NCBI GenBank assembly: GCA_031266415.1 | Contig: JAISBB010000001.1 | Span: forward strand, 285,556 to 349,555 | Direction of reading: 5' to 3' | DNA from: Oscillospiraceae bacterium | GTDB taxonomy: Bacteria > Bacillota > Clostridia > Oscillospirales > Ruminococcaceae | Length of the DNA: 64,000 nucleotides | In this document: positions 1 through 64,000 of the stretch, piece after piece | Numbering within the stretch: the first letter of the stretch is position 1 | Layout of the letters: every line of letters begins with the position of its first letter | Program-made: the position numbers and the translations under genes | The notes under the pieces: model-generated | What the model saw: the letters and a program-made list of their open reading frames with translations, nothing else | Databases searched by the model: none | What the model was told of the DNA's origin: nothing

Positions 1-1213
1 TAATCGCTTCTGCCGGGAACGAGGACCCAATTTCAGCCTGTACTATGGCACAAAGAGTTTCATAAGCGGCTTTTTTCTGCTTGCTGCCATTAACCATAAC
101 TACTTCATCTTCGCCGAAAATCTCTTTGCCTTTTTTGTTGCTTTTCGGCTTATCAATCGACTCATCCAATTGTTTTTTTCGTTTCTTCTTTATTCTCTCA
201 ATCTTTTTACGTTGCTTAATTCGCTTGATACTTATTTGTCTTTTTTTTTTAGATTGCCAGTGCTGCGATTCCATTGCATCTGCCGCACTGACCATTGTTG
301 CACTATAATCTTTCCGCTCAAATATTGGCGGGCTGCCACCATAAATTCCGTACCAGCATTTTGGCAATAAAGCGTCTTTGTTATTTTCAACAGGGTCTGG
401 AGCATCATCTTCGCCGGCTCTAAGTGCCCGCGCTACTACAGCAATTCGAAGTTTTCCAGAAGCCAGTTCGTAAGAGCAAGTAGAGAGGGTCAAAAAATTA
501 TCACCAATGTTTATATCCGCATCTATATTCATTAGCGACCTATTTTTAATTTGATTTATGAATTCGTTGAAATCATCTGAACTTTCAATAAAATTAGAAT
601 AATTAAAGTCTGGATGTTCGCCGTCCATTAATAAAACAGAAACTATGCGGTAACGGGTACCACCATAAACAGAAACAAAATCCACAATGGGATGCTTTTT
701 ATAAAAATCAACTGCTTTTTCCGCACTGTTTTCACAAAATCTATCGTACTTATTATAGTACCTAAGCACCCCAAACATATCAATGCTTTTCGCCATGTTG
801 TGTGCATAAATAACAATATTTTTGCTGGGCTTTTGCAAATCAGCACGGTAATCAACAAATGGAACTCCATCTATTGCATATTCTTTATCTAGCCCATGGC
901 GAACATAAAATTCGTTATATGCATCCGTTTTCTTTTGAAAAACAGGATAATTTAAATCTGTTTCTTTTAACTTAATCCAGCCAACAACATCACGATTTTG
1001 TTCAAACACCTTCATGATTCGCGAATCTTTAATATACTCATTTGGATAACCAGAAACAGTAATATCACCAGCATGTTGCGACTGCTGAATTAATAAATGC
1101 AGTCGTTTTTTTTTTGCACGGTTCATCACATTTTCATAACAAATATGAGCAAGGGACCCCAAAAATGCAAACATGCAAATCCACCAAATGATTTTTTTTA
1201 TTCTTCTCCGCAT
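1..1213 (-). CDS. Class B sortase fused to a SpoIID-like domain (partial, runs off left edge)
   Basis: The reading frame is open from an ATG at 1213 to the window edge, giving 404 codons with no stop. One N-terminal membrane segment (about residues 6-24) anchors an extracytoplasmic domain. The sortase core is clear: His138 in IYAHNM, Cys246 in TLSTCSYE, and a following Arg in LRIAVVAR, with the spacing of class B enzymes that join proteins to peptidoglycan or pilin lysines. A lysine/arginine-rich linker (about 315-365) follows. From about residue 373 the sequence, including CAIVQAEIGSSFPAEAI, matches the opening of a SpoIID/LytB domain, a peptidoglycan-binding or lytic module. The gene starts 9 nt after infB with an AAGGTG site, so it is probably co-transcribed. 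No LPXTG/NPQTN-type substrate is visible in the window. The sortase call is firm. The SpoIID call rests on only about 30 residues. Confidence 0.85.
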   Translation of the reverse strand, partial: MRRRIKKIIWWICMFAFLGSLAHICYENVMNRAKKKRLHLLIQQSQHAGDITVSGYPNEYIKDSRIMKVFEQNRDVVGWIKLKETDLNYPVFQKKTDAYNEFYVRHGLDKEYAIDGVPFVDYRADLQKPSKNIVIYAHNMAKSIDMFGVLRYYNKYDRFCENSAEKAVDFYKKHPIVDFVSVYGGTRYRIVSVLLMDGEHPDFNYSNFIESSDDFNEFINQIKNRSLMNIDADINIGDNFLTLSTCSYELASGKLRIAVVARALRAGEDDAPDPVENNKDALLPKCWYGIYGGSPPIFERKDYSATMVSAADAMESQHWQSKKKRQISIKRIKQRKKIERIKKKRKKQLDESIDKPKSNKKGKEIFGEDEVVMVNGSKQKKAAYETLCAIVQAEIGSSFPAEAI

Positions 1214-1222
1214 AAATTCACC

Positions 1223-3601
1223 TTAAATGTAATCTTTATCATCTACATAACTTTCTTGGACATATGTTTCGAAGATATCATTTTCTTTCAAGTCGGCAAA
1301 TTTTTCCAAAAGAACCCCACACTCAAACCCTTCCAAAACTTGCTTAACATTTTCTTTTTGGCGCCTTAAAGAAGCAACATTATCATCGGCAATCACAATC
1401 CCATCACGCACAACACGAATTTTTGAGTTTCTTGTTATTTCTCCAGAAAGCACACGACTGCCAGCAACAATTCCAATATTTGAAATTTTATAAACAACTT
1501 GCACCAAAACTTTGCCCTGTTCTATATCTCTAATCTTTGGCGTAAGTAACCCTTTCATTGCCGCCTTAATCTCGTCAATTGCATCATAGATCACTCTATA
1601 GAAACGCACATCCACACCATTGTTAGACTGAATCTCACTTGCCATAGCATCTTGGCGCACATTAAACCCCACAATAATCGCATGAGATGCTTCTGCAAGC
1701 ATTAAATCTGACTTATTTATTGCACCAACAGCTCCATGAATTACTTTAACGCGGACCTCTTTATTAGAAAGCTTTTCTATAGCACTATGAAGCGCCTCAA
1801 CAGATCCTTGAACGTCAGCTTTAACAATAATATTTAAAATTTTCATTTCGCCAGTTGCAATATGTTCAAAAAGATTATCCAAGGTTACTTTTTGTGCACA
1901 ACCAAATTTGGCCTCTTTGCGCCCAAATTTCCGCTTTTCAACAAGCTCCTTGGCAAGTTTCTCATCTGTAACAACATTAAAAACATCGCCAGCAGAAGGA
2001 GTTTCAGAGAAACCTGTTACTTCAACTGGAATTGACGGCCCAGCTTGCTTTATTTTTTTTCCAACACTATCATAAAGCGCCCTAACTTTTCCAAATGCTG
2101 TCCCCGCAATAACAAAATCACTCACATGCAAAGTTCCATTTTGAACAAGCAAAGTTGCAAGAGGGCCTGTTCTTTTGTCTAATCTAGCTTCTATAACGAC
2201 CCCTTGCCCCGCTCTGTGTGGGTTTGCCTTTAGCTCTTTCATATCTGCAACTAGCAAAATCATTTCCAACAAAGTGTCAATATTTTCCTTGTTTTTTGCG
2301 GAAACTGGCACGCACACGGTATCTCCGCCCCATTCCTCAGGAACAAGGCCATATTCCATAAGCCCTTGCTTAATTCGGTCAACGTTTGCAGACGATTTAT
2401 CTATTTTATTTATTGCAACAATTACCGCTACATTAGCTTCTTTTGCATGGTTTATTGCTTCAATTGTCTGTGGCATAACACCATCATCAGCTGCAACAAC
2501 CAAAACAGCAATATCTGTCACTTGTGCGCCCCTTGCACGCATTGCTGTAAACGCTTCATGCCCTGGGGTATCTAAAAATGTAACATACTCCTCACCTACA
2601 GAAACACTATAGGCCCCAATGTGCTGAGTTATTCCTCCTTGCTCACTTTCAATTACTGCCGTGTTCTTTATTGCGTCGAGCAACGAAGTTTTTCCATGGT
2701 CAACATGCCCCATAACAACAACAACCGGGTTTCTTTTTTCTAATTGATCGTTGAAATCTTCTGGTTGTGCAAACAACCGTTCTTCTATGGTAACCACAAT
2801 TTCAAGCTCAACTTTAAATCCAAGTTCATTTGCAACAATAGCTGCTGTATCAAAATCTATAATCTGAGAGAAGTTCGCCATAATCCCCAAATTCATCAGT
2901 TTTTTTATCACTTCCGCAGATGCAACTTTAAGTTTAAGTGCAAAATCTCCAACTGAAATCTCTGCGGGAATTAACACTTTTAAATTTTGCCTGCGCTGTT
3001 TTTCAAGTTCTTGTTTTTTTAGTTTTATTTGTTCTGTTTCTTTTCTAAATCCACGAGTTCTTTGCTGCCGATTACCAAATTTCTGCTTATTTACAAAATT
3101 ATCTTTTGTGGATTGCGCCATAGCCTCATAACGTTCGTTATATTTATCTAAATTAACATTAACTGTCCGAATTCCAACTGTAACTTGGTCGACATTCCCC
3201 CGCGGTTTTGCTATGTTTTTATCTTTCGGTGGCTTTTGTTTAACCGCACCTGACGCAAAAACACGGCTAGCAATTTTAGAATTTTTCACATTTTTCGCAG
3301 AAATTGCCAATTGCCCCTCACAACCAACAGCAACAACCGGCAAAGCATTTTGTGTTTTTTCGGTTTCAGAAGGAACTTCTAACAAAGGGAGTTCTTCTTC
3401 CTGTTTTTCAAGGTATTTTTCAAGGCTGTTTACTTGCCTTGTTTGTGTATAATATTCAAATATTATATTTAATTCATTTTCATCAAGTGAAGTCATATGC
3501 TTTTTGGTTACGCCAAAATATTTTAAGATCAGAGAGACAATCTCTTTATTTTGCACACCAAGATCTTTTGCCAATTCATGGATGCGGTATTTTATTAACA
3601 T
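1223..3601 (-). CDS. infB: Translation initiation factor IF-2
   Basis: This GTPase brings initiator tRNA to the 30S subunit. The 792 residues open with an IF2_N-type domain (MLIKYRIHELAKDLG), followed by a lysine/arginine-rich linker to about residue 210 and a second IF2_N module. The G domain has GHVDHGKTS at residue 298, then DTPGHEAF and NKID. Domains II to IV follow, with the typical C-terminal YEVRF-like beta-barrel region. Length and order are normal for a clostridial IF2. It lies 28 nt downstream of ylxQ in the nusA-ylxR-ylxQ-infB operon. rbfA, which commonly follows infB in Firmicutes, is replaced here by the sortase gene. Confidence 0.97.
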   Translation of the reverse strand: MLIKYRIHELAKDLGVQNKEIVSLILKYFGVTKKHMTSLDENELNIIFEYYTQTRQVNSLEKYLEKQEEELPLLEVPSETEKTQNALPVVAVGCEGQLAISAKNVKNSKIASRVFASGAVKQKPPKDKNIAKPRGNVDQVTVGIRTVNVNLDKYNERYEAMAQSTKDNFVNKQKFGNRQQRTRGFRKETEQIKLKKQELEKQRRQNLKVLIPAEISVGDFALKLKVASAEVIKKLMNLGIMANFSQIIDFDTAAIVANELGFKVELEIVVTIEERLFAQPEDFNDQLEKRNPVVVVMGHVDHGKTSLLDAIKNTAVIESEQGGITQHIGAYSVSVGEEYVTFLDTPGHEAFTAMRARGAQVTDIAVLVVAADDGVMPQTIEAINHAKEANVAVIVAINKIDKSSANVDRIKQGLMEYGLVPEEWGGDTVCVPVSAKNKENIDTLLEMILLVADMKELKANPHRAGQGVVIEARLDKRTGPLATLLVQNGTLHVSDFVIAGTAFGKVRALYDSVGKKIKQAGPSIPVEVTGFSETPSAGDVFNVVTDEKLAKELVEKRKFGRKEAKFGCAQKVTLDNLFEHIATGEMKILNIIVKADVQGSVEALHSAIEKLSNKEVRVKVIHGAVGAINKSDLMLAEASHAIIVGFNVRQDAMASEIQSNNGVDVRFYRVIYDAIDEIKAAMKGLLTPKIRDIEQGKVLVQVVYKISNIGIVAGSRVLSGEITRNSKIRVVRDGIVIADDNVASLRRQKENVKQVLEGFECGVLLEKFADLKENDIFETYVQESYVDDKDYI

Positions 3602-3629
3602 ATTGCGTTCTCCTTAACAGAGTATTTCC

Positions 3630-3962
3630 TCAACTCAAGATCTCGTTCATTTTTTGAGCCAACCCCTGATCAATTACAGCAACAATTCCCACATATTTCC
3701 CAACCATTGCTTCAAATTCTGCCAAACTAATCCTCAGCACTCGACACGTTGTGTTAAAATCAACTGCTACCTTAAGCATTGCACGCTTTGTCTTCTCTGA
3801 AAGTGCATATGAAAGAATCAAAAGAGAACAACAACCCTTTTTTACGGCAACCACAGCTGCACCAGACCCCAAACAAACCAAACCTGCCTTGCTAGCAATT
3901 GAGAGGATGTTTTTAAGTTGTTTAATGTCAACCTTCTCATTAAAACTATTCAGAATTTTCAC
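3630..3962 (-). CDS. ylxQ: L7Ae/L30e-family ribosomal-type RNA-binding protein (YlxQ)
   Basis: This is a small L7Ae/L30e/Gadd45-fold protein of about 110 residues, the usual gene between ylxR and infB. KNILSIASKAGLVCLGSGA is the family opening. The RNA-binding face is expected around the GSGA and SEKTKR stretches. The frame is open back to 4010, but the upstream part lies inside ylxR and has no family similarity. A GTG at 3962 gives the normal length and overlaps the end of ylxR by 17 nt, which implies translational coupling. Its role in B. subtilis is poorly defined (a ribosome- or K-turn-associated protein). The identification is firm from fold and position; the start is uncertain. Confidence 0.85.
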   Translation of the reverse strand: MKILNSFNEKVDIKQLKNILSIASKAGLVCLGSGAAVVAVKKGCCSLLILSYALSEKTKRAMLKVAVDFNTTCRVLRISLAEFEAMVGKYVGIVAVIDQGLAQKMNEILS

Positions 3963-4220
3963 CCAGATTCTTAATGCATTCACACAACTCCTCAAACAAC
4001 AAAGGATCAATATTTATTTTAAACGTTTTACCCAAAATATTAGTTTTACTTGCCCTCTTCACACACTGCAAATCCATGCAAAGATACGCACTTCTTCCAA
4101 AAATTTTATTTTGGATATCTAAAACCACAGCCGAATCTTTTTGTTTAACGCACCGCAAAAATTTTTTTTTTGTTTGCGAACTCGGCAGCACACACACATT
4201 CTTTCAAATTTTTCTCCCAT
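3946..4220 (-). CDS. ylxR: YlxR-family nucleic-acid-binding protein, frame broken at an A10 tract
   Basis: An ATG at 4220 with an AGAAGGG site 5 nt upstream begins MGEKFERMCVCCRVRKQKK, the YlxR N-terminus with its CVCC motif. The rest of the family signature (FLRCVKQ, then GRSAYLC and the terminal helix) lies in the -1 frame, down to the stop at 3946. The two halves meet on a run of ten A on the coding strand (4162-4171). One more A would give a single 91-residue YlxR. Either the gene is newly broken, the base count is wrong, or slippage on the A tract restores the frame. YlxR is a small RNA/DNA-binding protein co-transcribed with nusA and is reported to modulate RNase P in B. subtilis. The segment sits between nusA and ylxQ, as in other Firmicutes. 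Confidence 0.8.
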
Positions 4221-4248
4221 ACAATCCCTTCTAGGCACCTGTTGCAAC

Positions 4249-5322
4249 TTACTTGTTTTCAGGCATTTTGATGTTAATTTTAAACCCCGTTAATTTCGCC
4301 ACAAGCCTAACATTTTGCCCTTTATGCCCAATCGCCAAAGAAACCTGGTCGGTTGGCACAAGAACTTCGCACTCTTTTTGCACCTCATCAGTTATAATAA
4401 CTTCATCTACTTGTGCCGGCAATAAAGCCAATTTTATAAATTCACTTTTATCTTCATCATATTTTATCACATCTATTTTTTCGTTTCCCAATGTCTCAAT
4501 AATTTTATTTATTCGCATGCCACGCTGCCCAATGCAAGTCCCAACCGGATCTACATTGGGATCGTTACTAACAACAGCAACTTTCGTTCTAAAACCAGCT
4601 TCACGTGCAATTGCCATTATTTTAACTGTAGAATCAGCAATTTCCGGGATTTCTAAATCGAATAATTTCTCAATAAAATCCAAACTGGTTCGCGAAATCA
4701 TAATTTTAGGCCCTTTTTCCGTACTTAATACCTCTGATATATAGACCTTTATTTCATCGCCTTCGCACAATGTTTGCCCTGAAAGCTGTTCTGATTTCGG
4801 TAAAAACACATCAACACCATCCACCTCAATTGCAACAAACCCAGCCTGATTATGAGATTGCCTAACTATTGCCGTTAAAATTGCACCTTCCTTTTTCTTT
4901 AATTCTAAATACGTTTTGTCACGCTCAATTGCGCGGATTCCCTGTCGAATTATTTGTTTCGCTCCTTGGGCAGCAATTCTGCCTACTTTTTTAGGGTCTA
5001 ATTTAACTTTAACAATGCTCCCTATTTTAACGTGCTTTGAAATTTTCTCGGCATCTTCAATCGAAATTTCATTGGAAGTATCTAATACCTCACTTACAAC
5101 AACTTTTTCTATTTCAATATCGAATTTTTCAGCCCCCTCATCAATTTCAATTGCCACACTTTGCGCCAACGGACACTCTTTTCTCACAACAATCAGCATT
5201 GCCGCCTTCACTTTTTCAACTAAACTGGAAACATCCACACCCTTTTCTTTTGCAATTTCTCTTAGCGTTCCAAAAAAAACACTCTTATCCATTCCAATTC
5301 TATTGCATACCGAAGGTACCAA
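4249..5322 (-). CDS. nusA: Transcription termination/antitermination factor NusA
   Basis: NusA binds RNA polymerase and nascent RNA and tunes pausing and termination. About 357 residues carry the N-terminal RNAP-binding domain (MDKSVFFGTLREIAKEKG), an S1 domain (about 140-210, with GAILTAIVRQ) and two KH domains with VGTCIGQRGMRI and LAIGHKGQNVRL. The acidic C-terminal repeats of gamma-proteobacterial NusA are absent, as is usual in Firmicutes. A TTG at 5322 stands 9 nt behind a GGAGG site. The ATG at 5292 matches the common family start, so the first ten residues are uncertain. rimP, often the first gene of this operon, is missing between hisS and nusA. A promoter and a leader terminator lie directly upstream (see those entries). 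Confidence 0.95.
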   Translation of the reverse strand: MVPSVCNRIGMDKSVFFGTLREIAKEKGVDVSSLVEKVKAAMLIVVRKECPLAQSVAIEIDEGAEKFDIEIEKVVVSEVLDTSNEISIEDAEKISKHVKIGSIVKVKLDPKKVGRIAAQGAKQIIRQGIRAIERDKTYLELKKKEGAILTAIVRQSHNQAGFVAIEVDGVDVFLPKSEQLSGQTLCEGDEIKVYISEVLSTEKGPKIMISRTSLDFIEKLFDLEIPEIADSTVKIMAIAREAGFRTKVAVVSNDPNVDPVGTCIGQRGMRINKIIETLGNEKIDVIKYDEDKSEFIKLALLPAQVDEVIITDEVQKECEVLVPTDQVSLAIGHKGQNVRLVAKLTGFKINIKMPENK

Positions 5323-5377
5323 ACAAAACACCCTCCGTATTTTACTCCTTCTTTAAGAACCATGAAAACATGGCCAA

Positions 5378-5404
5378 ATAAAAAAAGCGAGAAAAATCTC
5401 ACTT
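5378..5404 (-). terminator. Intrinsic terminator in the nusA leader
   Basis: On the minus strand AGTGAGA pairs with TCTCGCT across a short T loop, with one G-U pair, followed by seven T residues. It lies between the predicted nusA transcription start (near 5414) and the nusA start codon. It would therefore stop transcripts of the nusA operon before translation begins, unless read-through occurs. It could also terminate hisS read-through. Confidence 0.7.
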
Positions 5405-5420
5405 TCATCCTCTACCCAGA

Positions 5421-5449
5421 ATTCTAGCACACCTACAACAGAAACGCAA
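5421..5449 (-). promoter_or_regulatory. Predicted nusA operon promoter
   Basis: On the minus strand: -35 TTGCGT (5444-5449), a 17-nt spacer, and -10 TAGAAT (5421-5426) preceded by TGC, an extended -10. The expected start is near 5414, about 10 nt before the leader terminator hairpin. Confidence 0.6.
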
Positions 5450-5574
5450 CCCTTTACTTCCTCACCCACGGAATGAAATTTTTGATTCCCGAAAAAAACA
5501 AATTGACTCACACGCAACAACTATGGTAAACTCGGAACAGTTTCATGGAAATTAAAAGTCTAACCTAACTTTTA

Positions 5575-6819
5575 TTAACAAGTTCCACCAAGCGGTTTTA
5601 ATTCGCTCGTTTCACCTAAAAACCATACATAATCAAAGCCTTCTTCTTTTAATCTTGCAAGTTGCTTACCAATCTTCTTGGACTTTTTCAAAAGCGTTAC
5701 ACTGTAGCCCTGCTGTTTGCGCGTTGTTGTTTCTTTTATTGCATTGAAAACATCCCCTTCATAAATTGCCGCAATGCTAATTTTTTCTTTTGGGCACAAC
5801 AGGCTTTCTTGAATAATGCTAGTTATTCGTTCAAATCCAATTGAAAAACCAACCGCCGATGTTTTCTCCCCAAGAAATCTGCCAATCATATTATCGTAAC
5901 GACCGCCACCAGCAATTGAAAAGCCCCACTGGGGCGTAACAACTTCAAATACCATGCCAGTGTAATAGCCCATTCCACGAGCAAGAGTCCCATCATAAAC
6001 AACTTTAAATTTCCCATCAGAAAGTTCATTAGCTGCTTTTATCACACGGTTTAAACTTTCAACAATTTTAAATTCACAGCTACTTGGCAATCCAAGCTCA
6101 CCCAATTTGTTATTAGTCAAAATTTCAATCAATTTTTCAATCGAATTTAAATTTAACCCTTTCTCTCCAAGTTCTTTTTTTACTCCTTCAACTCCAATTT
6201 TATCCAATTTATCTATCGAAATACAAACATCAGAAAATTCACTTTCGCCAAATCCAATAGAATCTACCACGCTGCGCAATATCCTTCGGTCATTGACTTT
6301 CACAACAAAATCACAGAACCCCAACTTTGAAAGGGTATCCCCAGCTACAAAAATCAATTCCTGTTCGGCATCAAAGCTTTCATCTCCAATGATATCTATA
6401 TCACACTGATAAAATTCTCTTAACCTGCCCTTTTGCGGTTGTTCAGCGCGAAAAACCTTCCCCATTTGAATTGCCTTAAAAGGAGTTCTTAATAAATGCC
6501 TGTTATTCGCGTAATATCTAGCAAGTGGCAAAGTCAAATCATACCGTAGCCCATAATCCACAAGGTCACTTTCTGCAAGCATGGGTTGCTCTAACACAAG
6601 TTTGGCCCCTCGTTTTAAAATTTTAAATATTAAAGAAAGATTTTCACCACCTTCACTTTTATCAAGGCGTTCTATTGCTTCCAATATGGGAGTTGAAATT
6701 CGCTGAAATCCATTTTGACGATAACTTTCTAAAATAATATTTTGCACATAATCTCTCACCGCCATTTCCTCTGGCAGGTAATCTTTTGTTCCCTTAATTG
6801 GGCTTGCTTTTAGTCTCAT
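5575..6819 (-). CDS. hisS: Histidyl-tRNA synthetase
   Basis: This class II synthetase charges tRNA-His. It has 414 residues from the ATG at 6819, which has a GAGG site 8 nt upstream; the frame extends six codons further without support. Motifs: KGTKDYLPEE at the N-terminus, motif 2 around FRAEQPQKGRLREFYQCD, histidine-specific LARGMGYYTGMVFEV, and motif 3 around TSAVGFSIGFERI. An anticodon-binding domain follows (about 325 onward). The full length argues for HisS rather than the HisZ regulator. It is divergent from the vanY-like gene, with only 48 nt between starts. Downstream there is about 170 nt to the nusA leader, including an AT-rich inverted repeat just after the stop that may be a weak terminator. 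Confidence 0.97.
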   Translation of the reverse strand: MRLKASPIKGTKDYLPEEMAVRDYVQNIILESYRQNGFQRISTPILEAIERLDKSEGGENLSLIFKILKRGAKLVLEQPMLAESDLVDYGLRYDLTLPLARYYANNRHLLRTPFKAIQMGKVFRAEQPQKGRLREFYQCDIDIIGDESFDAEQELIFVAGDTLSKLGFCDFVVKVNDRRILRSVVDSIGFGESEFSDVCISIDKLDKIGVEGVKKELGEKGLNLNSIEKLIEILTNNKLGELGLPSSCEFKIVESLNRVIKAANELSDGKFKVVYDGTLARGMGYYTGMVFEVVTPQWGFSIAGGGRYDNMIGRFLGEKTSAVGFSIGFERITSIIQESLLCPKEKISIAAIYEGDVFNAIKETTTRKQQGYSVTLLKKSKKIGKQLARLKEEGFDYVWFLGETSELKPLGGTC

Positions 6820-6867
6820 TACTCGAACCTCACACAAAAATAAATTCCTTCAGAATGGAGAAAGTCG

Positions 6868-7674
6868 ATGAAAAAAATCCCATTGAAAGTAGCAATTCCA
6901 ATGCTACTGTTATTTTTCTACCTTTTAAAACACCTCTCTAAAACCACAATCAACAACAAAATGCCTATTAAAACCACACAACAAAATATCACCACGTATA
7001 TTGATAGCAAATTTACATCTAAGGAAGTGAAGTTAAACGAACAAAAAAATGAGCACAATTCTCCCGCTGAACCTGCTTTAGATTTAAGTGCCTCTTGGAA
7101 TTTAATCCTTGTAAACTACAACCACCCAATAGATAACAATTATATAAATAATATTGTGCTAAAGCCCATTAACAAATCAAAACAATTGGTTGATGAACGC
7201 ATTTTGAATTACGTGAACCAAATGTTAGAAGACTCAAAAAAAGATGGCATAGATTTATTAGTTTGTTCAGGTTTTAGATCAATAAAACGCCAAACTTGGC
7301 TTTTTAACACACAAGTTGAACGTGAGATGGCAAATGGAAAAAGTCGAGAAGCAGCAGAAGAGGGAACAGCAAGTTGGATTGCGCGCCCTTACACTTCTGA
7401 ACACCACACCGGACTCGCACTTGACATTGTGACCCCCTCCTACCAAACTCTTAATGAAGGATTTTTCGAAACAGATGCTTACACTTGGCTTAAGGCCAAT
7501 TGCACAAAATACGGGTTTATTATTCGCTACCAAGCAGGCAAAGAAGAAATAACAAAAGTAAATCCCGAACCTTGGCACGTACGCTTTGTTGGGGCAGAGT
7601 GTGCTGATGCAATAAAGAAAACTAACCAGTGTTTAGAAGAATATTTGGACCCAACAACTAACGAGAAACCATAA
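6868..7674 (+). CDS. D-alanyl-D-alanine carboxypeptidase, VanY/M15B family
   Basis: This is a membrane-anchored zinc peptidase that trims the terminal D-Ala from peptidoglycan stem peptides. An N-terminal hydrophobic helix (about residues 6-24) is followed by a roughly 50-residue spacer and the M15 domain. Visible motifs are SGFRSIKRQ, the zinc-binding SEHHTGLALDIV (His and Asp) and the catalytic/metal EPWHVRFVG. The 268-residue length fits the family. An ATG start has GGAG upstream. It is not in a vancomycin-resistance cluster (no vanS/R/H/A nearby), so general wall maturation is more likely than resistance. Confidence 0.9.
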   Translation: MKKIPLKVAIPMLLLFFYLLKHLSKTTINNKMPIKTTQQNITTYIDSKFTSKEVKLNEQKNEHNSPAEPALDLSASWNLILVNYNHPIDNNYINNIVLKPINKSKQLVDERILNYVNQMLEDSKKDGIDLLVCSGFRSIKRQTWLFNTQVEREMANGKSREAAEEGTASWIARPYTSEHHTGLALDIVTPSYQTLNEGFFETDAYTWLKANCTKYGFIIRYQAGKEEITKVNPEPWHVRFVGAECADAIKKTNQCLEEYLDPTTNEKP

Positions 7675-7772
7675 AAATTCTTTCTGTTTAGGCAATTGCA
7701 AACAAACTTCAATATCTTACAACTCCGTTCTTCATTATATCTTTAATGTAATTAAAATGCAAATCTTGCAGA

Positions 7773-7802
7773 TTGAAGAACGAACTTCAGGTGTGTTATA
7801 CT
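7773..7802 (+). promoter_or_regulatory. Predicted recO operon promoter
   Basis: -35 TTGAAG (7773-7778), an 18-nt spacer, -10 TATACT (7797-7802) preceded by TGT. It lies 41 nt before the recO ATG and would drive recO, the M42 peptidase and the HlyD-like gene. Confidence 0.55.
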
Positions 7803-7843
7803 ATTGTAGAAGATTGGGGCCCCATTGCAACGAAATTAGGTGA

Positions 7844-8551
7844 ATGAAAGTGCTGCTTAAAACATCTGGAATGGTTATGAAAGTTAAAGAGATTGGGGAT
7901 AACAGTCGATTACTCTGGATTTTAACAGAAGACCGTGGACTTATTCGCGCGTTTGATAGGGGGCAAACCAGAAAAAATTTTGCAGCAACAGAGCAATTTT
8001 GCCTTTCGGATTTTTTACTGTTTCGGGGACGTGATTCCTTTAAGGTAAACTTGGCAGAAGTTAACGAAGTTTTTTTTGATTTGCGAACAGATATAATCAC
8101 TTTTTCACTCGCTTCTTATTTCTGCGAAGTTATTTGCAATATTATGGCACAATCCGGTGATTCTAACCAACTTTTAGAATTACTCACCTGCTCTCTGCAC
8201 CTGGTTGCAAAGAAGTCGAAAGACGTTCTACTTGTGAAGTCGGTTTTTGAATTAAAAATTGCATGTTTACTCGGGTTTTTCCCAAATCTCACCGGAGGAA
8301 CTCGTTACTTTTCTTTGCAAGACGGGTGCTTGCTTCAAGAAAACAAGAACTGCATTTCACTTTCAGATGATGTTCTTGCCGCAATGAGTTTTATAATTAA
8401 TTTGCCAATTCGTCGCTCGTTTTCGTTTCAACTTTCCAGCAAAAATCTTTGCTTATTAAATAACATTACCGAAAAATATTTAATCAATCGCTTAGAAAGT
8501 AACATTAAATCACTGCCGTTTCTAAAAAGATTTTTATCAACAAAAACATAA
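7844..8551 (+). CDS. recO: DNA repair protein RecO
   Basis: RecO loads RecA at gaps together with RecR and RecF and anneals single strands. The 235 residues start with the family's OB-fold domain (KTSGMVMKVKEIGDNSRLLWILTEDRGLI), with a basic RGQTRKN segment, followed by the helical C-terminal domain. The Cys4 zinc site found in many RecO proteins is not visible: the FPNLTGG region has no paired cysteines. That loss occurs in several lineages. The ATG at 7844 has only a weak AGG upstream. The next gene starts 21 nt downstream. Confidence 0.9.
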   Translation: MKVLLKTSGMVMKVKEIGDNSRLLWILTEDRGLIRAFDRGQTRKNFAATEQFCLSDFLLFRGRDSFKVNLAEVNEVFFDLRTDIITFSLASYFCEVICNIMAQSGDSNQLLELLTCSLHLVAKKSKDVLLVKSVFELKIACLLGFFPNLTGGTRYFSLQDGCLLQENKNCISLSDDVLAAMSFIINLPIRRSFSFQLSSKNLCLLNNITEKYLINRLESNIKSLPFLKRFLSTKT

Positions 8552-8572
8552 ACAAGCGGAGGGAACCGTGCT

Positions 8573-9613
8573 GTGAAAATTGAAAAGTTGCTTGAACAAC
8601 TGTGTAATTTAATTTGCACACCCGGGGAAGAACTTAAAGAGCAAAAACTCGAGGCAATTCTCAAACCTTACGGAAAAGCCCAAAAAGACAACCTAGGGAA
8701 CACCATTCTCAAAAAAAATGCATCTAACAAAGCACTCAACCGTGTTTTGTTAGATGCACACATAGATGAAGTTGGTGCAATTGTAACTAACATCACTAAA
8801 GATGGATTTCTGAAAGTTGATTCTTGCGGTTCTGTTGACCCGAAAGTCTTCTTTGGAGCAGAAGTGCTTGTTGTTGGCAAAAAACAGCTGCCAGGCGTGG
8901 CTTGCCAAACACCACCGCATTTACAAACTACAAATAAAACCTGTGTGCCAGAAATAACTAACAGTTATATAGATATCGGGTATAATTTTGAACACGCAAA
9001 AGATTTTGTGCCTCTCGGAAGCCGTGTTATTTTGCAATCTGTTTTTCTTAAATTAAAAAATCATATTTATTCAGGGCGCGCAATGGACAACAGAGCCGGA
9101 TGCGCTTCCGTTATTTGTGCACTAGAGATATTGAAAAACACCTCTTTAAAAAACACAGAAATCAATGCTGTTTTTAGTGCAATGGAAGAGGTGGGTTGCC
9201 GAGCACTTCCATGTGCAGTCTCTAAACTAAAACCAACACACACCATTATCATTGATGCAACATTCGGCACCACAAAATCAGAAGATTCTGAGCTTATGCA
9301 ACTTGGGAAAGGACCTGCTTTAGGGATTTCGCCTGGGTTAAATGAAAAACTTAAAAACCTACTCGCAAAGCAAGCAGAAAATCACAACATCCCTTTTCAA
9401 CTTGAAGTTTGCGGCGGAAAAACAAGTACAAATGCAGACAATTTAATGAATCACAAAAAACCAATGCTAATTTCAATTCCACTTAAATACATGCACTCAC
9501 CAGTAAGTTGTGTAAACTTAAAAGATATTGAAGCCACGGGTTTTCTTGTTGCCAAATTTATTCAAAATCTGGACCTAACGGTTCTGGAGGAAAATATTAA
9601 TGGTCGGCACTAA
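8573..9613 (+). CDS. M42-family glutamyl/leucyl aminopeptidase-like metallopeptidase
   Basis: A cytoplasmic dinuclear-metal aminopeptidase of the M42 (FrvX/endoglucanase M) family. Metal and catalytic motifs are in order: DAHIDEVGAI, GRAMDNRAGCA, SAMEEVGCR (catalytic Glu pair) and IIDATFG, with the final metal His in MHSPVSCVNLKDIEATG. The 346-residue length is typical. The start is GTG with a GGAGG site. It overlaps the next gene by 14 nt. M42 proteins form TET-like dodecamers that degrade short peptides; the exact substrate cannot be read from sequence. Confidence 0.9.
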   Translation: MKIEKLLEQLCNLICTPGEELKEQKLEAILKPYGKAQKDNLGNTILKKNASNKALNRVLLDAHIDEVGAIVTNITKDGFLKVDSCGSVDPKVFFGAEVLVVGKKQLPGVACQTPPHLQTTNKTCVPEITNSYIDIGYNFEHAKDFVPLGSRVILQSVFLKLKNHIYSGRAMDNRAGCASVICALEILKNTSLKNTEINAVFSAMEEVGCRALPCAVSKLKPTHTIIIDATFGTTKSEDSELMQLGKGPALGISPGLNEKLKNLLAKQAENHNIPFQLEVCGGKTSTNADNLMNHKKPMLISIPLKYMHSPVSCVNLKDIEATGFLVAKFIQNLDLTVLEENINGRH

Positions 9614-10844
9614 AAAATTTATTTTTAGAACTCTTCTGTTAACAATCAGTGTAACGCTTATTGTTGCTGCTACACACATTTTTTCTCCCGTTAAAATTCA
9701 CCAAACCATTTCGGCACGTGAATGTACCCATTCCTTATCTTTCAAAACAACCGGATTAATAATTCGCGACGAAGAGACATTGAATTTAGGCTCTATTTAT
9801 GGTCCCAACATCATTGTAGAGCACGCCAAACGAAACGGCGAACACATAAGAATAAACGAGCCAATGCTAATCATCTACAGAAGTGCATCAGATATCCACA
9901 ATGTAAACGAGCTTGCTAAACTGAAAATGCAAAGAGTCCGGTTGCTGGAGTTAATGGCTCATGCCCACAATATTTACGCATCTTCTGAAATTCTCGCCAA
10001 ATCCATCTCAGAACCGCTTCTTAAACTGGTAAAAAGCATTAAAAATAGAGATCTTGACAGTATTCAAGAAAACAATTTAAACTTTTTAACTTTAATTAAT
10101 AAAAAAAAACTGGCCACCGGACAAGAAACACAATATACAAGTAGAATTGCTGCATTAAACACACGAATCCAAACACTTGAGTGCACAAAGCCAGAAATTT
10201 TAGGAACACACCCGGCAAATGCTACTGGCTGTTTTTTCTCATTTATAGATGGATATGAAACACTGTCCACCAGCGAGATTTTTTCGCAAGCAGATGATGC
10301 AAATTTAGAACAAATCTACGCTTCCATGATGCAAAAAAAAGAAGAGAAAAACCCTCTTCATGGAGTCAAAATTGTTACAAACTATAACTGGTTTATGGTA
10401 ACACTTGTAGATGAAATTATTGCTAAAAATATCCTTAAGCATCAAAACAATATAACGTTGAATTTTGGATTTAAAGGTGGCCAAATGGTTCCTGCAAAGT
10501 TGAGAAAAACCATAAATTCAAAACTCCCAGGCAAACAATTTCTCGTTTTCAGCAGTAACTATATGAACAGCAGACTTGCTGCGCTAAGGATTTGTGTTGT
10601 TAGCATTTGCACAGGGAATGTGAAAGGGATTAAGTTCCAAACTTCAGCAATTCGATTTTTAAACGGTAAAAAAGGTGTTTTCACTAAAGAAGGAACCCTA
10701 ATAAAATTCAAACAAGTTGACGTGGTTTATCAAGATGAAAATATAACCATTTCTGCAGTTAAACCAGGTCAACACGGTTATTTAGAATGCTTGGATGAAA
10801 TTATAGTAAAAAGTAAAAATTTATTTACAGAACGCGCCGTTTAA
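9600..10844 (+). CDS. HlyD-like membrane-anchored protein
   Basis: The 414 residues have one N-terminal transmembrane helix (about 8-27) and an extracytoplasmic region. This holds a barrel-sandwich-like half motif (TTGLIIRDEETL), a helical hairpin (about 100-195) and a C-terminal beta-rich region. The layout matches the clostridial proteins annotated as HlyD-family adaptors, which are often found near division and wall genes. No partner ABC or RND transporter lies nearby, so an efflux role is not supported by context. Overlap with the M42 gene implies coupled translation. Function is unknown. Confidence 0.6.
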   Translation: MVGTKKFIFRTLLLTISVTLIVAATHIFSPVKIHQTISARECTHSLSFKTTGLIIRDEETLNLGSIYGPNIIVEHAKRNGEHIRINEPMLIIYRSASDIHNVNELAKLKMQRVRLLELMAHAHNIYASSEILAKSISEPLLKLVKSIKNRDLDSIQENNLNFLTLINKKKLATGQETQYTSRIAALNTRIQTLECTKPEILGTHPANATGCFFSFIDGYETLSTSEIFSQADDANLEQIYASMMQKKEEKNPLHGVKIVTNYNWFMVTLVDEIIAKNILKHQNNITLNFGFKGGQMVPAKLRKTINSKLPGKQFLVFSSNYMNSRLAALRICVVSICTGNVKGIKFQTSAIRFLNGKKGVFTKEGTLIKFKQVDVVYQDENITISAVKPGQHGYLECLDEIIVKSKNLFTERAV

Positions 10845-10861
10845 TTTAAAAGAAAATTTTT

Positions 10862-12235
10862 TCATTTCCCCACACAAAAACGTCCAAAAATGTCATCTAA
10901 AATCAAGTCTGAGATATTTTCGCCATTAAGCTCGTTCAGCACTTCCAACGCATTTTCAAGTTCCACGCTAGCCACATCTAAACTCCCATTAAGTAATAAC
11001 TTTTTAACTTTTTGAAGCTGTGTAACAGCACGGCTCACACAATTATATTGCCTTTCATTTGCAGGAACACACCCAAGGTGCAGACCCGGCATCAATTTTA
11101 ACCTTATTGCCGCCACAATTTCCTCCCTAAAGTGCTCGTTGTGTGTAGTTCCTTTAATAATTTGAGTTGCACACTTTTCAATTTGCGTTATATCTAATCT
11201 ATTGGGCAAATCCATTTTATTAATTATAGCAATAACATGTTTTTTATCCACTATTTCATGAAAAACTTGTTCATCTAATTCATCTAATGGTCTTGATGCA
11301 TCAAAAACAGCAAGTACAAGAAAAGACTGCGCTAACTTGTTTAAAGCCAATTTAACTCCCATATTTTCAACCACATCATCTGTTTGTCTAATCCCCGCAG
11401 TATCAGCAAGGCGCACCACAACACCATCAAAAATTATAGATTCTTCGATGACATCCCTGGTTGTCCCCGGAACATCTGTAACTATGCAGCGTTCCAGGCC
11501 AAGCAAAAGATTTACAATTGTAGATTTCCCAACATTAGGTTTCCCCACAACAGAAACAGAAATTCCCTCGTTAATCATTTTCCCAGCTTCATAACCAGAA
11601 AGAAGTTCCGTTAATTTATTTATTACCTGCGCAATTTCACTATCAATGGACTTTAAATTAACCGGATCAACTTCCTCTGGGTAATCTATAAATGCTGCCA
11701 CATGCCCCAGCACATTTAAAAGTACTTTTGATTCCTTATGTATTTTTTCACAAAGCTTGCCCTGTTTAATCTGTAGTGCAGCATTGTGCGCCTGCTCAGA
11801 ATTAGCAGAAACAAGATTCATTACAGCTTCTGCCTGAGTTAAAGTTAATTTCCCATTTAAGAAAGCACGCCTGGTAAATTCTCCAGGTTCCGCAGGTCTT
11901 GCCCCAGCCGCAAAAACACTCCTCAGCAGCTGCTTTAAAATAAACAATCCAGAATGCACTGAAAGCTCCACAACATTTTCACCTGTGTAGCTTTTAGGCA
12001 TGTTAAAATTAAGAAGAACAGCCTCATCTAAAATCCCCCGTTTAACATCAAAGACATGGCCAAAAACAGCCCTGTAGCCACCAAGTTTTTCAATATTGGT
12101 GGCTTTATTAACGGGGGTGAATACACTCTTTGCCACAAGCTTTGCATTTGGCCCAGAAATTTTGATTGTTCCAATACCACCTTGAGCAAAAGGGGTTGAA
12201 ATCGCCGCTATTGTATCTTCATAAAAAATCTTCAT
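10862..12235 (-). CDS. mnmE: tRNA modification GTPase MnmE
   Basis: MnmE, with MnmG, makes the 5-carboxymethylaminomethyl group on wobble uridines. From the ATG at 12235 there are 457 residues: the formyl-folate-binding N-terminal domain (TIAAISTPFAQGGIGTIKIS), a helical domain, a G domain with GKPNVGKSTI, DVPGTTRDV, DTAGIR and NKMD, and the C-terminal FCVGK ending that carries the reactive cysteine. The frame is open 14 codons further upstream, but those would lie upstream of the predicted transcription start. mnmG is not in the window. It is convergent with the HlyD-like gene, with a 17-nt gap. Confidence 0.96.
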   Translation of the reverse strand: MKIFYEDTIAAISTPFAQGGIGTIKISGPNAKLVAKSVFTPVNKATNIEKLGGYRAVFGHVFDVKRGILDEAVLLNFNMPKSYTGENVVELSVHSGLFILKQLLRSVFAAGARPAEPGEFTRRAFLNGKLTLTQAEAVMNLVSANSEQAHNAALQIKQGKLCEKIHKESKVLLNVLGHVAAFIDYPEEVDPVNLKSIDSEIAQVINKLTELLSGYEAGKMINEGISVSVVGKPNVGKSTIVNLLLGLERCIVTDVPGTTRDVIEESIIFDGVVVRLADTAGIRQTDDVVENMGVKLALNKLAQSFLVLAVFDASRPLDELDEQVFHEIVDKKHVIAIINKMDLPNRLDITQIEKCATQIIKGTTHNEHFREEIVAAIRLKLMPGLHLGCVPANERQYNCVSRAVTQLQKVKKLLLNGSLDVASVELENALEVLNELNGENISDLILDDIFGRFCVGK

Positions 12236-12242
12236 AAACAAA

Positions 12243-12271
12243 ATTATAATAAATTTTATGCAATGTGTAAA
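12243..12271 (-). promoter_or_regulatory. mnmE promoter, implying a leaderless mRNA
   Basis: On the minus strand: TTTACA (12266-12271), a 17-nt spacer, TATAAT (12243-12248). Only seven bases separate the -10 from the mnmE ATG at 12235, so the mRNA should start at or next to the start codon. No Shine-Dalgarno sequence can be found upstream of that ATG, which fits. Confidence 0.7.
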
Positions 12272-12364
12272 GTACACTAAACATAACTAAACATCCGTGA
12301 ATTCTGCGCCATTTCGCACAGAATGCCACCTTGGCTTGGATTGTAACCTTATTTGGTTCATCAT

Positions 12365-12392
12365 TTTACTCCCATTGCCATTGTGATATAAT
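12365..12392 (+). promoter_or_regulatory. Predicted sbcDC promoter
   Basis: TTTACT (12365-12370), a 16-nt spacer, TATAAT (12387-12392) preceded by TGA (extended -10). It is 46 nt before the sbcD ATG and has an AGAAAGAG site between. Confidence 0.65.
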
Positions 12393-12438
12393 CAAATAAA
12401 ATAATTTTATTTCACTACAATTCAGAAAGAGAATACAA

Positions 12439-13614
12439 ATGAGAATATTACATACGGCAGATTGGCACATAGGGAAAAATTTAGCAGGATTTTCTTTAAT
12501 TGAAGACCAATACTCTATCTTAAGTACGCTCAAAGATTATATAAAAACACAACAAATAGATGTATTAATTGTTGCCGGCGATATATATGATAAAAGTATT
12601 CCATCAATCGATGGCGTGCAGTTATTAGATGATATCCTTTTTGAAATTGTGAATGAAACTCATGCGCAAATTTTCATGATTGCAGGGAACCACGATAACG
12701 CAACGCGACTTTCATTTGGCAATCGATTATATCAAAACAACCCATATATTGCAGGCAAATTCAAACTTGAACTGCCCAAAATCACTCTAAAAGATACACA
12801 TGGGCCTGTCAACTTCTTTTTACTCCCCTATTTCACACCCGAGAGTATTTCCAAACAATCTGGGAGGATCGTAACCAATTTTAACGATGCATTTCGGTTT
12901 ATAATTGAACACAATCACACACAAATTAACGCAACCGAGCGCAATGTGCTAATTGCGCACGGCTTTTTCTCTTATCTTTTAAGCACAAAAGGAACCTACA
13001 CCGACTTGATAATAACAGAAAATGAACTTCCCGTTGGCGGCGTGGATGTAATGGACATCTCTCCCGCTGTTTTTTTTGACTATGTAGCACTTGGCCATAT
13101 TCACTCACCACAAAATATTTACTACAACCACATTGCATATGCTGGTTCGTTACTCAAATATGCCATCAGCGAATCTGAACACAAAAAGGGGATTATTGAT
13201 ATCACTCTTGCGGAAAAAGGGCACTTGCAAACCAAGCTAGTTGCACTACCACCCAAACGTGATTTAAAAGTAATTACCGGATTCATTGATGACATTATTA
13301 AAGAACCAAATCGTTACCTCACAAACATGTTTGATTATGTTTTTGTAAAGCTGCAAGACACCGAAAGCGTATTTGATGGAATTCACCGCCTGCGCCAAGT
13401 ATTTGAAAATGTTTTGGGATTTAGCCTTCTTAACAATTTTGAAGCAACAACCATTCCAACATGTGAAGCAGGCCACCAACAAAGTATGGAAGACCTTTTT
13501 TGTCAATTCTTTTTGCAGTTAACAGGGGAACAACCCACAAAAAGTCAACTATCAATTATTCAACAAATAGCGTGCCAACAATTCACAGGCAAGGTTGGTG
13601 GTGAACCTCAATGA
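12439..13614 (+). CDS. sbcD: Exonuclease SbcD (Mre11 homologue)
   Basis: The nuclease subunit of SbcCD, which opens hairpins and trims blocked DNA ends. The 391 residues carry the calcineurin-like phosphoesterase motifs LHTADWHIGK, VAGDIYD, AGNHDN and, later, ALGHIHSPQ. A C-terminal capping domain follows. The gene ends TGA inside the ATGA that starts sbcC, so the two are translationally coupled. Confidence 0.96.
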   Translation: MRILHTADWHIGKNLAGFSLIEDQYSILSTLKDYIKTQQIDVLIVAGDIYDKSIPSIDGVQLLDDILFEIVNETHAQIFMIAGNHDNATRLSFGNRLYQNNPYIAGKFKLELPKITLKDTHGPVNFFLLPYFTPESISKQSGRIVTNFNDAFRFIIEHNHTQINATERNVLIAHGFFSYLLSTKGTYTDLIITENELPVGGVDVMDISPAVFFDYVALGHIHSPQNIYYNHIAYAGSLLKYAISESEHKKGIIDITLAEKGHLQTKLVALPPKRDLKVITGFIDDIIKEPNRYLTNMFDYVFVKLQDTESVFDGIHRLRQVFENVLGFSLLNNFEATTIPTCEAGHQQSMEDLFCQFFLQLTGEQPTKSQLSIIQQIACQQFTGKVGGEPQ

Positions 13615-16553
13615 CGCCATTAATATTAAAAGTTTCTGCATTTGGACCGTTTGTTAAAAAAATCACTCTAGATTTTAGCAAACTGAAGAACAACATTTTT
13701 TTGATCACTGGCCCTACCGGAGCCGGCAAAACTTCATTGTTCGACGCCATCACTTTTGCTCTTTTCGGAAAAGCAAGCGGCAATTCCAGAACACCAGACA
13801 ACCTAAAAAGTGACTTCGCCGAAGAAAGTGATCTTTGTTCCGTAGAATTCAGTTTCAAAATTCGCGATGACAAATTCCAAATTCGAAGAGAAGCCCCATA
13901 TGCAAAAACTACTTCGAGAGGAACAATAAGAAACATCAGTGCAAAAGCTTCTTTAACTCTTTCCAATGGGGAGATTTTAACCGGAATTGACACTGTAAAT
14001 TCCAAAATCGAAGAGATCCTGAAATTAAACGAGCGCCAGTTTAAACAAATTGTAATGTTGCCTCAGGGTGAATTTAAACGGTTACTGGAAGCCAAAAGTG
14101 AAGATAAACAATTGGTTTTTAGAAGAATTTTTGGAACTGAAATTTACGATGATTTCAAAAACAAATTAGGCGAAGAATCTAAAAAAATCGAGCAACAAAT
14201 TGCCACTTCGCAAACCTTAGTTTCCGGATTATTAGATAATCTTGTGCCTTTAATTGCAAATGAAAAAATAAAAGAACTTTATCAACAAGAAGCCCCAGAT
14301 ATCAGTGCCATTTTAGAAGAACTTAAACTATGGCTTAAAGCTCGCGAAAATGAATTAACAGATTTCAAAATCGCAATCCATACACAAGAAGAAAGCAAGT
14401 CAAATGCACTAATTCACATGGCACGTGCACAAGATATTAACATCAAAATTCAACAAAAAAATGAACTTGAAAGCAAGTTAACAAAGCTTGAACAAAAAGA
14501 AGAAGCTATAGCCATTTTGAAAAAAGAATTGGCCATGATTAACGCAGCAAAGGAACTCAAAGCCGATTTTTCTTTACTTCAAGAAAAAGAAAAGCAGTTA
14601 GCACAAACTCAGGCAGACATAGTTGCAGAGAAACTCCTGTTAGAGCAACGCTTAAAGAATTTTTATCAACAAGAAACTGCCATAAAAAACTTGCAAGAAT
14701 CTGGTATAAATATTAACGAAGCTAGCAAACAAATCTTGCAGCTTGAAGCACAACAGAACGAACTTAGAAAAATTACAGAAAGGAAAAGCAATTTAGAAAA
14801 TAAAATAAAGCAATTGAAAATAGTGCACTTAGAACAAAAAAGTATCTGTTTAATGCAAAATGAGCTTGCCATTAAGAAAAAGCTAATGGAATTGCACACT
14901 CACATCTCTGCAATTTCACTAGTTTTAGACTACTTTCAAAAACAAGAAAAATTAACCACTTCTGTTGTACAAGAAACGGCTGTTTATTCTGTTCTTTATG
15001 AAACCTTTTTAAAACGGCAAGCGGCACTTTTGGCTTCAAAATTAACAGAAGGAACACCTTGCCCAGTGTGCGGAGCAACAAAGCACCCGCATCTTGCAGA
15101 AGTGGGTGAAGATTTTGTGACCCGACACCAACTTCAGATTCACAAAAAAGATTTGGAACAACTTGAAGCAAAATTACACAAAATTACATTAGAGCTCCAA
15201 ATACAATGTAATCTTCTTAAAACAGCTAACCTGATTGATTTTAATAAAATGGAAGCAACGCACACAAATAATCTAAAAATGCTTTTAACAGAACAGAAAA
15301 ACACTCTAGAAAAAACAACAGCAACACATCTTTTAATTAAGCAAGAATTTGAACAATTGCAAGTTAAGGCAAAAAAGCTAAACGAAACAGAACTTTTCAA
15401 AGCAAATCTTTCGTGCACAGAAGAAATTGCGAAATTAGAGGCAGAAATACGCCAGCAAACTATTGACTATAAGCAAAACGAACCTATTTCATGCGACAAG
15501 ATTGCGCAAAAAATTAAGCAGCTGAAAACAGCAATATCTTACCAAAATCAGCAACATGAAAAGTTGCGCGCTGAATTAACCACAGAACAAGGCAGAATAC
15601 TTGAGAGTCAAAATTTATTAAATCGGCTTAAAAACAACGAAAGCACATTGCAAAAAGACCTTAATACAGCGAAAATTAAATTTCAAAACAGTTTAAATAG
15701 CAACAACTTCAACAACATTAATTCATTTTTGCACGCATTGAAGATAGAAGCAAAATCACACCAAACACAATTAAATGACTATTTCACGCAAAAACAACGA
15801 ATTGTATTCACGCTAGAAGCTTTGCGAACCGAATTGGCCGACAAAAGCGAAGAGAATTTAGAAGAACTTGCACAGAAGCTGGCCACTTTAAACAATAAAA
15901 TTAAAGAACTTAAAATTGAAGAAACCGCACTGGCAAGCATTTTGCAAACTGGCAAGAAGATTACATGCAATGTTGCAGCGGAATGGGAAAAAATTGCAGA
16001 GAAAGAAAAATCATGGCGGAAAATAAACTTTTTATATAAATTAGCAGCTGGCCAAAATTCCTTGAAAATGCCGTTTGAAAATTATATCCTTTCCAATTAT
16101 TTTGACCATATAATTGCAGCTGCAAACGTAAGATTGGTCCAAATGACCACGGCACGATTCAAATTGCGGCGAAAATTATCAAAAAACAAACGCCAACTCT
16201 CTGGTTTAGACTTTGAAATTTGGGATGGATTTACAGGAAGAACCAGAGACATTACAACCCTTTCTGGCGGCGAGGGATTTAAAGCGGCACTGGCACTGGC
16301 ACTAGGACTTTCCGACGTAATTCAAAGCTATTCTGGCGGCACACACATAAACACTATGTTTATTGACGAAGGATTTGGGACCTTAGATGAAGAAACACTG
16401 GATTCAGCCATTGCAACACTAATGAAATTGAAAGACAGTGGTAGACTTATTGGCATTATTTCACATGTTTCTGAACTAAAAGAATTAATTGCAGACAAAT
16501 TAATTGTTAAAACTAGTCCGCAGGGAAGTACAGCTTGGTTTGAACATCACTAA
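13611..16553 (+). CDS. sbcC: Exonuclease SbcC (Rad50 homologue)
   Basis: The ATPase subunit of SbcCD. The 980 residues have Walker A GPTGAGKTS near residue 35, then long coiled coils with a zinc hook CPVC at residues 484-487. The C-terminal half-ATPase carries the signature LSGGEGFKAALALALGL and Walker B FIDEGFGTLDEE. The order and size are as expected for a bacterial SbcC. It overlaps sbcD by 4 nt. Confidence 0.96.
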   Translation: MTPLILKVSAFGPFVKKITLDFSKLKNNIFLITGPTGAGKTSLFDAITFALFGKASGNSRTPDNLKSDFAEESDLCSVEFSFKIRDDKFQIRREAPYAKTTSRGTIRNISAKASLTLSNGEILTGIDTVNSKIEEILKLNERQFKQIVMLPQGEFKRLLEAKSEDKQLVFRRIFGTEIYDDFKNKLGEESKKIEQQIATSQTLVSGLLDNLVPLIANEKIKELYQQEAPDISAILEELKLWLKARENELTDFKIAIHTQEESKSNALIHMARAQDINIKIQQKNELESKLTKLEQKEEAIAILKKELAMINAAKELKADFSLLQEKEKQLAQTQADIVAEKLLLEQRLKNFYQQETAIKNLQESGININEASKQILQLEAQQNELRKITERKSNLENKIKQLKIVHLEQKSICLMQNELAIKKKLMELHTHISAISLVLDYFQKQEKLTTSVVQETAVYSVLYETFLKRQAALLASKLTEGTPCPVCGATKHPHLAEVGEDFVTRHQLQIHKKDLEQLEAKLHKITLELQIQCNLLKTANLIDFNKMEATHTNNLKMLLTEQKNTLEKTTATHLLIKQEFEQLQVKAKKLNETELFKANLSCTEEIAKLEAEIRQQTIDYKQNEPISCDKIAQKIKQLKTAISYQNQQHEKLRAELTTEQGRILESQNLLNRLKNNESTLQKDLNTAKIKFQNSLNSNNFNNINSFLHALKIEAKSHQTQLNDYFTQKQRIVFTLEALRTELADKSEENLEELAQKLATLNNKIKELKIEETALASILQTGKKITCNVAAEWEKIAEKEKSWRKINFLYKLAAGQNSLKMPFENYILSNYFDHIIAAANVRLVQMTTARFKLRRKLSKNKRQLSGLDFEIWDGFTGRTRDITTLSGGEGFKAALALALGLSDVIQSYSGGTHINTMFIDEGFGTLDEETLDSAIATLMKLKDSGRLIGIISHVSELKELIADKLIVKTSPQGSTAWFEHH

Positions 16554-16617
16554 AAATCACAATTCCACCACTAAATTTAATTTTTTTTCTTTTATGTAAG
16601 AATTATTATTTGCGTGC

Positions 16618-16623
16618 TATACT
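16618..16623 (+). promoter_or_regulatory. Extended -10 upstream of hemW
   Basis: TATACT preceded by TGC. No good -35 stands at normal spacing, which is common for extended -10 promoters. The expected start near 16630 would place the in-frame TTG at 16610 outside the mRNA. Confidence 0.45.
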
Positions 16624-16640
16624 GGGAAAAGAGGGAACTC

Positions 16641-16679
16641 ATGTTCACAATTTTATTTATTTACAACGCAAAGACATAA
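16641..16679 (+). CDS. Short upstream ORF (12 codons) before hemW
   Basis: ATG at 16641 with a strong GAGGG site 4-8 nt upstream, encoding MFTILFIYNAKT and ending TAA two bases before the hemW ATG. The hemW ATG has no Shine-Dalgarno of its own. The small ORF could therefore supply ribosomes by termination-reinitiation, or act as a leader peptide. It is supported only by start signals and position. Confidence 0.45.
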   Translation: MFTILFIYNAKT

Positions 16680-16681
16680 AA

Positions 16682-17869
16682 ATGGCACGCAAAGAGGTGG
16701 CGATTAAATTTTTGAACAACATTGGGATTTATATACATTTGCCGTTTTGCTACAAAAAGTGTTGGTATTGCGATTTTTATTCTATAGTCTATAATGAAAA
16801 AATCATGCAAACATACATTGAAGCCGTTTGCAAAGAGCTTATGTTTTATAAGAATTGCAAAAAGCAAGTTAGAAGCATTTATTTTGGCGGCGGAACTCCT
16901 AGTCTTTTGGAACCTAAAGCTATTTCAAAAATTATCACAAAAATAAAACAAACTTTTGATGTTAGCCCAAATGCCGAAGTCACTATAGAAACGAACCCTG
17001 AACTTTTAACAGAAAATTTGGCTTATAATCTGAGAATAAGAGGCATAAACCGAATTTCAATTGGGGCCCAATCTTTTTCTGAAAGAGACTTGCAATTTTT
17101 GAAAAGAGAACATTCACCACAGCAAACACAAAAAGCAATTAAAATCGCAAAAAAGCAAGGGTTCTCAAATATTTCTGTTGATTTTATATTAGGGTTGCCT
17201 TTGCAAACAAGCAAGCAATTCGATGATGCCGCAACCTGTGCAAAAGAAGCCGGTGTTAGCCATATTTCTGGGTATATTTTGAAACTTGAATCTAACTGCT
17301 GCCGCCACATCGAATTACTAAGCGAAGGCGAAACCTGCGATATCTATGAATCTTTTGCTGCCGCAATGAATGCGCATTACTTCAAACAATATGAAATTTC
17401 TAATTTTTCAATAGAAAATAAAGCATGTATTCACAACCTCGGTTATTGGCAGTGCGAAGAATACATTGGGATTGGACCCGCCGCTCACTCATATTTTAAT
17501 GGTACACGCTACCATGTTATTGCCGATATAAATGCATATATATTAAATCTCAGAAGTGCGAACCACCGTTCAACATTGCCCCCACATTTACAAAAAACAA
17601 CCTCAAATCTTAGCCCTTCGCCATCACTTTATGTTGTTGACGATTGCAACTATTTTGAAGAATATGTTATGTTGGGTTTACGACTGAATAGTGGGATAAA
17701 CATCAATAAATTACTTGCGATTGATCTTAACCGTGGCACAAAATTATTAGCAAATTTAAAGAAGAAAAAAGAGCTTATGAAAGTTATTGTTATTAACAAC
17801 GACAGATTGTTTTTAACATTAAAGGGATTCCTGGTAAGCAACTATGTTATAACTTCATTGTTATATTGA
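16682..17869 (+). CDS. hemW: HemW-like radical SAM protein
   Basis: A radical SAM enzyme related to coproporphyrinogen III oxidase; HemW is now regarded as a heme chaperone. The cluster motif CYKKCWYC, set in GIYIHLPFCYKKCWYCDFY, has the HemN/HemW CX3CX2C spacing. YFGGGTPSLL and ETNPELL follow, and the HemW_C-type domain ends the protein. About 395 residues from the ATG at 16682. The frame extends to a TTG at 16610, but that lies upstream of the predicted transcription start. No heme biosynthesis genes are visible nearby. It ends TGA-TAA 20 nt before hprK. Confidence 0.88.
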   Translation: MARKEVAIKFLNNIGIYIHLPFCYKKCWYCDFYSIVYNEKIMQTYIEAVCKELMFYKNCKKQVRSIYFGGGTPSLLEPKAISKIITKIKQTFDVSPNAEVTIETNPELLTENLAYNLRIRGINRISIGAQSFSERDLQFLKREHSPQQTQKAIKIAKKQGFSNISVDFILGLPLQTSKQFDDAATCAKEAGVSHISGYILKLESNCCRHIELLSEGETCDIYESFAAAMNAHYFKQYEISNFSIENKACIHNLGYWQCEEYIGIGPAAHSYFNGTRYHVIADINAYILNLRSANHRSTLPPHLQKTTSNLSPSPSLYVVDDCNYFEEYVMLGLRLNSGININKLLAIDLNRGTKLLANLKKKKELMKVIVINNDRLFLTLKGFLVSNYVITSLLY

Positions 17870-17890
17870 TAATTTAGGAGTGACAACAAA

Positions 17891-18829
17891 ATGAACGGCC
17901 ACAACAAAAGTGTAAAGCTGCCTAAAATCATAGATGGATTGCCCATTAAAATGGCTTATCTGCCGCCACATTTTGAAGAGATTCAAATTTACAGCAAAAA
18001 TGTTCACAAAGTTGGGCTGTGCCTTGTTGGATTCTTTAACGACTTCGAAAAAGGAGGCATTTATCTGCTTGGGAATGAAGAAATGCACTACTTAGGAAGT
18101 CTAAGCCACAGTGAAAGGCAAACTGTATTAGATAAATTCTTCCGTTACAAACCATCACTGGTAATCGCCACAAACAATTGGAGTGACATGCAAGAGATAA
18201 ATAATTGTGCCAAAAAACACAAAGTTGCATATGCAACTTCAGATGAATCAACTTCTGAAATCGTGCTTAAAATTCTCAAATTCCTTGATATCGAGCTTGC
18301 ACCAATGCTATCTTTACATGGTGAATTGATTGTTGTTTACGGAGAAGGCGTTCTTATTATGGGCGAAAGTGGAATTGGTAAAAGTGAAACTGTTATAGAA
18401 CTCATTCGAAGAGGGCACCACTTGGTCGCAGACGATTTAGTTGATGTAAGAAAGATATCGCACAATATATTAACAGGAACAGCACCCAACAACATTAGAT
18501 ATTTTGTTGAATTAAGAGGGATCGGAATTATCAATGCAGAAAAGATGTTTGGCATTGATGCGGTAAAAATGTCATCACAAATTGATCTTGTTATTGAAAT
18601 GATGGATATAAAAAACTCAAACTCACTTGCACCAGCAACTTATGACGATTCCTCTACCACAATTTTAGGAGTTGCATTACCGGTTATAAAAATTCCAGTG
18701 AAAAGTGGGCAAAATATGACAACATTAATTGAAGCAGCAACAATGGCAAACAAACAAAAGAAATTCGGGTACAACGCCAGAAAAGAACTCGCGCAAATAT
18801 TAAAAACATCGCAAGAGAGGGAAGTTTAA
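17891..18829 (+). CDS. hprK: HPr kinase/phosphorylase
   Basis: It phosphorylates and dephosphorylates Ser46 of HPr and links glycolytic state to carbon catabolite regulation. The 312 residues carry the N-terminal HPrK_N domain, the P-loop GESGIGKSE, the following HHLVADDLVD, and the HprK signature FVELRGIGIINAEKMFG. RBS TTTAGGAG precedes the ATG. The stop overlaps the murB ATG by one base (TAATG). Its substrate, an HPr with both His15 and Ser46, is encoded at 28433-28702. Confidence 0.97.
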   Translation: MNGHNKSVKLPKIIDGLPIKMAYLPPHFEEIQIYSKNVHKVGLCLVGFFNDFEKGGIYLLGNEEMHYLGSLSHSERQTVLDKFFRYKPSLVIATNNWSDMQEINNCAKKHKVAYATSDESTSEIVLKILKFLDIELAPMLSLHGELIVVYGEGVLIMGESGIGKSETVIELIRRGHHLVADDLVDVRKISHNILTGTAPNNIRYFVELRGIGIINAEKMFGIDAVKMSSQIDLVIEMMDIKNSNSLAPATYDDSSTTILGVALPVIKIPVKSGQNMTTLIEAATMANKQKKFGYNARKELAQILKTSQEREV

Positions 18830-19722
18830 TGGAAAAACTTATTGAGTTTGCGAAAATATTGGGCATAGAACTCCGAAAAGAATCAATGGGCCAGCATACG
18901 ACTTTTAAAATCGGTGGAGTTGCATTTTGGATGCATATAACTGACTTAAATCACCTGAAAAAGTTAATTCCATTCTTAAATTTTCACAATATCCGGCACC
19001 GCATAATTGGCAATGGGTCAAACCTCCTCATAAGCGACAGTAAACTAGACATGGTGTTTTTAAATTTAGCAGACGATGAATCTGGGATAGCACTGATAAG
19101 TGACAACATACTTTTTGCTCCAGCAGGCATTTCTTTGAAAAAACTATGTCAAGTTGCACTAGAATATGAACTTGGTGGGCTTGAATTCGCTTCTGGAATC
19201 CCCGGAACTTTAGGAGGTGCTATTTATATGAATGCCTCAGCATATAGCAGCCAAATGAGCAACGTTCTTGAAAGTATTTCGTTTCTTGATACAACTGGTG
19301 AAGAATTTGAAATAGCAGCAGAAACTGCTCAATTCGGCTATCGAAAAAGCATATTTATGAACCGGCATTTTTACATTACGGGAGCTAAATTGAGATTAAC
19401 TCCACGAAATAAAACCGAAATCGAACAAAAAATGAACTTATTGCAGAAGAAACGCGCAGAAAAACAACCACTGAATTCACCAAGCGCTGGCAGTGTATTT
19501 AAGCGCCCTGAGGGATATTTTGCAGGAGCTTTAATTGAAGAATGTGGGCTTAAAGGCAGTAAGGTGAGAGATGCAAAAATCAGTGATCTTCACACGGGAT
19601 TTATTGTAAATTTAGGGCATGCCAGCTATGAAGATGTAAAGCAACTGATAGGCAAAATTCAAAAAGTTGTGTATAACCAAAAAGGAATCAAACTAGAAAC
19701 AGAAATTGAATTTATTGAATAA
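18829..19722 (+). CDS. murB: UDP-N-acetylenolpyruvoylglucosamine reductase
   Basis: FAD-dependent reduction of UDP-GlcNAc-enolpyruvate to UDP-MurNAc, the second committed step of peptidoglycan synthesis. The 297 residues show the FAD-binding GNGSNLLISD and ASGIPGTLGGAIYMNA, the type II-like FGYRKSIF, and the catalytic SAGSVFKRP with Ser. The hprK-murB pairing is common in Firmicutes. murA and murC of the same pathway lie at 53-57 kb on the other strand. Confidence 0.97.
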   Translation: MEKLIEFAKILGIELRKESMGQHTTFKIGGVAFWMHITDLNHLKKLIPFLNFHNIRHRIIGNGSNLLISDSKLDMVFLNLADDESGIALISDNILFAPAGISLKKLCQVALEYELGGLEFASGIPGTLGGAIYMNASAYSSQMSNVLESISFLDTTGEEFEIAAETAQFGYRKSIFMNRHFYITGAKLRLTPRNKTEIEQKMNLLQKKRAEKQPLNSPSAGSVFKRPEGYFAGALIEECGLKGSKVRDAKISDLHTGFIVNLGHASYEDVKQLIGKIQKVVYNQKGIKLETEIEFIE

Positions 19723-19774
19723 GTAGCGAAAAAATTTCAAACCAATACTTTTTAAGCGCAATTGGAGGGCTATT

Positions 19775-20773
19775 ATGGCAAACATTTCGATTATGGGCGC
19801 CGGCAGTTTTGGGCTGGCACTTGCAGTTACTTTAAATAAGGCTGGGCATAACATTACCGTGTGGTCGTTTGCTGAAAAAGAAAAGCAAACGATTTTGCAA
19901 GAAAGGGAAAATAAAATACGGTTGCCAGGAATTCGAATTTCGGAAAATATTAATATAACAACAGATTTTAAAGACATTAGCAAAGCAGATTTGATTTTAA
20001 TCTCAGTTCCATCAACGGCTGTTCGTGAAGTTGCGCGCAATTTAAAGCAGCACATAACTTCTAAAACTATTGTGGCAAACATGTCTAAAGGCATTGAAAA
20101 AGGAAGTTTAAAAGGACTTTCTGCCGTTATTTCAGAAGAGTTGCTCGGAGATGTTGTTGTTGTGCATGGCCCGTCTCACGCAGAAGAGCTAGCAAGAGAT
20201 GTTCCAACTTCAATGGTTGCCGCATGTATTAATTTAGAAACAGCAAAAAAAGTTCAAATACTGATGCAAAGCAAAACGGTTAATGTATATATATCAAATG
20301 ATGTTAAAGGTCTGGAAGCTGGAAGCACACTAAAAAATATTATAGCGATTGCAGTTGGAGCTTGCACCAAACTCGGCATTGGAGATAACCTGCTTGCGAT
20401 TCTTTTAACTAAAGGGTTGTGCGAAATCGGCAAACTCGGAGTGGCTATGGGTGGGAGCCCACAAACGTTTGTTGGCCTTTCTGGCCTTGGAGATCTACTT
20501 GCAACTTGCCTTAGCGAACACAGCAGAAATCGACGCCTTGGAGAACTTATTGCGCAAAAAATTTCTGTTCGTGAAGCTTTGCAAAAAATAAATATGGTTG
20601 TGGAAGGCTATGATAATGCAGCATCAATCAAAAAATGGGAAGAAAAATACAAATTACATCTACCTATTATGAATACTATATATCGGGTATTATATGAGGG
20701 TGAAAATGTTGAAAAAATTACAGATGCGCTAACTGAAAAATCTGGCGCTGGCTTCGAATATTTTTGGTTTTAA
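19775..20773 (+). CDS. gpsA: NAD(P)-dependent glycerol-3-phosphate dehydrogenase
   Basis: It makes sn-glycerol 3-phosphate for phospholipids. The 332 residues have the nucleotide-binding ISIMGAGSFGLALA, VHGPSHAEELARDVP, and the catalytic lysine region GLEAGSTLKNIIAIA. GLSGLGDLLATCLSEHSRNR follows. ATG with GGAGG upstream. It is downstream of murB in the same direction. Confidence 0.97.
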   Translation: MANISIMGAGSFGLALAVTLNKAGHNITVWSFAEKEKQTILQERENKIRLPGIRISENINITTDFKDISKADLILISVPSTAVREVARNLKQHITSKTIVANMSKGIEKGSLKGLSAVISEELLGDVVVVHGPSHAEELARDVPTSMVAACINLETAKKVQILMQSKTVNVYISNDVKGLEAGSTLKNIIAIAVGACTKLGIGDNLLAILLTKGLCEIGKLGVAMGGSPQTFVGLSGLGDLLATCLSEHSRNRRLGELIAQKISVREALQKINMVVEGYDNAASIKKWEEKYKLHLPIMNTIYRVLYEGENVEKITDALTEKSGAGFEYFWF

Positions 20774-20785
20774 GGAAGTGTTAAC

Positions 20786-22027
20786 TTGTTTGAATATAAT
20801 TCCGATTTCTGGAAATTGGCAAATGAAGTCGAATGCAGCTGTGCAGAGCAATTTAAAACAATTGATATAACGTTTAACAAAAATCAACAAAAAATTATCA
20901 GCGCTTTCATCAAACACAAAGCCGGAACTCAGCACTTAACTGGCACAACCGGCTATGGATACGGAGATATTGGAAGAGAATTAATAGATAATATTTACGC
21001 AGAAATTTTTGAAACAGAAGCTGCTTTGGTCCGACACCACTTTGTGAGTGGAACCCACGCCATAGCAGTTTGCTTATTCGCCATTTTAAGGCCCGGCGAT
21101 AAATTGGTTTGTGCCACTGGCACCCCTTATGATTCGTTGGAACGGATCCTTGGCAAAATTAAATGCGGAGAGGGTTCACTTTCTGATTTTAATATAAAAT
21201 ATACGGAAGTGAAATGGGGAAAAGACACTTTTAATAAACAAATGTTAGCACAAAAATGCCAAAATGCAAAGAGTGTGTATATACAAAGATCTCGTGGCTA
21301 CTCTGCACGAACTTCTCTTGATTTTAAACAAACGGAAGAGATTATTCGCCTTGTCAAAAAAGCAAATGAAGCCGCCATTATTATTGTTGACAACTGTTAT
21401 TGCGAATTCGTTCAACCAATTGAATATTCTAGTGCAAACTTAACTGTTGGGTCTCTTATTAAAAACCCAGGCGGAGGAATCGCCCAAACCGGCGGCTACA
21501 TTGTCGGAGAAAAGAATCTTATCGATCTTTGCGCTAACCGATTAACTGCCCCGGGGCTTGGTGGTGAAGTGGGATGCTCACTGGACCAAAATCGAGAAAT
21601 TCTTATGGGATTGTTTATGGCACCGCAAGCTGTAGCAAACGCTCTAAAGACAGCTGTTTTTTGTGCGGCCTTTTTCAAAAAATTAGGATTTGATGTTAAC
21701 CCTAAACCGAATGAAGCACGTGCCGATATTGTTCAAAGTGTGTCGCTTAAAACAAAAGAACGGCTAATTAATTTCTGTGCTGGAGTTCAAGCGGCTTCAC
21801 CTATAGATTCTTTCGTTAAACCCGAGAAATGGAATATGCCAGGCTACAAAGACGAAATTATCATGGCCTGTGGCGGCTTCACAAATGGAGCAACTATAGA
21901 ATCTTCCGCAGATGCGCCCATAAGAGAACCATATACCGCATTTTTTCAAGGGGGACTTAATTTTCCAAGTGGCAAACTTTGTGTGCTAGAAGCTGCTTGG
22001 AGAGTCATTCAAACAGGCATTTCTTAA
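20786..22027 (+). CDS. PLP-dependent enzyme, aluminium-resistance/methionine gamma-lyase family
   Basis: A fold-type I PLP enzyme of the Alum_res (PF06838) family, widespread in Firmicutes and often annotated as methionine gamma-lyase-like. The 413 residues show TGTTGYGYGDIGRE, VRHHFVSGTHAIA, VDNCYCEF, and the PLP-lysine region GSLIKNPGGGIAQTGGYI. The C-terminal AAWRVIQ end is typical. TTG start at 20786 behind AAGGAAG, 12 nt after gpsA. Its true substrate is not known; the aluminium-resistance name is historical. Confidence 0.88.
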   Translation: MFEYNSDFWKLANEVECSCAEQFKTIDITFNKNQQKIISAFIKHKAGTQHLTGTTGYGYGDIGRELIDNIYAEIFETEAALVRHHFVSGTHAIAVCLFAILRPGDKLVCATGTPYDSLERILGKIKCGEGSLSDFNIKYTEVKWGKDTFNKQMLAQKCQNAKSVYIQRSRGYSARTSLDFKQTEEIIRLVKKANEAAIIIVDNCYCEFVQPIEYSSANLTVGSLIKNPGGGIAQTGGYIVGEKNLIDLCANRLTAPGLGGEVGCSLDQNREILMGLFMAPQAVANALKTAVFCAAFFKKLGFDVNPKPNEARADIVQSVSLKTKERLINFCAGVQAASPIDSFVKPEKWNMPGYKDEIIMACGGFTNGATIESSADAPIREPYTAFFQGGLNFPSGKLCVLEAAWRVIQTGIS

Positions 22028-22063
22028 CATTCGCAAAAAGAATATCAGAAAGGAATAACGATC

Positions 22064-23686
22064 TTGTTAGATGGGATTTTTCTGCATTTCTTGAAAAACG
22101 AGCTGGTATCTAAATTATTAAATGCCAGAATAATCAAAATTTTTCAACCTGTTAATAACGAAATAATTTGTGAGTTGAAAAGCGGGAACAAAAGATATAC
22201 ATTGTTGATTGGCATTTCTTCATCATCCCCACGCATATATTTAACAGAGAGAAAAAATGTCTCCTCACAAACTCCCCCCATGTTCTGCATGTTACTTCGC
22301 AAGCATTTACTAGGGGGAATTATAACAAACATATCGCAGGAAGGATTAGACCGCATAATTTATATTCACTTGAATGCACACAATCAAGTTGGTGAACAGG
22401 TTAAACTATGCTTGGCAGTAGAACTCATGGGGAAGTACTCCAATGTTGTGTTAATTGGGAATAATGGCAAAATCTTGGGCGCATCTAAAATCATACGCGG
22501 TCAAAGAAATATTTTAGTTGGTTTAGATTACGAACAACAAAAGCAAGAAGGGAAATTAAATCTACTCACAACAGAATTGCCAATTGGCAGCTCAATTCAA
22601 TCCATTCAAGGGCTTGGTGGGAAAACATATACCTTACTTAAAAAAACACTTAATGAAGATGCAAATATCATTCTATTTCTTAAAGAAGCACTTTTGAAAA
22701 ATAAATTTGTACGCCCTGTGATGTTTGTTACTGAGCTGTTCCCCACATTTTTTGACTTAGGTCCTGAAAAAAAATATTACTTTAATTCTTTTTGCGAACT
22801 GTTAGAACTATTTTTTAAAAATAAAGTGCTAAATGATTTGATTAAACAGCGTACCAGCAATTTAAGAAAAATTGTTAATCTTACTTTGAAAAAAGTAGAG
22901 AATCGGGCCATTGTTCAAAGGGCAGAACTTGAAAAATGCAAAGGGAAAAACGAAAAAAAACTGGCTGGAGATCTTCTACTGGCCAATATTAATAACATAA
23001 AACCTAACGCCTGCAAAATTAAAGTTAAGAATTTGTTTGAAGAAAAACAACCAGATCTGACAATTGAGCTCAATCCAAGGTTAACTGTTTCACAAAATGC
23101 ACAAAAATACTATAAAAAATATGCCAAATTACAAATAGCCGAACAAAAATTAACCGAATTAATTCAAGAAGGGAAAAATGAACTAGAGTACCTTCAGTCA
23201 CTTTTATTTAGCCTTAATCAAGTAACACACGAATCACAATTGCAAGAAATTCAACAAGAACTTTTAGAACAAGGGTATATCAAAATACGCACAAAAAAGA
23301 AACCAGTTGAAAATCAAAGGATTCTTGAAACAATTTCACTTGAAACTGGGAACGAATTATTTATTGGCAAAAATAATCTACAGAATGAATATATTACATT
23401 TAAAATTGCAAAAAAGAACGACTTGTGGTTTCACACACAAAAAATTCCGGGTGCACACGTTATTTTGCACGCAAAAATCAACCGCGATTTTCTGGAAAGT
23501 GAAATTACAACCGCCGCGCAAATCGCAGTAAACAATAGCCATGCGCACCACAGCTCTCTTGTTGCCGTTGATTTCACAACAGCTAAAAATGTTCGCAAAA
23601 TGCCAAATGGGAAACCTGGCATGGTAAATTATACCAACTTCAAAACCATTTTCGTAAACCCAAATTCACTTAACGAAGAACCTTAA
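22064..23686 (+). CDS. rqcH: Ribosome quality control factor RqcH (NFACT family)
   Basis: RqcH binds 50S subunits carrying stalled peptidyl-tRNA and recruits tRNA-Ala to add C-terminal alanine tails. The 540 residues show the NFACT-N domain (MLDGIFLHFLKNEL, with the conserved LLRKHL), a long coiled coil (about 270-440) and the NFACT-R domain (KKNDLWFHTQKIPGAHVIL). The start is TTG with AGAAAGGA upstream. Its partner RqcP is encoded at 51163-51411. The older name is fibronectin-binding protein FbpA. Confidence 0.95.
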   Translation: MLDGIFLHFLKNELVSKLLNARIIKIFQPVNNEIICELKSGNKRYTLLIGISSSSPRIYLTERKNVSSQTPPMFCMLLRKHLLGGIITNISQEGLDRIIYIHLNAHNQVGEQVKLCLAVELMGKYSNVVLIGNNGKILGASKIIRGQRNILVGLDYEQQKQEGKLNLLTTELPIGSSIQSIQGLGGKTYTLLKKTLNEDANIILFLKEALLKNKFVRPVMFVTELFPTFFDLGPEKKYYFNSFCELLELFFKNKVLNDLIKQRTSNLRKIVNLTLKKVENRAIVQRAELEKCKGKNEKKLAGDLLLANINNIKPNACKIKVKNLFEEKQPDLTIELNPRLTVSQNAQKYYKKYAKLQIAEQKLTELIQEGKNELEYLQSLLFSLNQVTHESQLQEIQQELLEQGYIKIRTKKKPVENQRILETISLETGNELFIGKNNLQNEYITFKIAKKNDLWFHTQKIPGAHVILHAKINRDFLESEITTAAQIAVNNSHAHHSSLVAVDFTTAKNVRKMPNGKPGMVNYTNFKTIFVNPNSLNEEP

Positions 23687-23745
23687 GTAAAAAAATTGCT
23701 AAGCTAAACATTCATGATTTACGAAAAATAATTGCGCCCACACTT

Positions 23746-23773
23746 TTGAGAACACCCAATTTCGTGTTATACT
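23746..23773 (+). promoter_or_regulatory. Predicted promoter of the PASTA pseudokinase gene
   Basis: TTGAGA (23746-23751), a 16-nt spacer, TATACT (23768-23773) preceded by TGT. It lies 60 nt before the ATG. Confidence 0.55.
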
Positions 23774-23832
23774 TGCCATAAAGGAAGGCATTCGTCTGAA
23801 ACAACAACAGCAGGAAGAGAGAGTGTGGTTCA

Positions 23833-25467
23833 ATGCAAAGTGGCAAAGCATGGATTTGTGGCGGCTGCCTGAATCACGTTAGTGGAAACGAATTAACTTG
23901 TAATATGTGCGGAACCAACAAACACAAAGGCAACGACAAAAATTTTCTTGAAATCGGAACCATTTTAGACGATAAATATTTGGTTGGAGGCATACGTACT
24001 TTCAACGGCGAACATGTTATGTACATTGGGAAAGATTTATTAACAAATAAACATTGCCTGATTAAAGAATATGCGCCAACAACACTTTCAACCAGATTGC
24101 AAACTGGTGAATTGGCCGCAAAATTAAGTAAAGAAATTCAATATAAAACATCTATGGTCGACTTCTTAGACCTACACCAAACTTTAAGGCAATTAAATTC
24201 AATTGATGGCTTAGTCCCAATTGAAAATGTTATTGTATATAACAAAACCGTTTATATAATCTACCCTGATGTGGAATTTATTAAGCTTGAAGCTTACCTT
24301 AATCAATACTGGAAATTGAGTTGGGCAGATTCTAAAAAATGGGCATTTGACTTAAACAATATTTTAATTAACGTACATAACAATGGAATAATACACCGCG
24401 GGATTAGCCCTGAAACAATATATGTCGCCACCCATTCTCAAAAAATATTTTTGTGGAGCTTTTCCATTGCCTCTATGCGCACAAAAAACACCCAAATGCA
24501 ATATGAATTATTTGACGAATATAGTGCCCCAGAACAATATTTTTCAAATAAATGGCAAGGTGAGTGGACAGATGTTTACTCCACTGCGTGCGTTTTTCTT
24601 CGCATTTTAACCGGGCGAACCTTGAAAGGACTCCCTGAAAATTTTTTCACAGCGAATTGCGAACTAAACCGCGGAATTCCACAAAATGTTTTAAACGCAA
24701 TTCAAAAAGCAACAAAAAAAAATCACAGTGAACGAACGCAAACCATCCGGCAGTTCAATGCCGGGCTATTGGCTGAATACCGTGAAACAAATTTGTTAGA
24801 TGCTACCGTTGTTTTTGACCCCGCTAGTACAACATTGCCGGCGCTTGAAAATAAGGAGGAATTTAGAATTAAGTACCCAAAAAAATCAAAATTCAAAATG
24901 AAAATATTATTAATACTAGCATTGGGCTTAATTTTAACTTGTGTTGCTGCGTATTTTCTGCTTGATTTAACCCAAAAACAACTAAACACAAAACCGCAAA
25001 AAATGATATCCCTAATACCAGAACAAGAAAATGTCAGTAAAAAAAACACAATAAAACTTCCAAGCTTTGTTGGCGAACTTTATGAGAATATTGCAAAAAC
25101 ACAACTAGAAGGTATTAATTTTCTTTCTGAGTTTAGATTTGACGATGCCATAGAAAATGGCCTTGTTATTTTGCAAACACCACTTGCCGGAATTTATTAC
25201 AACCCGCAAGAAACATTAGACGTTTCTGTTGTTATTAGCAAGGGCCCAGAAACTGTTGACCTACCGCAAATTTTGGACCGAAACATAGACGAAGTAACCC
25301 AAGATCTAGATGAACTTGGGGTAAAATACGAAAAAATTTATGTAGAAACCACCGAAACACAACCAGACATAGTCTACCAATCCAATTGGGGAAACGGCGC
25401 AAAAATAAAGAAAAACAAAGATACTGTGCTTCTTTACTTAAAGAAAACATATAAAGAAAACCCGTAA
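23833..25467 (+). CDS. PASTA-domain membrane protein with an apparently inactive Ser/Thr kinase domain
   Basis: The architecture matches receptor-like PrkC/PknB kinases. An N-terminal zinc ribbon uses C9, C12, C23 and C26. A kinase-like domain spans about residues 40-310, one transmembrane helix lies at about 356-374, and two PASTA repeats (about 400-540) are probably outside the cell. The ATP-site lysine is kept (Lys78 in CLIKEY). The catalytic loop reads HRGISPETI (residues 188 on) instead of HRD...N, and the DFG motif reads SFS (209-211). With both acidic catalytic residues and the Asn missing, it is likely a pseudokinase that senses wall fragments and signals by binding. No PP2C phosphatase gene lies nearby, although prkC is usually paired with one. 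Confidence 0.8.
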   Translation: MQSGKAWICGGCLNHVSGNELTCNMCGTNKHKGNDKNFLEIGTILDDKYLVGGIRTFNGEHVMYIGKDLLTNKHCLIKEYAPTTLSTRLQTGELAAKLSKEIQYKTSMVDFLDLHQTLRQLNSIDGLVPIENVIVYNKTVYIIYPDVEFIKLEAYLNQYWKLSWADSKKWAFDLNNILINVHNNGIIHRGISPETIYVATHSQKIFLWSFSIASMRTKNTQMQYELFDEYSAPEQYFSNKWQGEWTDVYSTACVFLRILTGRTLKGLPENFFTANCELNRGIPQNVLNAIQKATKKNHSERTQTIRQFNAGLLAEYRETNLLDATVVFDPASTTLPALENKEEFRIKYPKKSKFKMKILLILALGLILTCVAAYFLLDLTQKQLNTKPQKMISLIPEQENVSKKNTIKLPSFVGELYENIAKTQLEGINFLSEFRFDDAIENGLVILQTPLAGIYYNPQETLDVSVVISKGPETVDLPQILDRNIDEVTQDLDELGVKYEKIYVETTETQPDIVYQSNWGNGAKIKKNKDTVLLYLKKTYKENP

Positions 25468-25507
25468 AAACTGCATCCACAAATGCAGCACTAGAAACAG
25501 AACCCTA

Positions 25508-26270
25508 TTATTTAAGTAATTCAATAATTTCGGAAGTATCGTAACAGTTTTTCCTTTCCCGTAGAGCACATCATACATCAACAAAATCACCATTCTCTGG
25601 TCATGTAACTGTTATTTTGTATTCTCCACAAGTTCCGCGGTATTCCGTTTCGTGCTCTCGGCACCACCAATAAGAATATTCCAATCAAGCGGGAACCATA
25701 TCGTTTTTCTTTAAAAAATCAAAAAGCGGCTCCACGTTTTTACAAGTCTTGTTGCCACCTGGGTAATGTCGCTTCGCGTTTTGAATTCTTCTCCCCCAAT
25801 TTGGTTTAATTCCTCTGCCATTGGCTACAGCTCTACCGTAAAGTTTACTATAGTATGGGTCAGCACACCGCAAACTTGGGCCCATAAAGAAAGTTGTATG
25901 AACCATCATTCCTTTTTAAAATATCTAATTTTGACACTGTGTATTTTGATGATCCATAATCAAACGTTAAAAAGATTCATTTTCCCTCGACTTTGAGAAA
26001 AGGAGAGAGGAGAAAAGGAGAGAGGAGAAAAGGAGAGAGGAGAAAAGGAGAGAGGAGAAAAGGAGAGAGGAGAAAAGGAGAGAGGAGAAAAGGAGAGAGG
26101 AGAAAAGGAGAGAGGAGAGAGGAAACTCTATCGAATGAGCTTTTTCTTGCAAATCATTTAGTTCTTAATCTTTTGCTGCGGTAACAATATTTTCTATTTC
26201 TAAAGCAGATGGTTCTTTTTTTAAAGTAAGAAACAAATCTTACAGCGACTTTAATAAAAAACATAAAATT
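25508..26270 (-). pseudogene. Decayed unknown gene, interrupted by stops, a frameshift and a repeat array
   Basis: The minus strand between the amidase gene and 25508 reads as coding-like protein in patches. Near 26270-26120 it includes KKEPSALEIENIVTAAKD, broken by two TAA codons. Next come the 15-bp repeats, then KYTVSKLDILKRNDGSYNF (about 25945-25875). After a shift of frame there is an open stretch (25909-25685) with KPNWGRRIQNAKRHYPGGN. Past three in-frame TGA codons the reading continues smoothly (EYSYWWCREHETEYRG, then ENGDFVDV and SEIIELLK) to a TAA at 25508. All three TGAs sit where Trp would fit. I do not recognise the family. It is most simply a pseudogene. Confidence 0.5.
25995..26114. 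repeat. Tandem array: eight perfect copies of a 15-bp purine-only unit
   Basis: The unit GAGAAAAGGAGAGAG is repeated eight times without a mismatch, followed by a partial, diverged copy. The plus strand is purely A/G and the minus strand purely C/T. The unit is a multiple of three and would read as repeats of RKGER on one strand and SSLLF on the other. Identity between copies indicates recent expansion. It sits inside the decayed gene at 25508-26270. Confidence 0.97.
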
Positions 26271-26368
26271 TCGCAAAGAACAATTAATCTAAAGAATTAT
26301 TCCCAAAATAACAAATTCCCCTCTCATGCGACAAAATACACTTTTGACGTTTTAACAAACACAACATT

Positions 26369-28393
26369 TTATTCACTGCTTTCATTCGCACTGTTAGCAG
26401 AATCACTACTTGCAACACTTTCCCCGTCTTCGTGAACATCCACCGCTGCAGCACCCGAAGTATTATAACCCAAAACACTAAGTATCGCGTCACACGTGGC
26501 CATAGCAAAGTTTCGCTTCCATATTTCTGTGCACATTTTCCCATATTCTTTTAGGTTCGTCATAAACCCCGTTTCAAACAAAATTGCAGGGCATCCCGTT
26601 GGAAGTATAACTGTATACACCGCTTCTTCAGTTCGCCGACCCTTCTGACCACAGTATCTTGAGCAAAATTTATAGATAGTTTCCGCAATTTTTTTAGACT
26701 GCGGGTGGAAAAAGAAACATTCCATCCCGAAAACTTCACTCAAATCTTTACTCGGTAAAGTACTGTTTGCGTGCACTGAAATAAAGAGATCTACATCTTG
26801 AGCCATTAGTGCCAAACGGTCAAGGGAAAGAATCCTAACACGCGGGTCTTCTTCTCCGTTTCTTGTCAAAAGCACCGTTGCTCCGAGAGAACTAAAATAC
26901 GCTTGCAAAACTCTAGCGGTCGCCAGATTAAGCACAGCCTCATTATATGGCCCCGGGCTTCGGGAAGCACCAGGGTCGGAACCACCATGGCCAGGGTCAA
27001 TTACAACAACAAACTCCTTCAGCGGTTTTTCTGGGCTGCCAAGTTTGGGCTTCTTTTTTAAAGATAAAACAACCTTATCCTTGTTTGGATAGTTGATATC
27101 ATAGCCCCAAACTGCCTCCACATCAGTCAAGTAAAAGCGCACACGGCTACCATCAGCGTCATTGACTGTTTCCACCTTTTTAACAAGCTCACTTGCAACA
27201 CCTCGCACTCGATTGCCATCTTCCCATTGCGCACCTGGCAATTTAAACTCAAGAATGCCAGCGTCTAAATCCCAATTACCAAAACAAAAAGGACCACCCA
27301 CAGAGCTTGTGAATCCAAATTTTTCTGTTTTTTCCTCTTTTTTAAATTTCAAATCCGAGAGAATACAAATTTGCGGCATCTTTTGAGCCACAAAAACTAC
27401 TGCATCTTTAGACACATAACACTCCTGGCCCATGTTTAGCACTGACAAATATTTATTTTGAAATTCTGTTTCAACAGGTTCCTGAAACGGTGAAATATCC
27501 ACAACAACACCAGCCTTTGGAGAACCAATAGCAACGGCATCAAAATTACCAGGAGCACTCTTTAAAATTCCGGAAAACAACTGAAAGCGAGCAACAACAC
27601 TCCCTACACCAGGCTCAGCATAGAAAATACTGCCAGGTGATTTCACTTCAAGGCTCTCATCTCCATATACAATTTTATATGTTATATTGCCTAAAGATTT
27701 ACATCTTTTATTACCAATAACATCAGATAAATCAACAATGGCGCGAAAAGAGGCACCATCTCTTTCAAGCTGAACCGTCTTGCCGGAAATCATAGCTTCA
27801 ACACAGGAACCATCCGGGGCCCCTGTGTATGAAATTCCCAGCTGCTTCACTCGAATTAAAACTTGAGAGTTTGGCCACCCCCTACAATTTGGCAACGAGT
27901 CTTTTTTATCTGGCTCATCACTTGACTCATCACTTGGCTCATTTGCGAAAATCTCAGTTGCTGGAACATCTTCACCTGAATATATCACAACAGAAGTTTC
28001 TTCCGGTAAATCTCCATCTTCAGTTGCTGGTTGTCTAAAAGTAAAAACATTTCGCCCAGGCTCAAGGGACACAAAAACACTAAACATGCCATTTTTTAAA
28101 CGCTTTATTTTACCCAATTTGTTCCCACTAAAAAGAAGCCGCTTGGCGGGGTTCGACGTTCCCAATATGCAATAAGTACTAAAATTAATGCGGCTGCAAA
28201 GGGTCAGCGGATTCCATATCTTTAGCAATCTAGGAATTTTTAGGGTGTAACTAACTTCAAGGGGAAGATTACCATATGGGAACAAAGTGCCCTCCAAAAC
28301 AGCACAGGAATCATGCAGCATAAAATATTGATTCCCCACAAACATTGCCGCCAAAACAACCGCGAACAAACGCCTCATCTTTTTGGGCACCAA
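26369..28393 (-). CDS. Exported N-acetylmuramoyl-L-alanine amidase (Amidase_3)
   Basis: A zinc amidase that cuts the bond between MurNAc and the stem peptide. The 674 residues begin with a signal peptide (RRLFAVVLAAMFVG). About 430 residues of beta-rich N-terminal region of AMIN-like character follow. The catalytic domain has VVIDPGHGGSDPGA (zinc His), the zinc Glu in PYNEAVLNLATA, LFISVHANS (zinc His) and ILFETGFMTN (catalytic Glu). The C-terminal 25 residues are Ser/Glu-rich. The TTG at 28393 is 7 nt behind AGGAG; the ATG five codons on is an alternative. It lies 39 nt downstream of ptsH and may share its promoter. Confidence 0.92.
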   Translation of the reverse strand: MVPKKMRRLFAVVLAAMFVGNQYFMLHDSCAVLEGTLFPYGNLPLEVSYTLKIPRLLKIWNPLTLCSRINFSTYCILGTSNPAKRLLFSGNKLGKIKRLKNGMFSVFVSLEPGRNVFTFRQPATEDGDLPEETSVVIYSGEDVPATEIFANEPSDESSDEPDKKDSLPNCRGWPNSQVLIRVKQLGISYTGAPDGSCVEAMISGKTVQLERDGASFRAIVDLSDVIGNKRCKSLGNITYKIVYGDESLEVKSPGSIFYAEPGVGSVVARFQLFSGILKSAPGNFDAVAIGSPKAGVVVDISPFQEPVETEFQNKYLSVLNMGQECYVSKDAVVFVAQKMPQICILSDLKFKKEEKTEKFGFTSSVGGPFCFGNWDLDAGILEFKLPGAQWEDGNRVRGVASELVKKVETVNDADGSRVRFYLTDVEAVWGYDINYPNKDKVVLSLKKKPKLGSPEKPLKEFVVVIDPGHGGSDPGASRSPGPYNEAVLNLATARVLQAYFSSLGATVLLTRNGEEDPRVRILSLDRLALMAQDVDLFISVHANSTLPSKDLSEVFGMECFFFHPQSKKIAETIYKFCSRYCGQKGRRTEEAVYTVILPTGCPAILFETGFMTNLKEYGKMCTEIWKRNFAMATCDAILSVLGYNTSGAAAVDVHEDGESVASSDSANSANESSE

Positions 28394-28432
28394 AAATCAA
28401 CTCCTACTTAAACCATAAAGCAACATCCACTC

Positions 28433-28702
28433 TTAAAATTGTTCAGCGAACCCTGTTTCTATTAATCTTTTCAATTCTTCGGCAGCCTTTTTTTCATCTG
28501 GGCCATCAACAATTATTTTAATGGTTACACCACCAAAAATACCAAGAGAAAGGATCCCCAGCAAGCTTTTTGCGCTAACTTGTTTTCCATTTCGCTCTAT
28601 CCAAACTAAACTTTTGTATTTATTTGCTTCTTGAATAAAATAAGTTGCCGGCCTAGCATGAAGTCCCACTTGGTCTCTAACTTTAACTTTAACAACTACC
28701 AA
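28433..28702 (-). CDS. ptsH: Phosphocarrier protein HPr
   Basis: The small PTS phosphocarrier. The 89 residues show His15 in GLHARPATYF, phosphorylated by enzyme I, and Ser46 in AKSLLGILSLGI, the target of HprK. Both are kept, so this is HPr and not Crh. The start is TTG. No ptsI is next to it, although ptsH-ptsI is the usual operon. Enzyme I must be elsewhere, or HPr here may serve mainly the regulatory HprK loop. Confidence 0.95.
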   Translation of the reverse strand: MVVVKVKVRDQVGLHARPATYFIQEANKYKSLVWIERNGKQVSAKSLLGILSLGIFGGVTIKIIVDGPDEKKAAEELKRLIETGFAEQF

Positions 28703-28815
28703 AAATAATCACATCCTCGTCACTTTGCAATTCTACTAATTGCAAGCAGACATTTTCATTTTTTATATTAGCAAAATAAAAACTAGAACTAAAATTACAA
28801 GCATTCACTGCACAT

Positions 28816-28844
28816 ATTATAACAATTCTATGCACATGCGTCAA
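28816..28844 (-). promoter_or_regulatory. Strong predicted ptsH promoter
   Basis: On the minus strand: TTGACG (28839-28844), a 17-nt spacer, TATAAT (28816-28821) preceded by TGT. The start is expected near 28808, about 105 nt before the ptsH start codon. Confidence 0.7.
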
Positions 28845-28876
28845 CCCACCATAATGCAATCAATATTTTTCATCCG

Positions 28877-28906
28877 TTGATCTAAGTTTGGTATTTATGT
28901 TATACT
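28877..28906 (+). promoter_or_regulatory. Predicted potAB promoter
   Basis: TTGATC (28877-28882), an 18-nt spacer, TATACT (28901-28906) preceded by TGT. It is divergent from the ptsH promoter; the two -35 elements are about 33 nt apart. Confidence 0.6.
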
Positions 28907-28972
28907 ATGGTGCAAGTTACGCCCCTCATTGATATTAAAAAATTTTATATAGCAGGAAGGGTTAGGTGACAG

Positions 28973-30019
28973 TTGGAAAATAACGTTGTCATCCGTCTTT
29001 CGGGAATTTGTGCAGATTTTGACGGAGAACGAATTATCAGCGATATTAACTTAGATATTTATGATAATTCGTTTGTCACGCTACTTGGGCCATCTGGGTG
29101 CGGCAAAACCACTACCTTAAGAATCATTGGCGGCTTTGAAAAACCAACCAGTGGCAAACTATTTTTTGAAAATGTAGATATAACTGATTTGCCACCTTAC
29201 AAGCGAAAAGTCAACACCGTTTTCCAACGCTATGCTCTATTTCCACACTTAAATGTTTATGAAAACATTGCGTTTGGGTTGCAAATCAAAAAAGTACCGC
29301 AAAAAGAAATAGATATTAGGGTTGAGGAAATGCTTGCATTGGTTAACCTTTCAGGTTTCGAACGAAGAAACATTGATAAACTATCTGGTGGGCAACAACA
29401 GAGAATTGCAATCGCGCGGGCATTAATTAACAGACCACAGGTTCTGCTTCTTGATGAACCTTTGGGCGCTTTAGACCTGAAACTGCGAAAAGATATGCAA
29501 ACGGAACTAAAAAAAATCCAGCAAAGTTTAAAAATCACATTTGTTTACGTTACTCACGACCAAGAAGAAGCACTAACAATGTCTGATATTGTGATAGTGA
29601 TGAATGAAGGCAAAATCCAACAAATAGGTAGCCCCATCGACATTTATAACGAACCACAAAATGCTTTTGTGGCCGATTTTATTGGTGAAAGCAACATCAT
29701 CAACGGCATTATGAAAAGTGATTTTTCTGTTAATTTTCTTGGCAATGACTTCACCTGTGTAGACAGCGGTTTTGAAAGCAACGAACCAGTTGATGTTGTT
29801 ATTCGGCCAGAAGATGTTAAAGTAGTTGACCCAGAATCTGTCAACCTAACCGGAATTGTTAGCGATGTAATATTCAAAGGAGTTCACTACGAAATGACAG
29901 TTGATGCTTGTGGACATCCCTGGCTTATTCATTCAACCATCCCACAAGAGTTGGGCCGTTTAATAGGCTTAAATATCGCCCCAAACGATATTCACATCAT
30001 GAAAAAAATGGAGATGTGA
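28973..30019 (+). CDS. potA: Spermidine/putrescine ABC transporter ATP-binding protein
   Basis: The ATPase of a polyamine importer. The 348 residues have Walker [10 protein letters not shown], the Q-loop [20 protein letters not shown] typical of PotA, signature [15 protein letters not shown], Walker [13 protein letters not shown], and a C-terminal TOBE domain. TTG start behind AGGAAGG. potB follows after 6 nt. Confidence 0.93.
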
Positions 30020-30025
30020 TATTTA

Positions 30026-30841
30026 ATGAATAAATTAAAAATACTTTCTCTCCCTTACGCAATTTGGGTATGTCTTTTTACAGTAGTCCCAATGCTAATT
30101 GTCTTATTTTTTGCACTAACAACAAAAACCGGTGACTTTACAATCGCAAATATATCATATGTTGGGAAATATTTTTCCGTTTTGATTAGGTCTATTTTGC
30201 TTGCCGCCGTGGTAACTTTAATCACATTAATAATTGCATATCCATTTGCATATATTCTCTCAAGAATGTCGCCTAAAACCAGCCGATTTATTTTACTGCT
30301 TGTAATTTTACCAATGTGGTTAAATTTTTTACTTCGAATTTATGCTTGGCTTGCAATTTTAGAGAAAAACGGATTATTAAACCGATTTCTATTATTTGTA
30401 GGCCTGCACAAATTAAATATTATCAACACAAAAATAGCGGTGGCTATCGCCATGATATATAATTATCTTCCCTTTATGATTCTGCCGCTGGTTTCTACAA
30501 TAAGCAAAATAGATAACGGTGTGATTGAAGCCGCGCAAGACCTTGGTGCAAACTCATTTTTAGTATTTCGAAAAATAATTTCACCACTTTCAATGCCAGG
30601 TGTAACAAGTGGCATAAATATGGTTTTCGTCCCAGCTGTTAGTACTTTTATTATCTCTCGCATGCTGGGTGGTGGCAGCAATTTGCTTATCGGCGACCTA
30701 ATTGACATGCAATTTTTAGGAAGTGTTTATAACCCCCATGTAGGAGCCGCAATTTCATTAATTTTAATGATTTTAACCTTGTTGTGCATGAGCCTTTTAA
30801 ACCAATTCGGCGAAGAAAACGTGGAAGGAAAAATTGTTTAG
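30026..30841 (+). CDS. potB: Spermidine/putrescine ABC transporter permease
   Basis: The 271 residues form six predicted membrane helices, with the PotB-type opening (SLPYAIWVCLFTVVPMLIVL) and the EAA motif around EAAQDLGANSFLVFRKIISPLS. The usual operon continues with potC (second permease) and potD (binding protein). Here potB is followed after 20 nt by tRNA-Leu, and neither gene is in the window. The importer is either completed from another locus or is reduced. Confidence 0.92.
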   Translation: MNKLKILSLPYAIWVCLFTVVPMLIVLFFALTTKTGDFTIANISYVGKYFSVLIRSILLAAVVTLITLIIAYPFAYILSRMSPKTSRFILLLVILPMWLNFLLRIYAWLAILEKNGLLNRFLLFVGLHKLNIINTKIAVAIAMIYNYLPFMILPLVSTISKIDNGVIEAAQDLGANSFLVFRKIISPLSMPGVTSGINMVFVPAVSTFIISRMLGGGSNLLIGDLIDMQFLGSVYNPHVGAAISLILMILTLLCMSLLNQFGEENVEGKIV

Positions 30842-30861
30842 TTAAAAACTCAAGAAGATTT

Positions 30862-30946
30862 GCGGATGTGGCGGAATTGGCAGACGCGCTAGACTTAGGA
30901 TCTAGTATCTTACGATGTGGGGGTTCAAGTCCCTTCATCCGCACCA
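30862..30946 (+). tRNA. tRNA-Leu(UAG)
   Basis: An 85-nt cloverleaf with acceptor GCGGATG pairing CATCCGC, anticodon loop CTTAGGA (anticodon TAG), a class II long variable arm, T loop GGTTCAAGTCC and encoded CCA. It follows potB by 20 nt. Confidence 0.97.
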
Positions 30947-30974
30947 TATCTAAAGAATAAACTTTGATATGCTG

Positions 30975-30998
30975 AAACCACTCAAATGAGTCGGTTTT
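30975..30998 (+). terminator. Intrinsic terminator after tRNA-Leu
   Basis: AAACC-ACTCA pairs with TGAGT-C-GGTTT (one bulged C), followed by TTAATT. It stands 29 nt after the tRNA and before the methyltransferase gene. Confidence 0.6.
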
Positions 30999-31037
30999 AA
31001 TTCGTCTATACACATACTATGAAAGGATTGAATTTAC

Positions 31038-31637
31038 TTGGATATACAATCATACAAAGATAATACCGCTTCTACATTTATAACGGAACCTAACCAGGCA
31101 ATTCTTGAGCATGAGCATTTATATAAACATACATGGAATATTTTAGACATCGGTTGCGGAAATGGGGAAAATGCTCTGTATTTGGCAAGTAAAGGCTATG
31201 GGAATATTGATGCGTTTGATGTTTCAGAAAATGCTATTGAGCAACTTCATAGCACCGCGAGCAAAAATAAATTAACAGTCAACGCTTGGGCACAGGATTT
31301 GCGACAATTCCGATTTGAGAAAATATATGACTTGATCTTTTCGTTTGCTACTCTACATTTTGTTGAGAAGTCAGAATGGAAATCTTTATTGCTCAAAGCG
31401 AAAAAAAACACTTCAATTAGCGGAATACATATCATCCAATTCTTCACAAATGTCTTGCCGGCTTCTCCTGACATTGCGGCTTCTGCAATAGGATTGGCAA
31501 ATGATGAAGAAATCAAAACCATTTATACGGATTGGAATATTCTGCAATTCAAATCATATACTTTTGAAGAAGAGCACCCGGGAGTCTCTAGGCATGCTCA
31601 TGCTGCAAATAAATTAGTGGTTCAACGCATGATTTAA
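31038..31637 (+). CDS. SAM-dependent class I methyltransferase, TehB-like
   Basis: The 199 residues fold as a class I methyltransferase. Motif I is ILDIGCGNGENALYLA, motif II is NIDAFDVSENAIEQL, and later FSFATLHFV marks the motif IV region. Overall resemblance is to the TehB/tellurite-resistance branch, whose natural substrates are mostly unknown. TTG start at 31038 behind GAAAGGA. It stands alone between tRNA-Leu and nifJ, a plausible insertion point at a tRNA 3' end, but no flanking repeat is visible. Confidence 0.75.
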   Translation: MDIQSYKDNTASTFITEPNQAILEHEHLYKHTWNILDIGCGNGENALYLASKGYGNIDAFDVSENAIEQLHSTASKNKLTVNAWAQDLRQFRFEKIYDLIFSFATLHFVEKSEWKSLLLKAKKNTSISGIHIIQFFTNVLPASPDIAASAIGLANDEEIKTIYTDWNILQFKSYTFEEEHPGVSRHAHAANKLVVQRMI

Positions 31638-31732
31638 TTGCGAATTCTGACTTTATTGTATTCTAATTTACCCTTTTAATAGAACACCGATTAACTTCTA
31701 AAATACTTAATTGCAGCGAAAGGAGAACCATC

Positions 31733-34700
31733 TTGCGAGAATCAAAATCAATGGATGGAAATACAGCGGCAGCCTATGTTGCTTACGCTTTTATTGAAAT
31801 CGCACCTATATACCCCATCACCCCTTCCTCAGCAATGGCAGAACTGGTCGACGAACAAGCTGCTCAAAATAAACTTAATTTGTGGGGCAACCGCGTGAAA
31901 GTCACACAAATGCAATCAGAGGCAGGTGCAGCAGGAGTTTTGCACGGTAGTTTAGCAGCCGGAGCTCTTGCTGCAACATTCACAGCATCACAAGGGCTAC
32001 TTCTCATGCTCCCCAACATGTACAAAATTGCAGGGGAATTGCTGCCAGCAGTTATGTATGTAGCTTCTCGGTCGCTGGCAACCCATGCACTTTCCATTTT
32101 CAGCGACCATTCAGACATCTATGCTTGCAGGGCAACTGGCTTTGCTATTCTTTGCTGCAACAACGTACAAGAAATAATGGACCTTAGCCCAATTGCGCAC
32201 CTTGCCGCCATTGAAGGAAGAATTCCCTTTTTGAATTTTTTTGACGGATTTAGAACCTCGCACGAAATCCAAAAAATTGACGTTTGGAAATATGAACAAT
32301 TAAAAGAATTGCTAAATAATGCAGCTATTTCTAACTTTAAAGCTCATGCAATGGACCCTAGCCACCCCACAATTCGTGGCACAACACAGAATTCAGATGT
32401 GTTTTTTCAAAACCGCGAAGCTAACAACATTTTCTACCAAAAACTCCCTTCAATTGTTGAAAAATATATGTCTTTAATACAGCAAAAAATCAATGTAAAA
32501 TACTCTTTGTTTGATTACTACGGGCACAAAAAGGCCACTCACATTATTGTTGCAATGGGTGCGGTTTGCGACACAATTGAAGAAGTTGTCGACCACTTAA
32601 ATGAAAATGGCTCACAAACCGGGTTAATTAAAGTGCGCTTATTTAGACCATTTTCTATTGTCCACTTTTTAAATGCTATTCCAAACAGTGTAAAAAGTAT
32701 TACTGTATTAGATAAAACAAAGGAACCGGGAGGAGTATTTGACCCTCTTTACTTAGACGTGCTAGCCGCAATTTCTGGGTCAAAATTCCAAAATGCAACT
32801 CTTTTCAACGGCCGTTATGGACTTGCTTCAAAAGATACTAACCCCGAGCAAATTGTGGCAATTTTCAAAAATGCTGAAAACACCGGCAAGAAAAAATTCA
32901 CCGTCGGAATTAAAGATGATGTAACCCATACTTCATTAGAAAGCGTTTCCATAAATCTTAACCATTCGGGCCTTAGCTGTAAATTTTGGGGGATTGGTTC
33001 AGATGGCACAGTTAGCGCAACAAAAAACACAATAAAAATAATTGGAGATGCAACAGATTTTAATATCCAAGGTTATTTCTGCTATGATTCCAAAAAATCT
33101 TTAGGGTTAACAGTTGCACATTTACGATTTGGAGAAAAAAAAATAAGATCCAGGTACCTGATTACAAAAGCAGATTTTGTTGCTTGTAACCATGCCCCCT
33201 ACATAAAAACCTATAACATTCTGGAAGAAGTAAAACCTGGCGGCATTTTTCTGTTGAACTGTGATTGGCAAGAAAATGAACTAGAATTTAAACTCTCAGC
33301 TACGGCAAAAAAACATTTAGCTTTACATAAAATTCAATTTTACACTATTGACTGTAACAAAATAGCAGAAAATCTAACATTGGGGAATAAAACCGGCACT
33401 ATTTTGCAAAGTGCATTTTTCAAGTTGCTTAAAATTTTACCAGAAACAAAAGCAATTGAATTAATGAAAGAACACGCTTCAAAAACGTTCCAAAAACAAG
33501 GCACCGATGTTATTGGCTATAATCATAAAGCAATAGAAATCGGCATGAAAGAAATTCGGGAAATAAATGTTCCCGCCAATTGGGCAAATGCAAAAGAAAA
33601 GAACAAAGAAACAAGTTGCGTGCCACAAAGTCAAATGGAAGAGATTTTTTCGCAAATTCGCAAAGAAAAAGGGAACGAAATTCCCGTTTCAAAGTTTGTT
33701 CCGTTTGTAGATGGTGTTGTTTCAGGAGGAAGTTCTGCTCTAGAAAAGTCTGGAGATGCTTCACATGTTCCATGCTGGTTACCAGAAAATTGCATTCAGT
33801 GTAATCTCTGCAGCTATGTATGCCCACACGCAGTAATTCGCCCTATTGTTTTAGATCAAAATCAATTAAAATTGGTTTCTGCCACAACAAAAACAATTCC
33901 AATGAACGGATTTAACACCCTTAATTTTGGGATTACTGTTTCCGTTTTAGACTGCAAAGGGTGCGGCTCATGCGCTGAAGTTTGTCCAGGGAAAGCCGGC
34001 AAAAAAGCGCTTAAAATGAATCCGCTTTCCACACAACTTAAACAACAAGAAGCTTTTGATTACGGCTTAACGCTTAATGAAAAACCAGAAATATTTGAGA
34101 AATTTCAATTAAATAGCGTTAAAGGAAGTCAATTTAAAAAACCTCTTTTAGAATTTTCTGGAGCATGCGCAGGTTGCGGCGAGACCCCTTATGTTAAACT
34201 GCTCACTCAATTAATTGGCAACCGCCTATATATTGCGAATGCAACCGGGTGTTCTTCCATTTGGGGTTCTTCTTTCCCTTCAATTCCATATACTAAGAAT
34301 GCACATGGCGAAGGGCCTGCTTGGGCCAATTCGTTATTTGAAGATAATGCCGAATTTGGATATGGAATCTATTTAGCGCAAAAATTATGCAAAAAAGATA
34401 AAACGGTATGGCTAATTGGTGGTGACGGTTGGGCTTATGACATTGGATTTGGCGGATTAGAACATGTTATGGCTTCAAACTCCAAAATTAAAGCACTAAT
34501 TTTAGATACAGAAGTTTATTCGAATACCGGCGGCCAGGCCTCAAAAGCCACTCAAACAGGTGCTGTCACAAAATTTGCAACACTCGGAAAAAACACTCCT
34601 AAAAAAGATTTGGCAAAAATAATAATGGGTTATGGATACATTTATGTTGCGCAAATTGCACAAGGAGCTGACTATAGCCAAACTGTAAAAGCAATAACAG

Positions 34701-35050
34701 AAGCAGAAAATTACAACGGCCCTGCAGTTGTGATTGCATATGCGCCGTGCATTAGCCACGGAATTAAAACAGGTCTTAAATCTGCACAAATAGAATCCCA
34801 GCGTGCCGTTGCATGTGGTTATTGGCACTTGTTTAGATACAATCCAACACGCAAAAAAAACAACGAGAACCCGTTTCAATTAGATAGTGGGAAACCCACA
34901 CTTTCTATGCAAGAATTTTGGGAAGGGGAAACCAGATATCTTCAACTTAAAAATAAATTCCCACAAAACTGGGAACTCTTGCTGCAAACCGCACAAAGTG
35001 CAGCAGATGAAAAATATGAGCACCTGCGCAAACTGGCACAAGAAAACTAA
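31733..35050 (+). CDS. nifJ: Pyruvate:ferredoxin (flavodoxin) oxidoreductase
   Basis: It converts pyruvate and CoA to acetyl-CoA, CO2 and reduced ferredoxin, the central oxidation step of clostridial fermentation. It is a single fused chain of 1105 residues, slightly shorter than the usual 1170 or so. Domain I has YPITPSSAMAE and TASQGLLLMLPNMYK. The gamma and EKR-type middle domains follow, with GTDVIGYNHKAIEIG. Two [4Fe-4S] motifs are CIQCNLCSYVCPH and CKGCGSCAEVCPG. The TPP domain has GACAGCGETPYVKLL, IWGGDGWAYDIG-like and SNTGGQASKAT. TTG start behind AAAGGAG. It indicates strictly anaerobic metabolism. Confidence 0.96.
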   Translation: MRESKSMDGNTAAAYVAYAFIEIAPIYPITPSSAMAELVDEQAAQNKLNLWGNRVKVTQMQSEAGAAGVLHGSLAAGALAATFTASQGLLLMLPNMYKIAGELLPAVMYVASRSLATHALSIFSDHSDIYACRATGFAILCCNNVQEIMDLSPIAHLAAIEGRIPFLNFFDGFRTSHEIQKIDVWKYEQLKELLNNAAISNFKAHAMDPSHPTIRGTTQNSDVFFQNREANNIFYQKLPSIVEKYMSLIQQKINVKYSLFDYYGHKKATHIIVAMGAVCDTIEEVVDHLNENGSQTGLIKVRLFRPFSIVHFLNAIPNSVKSITVLDKTKEPGGVFDPLYLDVLAAISGSKFQNATLFNGRYGLASKDTNPEQIVAIFKNAENTGKKKFTVGIKDDVTHTSLESVSINLNHSGLSCKFWGIGSDGTVSATKNTIKIIGDATDFNIQGYFCYDSKKSLGLTVAHLRFGEKKIRSRYLITKADFVACNHAPYIKTYNILEEVKPGGIFLLNCDWQENELEFKLSATAKKHLALHKIQFYTIDCNKIAENLTLGNKTGTILQSAFFKLLKILPETKAIELMKEHASKTFQKQGTDVIGYNHKAIEIGMKEIREINVPANWANAKEKNKETSCVPQSQMEEIFSQIRKEKGNEIPVSKFVPFVDGVVSGGSSALEKSGDASHVPCWLPENCIQCNLCSYVCPHAVIRPIVLDQNQLKLVSATTKTIPMNGFNTLNFGITVSVLDCKGCGSCAEVCPGKAGKKALKMNPLSTQLKQQEAFDYGLTLNEKPEIFEKFQLNSVKGSQFKKPLLEFSGACAGCGETPYVKLLTQLIGNRLYIANATGCSSIWGSSFPSIPYTKNAHGEGPAWANSLFEDNAEFGYGIYLAQKLCKKDKTVWLIGGDGWAYDIGFGGLEHVMASNSKIKALILDTEVYSNTGGQASKATQTGAVTKFATLGKNTPKKDLAKIIMGYGYIYVAQIAQGADYSQTVKAITEAENYNGPAVVIAYAPCISHGIKTGLKSAQIESQRAVACGYWHLFRYNPTRKKNNENPFQLDSGKPTLSMQEFWEGETRYLQLKNKFPQNWELLLQTAQSAADEKYEHLRKLAQEN

Positions 35051-35126
35051 AATCTGCACATCTGCCTTTTTATGTGAGAGTTTTTTAAAAAATTCGGCAA
35101 AGAACGAAAACACACAAAGCAACTAA

Positions 35127-35152
35127 AAGAGGGTGTAAATATCCACCCTCTT
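35127..35152. terminator. Bidirectional terminator between nifJ and the capsid-like gene
   Basis: AAGAGGGTG (35127-35135) pairs perfectly with CACCCTCTT (35144-35152) across an 8-nt loop. T-rich tracts flank both sides when read on either strand. It lies between convergent genes. Confidence 0.8.
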
Positions 35153-35188
35153 CTTCTAATTGCTTTTAAGTTGCGAAACCACTTTTTA

Positions 35189-36196
35189 TTATTCAGTTGC
35201 TGTGAATTTCAAAATTTTAACTGCAGGTTTGCAAATTCTGGTAAACCCATATGTAGAAACAATTGTTGAACGTTCCAATTGCTTATCAATTAATTTATCG
35301 TGCTCAATGGAAATATCCCCGCTGCAAACCATTTCCAAGGCAAATCGTTTATCTAAAGCAATCATCAAATCTTTAGGGACTAAATTGGATTTAATTAGTT
35401 GCGCACCTAATAACATCATTGCATCGTTTTTAATTTCGAACTTAAAACCACTTTTTGCATCCATAACTTCTGGCAACTGAAGCAGTTGCTTCATCATTTC
35501 TGAGGAAACCAAAATCGTACTCATTTTATATTCATCATCGAAATCATTCCAAAGATTAATCAATTGCTCAAATGCTAAATCCCCCTCTATGGTTTGTACA
35601 TCTGACTTTATTATCTCATCTCCATTAACCAGAACCTCTACTGCACTTTTAAACTGCTGTTTTGCAATTCTCGCTCCAACCTGTTTCAACATGATAGTAA
35701 ACAGCTCTATTTTTTGATTTCTAACAGCTTCATAACTTGCAACCAACATCTGGCCACTTTTATTTAATTTCACCAGATTCTCTTTCAACCTAACATTAAC
35801 ACTGGGGATCTCTACCCCCTCGTTAATCGTTTCTTCTTGCTCCGTTTTATCGTCGCCGTAAATTGTTCGGTAGTCCACACCGTTAATTTGAGTTTTAATT
35901 GCCGTAATATCTCCCAAAGCTGTAACACTTTCTGCCCCAGCTTTAACAGCCCGAAATACATACTCCGGGAACAATGTCGCTGTTTGCGCCGTTCTAAAAA
36001 ATTTCTCAATGCAATCTGCATTAACATCCCTCACTTTAATATCAAACCGCTTAAGTTGCCGCTGATATGCGTCCATGTTTGAAAATTCAGCATCATAACC
36101 TCGAGAGGGATCCAATTCTTCTAAAACTTCTGAAAATCCTTTCCCAGCCACTCTATACATGCTTTTGTCCAACACTACATTTTTATAACAACTCAT
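35189..36196 (-). CDS. HK97-fold phage major capsid-like protein
   Basis: The 335 residues resemble clostridial phage major capsid proteins. An N-terminal region with LEELDPSRGYDAEFSNMDAYQRQ is followed by FRTAQTATLFPEYVFRAV, then the shell domain. The C-terminal half has the alternating pattern of HK97 A and P domains: LLGAQLIKSNLVPKDLMIAL, LDKRFALEMVC, and a final strand KPAVKILKFTATE. The frame is intact, with ATG behind AAGGAG. It follows the protease-like gene by 26 nt, the usual order in phage head modules. No portal, terminase, tail or integrase gene lies nearby. It could be a prophage relic, a satellite or a domesticated shell. The fold call is from pattern recognition, not a search. 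Confidence 0.7.
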   Translation of the reverse strand: MSCYKNVVLDKSMYRVAGKGFSEVLEELDPSRGYDAEFSNMDAYQRQLKRFDIKVRDVNADCIEKFFRTAQTATLFPEYVFRAVKAGAESVTALGDITAIKTQINGVDYRTIYGDDKTEQEETINEGVEIPSVNVRLKENLVKLNKSGQMLVASYEAVRNQKIELFTIMLKQVGARIAKQQFKSAVEVLVNGDEIIKSDVQTIEGDLAFEQLINLWNDFDDEYKMSTILVSSEMMKQLLQLPEVMDAKSGFKFEIKNDAMMLLGAQLIKSNLVPKDLMIALDKRFALEMVCSGDISIEHDKLIDKQLERSTIVSTYGFTRICKPAVKILKFTATE

Positions 36197-36222
36197 CTAA
36201 ATTCTCCTTCCTCTTGCCTGCC

Positions 36223-37212
36223 CTAAATAACAAAATTCTCATTATTCGTCGCTAAATTCCCTTCATCATATGGAAGAGTCTGTACATATCTTTCATTCAA
36301 AAAACTTTTTTCATGTGCCTTTTTACACTCTTGCAACTCTTCCACAGTCATTTTGGCAACAATACTTTTAATTGTTACTAAACTTAAATCCGGCTGCAGC
36401 AAGATATACAATTGCTCAACACTCTTTGCCAACTCACTTTTAAACACATCCACTGTTTCTTGCAACAAGTCTAAATCTTTCAACGCTAAATATATGCTAT
36501 TTAAACATTGTTTCGAGAGATATGCTCCATTTTCGCTAAAGCTTTTAAACCTCTTTTTAAATTCATTTAAATCACCATCCCAAACAAAATGTGAATTCCA
36601 TTTTGCCTCTTTTACCACCCCGGCTTTCTTTTGTGCCGGCACTGCCACAAATGACCATTCATAGGCATCCACAGGGTCATCTAATACCCCACAACACAAT
36701 ACTTTTTGGCCATCTTTCATGTACATTTTGCCTTTCACATGATTACACTTTTGGTTTCTCATGTTTAGACCACAAATCGAACACAAACAGCTTTCAACAT
36801 TGCAGCCGATACTCACTTCTTTTTTTATGCCACCATCAATCTCTAGAATCAAATCTTTGTTTTTTTCATTTTTAATCATATATGCTTTAGCTTTTAACAT
36901 ATAATAATCTTTGCCGTTGTGCACTTTCTTGCTCTCATCCCGCACAACCTCTGTATGAAAAATTCTCGCCATTTGATTTGTTCCTTTGGGTTCGTGGTCA
37001 AAGATCCCAGTTTTACCCAAAAACAAACTTTCTAACTTCTTAAGCGCGTTCAAACTAAAACATTCGAAATCACGGTCCAAATCATTGTCGCAGAGGACTA
37101 AATTGAAAATATATACTTCGTCACTCTGTAAAGGCCGCCTAGTATATTCGTTAATCAACTTAAGATCTTCTCCCACATTTTTTCCGCCCTTGGTAATATA
37201 ACCTTCTTTCAC
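36223..37212 (-). CDS. Prohead serine protease-like protein (capsid maturation)
   Basis: About 329 residues. The N-terminal half matches phage prohead proteases: a core around YIFNLVLCDNDLDRDFECF, the likely catalytic His in GIFDHEPKG, the likely catalytic Ser in KKEVSIGCNVE, and the closing DAYEWSFVAVPAQKKAGV. A Cys/His-rich insertion (CSICG, then KCNHVKGKMY) probably binds zinc. The C-terminal third is helical and may be a scaffold-like tail. GTG at 37212 sits behind AAGGGGG; the frame is open ten codons further. Both catalytic residues and the full frame are kept, so it does not look decayed. A clear promoter is not visible just upstream. Confidence 0.7.
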   Translation of the reverse strand: MKEGYITKGGKNVGEDLKLINEYTRRPLQSDEVYIFNLVLCDNDLDRDFECFSLNALKKLESLFLGKTGIFDHEPKGTNQMARIFHTEVVRDESKKVHNGKDYYMLKAKAYMIKNEKNKDLILEIDGGIKKEVSIGCNVESCLCSICGLNMRNQKCNHVKGKMYMKDGQKVLCCGVLDDPVDAYEWSFVAVPAQKKAGVVKEAKWNSHFVWDGDLNEFKKRFKSFSENGAYLSKQCLNSIYLALKDLDLLQETVDVFKSELAKSVEQLYILLQPDLSLVTIKSIVAKMTVEELQECKKAHEKSFLNERYVQTLPYDEGNLATNNENFVI

Positions 37213-37318
37213 AAAAGCATCCCCCTTTCGAACACAATGCAAAACTAAAACTCAATCAAATTAAAAGTTGCACAAAAATTTGCAACACTGCTCACTTCAA
37301 TAAATATTTTCAGCGGCT

Positions 37319-37386
37319 CTCCCACCAATACGTAAAAAAGCCACGTGCCACACACGGCACGCGACTTTTTTACGTATTGGTGGGAG
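37319..37386 (-). terminator. Very long hairpin that contains the 3' end of tRNA-Tyr
   Basis: Two 31-nt arms pair across a 6-nt loop. In the minus-strand RNA pairing is complete, with two G-U pairs that would be mismatches in DNA. That indicates selection on RNA from this strand. The inner part (GC stem followed by TTTTTT) is an intrinsic terminator for the tRNA operon. The outer part pairs with the last 9 nt of tRNA-Tyr, including CCA. Confidence 0.85.
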
Positions 37387-37462
37387 AAGGTGGATTCGAA
37401 CCACCGAAGCATAAAGCAACAGATTTACAGTCTGCTCCCTTTGGCCGCTCGGGAATTCTCCC
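37378..37462 (-). tRNA. tRNA-Tyr(GUA)
   Basis: An 85-nt class II tRNA: acceptor GGGAGAA pairing TTCTCCC, anticodon stem-loop CAGACTGTAAATCTG (anticodon GTA), long variable arm, T arm GGTGGTTCGAATCCACC, encoded CCA. It is directly abutted by tRNA-Thr upstream. It is a natural substrate for queuosine modification; queA is in the window. Confidence 0.97.
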
Positions 37463-37539
37463 TGGAGCTGGTGAACGGATTCGAACCGCCGACCAGCTGA
37501 TTACAAATCAGCTGCTCTACCAACTGAGCTACACCAGCT
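37463..37539 (-). tRNA. tRNA-Thr(UGU)
   Basis: A 77-nt cloverleaf: acceptor AGCTGGT, D arm, anticodon stem-loop CTGATTTGTAATCAG (anticodon TGT), T loop GGTTCGAATCC, encoded CCA. Its 3' CCA is followed without a gap by tRNA-Tyr. Confidence 0.97.
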
Positions 37540-37578
37540 TAAAATAAAACCTAATCTCTCAACCATCTCCCTCGAACA

Positions 37579-37606
37579 ATTATAGCACACACTTAAGAAA
37601 AAACAA
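37579..37606 (-). promoter_or_regulatory. tRNA-Thr/Tyr promoter
   Basis: On the minus strand: TTGTTT (37601-37606), a 16-nt spacer, TATAAT (37579-37584) preceded by TGC. It starts transcription about 30 nt before tRNA-Thr. Confidence 0.65.
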
Positions 37607-37626
37607 GTGGGGCAGCTCACACAGTA

Positions 37627-39111
37627 TTAGCCCAAACTCAAACTAATCTTTTTTGTTGCAACTTTTTCACAAAAAAGTTCATCATGCTCAACAAATAAAA
37701 TGGTTGGGATATATGCAAGCAATAGATTCTCAATCTGAATACGAGATATAATATCCACAAAGTTAAGTGGTTCGTCCCAAACAAGTAAATGCGCCTTTTC
37801 GCAAAGACTTTTTGCAATAAGGACCTTCTTTTTTTGTCCGCTGCTAAAATTTCTAACATCATTCTCAAACTGCATTCTTGAGAAATCTAGCTTTCGCAGA
37901 ATAGCTTTGAATAAACTCTCATCCAACCCATTCTGCAACGCATAATCGGAAAGTTTCCCATTCAAAAAAGATGTGTCCTGCGAAACATATGAGAACTTTA
38001 AGCGCGGCCCAATCCGAAAGTTTCCGGAGTATGCAATATTTTCGCCACAAAGCAGCCTAATAATACTAGATTTACCGGATCCATTTCTTCCACAAAGAGC
38101 AATCCGCTCACCTTTATTAATGGAAAAGTCAACATTGCTGCAAACCGCCTTGCCATCATAAAAGATAGAAACACCTTTAAAAGCTACAAAACAATCTGTG
38201 TGGTAGCTGACTTGCGTTATTTTCAAAGATTCCGCCACTTCCAAATTTTTAAGCAACCCCAATTTTTCTTCTATTGCTGCTTCCCGCCTTTTAGAGAGCG
38301 TTATTGCCCGCTTCATCATTTTGGCAGATTTATGACCAATATAGCCCCTATCCGGTTTCCCTTCGGAATCCTTTGTACAATATTTTGTCTTTTCAACTTT
38401 ATCCGACCAGTTTGCAGTCCGCATTGCGGATTCAGTAAGACGTTTAATTTCACCTTTTAATTTTTCATTTGCGGTAAGTTCAAACTTATCCTGCCGCTCT
38501 CTGTTAATAGCCCACGACGAAAAATTCCCACGCTGCACTTCAATGGTTGATCTGTTGATTGAAAGAACATGATCAATACAGCCATCAATAAACGCTCTAT
38601 CATGAGAAACTAAAATAAAGCCCCTTTTGCGGTCTAAATAATTTCTAACAATCCGTCGCCCATATGTGTCAAGATGATTGGTTGGTTCATCTATAAGTAA
38701 AAATCCGTTCTCCTTTAAAAAAAGCACCGCAAGTAACACTTTTGTCTGTTCCCCATCCGACAGTATATTGAAAGCGCAAGATAACCGGCTCTCTTCAACT
38801 TCAAGTAAAGATAATTCTCGCAGAAGTTCCCACTGAACATACCCTGGGGATATCTCTTCAATCACTTCATCTGTCCGCATACTCTTAGAAGAGACCTCAT
38901 ATGGAAAATATTCGAACCTAACTCCCGCAGAAATGGTCCCCTTATGTTCATATTTCCCAAGAAGCAGATTCAAAAATGTAGTCTTTCCTCTCCCATTTCT
39001 TCCAATAAGCCCAAGTTTCCAATTAGTATCTATTTGGAGATTAACGTTCTCAAAAATATTATCACAACCATCGTAAGCAAATGTTAACGCCGAAACATTA
39101 ATTTGAGACAT
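37627..39111 (-). CDS. ABC-F ribosomal protection protein, Lsa-like
   Basis: A soluble protein of 494 residues with two ATPase domains and no membrane part. NBD1 has GLIGRNGRGKTTFL, SDGEQTKVLLA and LLIDEPTNHLD. NBD2 has ALCGRNGSGKSSI, FSSGQKKKVLIAK and LVWDEPLNFVD. The linker (about 205-300) is the long interdomain segment that reaches the peptidyl transferase centre. N-terminal wording (IDTNWKLGLIGRNGRGKTTFL region) is closest to the Lsa/CplR branch. That branch releases lincosamides, pleuromutilins and streptogramin A from ribosomes. A leader with an upstream peptide and alternative hairpins precedes it, as is common for inducible members. The drug spectrum cannot be read from sequence. Confidence 0.88.
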   Translation of the reverse strand: MSQINVSALTFAYDGCDNIFENVNLQIDTNWKLGLIGRNGRGKTTFLNLLLGKYEHKGTISAGVRFEYFPYEVSSKSMRTDEVIEEISPGYVQWELLRELSLLEVEESRLSCAFNILSDGEQTKVLLAVLFLKENGFLLIDEPTNHLDTYGRRIVRNYLDRKRGFILVSHDRAFIDGCIDHVLSINRSTIEVQRGNFSSWAINRERQDKFELTANEKLKGEIKRLTESAMRTANWSDKVEKTKYCTKDSEGKPDRGYIGHKSAKMMKRAITLSKRREAAIEEKLGLLKNLEVAESLKITQVSYHTDCFVAFKGVSIFYDGKAVCSNVDFSINKGERIALCGRNGSGKSSIIRLLCGENIAYSGNFRIGPRLKFSYVSQDTSFLNGKLSDYALQNGLDESLFKAILRKLDFSRMQFENDVRNFSSGQKKKVLIAKSLCEKAHLLVWDEPLNFVDIISRIQIENLLLAYIPTILFVEHDELFCEKVATKKISLSLG

Positions 39112-39145
39112 GCTTCTGGTCTCCCATCACCTAATAACAAAGGCT

Positions 39146-39269
39146 GTAAGAAAGTTATCTTGCAGTCCCTAAATAGACAACTTTCTTGCATGGTACAGAA
39201 CAAAATCAACACGTACCATCCGCGTGACTTTGCTTCACTCTCACTCCATAAAACTAGCAAGGAAAGTTG
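39146..39269 (-). promoter_or_regulatory. Putative attenuator in the ABC-F leader
   Basis: Three segments on the minus strand can pair in two exclusive ways. Segment A (39257-39269, CAACTTTCCTTGC) is complementary to B (39176-39189, GCAAGAAAGTTGTC), and B is also complementary to C (39146-39156, AACTTTCTTAC). A lies inside a six-codon leader ORF, so a ribosome stalled there would free B to pair with C, or the reverse. The sequence after C is only moderately T-rich, so control may act on translation rather than termination. Confidence 0.55.
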
Positions 39270-39274
39270 CGCAT
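39254..39274 (-). CDS. Leader peptide ORF MRNFPC upstream of the ABC-F gene
   Basis: ATG at 39274 with GGTG 6 nt upstream, six codons and TAG. It is the first ORF after the predicted transcription start and overlaps segment A of the attenuator. A second candidate leader ORF (ATG at about 39229, MVRVDFVLYHARKLSI) overlaps segment B. Short peptides in this position are known for several ABC-F and erm genes. Confidence 0.45.
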   Translation of the reverse strand: MRNFPC

Positions 39275-39307
39275 CTTTTCACCATCTTCATTCACATTTA
39301 CACTCAC

Positions 39308-39336
39308 ATTTTACACAGTTGTCCACAAATTGTCAA
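39308..39336 (-). promoter_or_regulatory. Strong promoter of the ABC-F gene
   Basis: On the minus strand: consensus TTGACA (39331-39336), a 17-nt spacer, TAAAAT (39308-39313). The start is expected near 39300, giving a leader of about 190 nt. Confidence 0.75.
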
Positions 39337-39528
39337 ACATTTTTAAGCAAAACCGTTGTCTCATCACTTTGCGCACTCCCTGTCAATTCACCCACACAAT
39401 ATGAGGTTTTTCTATTGCCAAAGCTTTTTATTTCCGCCGGTAAAACCTAGGATTTATTTCAAGATAAGGCACACAAACGGCAAAATAGAGTGGATATTTT
39501 CAGTCTCTTTTTGCCGCGATGTTTCTAT

Positions 39529-40331
39529 TTACGCTTCATCTAGAAAGGTAATTTGACTTCTGTCGAAAACCTGAAGGGATTCCGGAATTTGATGTCCGTC
39601 CTCTGCTTGGTGCGCGGGGACAGAAACGACCTGACACTCTACCCCGGCGGCCACAGCCTGACGAAACTCGTTGCAAGATTGGGACACACGAACTAGGAAA
39701 TTGGGGTGGCGATCAACGGCGTCTTCCGGAACGACTGAGATTCCGAGTTTCGGATTCAATTGGCTCAATGGAGCAACTGCCGGGTCAACTATCTGTTTCT
39801 CGACGCATTCGCAAATGGCATCAAAATTTTGCTCTGCGTAGATTTTGGCATCGTTTGAAAGCCATGCCTGGAAAACCCAACCCGAAGTTTTTTCCACACC
39901 GAATTCGATTAGCGGTTCATCTGCGGTGATTTGCGCAGCTTCTCGTAGCGTGAAGACTTACCCATGCCCGTGCCGTCCTGCAGTTCCCCTCGAGCGAGAA
40001 TTGCGTTTAATGCGCGTTCGCGAACGTCGCGCTCAGATGGATTACTATCTAAAGGGAGGCCTAACGTTGCACAACCATAACGCGGAACCACTACCCAAAT
40101 AACTTTGCCATCTGCGGCTTTTGCTATTTTTGATGGCGATGTAAAACCGAAATGCGCTGCCCATTGGACCGCGACTTCGCTCGTTGTGGCGCCGGCGGGA
40201 ATCTTAAAATTGGCCACACGGGACGCGAGCTGCTTCAGAACGGGTCATCACCAACGGCGACACAGCCCACACCCAATCCCCAACGTCATTGCTGCAGATA
40301 AAATAATACTGATTAAAGCTTTCTTTTGAAT
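39529..40331 (-). pseudogene. Broken exported-protein gene of unusual base composition
   Basis: A promoter (40373-40401) and an AAGGAGG site precede a signal-peptide-like reading (QKKALISIILSAAMTLGIG) whose only well-placed start is ATT at 40331. That frame meets two consecutive TGA codons. It then continues as an open stretch (VANFKIPAGATTSEVAVQW to about 39909). After a shift of frame it runs through SGWVFQAWLSNDAKIYAEQ to a stop at 39529. The body is clearly richer in GC than the flanking DNA. I do not recognise the protein. The pieces together look like one foreign secreted protein of about 240 residues that has decayed. Confidence 0.45.
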
Positions 40332-40372
40332 AATAAACCTCCTTAAATATGCTGTTTTAACCCTACTTGTAA

Positions 40373-40401
40373 AGTATAACAAATAAATATAATTGATGTC
40401 A
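40373..40401 (-). promoter_or_regulatory. Promoter in front of the broken exported-protein gene
   Basis: On the minus strand: TGACAT (40396-40401), a 17-nt spacer, TATACT (40373-40378) preceded by TGT. Its form matches the promoters of intact genes in this window. Confidence 0.5.
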
Positions 40402-40489
40402 CGAGAGATATATAAAAACTCGAATATGCACAAAATACATGCAACAAAACATTATATGATTTAAGTTTAGAACAAAAAATTATATAATT

Positions 40490-40775
40490 GTGGTGAAAAA
40501 TTGTTCTTAACGCTGGCTATTTCTCCCTTGTTTTTAGAACGATTGCTTACTATTGCTGTACTCAAATTTTGAAAGGAATGGTTTGCCGTAGCTGTTACGC
40601 TCCTTTTCAACTCGCCCTCGCATTCTGGTTGGCCCAGCGTCAACAAATATTGTTCCCACTAGTAGATGAATTGGGCTAACTCGGGCACACTTTCCGTCTC
40701 GTTGAAAAAATTGTAGCGTTCGTTGAATGTGGCAATTGGTGTAAGAAGCGTAGCAATGGGCGCGCCCCAACACAC
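40490..40775 (-). other. Coding-like remnant, no recognised family
   Basis: The minus strand reads as a continuous-looking protein (ATFNERYNFFNETESVPE, then a TAG, then LTLGQPECEGELKRSV) to a stop near 40490, with no start codon and GC-richer than its surroundings. It may be another piece of the same foreign DNA as 39.5-40.3 kb, or chance. Confidence 0.25.
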
Positions 40776-40790
40776 AGCAAACCTAGATTT

Positions 40791-40820
40791 TTGTAATATA
40801 CTTGAATTTTGTTGTATACT
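40791..40820 (+). promoter_or_regulatory. Predicted parC promoter
   Basis: TTGTAA (40791-40796), an 18-nt spacer, TATACT (40815-40820). It is 49 nt before the GTG start. Confidence 0.5.
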
Positions 40821-40869
40821 ATAATAAGAAACATTTCAAATAATTTGCAAAAAAGAAAGAAGTAAAGAC

Positions 40870-43095
40870 GTGAAAGAAAGTGAAATCGACCACAATGATG
40901 TATATATTGACGGAATGGGCGTAGTTTTAAACGAACCATTAACAAAAATTTTGGAGACAAACTACATGCCATATGCAATGAGTGTAATTCTGTCACGCGC
41001 AATCCCTGAAATCGATGGATTTAAGCCCTCTCACAGAAAACTTCTATACACCATGTATAAAATGGGTTTGTTAACTGGTGCCAGAACAAAATCAGCTAAT
41101 GTAGTAGGCCAAACAATGCGCCTCAATCCACACGGAGACACCGCAATATATGAGACTCTCGTGCGGCTTTCTCGAGGGAACGAAGCACTTTTGAACCCAT
41201 TTGTTGACTCAAAGGGGAACTTCGGTAAAATTTACTCACGTGATATGGCATATGCTGCTTCTAGATATACAGAAGTCAAACTCAGCCAGATTTGTGATTA
41301 TGTGTTCGAAGACATTGATAAAAACACTGTAGATTTTGCAGAGAACTACGACAATACAATGAAAGAACCTGTCCTGCTGCCAGTTTCCTTCCCAAATATT
41401 TTAGCGAATCCGAACCTCGGAATCGCAGTAGGGATGGCAAGTTCCATATGTTCATTTAACCTCATTGAAATCTGCCGCACAACAATCGAGTTAATTAAAA
41501 ACCACAATCACAATCTTCATCAAACCTTGCTGGCTCCAGATTTTTCAACAGGTGGTTTAATTATTTATGATCAAGAATCTTTAGATAATATATACAAAAC
41601 AGGAAGGGGCAGCATTAAAATTCGGTGCACTTACGCATTTGATCATGCTGCCAACCGTATCTTAATAACCGAGATTCCACCGACAACAACAATAGAGTCA
41701 ATTGTAGATAAAATAATAGAACAAATGAAAAGTGACCAACTTAAAGAGATTTCTGATGTTCGTGACGAAACCGACCTTGCCGGTTTAAGAATTGCAATAG
41801 ACTTAAAAAAAGGCTCACAACCGGAACGGTTGATGGCTCGCCTTTTCAAATTAACCACACTTGAAGACACTTTCTCTTGCAATTTTAACATTCTTATTGG
41901 TTTAATGCCGAAAACACTTGGTATTCGCGAAATTCTTTTTGAATGGCTTGCATTTAGAAAATCTTGCGTGAAACGAAAGTTAATTTTCGATTTAAATTAC
42001 ATGCAAACACGCTTAAACTTACTTGTTGGTTTAGAAAAAATCTTGCGTGATATTGAAAAAGCAATTAAAATTATTCGAGCCACCAAATTAGATTCGCGAG
42101 TTGTTCCCAATTTAATGCGTGAATTTAATCTTAATATAGAACAGGCAGACTTTGTTGCTGAAATCAAGCTACGAAATTTAAATAAAGAATATATTCTTAA
42201 AAAAACAGAGGAAATAAAAATTTTTAATAATAAAATAAGGTGGACAACAAGTGCAATTAGCAGCGAAAAAGAAATCGAAAATATAATCATTGAAAAATTA
42301 AATGAAATAATAGAACAACATGGGGGCTCTAGAAAATCAAGTATTTTGCAGCACAGGGAAATTACCGAACTTCCTACAGAAGAAATTAAAAATTACAATG
42401 TTCAAATTTTTTTAACCAAATCTGGTTATATTAAGAAAATAGCGAAACAAAATCTAAAATCAGGAATCGACTCACATAAACTCAAACTTGGAGATAAAAT
42501 TTCACATGAATTCAGCACAACAAATAGCACCACTTTGCTAATATTCACAACCATTGCCAAAATCTATAAGCTGAAATGCTCCGAATTGAACGATCTTAAA
42601 ATCGGCGTTATGGGCGAATTTTTACCGGCCATTCTTGAAATGGAACAAAATGAATTGCCAATTTACGCTCTTTCAACCACAGATTATTCCGGGAATATGA
42701 TTTTTGCATTTGCAAATGGGAAGTTTGCAAAAGTAGCTCTTTCATCATTTAGCATAACCACTCGCCGAAAAATGAGTAAAGCGTTTAACCAGGAATCAGC
42801 AATTGTTTTTTTGGACCATATCAAAACAGACCAAGATTATACCGCTATTTCTAAAAACAAAAAAATCCTGGTGTTTAACACAAGTTTACTAAATCAAAAA
42901 ATCAAAAGAGATTCCTGCGGCACCCAGGTTATGAAACTTGGCCACGGCGACAAATTACGCAAAGTAAAAAGGGCAGATATAAACCAAAAAGAGAACTACA
43001 CCGTTAAAACCATTCCCAAGACTGGATTCACACTCCAAAATCGTGGCAAACAGTTAGAAATTCCATTAGAAAATTTGGGTGGGAATAATACATGA
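40870..43095 (+). CDS. parC: Type II DNA topoisomerase subunit A (ParC/GyrA family)
   Basis: The DNA-cleaving subunit of a type IIA topoisomerase. The 741 residues have MPYAMSVILSRAIPEIDGFKPSHRK and the catalytic Tyr in AYAASRYTEVKL. A winged-helix and tower region follows, then a C-terminal beta-pinwheel of about 240 residues. The GyrA box (QRRGGKG) is not visible, so relaxation or decatenation (ParC-like) is more likely than supercoiling. The matching ParE-like subunit is usually the next-door gene and is not here. GTG start. The gene ends in the ATGA that starts tatD. Confidence 0.85.
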   Translation: MKESEIDHNDVYIDGMGVVLNEPLTKILETNYMPYAMSVILSRAIPEIDGFKPSHRKLLYTMYKMGLLTGARTKSANVVGQTMRLNPHGDTAIYETLVRLSRGNEALLNPFVDSKGNFGKIYSRDMAYAASRYTEVKLSQICDYVFEDIDKNTVDFAENYDNTMKEPVLLPVSFPNILANPNLGIAVGMASSICSFNLIEICRTTIELIKNHNHNLHQTLLAPDFSTGGLIIYDQESLDNIYKTGRGSIKIRCTYAFDHAANRILITEIPPTTTIESIVDKIIEQMKSDQLKEISDVRDETDLAGLRIAIDLKKGSQPERLMARLFKLTTLEDTFSCNFNILIGLMPKTLGIREILFEWLAFRKSCVKRKLIFDLNYMQTRLNLLVGLEKILRDIEKAIKIIRATKLDSRVVPNLMREFNLNIEQADFVAEIKLRNLNKEYILKKTEEIKIFNNKIRWTTSAISSEKEIENIIIEKLNEIIEQHGGSRKSSILQHREITELPTEEIKNYNVQIFLTKSGYIKKIAKQNLKSGIDSHKLKLGDKISHEFSTTNSTTLLIFTTIAKIYKLKCSELNDLKIGVMGEFLPAILEMEQNELPIYALSTTDYSGNMIFAFANGKFAKVALSSFSITTRRKMSKAFNQESAIVFLDHIKTDQDYTAISKNKKILVFNTSLLNQKIKRDSCGTQVMKLGHGDKLRKVKRADINQKENYTVKTIPKTGFTLQNRGKQLEIPLENLGGNNT

Positions 43096-43874
43096 ACTTA
43101 CAATCACTTATATTTGACACACACGCACATTACGACGACAAAAGATTTGACCAAGACCGTGAGAAATTCCTTTCAACCCCACAATCACACGGGATTTTAG
43201 GATTAATTAACGTTGGCACTGATCTCGGTAGTTCACAAACTGGGGTTTTTTATGCCAAAAAATACAAGCACATTTATTGTTCTATAGGGGTGCATCCAAT
43301 TTGCATAAATAACCTGCCAAGCAACTACCTAAGTATATTAGAAAATCTCACCCACAATAAAAAAGTTGTAGCCGTTGGCGAAATCGGGCTAGATTACCAC
43401 TATAACCCACACTCAAAAGAGGAACAGATGAAAAGATTTGAAGAACAGTTAGAACTTGCTGCAAAACTTAATTTGCCCATAATTATCCATTCACGTGATT
43501 CTGTAAAAAACACCCTCGATATCATCAAAAACGCACATCCAAAGCGATTTGTTGTTCATTGTTTTTCATATGACCCAGAAACTGCGGCCAAAATTCTCGA
43601 AATGGGTGGCTTTTTGGGATTTACCGGAATTCTCACATTCAAAAATTCTAAACACATTCGCGAAACCTTGCAATTAACCCCATTTGAAAAAACTTTAATT
43701 GAAACAGATTGTCCTTACATGGCCCCAGAACCATTTAGAGGCGAACGCTGCGATTCCAGAATGCTAATTTCTGTTGCCAGCACCATTGCAAAGCAAAAAC
43801 AATTGCCTTTAAAAAAAACAATAACCACTTTGAATGAAAATGCAAGAAAGTTCTTCTTTGAAGCAATTAAATAA
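43092..43874 (+). CDS. tatD: TatD-family metal-dependent hydrolase/DNase
   Basis: A TIM-barrel metallohydrolase of 260 residues with IFDTHAHYDD, GVHPI, VAVGEIGLDYHY, IIHSRDS, VHCFS and ETDCPYMAPEP, all the metal-site motifs of the family. TatD proteins have 3'-5' exonuclease activity and a role in DNA repair or RNA turnover. It overlaps parC by 4 nt and precedes recJ, giving a DNA metabolism cluster. Confidence 0.95.
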   Translation: MNLQSLIFDTHAHYDDKRFDQDREKFLSTPQSHGILGLINVGTDLGSSQTGVFYAKKYKHIYCSIGVHPICINNLPSNYLSILENLTHNKKVVAVGEIGLDYHYNPHSKEEQMKRFEEQLELAAKLNLPIIIHSRDSVKNTLDIIKNAHPKRFVVHCFSYDPETAAKILEMGGFLGFTGILTFKNSKHIRETLQLTPFEKTLIETDCPYMAPEPFRGERCDSRMLISVASTIAKQKQLPLKKTITTLNENARKFFFEAIK

Positions 43875-43910
43875 ACTAAATGCTCACAAGCATCAGCAAG
43901 GAGGCAAGTT

Positions 43911-45917
43911 ATGGCACTCAGAAAATGGCAAGTTTTGAAAGAGAACAAAGAGCTGGCAGAAAATATTTCGCAAAAAACCGGTCTGTGTAGCTTCCTAACT
44001 GATATTCTTGCGGCAAGAAAATATGACGAAAAAACACTTGAAACATTCTTTGAGGAAGTCAATCAATTAAATGACCCGTTTCTTTTACCAGATATGGGCA
44101 AAGCGGTTGAAAGAGTTAATTTGGCTATACACAATCACGAGAAAATAATGATTTTTGGAGATTACGATGTAGATGGTATTACCTCCGTGGTAATCTTAAT
44201 GAAATACCTTAAAAAATCCGATGCTAATGTCAATTACTATATACCAGATAGAGATACCGAAGGCTATGGGTTAAATCTCTTATCAATTGAAAAATTCAAA
44301 CAACAGGGAGTTAATCTAATAATAACCGTAGATAACGGCATCGTCTCAGTTGATGAAATAGATTTCGCAAACAGTTTAAACATTGATGTTATTGTAACAG
44401 ACCATCATACAATTAGAACTAAGCTTCCAGCTGCCGTTGCTGTTGTCAATCCCATGCGAGAAGAATATACCGGTTTAAAAAAAATTTCTGGTGTTGTGGT
44501 TGCATTAAAATTAATTATGGCATTAGCAGGAGATGAATTCACATCTATTTTTGTAGATTATGCTGAACTGGCCTGTATGGGAACAGTTTCCGACGTAATG
44601 CCAATCTTAAAAGAAAATCACTATATTGTTAAAATCGGCCTAAAATCACTTGAAACCTCGCAAAATCCCGGATTAAAAGCACTTAAACAAATCGCTAGCT
44701 TAAACCACAAGCAATTAACAACCACAGACATTAGTTTTGGACTAGCACCAAGGCTAAATGCAGCCGCAAGACTTAATTCAACACAACTTGCCATTGACCT
44801 TCTTTTGTGCGAAAATGAAAACAAATGCTATGACATTGCCCTCGCCATTGAAAAGAAAAACATAGAGCGCAAAAAAGTTGAAAAACAAGTGTTAGATGAA
44901 GTCTACGCTTATTTAGACGCATTTCCAAACGAATTGAACCGCCGAATTATTATTGTTGCAGGAGACGGCTGGCACCATGGCGTAATTGGGATTGTTGCTG
45001 CAAAAATTTGCAATAAATTTTTTAAACCGTGCCTAATAATCAGCTACGATGGAGAAATAGCAAAGGGGTCGGGAAGAAGTATTGATGAATTTTCTTTGAT
45101 TGAAGCAATCAACAGCGTGGACGACTTATTTATTAAACATGGTGGGCACAAAACTGCAGTAGGGTTGACAATGCCTACCGAAAAACTTTTTGATTTAAAA
45201 ACCAGGTTGGAAAATTACGCTAGGAATAATTTTAATATCATGCCAACAGGAACCCTCATCATAGACCGTATTGTTACAGGGCAAGAATTAACAATTTCAA
45301 ACATAAAAAGTACCGAGTTTTTAGCCCCTTTTGGTGAAGGCAATCATTCACCAATTTTCGAACTAAAAAATTTATTAATCAATCAAATAATACCACTTTG
45401 CAACGGTAAATATATTAAATTCATAATAACCAGCCCCAGTGTGATAGAATTGCTTTGCTTTAAAATGAATATAAGTGAATGCATTTACAAACCCGGCGAT
45501 ATTGTAAACGCTGTTGTAAGTTGCAGTGTTGATAAATATAGAGGTGTAGAGCGCCTTTCAATCAAAGTAAGTGATTTGCGCTACTCTGATTTTAATCAAG
45601 AACAATATCTAGAAGGAAAGCAACTATACGAAAATTTTAAACTCAACGAAACATGCGACAAAGCTAAATTAAAACCAAACCGCGAAGAGATTGTAACTGT
45701 TTACAAATCCATTTGGCGAGAAAAAACACCATTGGGCACAGACACCATCTTTTTCAAAATACGTAATTTCAACATCAATTATGGCAAATTTCGCATAATT
45801 TTAGATATACTTGCCGAATTAAGTGTTATTATATATAAAAGGGACAAAGTTTCCATAAACAAAGTCAAAGAGAAGCAAAACATAGAAAACTCTGTTATTT
45901 GGAGTACCCTGAATTAA
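43911..45917 (+). CDS. recJ: Single-stranded-DNA-specific exonuclease RecJ
   Basis: A 5'-3' exonuclease of DHH type that provides ends for recombination and mismatch repair. The 668 residues have IFGDYDVDGITS, a Mn-binding VTDHHTI (DHH), HGVIGIVAAKI, and GGHKTAVGLT of the DHHA1 domain. An OB-like C-terminal region follows. ATG behind AAGGAGG, 36 nt after tatD. Confidence 0.95.
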   Translation: MALRKWQVLKENKELAENISQKTGLCSFLTDILAARKYDEKTLETFFEEVNQLNDPFLLPDMGKAVERVNLAIHNHEKIMIFGDYDVDGITSVVILMKYLKKSDANVNYYIPDRDTEGYGLNLLSIEKFKQQGVNLIITVDNGIVSVDEIDFANSLNIDVIVTDHHTIRTKLPAAVAVVNPMREEYTGLKKISGVVVALKLIMALAGDEFTSIFVDYAELACMGTVSDVMPILKENHYIVKIGLKSLETSQNPGLKALKQIASLNHKQLTTTDISFGLAPRLNAAARLNSTQLAIDLLLCENENKCYDIALAIEKKNIERKKVEKQVLDEVYAYLDAFPNELNRRIIIVAGDGWHHGVIGIVAAKICNKFFKPCLIISYDGEIAKGSGRSIDEFSLIEAINSVDDLFIKHGGHKTAVGLTMPTEKLFDLKTRLENYARNNFNIMPTGTLIIDRIVTGQELTISNIKSTEFLAPFGEGNHSPIFELKNLLINQIIPLCNGKYIKFIITSPSVIELLCFKMNISECIYKPGDIVNAVVSCSVDKYRGVERLSIKVSDLRYSDFNQEQYLEGKQLYENFKLNETCDKAKLKPNREEIVTVYKSIWREKTPLGTDTIFFKIRNFNINYGKFRIILDILAELSVIIYKRDKVSINKVKEKQNIENSVIWSTLN

Positions 45918-45997
45918 AAAACACAAATTGAACCTGAGTCCAAATAAACAATACCACCAGTAAAAATACCCTTTTACATAAGGAGAGGAGTAACCCT

Positions 45998-48193
45998 ATG
46001 GATGAACTGTTAGAAGGTTTGCTTTTAACTGCAAAAATCCATAAAAATCTAAATCCAACTCAAATAAAAAAGGCATATATCATGGCACGAGATGCACACG
46101 GGAGCCAAATTCGCCATTCTGGTGAACCCTATATAATTCACCCTGTTAATGTAGCTAAAATTCTAATAAACGAACTTGGCATGGATACCAACACCATTGT
46201 TGCGGCTCTTTTGCACGACGTGCTTGAAGACACCACCGTCACTTATGAAGACATAAAAGCTGCCTTCTCTGTAGAGGTCGCAAATTTAGTTGCTGGCATA
46301 ACAAAACTCAGCACCATGACATATCAAAGCAAAGAAGAAACCCAAGCAGAAAACGTTCGCAGAATGTTTATGGCAATGGCCGAAGATGTGCGTGCAATCA
46401 TAATAAAATTGGCGGATAGGTTGCACAACATGCGAACAATTGAATTTGTTAAAGAAGAAAAGCAACTTACAAAAGCTTGCGAAACCATAGGAATTTATGC
46501 ACCAATTGCACACCGGTTAGGAATTAGCGACATTAAAGAAGAATTAGAAGACATATCAATTAAAGTGCTAGATCCTAACGCTTACGCTGAAATTGAAGCT
46601 CACCTAACTCTGAACAAAGATGCCAGAGAAAAACTTCTTCAGCAAATAAAGAAACAATTAGAAGATCGATTGCTTGGGGAAAATATAAAAAGCTCAATAG
46701 AATCACGAGTGAAAAGCATTTATAGCATCTATAAGAAAGCATATGCTAACAACCAATTCTTCAGTGAAATAAATGATGTTTATGCTATTAGAGTCATCTT
46801 AAACGATGAAATTGAATGCTATAATATATTGGGAATAGTTCATGATATGTTTCCGCCCATCACAAATCGGTTCAAAGATTACATCTCAACCCCCAAATCT
46901 AATCACTACCAATCACTGCATACAACAGTTATGAGCAAAATGGGAATCCCCGTTGAGATTCAGATTAGAACCTGGAACATGCATCAAACGGCCGAATATG
47001 GAATTGCCGCTCACTGGAAATATAAAACCGGGTTAAATAACAAATACGACGAATTTGAGCGAGGAATTACCTGGGCGCGACGTTTATTAGAAGAGCAACA
47101 AGAACACGGAAATTCCGGGGACCTAATTTCTTCCATTAAATCAGATTTCATGCCGGAAGAAGTCTTTGTTTTCACACCCAAGGGAGACATAAAAAATTTA
47201 CCTAAAGGTTCAACTGTCATAGATTTTGCTTACGCTATCCATTCAGACATTGGAAACCGTATGGTTGGCGCAAGAGTCAACGGGCAGCAAGTAGCTTTAA
47301 GTTACGTGGTTAATACCGGTGAAATTATTGAAATTATTGTTAACGACAAATTTAATGCACCAAGAAAAGATTGGTTACAGCTAGTTAAAAGCAGTGAAGC
47401 ACGCAACAAAATTAAAAGTTGGTTTAAAAACAAAAATAGTGATGCCAACATCACAGAAGGGAAACGAACCCTTGCACAAGAATTTAAAAAGCGCCTCATT
47501 AACCTTTCAGAAACCCAGATGGCAGAACTTATTTCTGAAATTGCAGCTAATCATAGATTTAAAACCGTTGATGAATTTTACGCTGCATTGGACTATGGTG
47601 GCATTTCTCTTCGCGAAATTATGCCGGGAATCGAAACATTATTCCAAAAAAAATATTATCAAAAAGAGCATATTACAGTAGCTCAAACCCCACTTTCGCA
47701 GTTGCAAACTGCCGGCAATAGATGTGTTATTGTTGAAAATATCAGAGACTGTCTAATTAAATTTGCCAAATGTTGCGAACCTATCCCTGGTGACGACATT
47801 ACTGGATTTGTAACCCGAGGACACGGTGTTTCAGTCCATAAAAAAAATTGTCCAAATGTTCAAGCAGCAAAAAACGCAGAACAACAAGCAAAGTGGGTTA
47901 ATGTAAGCTGGTCCCCAGGACAACCAAATATTAAATTCAGCGTTGGTGTTGAGGTAATTAGCTACGGCCGTCCCGGGATGCTGGCAGATATCGCTTCCCG
48001 AATTTCTGCAGAAAAGATATTAATTCATTCTGTTGATGCCAGAGAGATTGAGGACAAAAAAAACTCCATAAGGTTTACCATTGGAGTTGAAAATCTATAT
48101 CAGCTAAATGCCGTAACCAAAAGCATCGAGTTATTGCGCGGTGTAATTTCAGTTAGAAGAGTTGCCTCAAATTTTTTAAATGAAAAGATCTAA
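45998..48193 (+). CDS. relA: Bifunctional (p)ppGpp synthetase/hydrolase, RelA/SpoT homologue
   Basis: It makes and degrades the stringent-response alarmone. The 731 residues are full length: HD hydrolase domain (SGEPYIIHPVNVA, AALLHDVLEDT near residue 72), synthetase domain (SIYSIYKKA, TPKSNHYQSLHTTVM, VEIQIRTWNMHQTAEYG), TGS domain (EEVFVFTPKGDIKNLPKGST), a helical/zinc-type region (CCEPIPGDDITGF) and a C-terminal ACT domain. Both active sites look complete. It follows recJ by 80 nt. Confidence 0.96.
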   Translation: MDELLEGLLLTAKIHKNLNPTQIKKAYIMARDAHGSQIRHSGEPYIIHPVNVAKILINELGMDTNTIVAALLHDVLEDTTVTYEDIKAAFSVEVANLVAGITKLSTMTYQSKEETQAENVRRMFMAMAEDVRAIIIKLADRLHNMRTIEFVKEEKQLTKACETIGIYAPIAHRLGISDIKEELEDISIKVLDPNAYAEIEAHLTLNKDAREKLLQQIKKQLEDRLLGENIKSSIESRVKSIYSIYKKAYANNQFFSEINDVYAIRVILNDEIECYNILGIVHDMFPPITNRFKDYISTPKSNHYQSLHTTVMSKMGIPVEIQIRTWNMHQTAEYGIAAHWKYKTGLNNKYDEFERGITWARRLLEEQQEHGNSGDLISSIKSDFMPEEVFVFTPKGDIKNLPKGSTVIDFAYAIHSDIGNRMVGARVNGQQVALSYVVNTGEIIEIIVNDKFNAPRKDWLQLVKSSEARNKIKSWFKNKNSDANITEGKRTLAQEFKKRLINLSETQMAELISEIAANHRFKTVDEFYAALDYGGISLREIMPGIETLFQKKYYQKEHITVAQTPLSQLQTAGNRCVIVENIRDCLIKFAKCCEPIPGDDITGFVTRGHGVSVHKKNCPNVQAAKNAEQQAKWVNVSWSPGQPNIKFSVGVEVISYGRPGMLADIASRISAEKILIHSVDAREIEDKKNSIRFTIGVENLYQLNAVTKSIELLRGVISVRRVASNFLNEKI

Positions 48194-48265
48194 TGTGGTG
48201 AAAAAACTACACGCAATCGTCAAACTTACATGTATAATTAAGTTCTTAAAAAGGATTGATATCTC

Positions 48266-48859
48266 TTGAAATTAAAGCGAATTGTGACAGGTGATTTGAA
48301 AGCGAACTGTTATATCTTAATTGATGATGCAACTCAACATGCAATAATAATCGATCCTGGTGCAAATTTTTCAGCAATTAACAAAGAATTAATTGGCACA
48401 AATCCATTGCTTATTTTGTTAACTCATGGGCACTACGACCACATCGGGGCTGTTTCTGAATTGAAATCAGCTTATAAAGGCCTTATTGTTTGCATCGGGG
48501 CAGCAGATGCAGAACTTCTACAAGACTCTAAAAAAAACATGGGATATTGGAGTAATCAGCACATTAAAAGTTTTACGGAAGATAAATTGCTTTCTGGTAA
48601 TGACGAGATTAATTTTTGCAACTCAAAAATCAAAACACTCGCAACTCCAGGGCACACACAAGGAAGCACTTGCTATTTTATTAATGGTTTACTGTTCAGT
48701 GGCGACACACTTTTTAAAGGCGCAACAGGGCGCACGGATTTATATGGCGGGAACCAAAGCGACTTAACGCAATCAATTAATCGCTTAAAAAAACTCAACC
48801 CCCAAACTATTGTGTACCCCGGCCATGGATTAAAAACAACAATAGGGGCAAAAATCTAA
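48266..48859 (+). CDS. MBL-fold hydrolase, glyoxalase II-like
   Basis: A 197-residue metallo-beta-lactamase-fold protein with THGHYDHIGA, GHTQGSTCYF, FSGDTLF and a final YPGHG, so both metal ions should be bound. This small form is common next to relA in clostridia. The C-terminal substrate domain of true glyoxalase II is absent and the substrate is unknown. TTG start behind AAAGGA. Confidence 0.88.
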   Translation: MKLKRIVTGDLKANCYILIDDATQHAIIIDPGANFSAINKELIGTNPLLILLTHGHYDHIGAVSELKSAYKGLIVCIGAADAELLQDSKKNMGYWSNQHIKSFTEDKLLSGNDEINFCNSKIKTLATPGHTQGSTCYFINGLLFSGDTLFKGATGRTDLYGGNQSDLTQSINRLKKLNPQTIVYPGHGLKTTIGAKI

Positions 48860-48893
48860 TTTCCCATGTAGAAAAGAAAGGATAATTTGCATT

Positions 48894-50117
48894 ATGGAAC
48901 TTTATGCCGAATTAGAAAGAAGAAATATCATTGCGCAAGTTACAAACAAAAACGCTGTTCAAGAATTAATAAATCGCGGGGATACCGTATTTTATATTGG
49001 ATTTGACGCTACTGCAGATAGTTTGCATGTGGGGCACTTCATTCAATTTATGATGATTCGCTGGCTACAAAGCACGGGGAACAAACCGATCATTCTTCTT
49101 GGGACTGGCACCACATTAATAGGAGACCCAACCGGGAAAACCGACATGAGAAAAATGCTTTCTAAGGATGAAATTAATCACAATTCCGACTGTTTTCAAA
49201 CACAAATAGAAAAATATATAGACAAAAACAACGCGATATTTGTAAGAAATGGAGATTGGCTTTGTGAACTAAAATATCTTGAACTTCTGCGTGAAGTAGG
49301 CACTCACTTTTCTGTTAACCGTATGCTAACAGCAGAATGTGTGAAAACGCGAATGGAACGCGGACTTTCTTTCTTAGAATTTAACTACGTGGTTATGCAA
49401 AGCTACGATTTTTTACACCTTCACCGCCAGTATAATTGCAAACTTCAATTGGGTGGTGACGATCAATGGTCCAATATATTAGGTGGCGTTGAATTAGTGC
49501 GGCGCACAACACAGCAAGAAGTTTTCGGCATGACTTTTACACTGTTAACAACCGTCAGTGGACAAAAAATGGGGAAAACAGAAAAAGGCGCCCTTTGGTT
49601 AAGCGAAGATCGTCTCCCAGTTTACGATTTTTACCAATACTGGCGTAACGTTGACGATTCGAAAGTTTTTGAATACATGAAAGCACTAACATTTCTCCCA
49701 ATTGAAGAAATTGAAGAAATGGAAAGAAGCCACAAAGATATTAATATATGCAAAAAATTGTTGGCGTTTGAAATAACAAAACTGGTTCACGGGGAAACGA
49801 AGGCAAAAACTGCGCAAGAAACAGCAACTGCAATTTTTAGTGGGAACATGAAAACGAAGAACATGCCGAATTTAACACTCACACCCAATGACTTCGCCGC
49901 CGATAATACAATCGCATTGAATACTATCTTAATTAAACTTGGTTTAGCACAATCAAAAAGCGAAGCGCGGCGACTGATTGAGCAAGGAGCAATTAAAATC
50001 GATTCTGAGCAAATCTCTAATTTAGAACATGCGCTCACAAAGAAGGAACTGCTTGAAAATAACATCGTAATCCAAAAAGGGAAAAAAACATTCTTCAAAT
50101 TAAATTCGGAAAAATGA
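48894..50117 (+). CDS. tyrS: Tyrosyl-tRNA synthetase
   Basis: A class I synthetase of 407 residues. The HIGH motif appears as HVGHF and the KMSKS motif as KMGKTEKGA. The tyrosine pocket is in YVVMQSYDFLHL and LGGDDQWSNI. A C-terminal S4 RNA-binding domain (SKSEARRLIEQGAIKI) is present. Its substrate tRNA-Tyr is at 37.4 kb. No T-box leader is visible upstream; the gene sits 34 nt after the MBL gene. It ends in the ATGA that starts queA. Confidence 0.96.
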   Translation: MELYAELERRNIIAQVTNKNAVQELINRGDTVFYIGFDATADSLHVGHFIQFMMIRWLQSTGNKPIILLGTGTTLIGDPTGKTDMRKMLSKDEINHNSDCFQTQIEKYIDKNNAIFVRNGDWLCELKYLELLREVGTHFSVNRMLTAECVKTRMERGLSFLEFNYVVMQSYDFLHLHRQYNCKLQLGGDDQWSNILGGVELVRRTTQQEVFGMTFTLLTTVSGQKMGKTEKGALWLSEDRLPVYDFYQYWRNVDDSKVFEYMKALTFLPIEEIEEMERSHKDINICKKLLAFEITKLVHGETKAKTAQETATAIFSGNMKTKNMPNLTLTPNDFAADNTIALNTILIKLGLAQSKSEARRLIEQGAIKIDSEQISNLEHALTKKELLENNIVIQKGKKTFFKLNSEK

Positions 50118-51136
50118 GTGTAAATCTTTCACTTTTTGATTTTGAGCTTTCACCACATTTAATTGCACAAAGTCCAACAACCCCCAGAGATGCTTCTTGC
50201 CTTATGATCTTAAATCGGTACACAAAATCAATTATTCACGAAACATTTAAAAATCTCACAAGCTATCTGTCATCAGGCGACCTTTTGGTTATGAACAACT
50301 CTCGAGTACTCCCCGCACGACTTTTTGCCACAGGCGCAAATAAAATACAAATGGAATTCTTATTGATAAAACAACATCAACCACACATGTGGGAAGTTAT
50401 GGTAAAACCAGGGAAGCGTGCAAAAATCGGTAGTACCTTTGAATTTGAGGCAGTTCGCGGCGAAATTATACAAATTTTCCCTAACGGACATCGACTTGTA
50501 AAATTTACAAGCTCTGGCGATTTATTAAAAACACTAGAAAAAATCGGGAATATTCCACTGCCACCATATATCAAAAGTAAATTGGAAGATGTTGAACGGT
50601 ACCAAACAATCTATTCCAAATCCCCTGGATCAATTGCTGCACCAACGGCAGGACTTCATTTCACAGCAGAAATATTTAACAAACTAATAGCAAATAATAT
50701 TTCCGTTGCATGTGTTACTTTGCACGTTGGCCTCGGCACTTTCAAGCCAGTGAAGGTTTCAGACATAACAAAACATCAAATGCATGAGGAAACCTTCACG
50801 TTACCAAAAGAAACCGCGCAAAAAATCATCCAAACAAAAAATTCCGGGGGACGTGTTATTGCAGTGGGCACCACCAGCTGCCGCGTTCTAGAATCCGTTT
50901 GGCAACGGCACAAAAAAATCCAAGCCGAAGCCGGAACAACGAACATATTTATTTATCCCGGCTATAAATTCAAAGTAATTGACGGTTTGATTACAAACTT
51001 TCATTTGCCTAAAAGTACTTTACTTATGCTGGTTTCTGCCTTTGCTGGCCGTAAATTTATTTTAGGCGCTTACCTAAATGCAATTGAAAATCACTATCGT
51101 TTTCTTAGCTTCGGTGATGCCATGTTGATTTTGTAA
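50114..51136 (+). CDS. queA: S-adenosylmethionine:tRNA ribosyltransferase-isomerase
   Basis: It adds the epoxycyclopentane ring in queuosine synthesis at G34 of tRNAs for Tyr, His, Asn and Asp. The 340 residues show FDFELSPHLIAQSP, SGDLLVMNNSRVLPARLF, PTAGLHFTAE, HVGLGTFKPVK and LITNFHLPKSTLLMLVSAF. tgt is not in the window. It overlaps tyrS by 4 nt. Confidence 0.96.
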   Translation: MSVNLSLFDFELSPHLIAQSPTTPRDASCLMILNRYTKSIIHETFKNLTSYLSSGDLLVMNNSRVLPARLFATGANKIQMEFLLIKQHQPHMWEVMVKPGKRAKIGSTFEFEAVRGEIIQIFPNGHRLVKFTSSGDLLKTLEKIGNIPLPPYIKSKLEDVERYQTIYSKSPGSIAAPTAGLHFTAEIFNKLIANNISVACVTLHVGLGTFKPVKVSDITKHQMHEETFTLPKETAQKIIQTKNSGGRVIAVGTTSCRVLESVWQRHKKIQAEAGTTNIFIYPGYKFKVIDGLITNFHLPKSTLLMLVSAFAGRKFILGAYLNAIENHYRFLSFGDAMLIL

Positions 51137-51162
51137 TGTGATGTGAAAGGAAATCATTTAAA

Positions 51163-51411
51163 ATGCGTTTAGATAAATATTTAAAATTATCAAGAATTGT
51201 TAAGCGGAGGAGCATTGCAAATGAACTTTGCAGTGCCGGCAAAGTTAGCGTGAATGGGAAAAACGCAAAAGCCTCTCATGAGGTTAAAGTTGGCGACATT
51301 TTAGGCTTAAAAATAACAGGAACAGAAAAACAATTTCGCATCATAAAAATATCGGAGCATGTTCCCAAAGATGTTTCGGCATCACTTTTTGAAGTTATAA
51401 ATCCTGCATAA
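51163..51411 (+). CDS. rqcP: RqcP, S4-domain ribosome quality control factor
   Basis: An 82-residue S4 (Hsp15-like) protein: MRLDKYLKLSRIVKRRSIA followed by GKVSVNGKNAK and KVGDIL. RqcP binds the 50S-RqcH complex and drives tRNA translocation during alanine tailing. ATG behind GAAAGGA. RqcH is encoded at 22064-23686. Confidence 0.92.
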   Translation: MRLDKYLKLSRIVKRRSIANELCSAGKVSVNGKNAKASHEVKVGDILGLKITGTEKQFRIIKISEHVPKDVSASLFEVINPA

Positions 51412-52464
51412 TTCTCCTCTAAAGGGGGGCTTCCGTATTCCCGACACAATCCTTGCGCAAACACCTAAAGCGCTTGCCTTCACATTTATTCAAACTCAGC
51501 ATCTTGTTTACTTGGCACATAAAATTCCCCACTTATTTCGTGGTGCCAGTGTCCATCGGCCTGTATTTTACATTTTTTCTCTCGAATGTATTTCGCAATT
51601 GTGCCTCAGGTTCACATAATATTTAGTTATCCTAAAACGCCGGTTCCCAAACACACATGTTCGAAAATTATCATAGACCTCTTGGCGTTAAGAAAAACCT
51701 GAATACTTATTGACATCTACTTAAACTTTTAATCTCAGGCTACTTGCTAAATCATAAAACAAAAAACGAGTGTAATGCTAAAACGCATTTTCTCGTTTTT
51801 TAACTTAAGAGGTTGAGTACTTCATGTCACGAAAAACAACCCAACCAATACCAAACGATTTCGTTGGAGAAAGCATTACCGCCACTGAAAGCTGAGAACC
51901 TAATTATCACACTTATCCAGTAGTTTTTCTCATCAAAAAAAGCCGAACGTGCCAACAAAAGCACTGGGAAACATCAGCACAACGGCTCAGATGACACCCA
52001 TGTCAACTCAGAACATCAGATGATAGGTACAGACTAAAAGCGAATCCTACGCAAAATCCAGATTCCCCCGGCAAAGAATACCTGGTGCAATGGCGGTAAA
52101 CAGCACGTCGAATCTGAGACTTCCGATGATGGCAAAACGGTAAAGCAACAGCAATGGCCACGCAAAATCGTGAGCACGAGGATTGCAATCCGCCCACACT
52201 TCAAAACATAACGAACATCATTCAGATGGTTGACAATCGCCGGGAGGGAACAAAGTACGACCATCGGGCTACTCACCGGAAGCTTGGTTCCCGAATCCGC
52301 CAGCACAAACGCACACTACCCCTTTAATCAACCTCGCCGAACCGTTCGTGTTTGAGCACAGAGAACCTGTTGTTTGTAGTATTCTCGGCGAACAAAAATG
52401 CTGATAGCAAGAAGTAGCACCTTAAAGGATATGCCAAAAAACTAACCGTCATAAGAACTACCTT
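51412..52464. other. Gene-free stretch with remnants and a GC-richer patch
   Basis: No intact gene is visible in about 1 kb. On the minus strand, about 51600-51489 reads as the clean C-terminal end of a protein (IAKYIREKKCKIQADGHW, then EISGEFYVPSKQDAEFE and TAA), with stops upstream, so it is a truncated relic of unknown family. From about 51840 to 52400 the DNA is richer in GC than the neighbours, with only short frames on both strands. It may be decayed foreign sequence. Confidence 0.45.
51761..51801. terminator. Strong hairpin/terminator downstream of rqcP
   Basis: AAAAAACGAG pairs with CTCGTTTTTT, with an inner AATGC/GCATT stem. T tracts on both strands make it a plausible bidirectional terminator for the relA-rqcP and degV-side transcripts. 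Confidence 0.7.
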
Positions 52465-53325
52465 TCACAACTCACGCGGTTGGCCCCAAAACGAGATGTT
52501 TATGGTTCCAGGGCCACTATGTGCACCAATAACCGGTGCTAATGGAGTTATATACACATCGCAATGGTAAGATTTTTGAATTAATTTCGCGCAATATTCA
52601 GCATCTTCTACACAATCTGCTTGCGAAATGAACATAAACTCGTTTTTATTGCAAGTAGAAAGGCGAGTTTCAATATCGTGGACCATTACATCTAAAGATT
52701 TGCGTCTTCCGCGCGTTTTTGAATACAATGTTAAATTCCCTGCGGCATTAACTGTAAGCAATGGTTTAACTCCCAGCGCAGCACCAACAACAGCAGTAGT
52801 CTTCGAAATTCGCCCTCCGCGTTGAAGGTAAAGCAAACTATCAACTGTAAATAGGTGTTGAACACCTTTTCTATTTTCCTCTAACCAATTTTCAGTTTCT
52901 TCGAAAGTGTTCCCTTCCGCTTGCATTTTAAGTGCTTGGTTGTAGAAAAGTGCTTCACCACTTGCCGCCGCACGCGAATCTATTACTTTTATCTTTCTGT
53001 TCGGGAATTCGCTACAAAGCTCATTTGCAACAGAGCAACACGCATCAAACGAACCACTAATCCCAGAAGAAATCGCTATGTGAATAACATCTAAACCCTC
53101 TTCCAAAAGAGGACGAAATAGATCATGGATAGCCGACTGACTTGGCTGCGAAGTGGAAACGGCAGCACCATTTTTCATACTATCATAAAACTTGCTATAA
53201 TCCGAGCTTTCAAATAAGCGTCCACTCAAAAAACATGGCAGCCTAACAAACCCAACTCGATATTTTTTTAAAAAATGCATGTGTAAATCTGCGCCCGTAT
53301 CCGTTGTAATTACGAAGTCTTTCAC
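52465..53325 (-). CDS. DegV-family fatty-acid-binding protein
   Basis: The 286 residues begin VKDFVITTDTGADLHMHF, the DegV opening, with STSQPSQSAIHDLF, AISSGISGSFDAC and YLQRGGRISKTTAVVGAALGVKPLL further on. Members such as FakB present fatty acids to the kinase FakA. No fakA is visible here. GTG at 53325 shares a base with the murC stop (TAGTG) and is preceded by AAGGAG. Confidence 0.92.
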   Translation of the reverse strand: MKDFVITTDTGADLHMHFLKKYRVGFVRLPCFLSGRLFESSDYSKFYDSMKNGAAVSTSQPSQSAIHDLFRPLLEEGLDVIHIAISSGISGSFDACCSVANELCSEFPNRKIKVIDSRAAASGEALFYNQALKMQAEGNTFEETENWLEENRKGVQHLFTVDSLLYLQRGGRISKTTAVVGAALGVKPLLTVNAAGNLTLYSKTRGRRKSLDVMVHDIETRLSTCNKNEFMFISQADCVEDAEYCAKLIQKSYHCDVYITPLAPVIGAHSGPGTINISFWGQPREL

Positions 53326-54695
53326 TAATACATCTCCTTTAGTTTTTTTGCCAACAACTTCCCCACTTTGTAGATGTTCCCACAACCCAGGGTTACAACA
53401 AGTGTGTTTGGTGGTTTATTTTCAATTACATAATTAACAATGTTATTAAATTCTGCAATATGCGTAAATTTACAGTTTTTTCTTGCCAAGTCCATGGCAG
53501 ACACATTTTCTTCGTTAAATTCTCGCCCCCCCATAATATCGGCTATCACACAGTGGTCTGCCAAAGAAAGAACATCTGCGAATTCATTTATTAACATTTT
53601 CGTTCTGGAATATGTAAAAGGTTGAAATATCGCCCAAACATTTTTATGGCCAAATTGCTTGGCCGTTTTCAATGTTACCCTTATCTCCGCTGGATGGTGA
53701 GCATAATCGTCAACAACAGTCACATCTTTCGAGTTATACAAGATCTCAAAACGCCTGCCAACACCTTCAAAATTTAAAAGTGGTGCACTTAACTCGCCGG
53801 TGGTTAACCCAAACTCGGTGGCAACAACACTGGCTGCAAGAATATTATGTATATTATGGCATCCCGGAATTGAAAAGGTAAATCTACCCAAATTCTTACC
53901 ATGTTTAAACAAGCTAAACCGAGCTTTTGCAAACCCAAACCACTTAATGTCTGAGGCATAATAGTCATTTGACTTTTTTAACCCAAACGAGATTTTTCTT
54001 ACTCTGGCAGGTAAAACCGCCTGCTGCGCATTACCGTCATCCCCGTTATAAATTACCAGATGGTTTGCTTTACAACAAAATTCACAAAACGAATTAATTA
54101 ATCTTGACATTGACCCAAAAAACTCCAAGTGATCGTTGTCAATGTTTAATACAACACTAATTGTTGGCATTAAACTCAAAAACGTATTAGAATATTCACA
54201 AGCTTCACAAACACAAACATCAAAACTGCCAGCACGCCCGGCGCCACCAATCATAGGGAATATTCCTCCAATAATTGCCCCTGTGTTAATATTGTTTTCT
54301 AAAAAAATTTGCGTTAAAAGCGCAGTTGTTGTTGTTTTCCCGTGCGTACCAGCTATACAAATACGATGGTCGAATTTGGAGGTAATTAGTTGCAATATTT
54401 CTGCCCGCGACAATATTTTTAAACCGCTTTCTCTTGCGGCAATTAATTCTGGGTTTGACTTTGGAATTGCAAAACTAAAAACAAGCAACTCAATTCCTTC
54501 AATGTGTGCAGCAGTGTGCTCTAAAAAAACAGATGCCCCAAGTTGGCGAACACGCTCTAACGTGCTACTTTCTTCAACATCTGAACCCGAAATTTCGTAC
54601 CCAAGTTCAATCAAAATTTGAACAATAGGGTAAATTCCAGAGCCACCAATTCCCACAAAATGGATTTTCGTTATTCCCAACTCTAGCGCATCCAT
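53325..54695 (-). CDS. murC: UDP-N-acetylmuramate--L-alanine ligase
   Basis: It adds the first amino acid of the peptidoglycan stem. The 456 residues have IHFVGIGGSGIYPI, the ATP loop CIAGTHGKTTTTALL, DNDHLEFF, VVDDYAHHPAEI and a C-terminal ligase domain ending near VVTLGCGNIYKVG. It is in one direction with murA and the cyclophilin gene, and overlaps degV by one base. Confidence 0.96.
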   Translation of the reverse strand: MDALELGITKIHFVGIGGSGIYPIVQILIELGYEISGSDVEESSTLERVRQLGASVFLEHTAAHIEGIELLVFSFAIPKSNPELIAARESGLKILSRAEILQLITSKFDHRICIAGTHGKTTTTALLTQIFLENNINTGAIIGGIFPMIGGAGRAGSFDVCVCEACEYSNTFLSLMPTISVVLNIDNDHLEFFGSMSRLINSFCEFCCKANHLVIYNGDDGNAQQAVLPARVRKISFGLKKSNDYYASDIKWFGFAKARFSLFKHGKNLGRFTFSIPGCHNIHNILAASVVATEFGLTTGELSAPLLNFEGVGRRFEILYNSKDVTVVDDYAHHPAEIRVTLKTAKQFGHKNVWAIFQPFTYSRTKMLINEFADVLSLADHCVIADIMGGREFNEENVSAMDLARKNCKFTHIAEFNNIVNYVIENKPPNTLVVTLGCGNIYKVGKLLAKKLKEMY

Positions 54696-54785
54696 TTTAA
54701 ATCACTCCCAAAAACACCTAACTCGCACTCTCTTTAGGCTCTGTAACCTCTCTTTTCTCTTTTTCTTCTAATTTAATCTCTTCCT

Positions 54786-55571
54786 TTACAATTCCCACGT
54801 GCTTGGTTCTTCATCTTCTTTGTGGTATTCACCTAATTCTATGCCAATTATTTTAATTTCGTCTTTCGGCTTATCATTTTCATCAGTTTCACATATAGAA
54901 ATAGCATCTACCACATCCATCCCAGAAAAAACATCTGCGAACACTGTGTGCTTCCCATCTAAATGCGGGCACCCTCCAAACCTTTCATAAGCCGACTGCA
55001 TTACTTCCTCGTGCTTGTTCATTGGCCCACTAGGTGGGAAAGACAAGTCATCTGAATTCGCAAGCACAACAAAAAATTGGCTGGTGTTTGTATTTGGACC
55101 AATATTGGCCATTGAAACAGCAGCACGTAAATGAATTAACCGAAAAGGAAATGCAATTTCGTCCTCGAAATATCCCCCATATATACTTTCACCACCAGTC
55201 CCTGTACCTGTTGGGTCGCCAGTTTGAATTATAAATCCAGGTATAACCCTGTGAAATAAGCAATTGTCAAAGTAACCACGCTTCGCCAAATTTAAAAAAT
55301 TCTCGCAAGTTTGGGGTGCACATTTCAGGAAAAATCGAATTTTTATATCGCCCAAACTCGTTTTAATTATTGCTATTTGGTCTCCTTCATTCGGCGGATA
55401 CAATTGAAGCAACTCTAAGTTCTGGTTCGGGTTCAATTCTTCTTCACGAAACAATTCTTCTTTAATTTGCTCTTGTTCTCGGCGCATAGTTTCCTCATCA
55501 TTATATAAGCAGCCAGAAAGATATGACACACCAACCAATGTCAAAATCAGCAAACTTTTCTTAAATTTCAT
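54786..55571 (-). CDS. Peptidyl-prolyl isomerase lipoprotein (cyclophilin)
   Basis: ATG at 55571 behind GGTGGAGGG. An N-terminal lipoprotein signal ends in SYLSGC, so the mature protein is lipid-anchored outside the membrane. The cyclophilin domain has IKTSLGDIKIRFF, LFHRVIPGFIIQTGDPTGTG and NTNTSQFFVVL, and would help fold exported proteins. About 261 residues. A stop-free, highly charged stretch of 23 codons continues in the -1 frame straight after the TAA, down to about 54718. The native C-terminus may therefore have been cut by a one-base change. Confidence 0.93.
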   Translation of the reverse strand: MKFKKSLLILTLVGVSYLSGCLYNDEETMRREQEQIKEELFREEELNPNQNLELLQLYPPNEGDQIAIIKTSLGDIKIRFFLKCAPQTCENFLNLAKRGYFDNCLFHRVIPGFIIQTGDPTGTGTGGESIYGGYFEDEIAFPFRLIHLRAAVSMANIGPNTNTSQFFVVLANSDDLSFPPSGPMNKHEEVMQSAYERFGGCPHLDGKHTVFADVFSGMDVVDAISICETDENDKPKDEIKIIGIELGEYHKEDEEPSTWEL

Positions 55572-55628
55572 AATATCCCTCCACCTACCTCTGCAACTAC
55601 ACTTCTGAAACAATGGTAGATCAAATCT

Positions 55629-56912
55629 TCAAGCAGTTTGTTCACTTGATTTCAACGGGTCAGCAACTACAAAAATATTTGCACCCAGTCCACAAAATTT
55701 CCCCACTATATTCTCATAACCACGTTCAATGTGCTCAACACTTTCAAGTTCTGTGGTCCCGCTTGCAGCAAGGGCTGCAACCAACAGGGCTGCACCTGCA
55801 CGCAAATCTGGAGCTTTAACCGGGGCCGCATTAAGTTCAGGAACACCTTCAACAATAACTGTTCTCTCGTTAACCTGCAACTTAGCCCCTAAGCGAATAA
55901 GTTCGCCTACATACTTAAAGCGATTTTCCCAAATCCCTTCTGTAACTACACTCGTTCCTTGCGCTAAAGAAAGAAGCGCAACCATTTGCGGTTGCAGGTC
56001 TGTTGGGAACCCTGGATATGGCATAGTTTTTATGTTTGTGGAAGAAAGATTAACGGGCGCTTGAATACAAACAGAATCATCAAATTCTGTAATAACAGCC
56101 CCGATGTTCTTAAGCTTATCTGTAATAGCATAAAGATGCCGCGGGATAATATTTTTAATTTCTATGCACCCACGAGTTGCCATTGCACCCAACATAAAAG
56201 TTCCGGCCTCTATTTGATCTGGGATAATAGAATAAGAACGGCCCGTTAGAGTTTTCACACCTTTTATTCTAATAATGTCAGTTCCCGCACCAAGTATATC
56301 TGCACCCAACGAATTCAAAAAATTAGCAACATCAACAACGTGAGGTTCTTTCGCAGCATTTTCTAGGACAGTGGTTCCTGTTGCATAAACACTTGCCAAC
56401 ATAACATTAATCGTTGCTCCTACAGAGACTGTATCAAAACAAATTTCAGTGCCAGTAAGTTTTTTTGCGGTCGCTTTTATCATGCCATTTTCGGCTGATA
56501 TTTCTACTCCAAGTGCTCGCAATCCTTTTATGTGCTGATCAATTGGCCTTGCTCCAATACTGCAACCTCCAGGCATAGAAACCGTTACCTGCGGGAATTT
56601 ACTAATTAATGCCCCAAGCAAATAATAAGAAGCACGCATTCTTTTTGCTGCTTCATAAGGAACCACCGGACACCCCAATTCAGAAGAGTCGATAATAATT
56701 GTGTGCTTATCTAACCTTGTTACCTTCGCGCCCAACCCAGAAATTATAGCAACCAATGTATGCACGTCGCGGATATCTGGAACATTTTCAATGGTACTTG
56801 GTGTGTTTGCCATTAAAGCCGCTGGGATAATTGCCACAGCGGCATTTTTAGCACCACTAATCACCACACTACCATTTAAAGCGGTACCACCACGCACAAA
56901 AAAATTCGCCAA
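55629..56912 (-). CDS. murA: UDP-N-acetylglucosamine 1-carboxyvinyltransferase
   Basis: The first committed step of peptidoglycan synthesis. The 427 residues show GGTALNGSVVISGAKNAA, the fosfomycin-target Cys in MPGGCSIGARPIDQH, and DQIEAGTFMLGA. The C-terminal LRAGAALLVAALAASGTTEL and HIERGYENI are present. The cysteine is intact, so natural fosfomycin resistance by Cys-to-Asp change is not expected. Confidence 0.97.
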   Translation of the reverse strand: MANFFVRGGTALNGSVVISGAKNAAVAIIPAALMANTPSTIENVPDIRDVHTLVAIISGLGAKVTRLDKHTIIIDSSELGCPVVPYEAAKRMRASYYLLGALISKFPQVTVSMPGGCSIGARPIDQHIKGLRALGVEISAENGMIKATAKKLTGTEICFDTVSVGATINVMLASVYATGTTVLENAAKEPHVVDVANFLNSLGADILGAGTDIIRIKGVKTLTGRSYSIIPDQIEAGTFMLGAMATRGCIEIKNIIPRHLYAITDKLKNIGAVITEFDDSVCIQAPVNLSSTNIKTMPYPGFPTDLQPQMVALLSLAQGTSVVTEGIWENRFKYVGELIRLGAKLQVNERTVIVEGVPELNAAPVKAPDLRAGAALLVAALAASGTTELESVEHIERGYENIVGKFCGLGANIFVVADPLKSSEQTA

Positions 56913-57051
56913 CCTTTAACCTCCCCCTGGCCCATTCTCAAACTTCTCCATAAAACCGAAAATTAAAACACATTTTTGCGAAAAGCAAATAAAACATCAC
57001 CAAGCTTTAGGCAACAGCTTGCTTAGGGCAAAAAGTAACAACTCCATCGGT

Positions 57052-57079
57052 AGTATACCACATTATTTTAATAATTCAA
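57052..57079 (-). promoter_or_regulatory. Predicted murA promoter
   Basis: On the minus strand: TTGAAT (57074-57079), a 16-nt spacer, TATACT (57052-57057). The leader to murA is about 130 nt. The rest of 56913-57295 shows no further gene or clear structure. Confidence 0.55.
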
Positions 57080-57295
57080 AGGGGGATTATGCCTCTTTCT
57101 TCAATTTAATAATTACACCTTCAATAAATCAACTAACCTTCCCCGTTTTAACACTTATTACCCGTCAATAAGCACCAAAAACTATCAACTTTTTAACTTA
57201 AACTTGCATTGTTCTCTAGACTTCTAAAGTGAACCAGCTTTTCTCAGCAATTCAGCAAATTTGCAGTAATTTCTTTTCAAATATACTCAAATTTT

Positions 57296-58351
57296 TCAGC
57301 TAGCGTGACCGTCTAAAGAATCCCACTCAGGCGCACTGAAAATTTCATCCCAAGAAAATTCTGTTTCACTCCCTTTTTGACCTTCATCAGACATTTTTCC
57401 GGGAACCTCAACACCATCATCTACGCCTAAGCTACTTTGTTCATCTGTTTGCTGGCTTTCAAAAGTACAATCTGGCAAAGGAACACCAGCTGACTGTTCT
57501 AATTCAGAAGAATCCGTTCCATGCAGGACTGTTTCCGAGAGTCCTTTCGTCCGTAAAACATCTGCTTCCACGCCCAAGTCTGCCGTATTTTCTTCACAAT
57601 AGGTTGTGCCTTCTTGCGTTGAATTAATTTCGTCAATCGCTGAAGTATGTGCTGGAACAACCTCCGGATTATCCAAAATGGCAATACTCCCGAACTTACT
57701 CTCAACATCTTCTGTTGTGGCATCATAGGTCCCCGCCATTCCACATGGCTCATCAAAATCCAAACACAGAGAAACATCAAACGACGCATTTTCACAATCA
57801 CAGTTAGAAGCAACAAGAATACAGAACTCAGTAGTTTCGCCGGGACCCAATTCAGCCAACGGAAATTTTCCAAGGAAGTCAAAAAGATGAAGAAAATCTG
57901 CCCAAAATGGCTGGGGATCCTGTTCATGAAACCAAACAACATTGCCTGTTGCAGTTACCAACCCCATTGCCATCCCATCTGATCCTCTATATATATCTTC
58001 CAGATTCACAAGCGGAACAGTTCCATTTTTTTGCTCAAATCGCCGTGCTGAAACAACGATGGGTTGGGTTGCGTTGTTTTTTATAGTAAGTAAATTTGAT
58101 TGACACAAAAAACATGCACAATCATTTGGCAACCCACGGTCCCCAGATTCCGGCGACCGTGTCTTAAACTTCAGATCTTCCCAACCACTAACAACAATAT
58201 CACTAACAGAACGACCAGAACACTGCAAAACCTTTCCCACAACATTCAGTTCCATACTGCCAACATTAGTGTTCCCCACAATACAAAACATCAATAAAAG
58301 CTCCACACTAACTATAAAAGTCAAACCGATTTCTAGCAACCGACATTTCAT
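57296..58351 (-). CDS. Unknown exported acidic protein
   Basis: The 351 residues have an N-terminal signal or anchor helix (about 8-28). A globular region of about 200 residues contains several cysteines (including CACFLC and CDCENASF). The C-terminal tail of about 120 residues is rich in Ser, Thr, Glu and Asp and is probably disordered. There is no LPXTG-type sorting signal and no lipobox. The middle part has the beta-strand spacing of secreted or cell-surface proteins, and the cysteines could form disulfides outside the cell. I do not recognise a family. Confidence 0.7.
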   Translation of the reverse strand: MKCRLLEIGLTFIVSVELLLMFCIVGNTNVGSMELNVVGKVLQCSGRSVSDIVVSGWEDLKFKTRSPESGDRGLPNDCACFLCQSNLLTIKNNATQPIVVSARRFEQKNGTVPLVNLEDIYRGSDGMAMGLVTATGNVVWFHEQDPQPFWADFLHLFDFLGKFPLAELGPGETTEFCILVASNCDCENASFDVSLCLDFDEPCGMAGTYDATTEDVESKFGSIAILDNPEVVPAHTSAIDEINSTQEGTTYCEENTADLGVEADVLRTKGLSETVLHGTDSSELEQSAGVPLPDCTFESQQTDEQSSLGVDDGVEVPGKMSDEGQKGSETEFSWDEIFSAPEWDSLDGHAS

Positions 58352-58476
58352 TTAATCCTCACTCCATCCCACTGGTGCCATTATAGCACAAAAGAAAACA
58401 GATGAAACCTTATTCTACAAACTCATGTAAGCCCTGTAAATTTTATGGAAGAATCCCTTTCTTTCCCTCTTCATTT

Positions 58477-60006
58477 TTAATGAGAATATTCTTTCCTCGC
58501 TCTAACATTCCAAAGAGGAATACACAATAACGCTCCCACTAAAGAAATCGCCCCCCAATAAAAAAGGACCAATCTCGCATCGCCATATTTCCCCATGGAA
58601 TAGCTCAACACTTTCCCGTTCAGTGCCTGGCTTAAAGATGCTCCAAAATACCCCAAAAATCCTGTGAACCCAGAGGCAGCAGCAGCCACCTTTTTCGAAG
58701 TCGACTCCACTGCACTAATGCCCCCAACCAGTACCTGAGGTACACACACCGTAAACCCAGCAACCCCCAAAGAAATGAATGTAACCACATTTTTCCAAAA
58801 TGGCATGTTCGCAACAGGAGAAAAAGGTGAACTTCCCAACCAGATTCCAATCACAGAAAAAGCCCCTACAAAAAGGCACCAAAAATTAGCAGGCGCACGC
58901 CTTCCTTTAAACCATTTTTCTGAAATAATAGGGGCAAAAAAGATCCCCAAGAAACCAATTGCACACAACATCGAAGATTTCAATGCTGCCAAATTATCTA
59001 TATTTTTAACTGCTTCATGAAAATTTCCAAATCGCGGCTGTTCACCCACCAATATCTTAAAAATCCAATCAACTGGTCCCATCCTAAATATGTAAACACA
59101 AAAATATATCAATGCTAAATTCCACATTACCTTGTTGTAAAGTATATGTTTCTTCAAAATTTGAAAATATGTAAGATTATCTTCTAAATCTTGTTCCTTT
59201 TTTTCTTCTTCGGTTAATGCCTCTAATTTTGTTTCGCATATCTTTTCAACATCTGGCAATCCAATACTCACTGGCCTATCCCTTAACGCAAAAAATCCAA
59301 TTATTCCTATTAATAACGAAAAAACAAAAGGAACCACAAACATTGCTTCTAATCCATATTTACCAAAACACATATAAGCCAAACTTGCTATTGGCAACGA
59401 TATATTCATTGCCAAAAAACTTCCCAATTCATGCGAAGTTGACCAATTTGCCCACCAAGTTGCCCTTGTTGCATTGGGGAACCAACGTATTAATGATTTT
59501 GCACAATAAGGGAACAACGCTGATTGGTACCAGCTACTAATTCCCCAAAATAAACACATGTAAGCAACCATCGCACTGTGCGAAAGTTGCTGCGTATTCA
59601 CTAAAAATGGAGTCAAAGCAATTGCTGCATTAAAACCCCCAGCTAATATCATATTAATAGGCAGCGACACCCTCACATTTCCGCGGTCGGCAATAGACCC
59701 ATTTACAAACCTACCAATACCATAAACAAATGAAGCAACCATTAAAATCAAACCTTGGTCAGCAGCATTAATTCCTATTTCGTTTTCCATAAATGGCATT
59801 GCTATTGAAAAATTCTTTCGCGCCATGTAAGCAATTACATAAAGAATATATGACGTAATGAAAATAGAGTTGCGCCAAAACACATATTTTTTCTTGATTT
59901 CGAGTTTATTATCCAGTGATTGATTTTTTGCTGGTGGTTCTGAGAAAAATTGTTTCCACTTTCTTGTGTGCTTCTTTTCTTCATGCATAACTGCTACACG
60001 CGCCAT
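58477..60006 (-). CDS. Organophosphate:phosphate antiporter, GlpT/UhpT family (MFS)
   Basis: A 12-helix major facilitator of 509 residues. The N-terminal region has YVIAYMARKNFSIAMPFM (the conserved family Arg in MARKNFS), GRFVNGSIADRGNVR, and STSHELGSFLA. The second conserved Arg is in YIFRMGPVDWI, and GISAVESTSKKVAAAASGF closes the family pattern. Members exchange inorganic phosphate for glycerol 3-phosphate or hexose 6-phosphate. The closest wording is UhpT/UhpC-like. Such transporters are known in intracellular bacteria that live on host sugar phosphates. ATG behind AAAAGGAGG. The substrate is inferred. Confidence 0.88.
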   Translation of the reverse strand: MARVAVMHEEKKHTRKWKQFFSEPPAKNQSLDNKLEIKKKYVFWRNSIFITSYILYVIAYMARKNFSIAMPFMENEIGINAADQGLILMVASFVYGIGRFVNGSIADRGNVRVSLPINMILAGGFNAAIALTPFLVNTQQLSHSAMVAYMCLFWGISSWYQSALFPYCAKSLIRWFPNATRATWWANWSTSHELGSFLAMNISLPIASLAYMCFGKYGLEAMFVVPFVFSLLIGIIGFFALRDRPVSIGLPDVEKICETKLEALTEEEKKEQDLEDNLTYFQILKKHILYNKVMWNLALIYFCVYIFRMGPVDWIFKILVGEQPRFGNFHEAVKNIDNLAALKSSMLCAIGFLGIFFAPIISEKWFKGRRAPANFWCLFVGAFSVIGIWLGSSPFSPVANMPFWKNVVTFISLGVAGFTVCVPQVLVGGISAVESTSKKVAAAASGFTGFLGYFGASLSQALNGKVLSYSMGKYGDARLVLFYWGAISLVGALLCIPLWNVRARKEYSH

Positions 60007-60167
60007 CTATTGACAGCACCTCCTTTTAACTAATTATACAAAACATTAGGAAGAATCCGCACCGATTATAACACATGCGTGCCATTAAAAACAACCACCC
60101 AAACATTTTAAAAAATCATTCCCCAAAATCACCGGCTCATCAATGTCGAAAAATGTCGAGACATTCA

Positions 60168-60196
60168 TTAACATACGACCCCTTGTATGTTACAAT
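60168..60196 (+). promoter_or_regulatory. Predicted promoter with an overlapping inverted repeat
   Basis: TTAACA (60168-60173), a 17-nt spacer, TACAAT (60191-60196). Directly upstream, AATGTCGA occurs twice and AATGTC-GA-GACATT forms an inverted repeat ending at about 60165, next to the -35, a possible operator. Confidence 0.45.
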
Positions 60197-60236
60197 CTTG
60201 AAAGTAGTTCTATAGTCTCAAATGTAGGTGATTTAC

Positions 60237-60461
60237 GTGAATAATTATAACATTCAGCTTATTGAAACCACCTTTAAAGGTGATGGGATAAAGTGCTTAG
60301 AATACGGGCTTTTCGTCTCTAACGGACAGCTTTTCAGCCGCGTTCCAGCCATATCAAAAAACAAAGCATTCGTTTTAAACTTGCTAGAGCTTTGCCGTAA
60401 ATACAAAGTCTCGCCAATTCACATAAAAGACGTTGTAGAAGACCATCTTTCACTTTCTTAA
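60237..60461 (+). CDS. Small DUF6514-like protein
   Basis: A protein of 74 residues from the GTG at 60237 (an earlier GTG at 60228 overlaps the AGGTG ribosome site). It has the pattern of small clostridial DUF6514 proteins: an N-terminal beta region with CLEYGLFVSNG, then FVLNLLELCRKYKVSPIHIKDVVEDHL. Family function is unknown. It is a single-gene unit with its own promoter, between the antiporter and mfd. Confidence 0.65.
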   Translation: MNNYNIQLIETTFKGDGIKCLEYGLFVSNGQLFSRVPAISKNKAFVLNLLELCRKYKVSPIHIKDVVEDHLSLS

Positions 60462-60540
60462 TTTCAGCAAAACGCACCGTCTTTGTTGTTTTACAATTCT
60501 TTTGTGCATGCAAACTTGATTTGACAATGATGTGTTAAAT

Positions 60541-63500
60541 CTAACCTATTTCTGTCGGTGCATCAAAAACTGACAACTCTGCTGAATCAAAAAACAGATT
60601 TTTAAGCCAATGCATGGTATTCTTCCCAATTTTCACAGTAACCCTAACCTGTTGTTGTATTTTATCCTCAGTAATCGCAAATGCTTCACATTTTTTAAAC
60701 ACCATCAACACTTGTTCGTTGGGCCAACCTTTAAAAATCACATTAAGCATCTCATTGTATTGCTTCAGTTCGCAAATGTCCCATTTCTTCGCTGCGTTTT
60801 TAATTTCCATCACATCAAACAAGCATTCAATTTCAGTCGGTAATTTGCCATATATATCCACCAGTTCTTGCTTTAATTCGTCGATTTCTGCTTCTGTTTT
60901 AATCCCTGCTATCTTCTTATAAATCGCTAAGCGCGCACCTTCGCGCTCGATGTAACTCAGCGGAATAAATGCATTAACATTAACATCTACCAGGCAATCA
61001 TTGTGTTCTTCTGCCTTAACTCCTCCTTCACGAGCAATCGCCTCGTTTAAAAGTGCCATATACATATCATACCCAACCTGATTCATGTGCCCATGTTGCT
61101 CTTCACCCAAAACATTTCCCGCACCACGAATCGCAAGGTCTCGGTGTGATATTTTTAACCCCGCACCAAATTCTGCAAATTCTTTCAAGGCTTCTAACCT
61201 CTGCCTTGCTACAGTTGAGAGAATTTCCTGCTTTCTAAAAAACATATATACAAAACCTCTGCAGTTAGATCTTCCAACTCGCCCTCTTAACTGATGCAGT
61301 TGCGCAAGTCCAAAATTTTGCGCATCTTCAACAATTAGAGTATTGCAGTTCGGGATATCAATTCCATTTTCTATAATAGTTGTACACACCAAAATATCCA
61401 CTTCTCTACTTAACAATTTTTGCCAAGATTTTTGCATAATTTCAGGGCTCATTTGGCCGTGCGCTACAGCAATTCTTGCCGAGTCACCCAATATTTCCTG
61501 TAATCTTTGTGCCTTATGCAAAATCTTATTAACCTGATTGCACAAGAAAAAAATTTGGCCACCTCTTTTACGTTCCGCATTAATTGCCGCTTTAATAACC
61601 TCTTCATTATATTCCATCACAAGAGTTTTTACTGGGAATCGATTCTGCGGCAAGGTTTCTATCACAGAAATGTCCCGTATTCCAATCAGTGTCATATTTA
61701 AGGTCCTTGGAATAGGAGTTGCAGAAATGGAAAGGACGTCTACATTTTGGCACAATTTCTTAATTTGTTCTTTGTGTTTAACTCCAAACCTCTGTTCTTC
61801 ATCAATAATCACAAGCCCAATATCTGCAAACCCAACATCTTTCTGCAGCAACCTGTGAGTCCCAATAATCATGTCAATTTCACCATTTCTCAGTAACTTC
61901 AGTATTTCTTTTTGCTCTTTGGGACTTTTAAATCGTGAAAGGAATTCAATTCTCACAGGGAAACGGTTAAATCTTGCAAGCGCCGTAGAAAAATGTTGCC
62001 ACACCAAAATTGTTGTTGGTGCAATCATCACCACTTGCTTCCCCTCAATTGCACACTTAAATGCCGCTCTAAGTGCCACTTCTGTTTTCCCAACTCCAAC
62101 ATCACCACAAAGGAATCTATCCATAGGCTCACACGATTCCATATCTTTCTTTATTTCAGCAACACAACGTCGTTGATCTTCCGTATCTTCAAAATCAAAT
62201 GCACGTTCAAATTCAATTTGCAACTTTGTATCTGCTTTAAAACTATGCCCTTTCAACTGCGCCCGCTGCGCATAAATCTTAAACAACTCTCTAGCAAAAC
62301 CTTGCGATGATTTTTTTATCTTCTCCTTTATTTTTCCCCACTCTTTGCCGTTTAATTTATGCAACTTTATTGCACTCGAGCCTACATATTTCGAAATTGA
62401 ATCTAGTTGCGTTGCTGGCAAATAGAGGGCATCTCCACCAGCATATTCCAATTTAATGTAATCCTTTATTCCCATGTTAACTTCTATCTGTGTAAACCCA
62501 TCAAAAATCCCAACCCCATGCCGACGGTGAACAATTTTATCTCCAACTGTTAAGTCTGCAAGGCTTAAAATTTCCTTCACTCTTTTCAGCTGAGTCCGGC
62601 GCAAACGTGAATTAATTGGGCAAACAGTCCAATTTAAAACCGTTAAAACCGCAAGATTCTCGCTTATTTTAAATGCAGAAGGAAAATTTTTTTGTGAAAC
62701 CCAAACATTCCAAGGTCCTGCAGGTGCTTTCTCTAAATCACCTGCAGGGCAGTTACTTTTTGCTAAAAAATCAATCATCGTTTTTTTGTTATTTTCACTG
62801 CCAACTAAAAGCAAACATTTTAATCCACTTTGGTGCAGCCGCTGAACCTCTTCCCAAATCTTAGAGAAATCATTCTCCAACGACTGTAACCGAACACTCA
62901 AAGCATCTATTTGTTCTTCCGCCGCAAATGGCCACTCAACTCCGTCGAATGGCACCATCATAACCTTTTTAACATTGTTCAAACGCGTTTTTTCTGTTAG
63001 TTTCTCTTTTAAACCTCCAGCATCAAAAACAAACAATGTAAACTTCTCACTAAGATAATCCCAAACTTTTCCTTCTGCATTTTGTTCTCTTGCCGGTAAA
63101 ATGTGAAAGTGATTCATTTTTTCTGTCCTTCTGTTGCTAAATATATCGATCTCAGATATGCTGTTCACTCCGCCATCAAATAGTTCAACCCTAACCGGCA
63201 ATAGGGCCCCCGGCGAATAAATATCAACAATTCCTCCTCTGGCAGCAAATTGACCCACAGATTCTACAAATTCACAGGATTTATAACCAATTTCAACCAA
63301 TTTCTTTTTAAAGCCTTGAATTTCAATTGCATCGTTCACATTTAAGTTAAACGCCTGCAAACCAAATAGCTCTTTAGATACTACTTCTCCCTGCAAAGAT
63401 TCTGGTGTTACAATTAAAATCTTGCAGGTTTTTTGTTTTAGATCAGCCAATACTTTTAATCTCTTATGCTCGCATTCATTGTTACAAATCACTTCCGGCA

Positions 63501-63738
63501 ACTTAATTAAATCCTTGGCCGGCAGAAATTTTGCACTCCCATCCATTATATTATTTATATAATCTTCTAGTTTTAACCCTTGCAGGTCACTAGAAACTAA
63601 AAGAACCACCATTGCCCCTGTTTTCACTTCACGCACAACGCAGTAAGCCACCATTTCACAGCAGGCACCAGAAACTTTTAGAGAGTTAACTGCTGGAAAT
63701 AACGGCATAAATTTTTCAACAAAGGCAAATAGTTCCAT
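60541..63738 (-). CDS. mfd: Transcription-repair coupling factor Mfd
   Basis: Mfd removes stalled RNA polymerase and recruits UvrA. About 1065 residues from the ATG at 63738, with AAGGAG 12 nt upstream; the frame is open seven codons further. A UvrB-homology N-terminal module (EIQGFKKKLVEIGY, FAARGGIVDIYSPG) comes first. The RNAP-interaction domain (GDKIVHRRHGVGIF) is next. The RecG-like motor has CGDVGVGKTEVALRA, IIDEEQRFGV, SISATPIPRTL and QLRGRVGRS. The C-terminal TRCF domain completes the protein. Order and length are normal for Firmicutes. Confidence 0.97.
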   Translation of the reverse strand: MELFAFVEKFMPLFPAVNSLKVSGACCEMVAYCVVREVKTGAMVVLLVSSDLQGLKLEDYINNIMDGSAKFLPAKDLIKLPEVICNNECEHKRLKVLADLKQKTCKILIVTPESLQGEVVSKELFGLQAFNLNVNDAIEIQGFKKKLVEIGYKSCEFVESVGQFAARGGIVDIYSPGALLPVRVELFDGGVNSISEIDIFSNRRTEKMNHFHILPAREQNAEGKVWDYLSEKFTLFVFDAGGLKEKLTEKTRLNNVKKVMMVPFDGVEWPFAAEEQIDALSVRLQSLENDFSKIWEEVQRLHQSGLKCLLLVGSENNKKTMIDFLAKSNCPAGDLEKAPAGPWNVWVSQKNFPSAFKISENLAVLTVLNWTVCPINSRLRRTQLKRVKEILSLADLTVGDKIVHRRHGVGIFDGFTQIEVNMGIKDYIKLEYAGGDALYLPATQLDSISKYVGSSAIKLHKLNGKEWGKIKEKIKKSSQGFARELFKIYAQRAQLKGHSFKADTKLQIEFERAFDFEDTEDQRRCVAEIKKDMESCEPMDRFLCGDVGVGKTEVALRAAFKCAIEGKQVVMIAPTTILVWQHFSTALARFNRFPVRIEFLSRFKSPKEQKEILKLLRNGEIDMIIGTHRLLQKDVGFADIGLVIIDEEQRFGVKHKEQIKKLCQNVDVLSISATPIPRTLNMTLIGIRDISVIETLPQNRFPVKTLVMEYNEEVIKAAINAERKRGGQIFFLCNQVNKILHKAQRLQEILGDSARIAVAHGQMSPEIMQKSWQKLLSREVDILVCTTIIENGIDIPNCNTLIVEDAQNFGLAQLHQLRGRVGRSNCRGFVYMFFRKQEILSTVARQRLEALKEFAEFGAGLKISHRDLAIRGAGNVLGEEQHGHMNQVGYDMYMALLNEAIAREGGVKAEEHNDCLVDVNVNAFIPLSYIEREGARLAIYKKIAGIKTEAEIDELKQELVDIYGKLPTEIECLFDVMEIKNAAKKWDICELKQYNEMLNVIFKGWPNEQVLMVFKKCEAFAITEDKIQQQVRVTVKIGKNTMHWLKNLFFDSAELSVFDAPTEIG

Positions 63739-63957
63739 TTGCTTTCTTGGCTCCTTCAAATTTCAATCAGCTTATCATAAACATCGAACACAACCAAGAT
63801 TTTACCAAAAAAATCAAAACAAATTATTACTTCAAAAACATAAATGTTCACAAACTCATTCACATTTTTCTAAATACTTTCACATTAAAATAAATCGCGT
63901 GCGATTTGTTTTGCAATAACATACATATATTTATTAAAATCTTGTGCAAGCCAGAGA

Positions 63958-63986
63958 TTGCTTCACAAGTTGTTATGTGATATAAT
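63958..63986 (+). promoter_or_regulatory. Promoter reading out of the right edge
   Basis: TTGCTT (63958-63963), a 17-nt spacer, TATAAT (63981-63986) preceded by TGA. The gene it serves begins beyond the window. No gene is visible in 63740-64000; a short AAATCGC/GCGATTT inverted repeat lies near 63893. Confidence 0.6.
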
Positions 63987-64000
63987 TACCGTGGTATTTG

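Follow-up and report, generated by a model that had tools for sequence, protein, structure and literature searches.

A capsid and protease gene pair of a dispersed, phage-derived head and packaging cassette in a reduced Oscillospiraceae genome: a candidate GTA-like system

A capsid and protease pair among host genes

Why does a bacterium with a genome of 736,233 bases carry a phage capsid gene and a prohead-protease-like gene between the gene for pyruvate:ferredoxin oxidoreductase (nifJ) and those for tRNA-Tyr and tRNA-Thr? The pair lies in the 64,000-nucleotide stretch of Oscillospiraceae assembly GCA_031266415.1 analysed here (henceforth the window), and a first-pass annotation had described it as two intact, full-length reading frames with ribosome-binding sites in this position, which the sequence confirms (Table 1). 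The genome (G000; seven contigs, 97.78% complete) shares its genus (g1) with G001, G002 and G003, the last two being 89% and 68% complete, and all genomes used are drafts.

Table 1. Features of the pair and its borders (window coordinates)
Feature	Coordinates	Strand	Basis and details
Major capsid protein, HK97 fold, 335 aa	35189..36196	-	ATG start; phrog_3922, PF25209, AlphaFold2, Foldseek
Prohead-protease-like protein, 329 aa	36223..37212	-	GTG start; phrog_16951; C-x2-C...C-x-H cluster
Ribosome-binding site (Shine-Dalgarno) of the capsid gene, AAGGAG	36204..36209	-	Sequence
Ribosome-binding site of the protease gene, AAAGGGGG	37221..37228	-	Sequence
Terminator-like hairpin setting the tRNA operon apart from the pair	37340..37358	-	Hairpin
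Terminator-like hairpin in the interval between nifJ and the pair	35125..35154	both	Hairpin

Profile comparisons assigned the capsid protein to Pfam PF25209 (E 2.5e-9) and to the PHROG major head protein family phrog_3922 (E 1.1e-74), and its AlphaFold2 model (pLDDT 85.4, pTM 0.84) matched HK97 structure 1ohg in Foldseek (E 1.1e-11), so that fold and family profile both identify an HK97-fold protein; against the sequences of solved structures it gave a single weak match, 9m66_A (E 3.5e-4). Structure prediction had been proposed by the first-pass annotation for both proteins; the model of the protease-like protein (pLDDT 79.4, pTM 0.55) matched nothing significantly among PDB folds (best E 0.24), and no Pfam S78 match was found for it. 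The histidine and serine reported as retained in this protein, H73 and S134, are indeed invariant in 13/13 and in 23/23 aligned sequences, as is E185 in 23/23, and these three residues are putatively catalytic by motif. A Cys/His insertion had been singled out as an oddity, but C144, C147, C156 and H158 are invariant in all 23 aligned sequences and represent a trait of the family. The C-terminal helical tail (residues 215-306) would be a fused scaffold. By profile the protein belongs to phrog_16951 (E 3.9e-90), labelled 'unknown function' by PHROG, and it is 40.7% identical over 194 aa to the 'major head and protease protein' of Flavonifractor phage Cormatin (ON453905.1), a 35-kb phage record to which the window capsid, by contrast, has no match at E 1e-5.

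The pair had been reported to stand without other phage genes. Within the window this description holds for structural genes: when 41 chosen window proteins were compared with PHROGs, a structural label fell only on the families of the pair among the 25 families listed of 43 matched, several of which are unnamed, and one window amidase matched an endolysin family. The phage genes are less host-like in codon usage (0.45-0.67) than ten host genes (0.79-0.93), those ten also being part of the reference, and this counts against the GTA-like reading proposed below. A further stretch of the window, 39529-40217, stands out by its GC content, about 52% against 38-40% in the region around it; its two minus-strand ORFs (122 and 102 aa) lack Pfam matches, and it is possibly a foreign insert or an assembly artefact.

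The rest of the cassette at two other loci

Across the whole genome the description fails. With the TerL of a family relative as the query we found one TerL copy (C4:194.7 kb, 54% to the L028 copy), and a portal query found one intact portal gene (C5:107.8 kb, 47%). The pair itself maps to C4:320.7-322.8 kb, so TerL shares its contig at a distance of about 125 kb and the portal lies on a different one. Around TerL lie TerS, homologues of the connectors c125, c108 and c238, gp25, gpU, a hub, baseplate J, tail I and fibre homologues, while the portal gene, by reading, is solitary among transporter genes. Capsid, portal and TerL at three places on two contigs are not the one contiguous set of an intact prophage, and TerL and portal elsewhere in the genome rule out a stand-alone pair.

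The order of these genes in relatives connects the three loci. Their cassettes read TerS-TerL-portal-protease-capsid-c125, followed by further connectors and the hub, with or without sheath and baseplate, and a decoration-like ORF often precedes the capsid gene. In G000, TerL and c125 are still adjacent and portal, protease and capsid are gone from between them; thus the solitary portal gene and the window pair represent the part that is missing there. The same three-way split, with TerS-TerL, portal and pair at separate places, occurs in G001 and in G113, a member of another genus. In G199 the pair lies apart from TerS-TerL and the portal is split over two overlapping frames (G199:C29:34632-35781), reflecting either decay or an assembly error. 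G002 has the pair, a TerL cut by the contig end and no portal match at 89% completeness, and in G003, at 68%, TerL and portal point in opposite directions with 2 kb between them and nothing matches the capsid. In five genomes (G000, G001, G002, G113 and G199) the pair is therefore intact and separated from TerL and portal, the situation outside prophages that the first-pass annotation had suggested looking for. Nor are relatives confined to full prophages: most of those examined have the structural cassette beside host genes or at a contig end, and a distant relative (L040, 28% identity) is by reading a complete prophage.

The surroundings of the pair point to local rearrangement, since degV-murC-PPIase-murA directly follows the capsid gene in G001 (L020), a block that in the window (52465-56912) is separated from the pair by about 15 kb. 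Also by reading, murI and ddl adjoin TerL in G001 (L055 7603-11207) and lie about 4.4 kb from the pair in G002 (L021 8982-18145), a hint of one ancestral site. In the g111 genomes G113 and G199, an ORF of 127-129 aa resembling a decoration protein stands beside the pair (L095 8418-8801, L097 6654-7043), with no match beside the pair in g1, and by eye a reverse-transcriptase-like gene follows about 1.2 kb downstream of the capsid gene (L095 11896-12948, L097 10245-10976). No integrase was seen in the locus stretches read, a difference from the capsid-forming PICI EcCI2 (9gyi), which is a mobile satellite.

A contractile tail with sheath, tube and baseplate J is present in full relatives. In G000 the baseplate block has lost parts: J retains about 185 of 357 aa and tail I about 96 of 193. 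A search of the four genomes of the window genus found no sheath, and the ability to deliver DNA may therefore be gone. A particle of the PBSX or tailocin kind, transducing by headful or killing, which packages DNA and does not deliver it, would suit the contractile tail of the full relatives, and the available text of the report on FpGTA, a system of Faecalibacterium, leaves this possibility open for FpGTA (PMC12946183). In the window genus the failure to find a sheath and the retained packaging motor speak against such a particle, and we consider it improbable.

Selection on the head genes and the shortened TerS

We used Nei-Gojobori estimates of dN/dS (own script) for the scattered genes. 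Between G113 and G199 the ratio was 0.048 for capsid, 0.064 for protease, 0.070 for TerL and 0.072 for TerS, and between G001 and G003 it was 0.065 for TerL, 0.092 for TerS (dS 1.35) and 0.039 for portal, so that the seven close-pair comparisons span 0.039-0.092 at dS of at most 1.35. Control genes outside the cassette gave 0.046-0.337 (15 neighbours, G113 versus G199) and 0.045-0.147 (five genes, G001 versus G003). Comparisons that involve the window species are saturated or, in two finite cases, near saturation (capsid of G000 versus G113, 0.172 at dS 1.84; TerL of G000 versus G002, 0.210 at dS 1.65), and selection on the G000 copies accordingly rests on intact frames and on 58-72% amino-acid identity of capsid, protease, TerL and portal with genus-mates. 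The motifs of TerL that we take to be Walker A, Walker B and the nuclease aspartates are conserved in G000, G001, G003, G113 and G199. We conclude that the scattered head genes are under strong purifying selection in close genome pairs.

These values bear on the suggestion that the pair is a very recent relic, which the ratios for capsid and protease contradict. More broadly, a decaying prophage, its pieces scattered by rearrangement and its loss ongoing, would account for the shortened baseplate J and tail I, the failure to find a sheath in the genus, the one split portal and a site of the pair that varies between species. Yet TerS, TerL, portal, protease and capsid frames are open in G000, G001 and G113 and close-pair ratios stay at 0.04-0.09; for the head genes a decaying relic is contradicted, and as an account of the whole set we hold decay to be very unlikely.

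The TerS protein offers a clue to what might be packaged. Against PF03592, the match of the G001 TerS is confined to positions 65-129 of 141 and the G000 and G113 copies give none, whereas five of the six long TerS proteins of relatives match from position 1. In an alignment in which we trimmed L096 and L165 at the start, the N-terminal half is absent in G000, whose TerS keeps the C-terminal half, and in G001, G003 and G113 (for G003 the alignment is the sole basis), as well as in 5/12 other relatives aligned. We take the N-terminal half of this TerS family to serve DNA recognition. With this likely recogniser of phage DNA lost, packaging would not be confined to phage DNA.

Taken together, capsid, protease, portal, TerL and a TerS lacking its N-terminal half have as their simplest job the packaging of cell DNA, as in FpGTA. 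The window pair is the displaced middle of a phage-derived head and packaging cassette, and the set as a whole is probably a domesticated GTA-like system predicted to pack the cell's own DNA into small heads. In such a system, the protease with its helical tail, the putative scaffold, would co-assemble with the capsid protein on the portal and then empty the head interior, TerL would drive DNA through the portal into the head, and the shortened TerS would let cell DNA be packaged and not phage DNA alone. The cassette would have been domesticated long ago in the order, would have lost tail parts in some genera and would have split into three loci in small-genome lineages, with head and packaging genes staying under selection through the dispersal. 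The sequences themselves establish the genes, their dispersal, their intact motifs, the loss of the TerS N-terminal half and purifying selection in related genomes; expression, particle assembly, packaging of host DNA, release and any transfer of DNA are inferred.

The first-pass annotation had proposed a domesticated shell cassette with its own protease. Domestication is borne out by the intact, displaced pairs; the stand-alone shell is not the best reading, because the genome keeps TerL, TerS and portal, which a cargo shell does not need. If only the shell were domesticated, as an encapsulin-like compartment for protein cargo, the other head genes would serve otherwise or be leftovers. Like encapsulins, the window capsid is a cell-encoded HK97-fold shell; unlike encapsulins, which come without phage packaging genes, it has TerL, TerS, portal and protease retained in its genome. 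Moreover, constraint on TerL (0.065-0.070) and portal (0.039) is as strong as on the pair, and both genes are retained in the same genomes. The cargo shell is the weaker reading compared with the GTA-like module, and it seems unlikely to us.

Known systems, hosts and spread across the order

The host of FpGTA presumably belongs to the same order as the window species, and the window genome likely to another family than that host. The available text of the FpGTA report describes packaging of 8.4-8.9 kb of seemingly random host DNA, genes divided between two loci some 125 kb from each other, a TerS with no evident DNA-binding domain, and an operon of about ten genes with TerS, TerL, portal, scaffold and capsid, no identifiable tail and no replication genes, the lysis genes being known (PMC12946183). 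The window genome resembles it in the set of TerS, TerL, portal, putative scaffold and capsid, a comparison made by description and not by sequence (the FpGTA capsid/portal records being RCH50849.1/RCH50851.1), in parts that lie about 125 kb from one another, and in a TerS without an obvious DNA-binding domain (G000, G001 and G113; G003 by alignment only). It differs in having three loci instead of two and in a genome of 0.74 Mb. The name Faecalibacterium was absent among the 120 matches listed in each of two protein searches, most of them nameless; both searches did name Caproiciproducens, a cultivable relative with a capsid homologue.

Recognised GTAs such as RcGTA are likewise tailed-phage-derived particle genes, endogenised and often at multiple loci; as far as the available text goes, they package mostly random host DNA in heads too small for their own genes, deliver it to recipients and are mostly inherited vertically, diversifying along with their hosts (PMC9662315). 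Here, PHROG and Pfam matches for capsid, portal, TerL and baseplate, along with the capsid structure, indicate tailed-phage-derived particle proteins, and endogenised genes occupy three loci in G000, G001 and G113, which presumably could not fit one head together. The window capsid matches those systems by fold only, and they are mainly from Alphaproteobacteria and Brachyspira and experimentally validated (PMC9662315, in part). Within the literature searched, which comprised neither subscription papers nor preprints, FpGTA was the only GTA of gut Clostridia that we recognised among the papers listed, which also included PMC10538166 on solvent-producing clostridia.

The relatives suggest the kind of cell involved. 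Bins sharing the sample prefixes of G001 (Ncb351_bin1) and G002 (Gsp477_bin88) come from the lower termites Neotermes cubanus and Glyptotermes according to the accessible part of PMC11707648, and protist endosymbionts of GTDB Acutalibacteraceae with genomes of 1.0-1.3 Mb were described by Takahashi et al. (PMC10579323, available portion). The window species is likely a termite-gut protist symbiont of this sort. Reduced genomes tend to shed genes that are not selected, so the retention of scattered phage genes for heads and packaging argues for a genuine function, and a host-restricted bacterium with few other routes of gene exchange would retain a GTA, if this is one. We tentatively raise, as possible though short of probable, an order-wide Oscillospirales GTA kept through extreme genome reduction, in which cells of about 0.74 Mb would produce heads poor in tail parts and filled with DNA; these would carry random pieces of chromosome from one symbiont to another within a single protist host, slowing mutational decay. 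No description of such an order-wide GTA was found in the same literature. The cassette also supplies candidate genes for the GTA-like packaging seen in Onthomonas and other Oscillospiraceae, where the available text of the FpGTA paper names no operon (PMC12946183).

Among 297 Oscillospirales genomes at least 90% complete, 63 matched the capsid profile, 61 of them with a single match. TerL matches (E<=0.001) occurred in 112/297 genomes of the order and 253/396 of the family, counts that include weak matches and ordinary prophages. Fifteen genomes examined further, namely the window genus and TerL-positive picks, mostly small (TerL 15/15 by choice), gave capsid in 14 and sheath in two. Some TerL matches in f13 were considered as FpGTA loci and rejected: L154 and L155 read as ordinary prophages with a different set of head genes, and L156-L158 have TerL without the cassette's capsid, L158 also having TerS and a weak sheath match. 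A gene that we take to be of the LCP type lies at most 1.3 kb upstream of the compact cassette in 6/8 g4 and g14 genomes.

In IMG/VR we found 361 relatives and kept 80. Their loci of at least 10 kb number 40; in 31 of them less than 1 kb lies beyond the span of the cassette matches, in the rest up to 6 kb, and only two of the 80 contigs exceed 20 kb, both covered in part. Five 'Bacteriophage sp.' records from human faeces match the capsid. Reading four of them (L172-L175) placed the cassette beside host genes in three (ribosomal protein and Rnf operons; rpe; recG and thyA) and beside a thioredoxin gene in the fourth, so by reading at least three of these phage deposits are pieces of host chromosome that surround the cassette. 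One of them, L172 (MT835508.1), is the piece with the ribosomal protein and Rnf operons; the available text of a Mexican study of virus-like particles (PMC8361208) gave no link to it by accession.

Observations on vertical inheritance come from phage-gene trees and from one shared site. Genera g1 and g111 cluster together in three trees (TerL 100/99, capsid 100/100, protease 100/100), a grouping that AT-rich, long-branched sequences could have drawn. Each of g1, g111, g4 and g149 forms one group in every tree with at least two of its rows, while g14 does so for TerL, weakly for portal, and not for capsid or protease. Inside g1 the trees conflict, capsid joining G000 with G002 (98/88) and protease joining G000 with G001 (97/88). 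The site argG-hflX-[element]-degV is common to three genera, in one of which the locus ends within argG. At this site, L033 (3499-16350), L161 and L163 carry the element in a form that includes a baseplate and fibre block, and the element at argG-hflX-degV is a candidate GTA in its own right.
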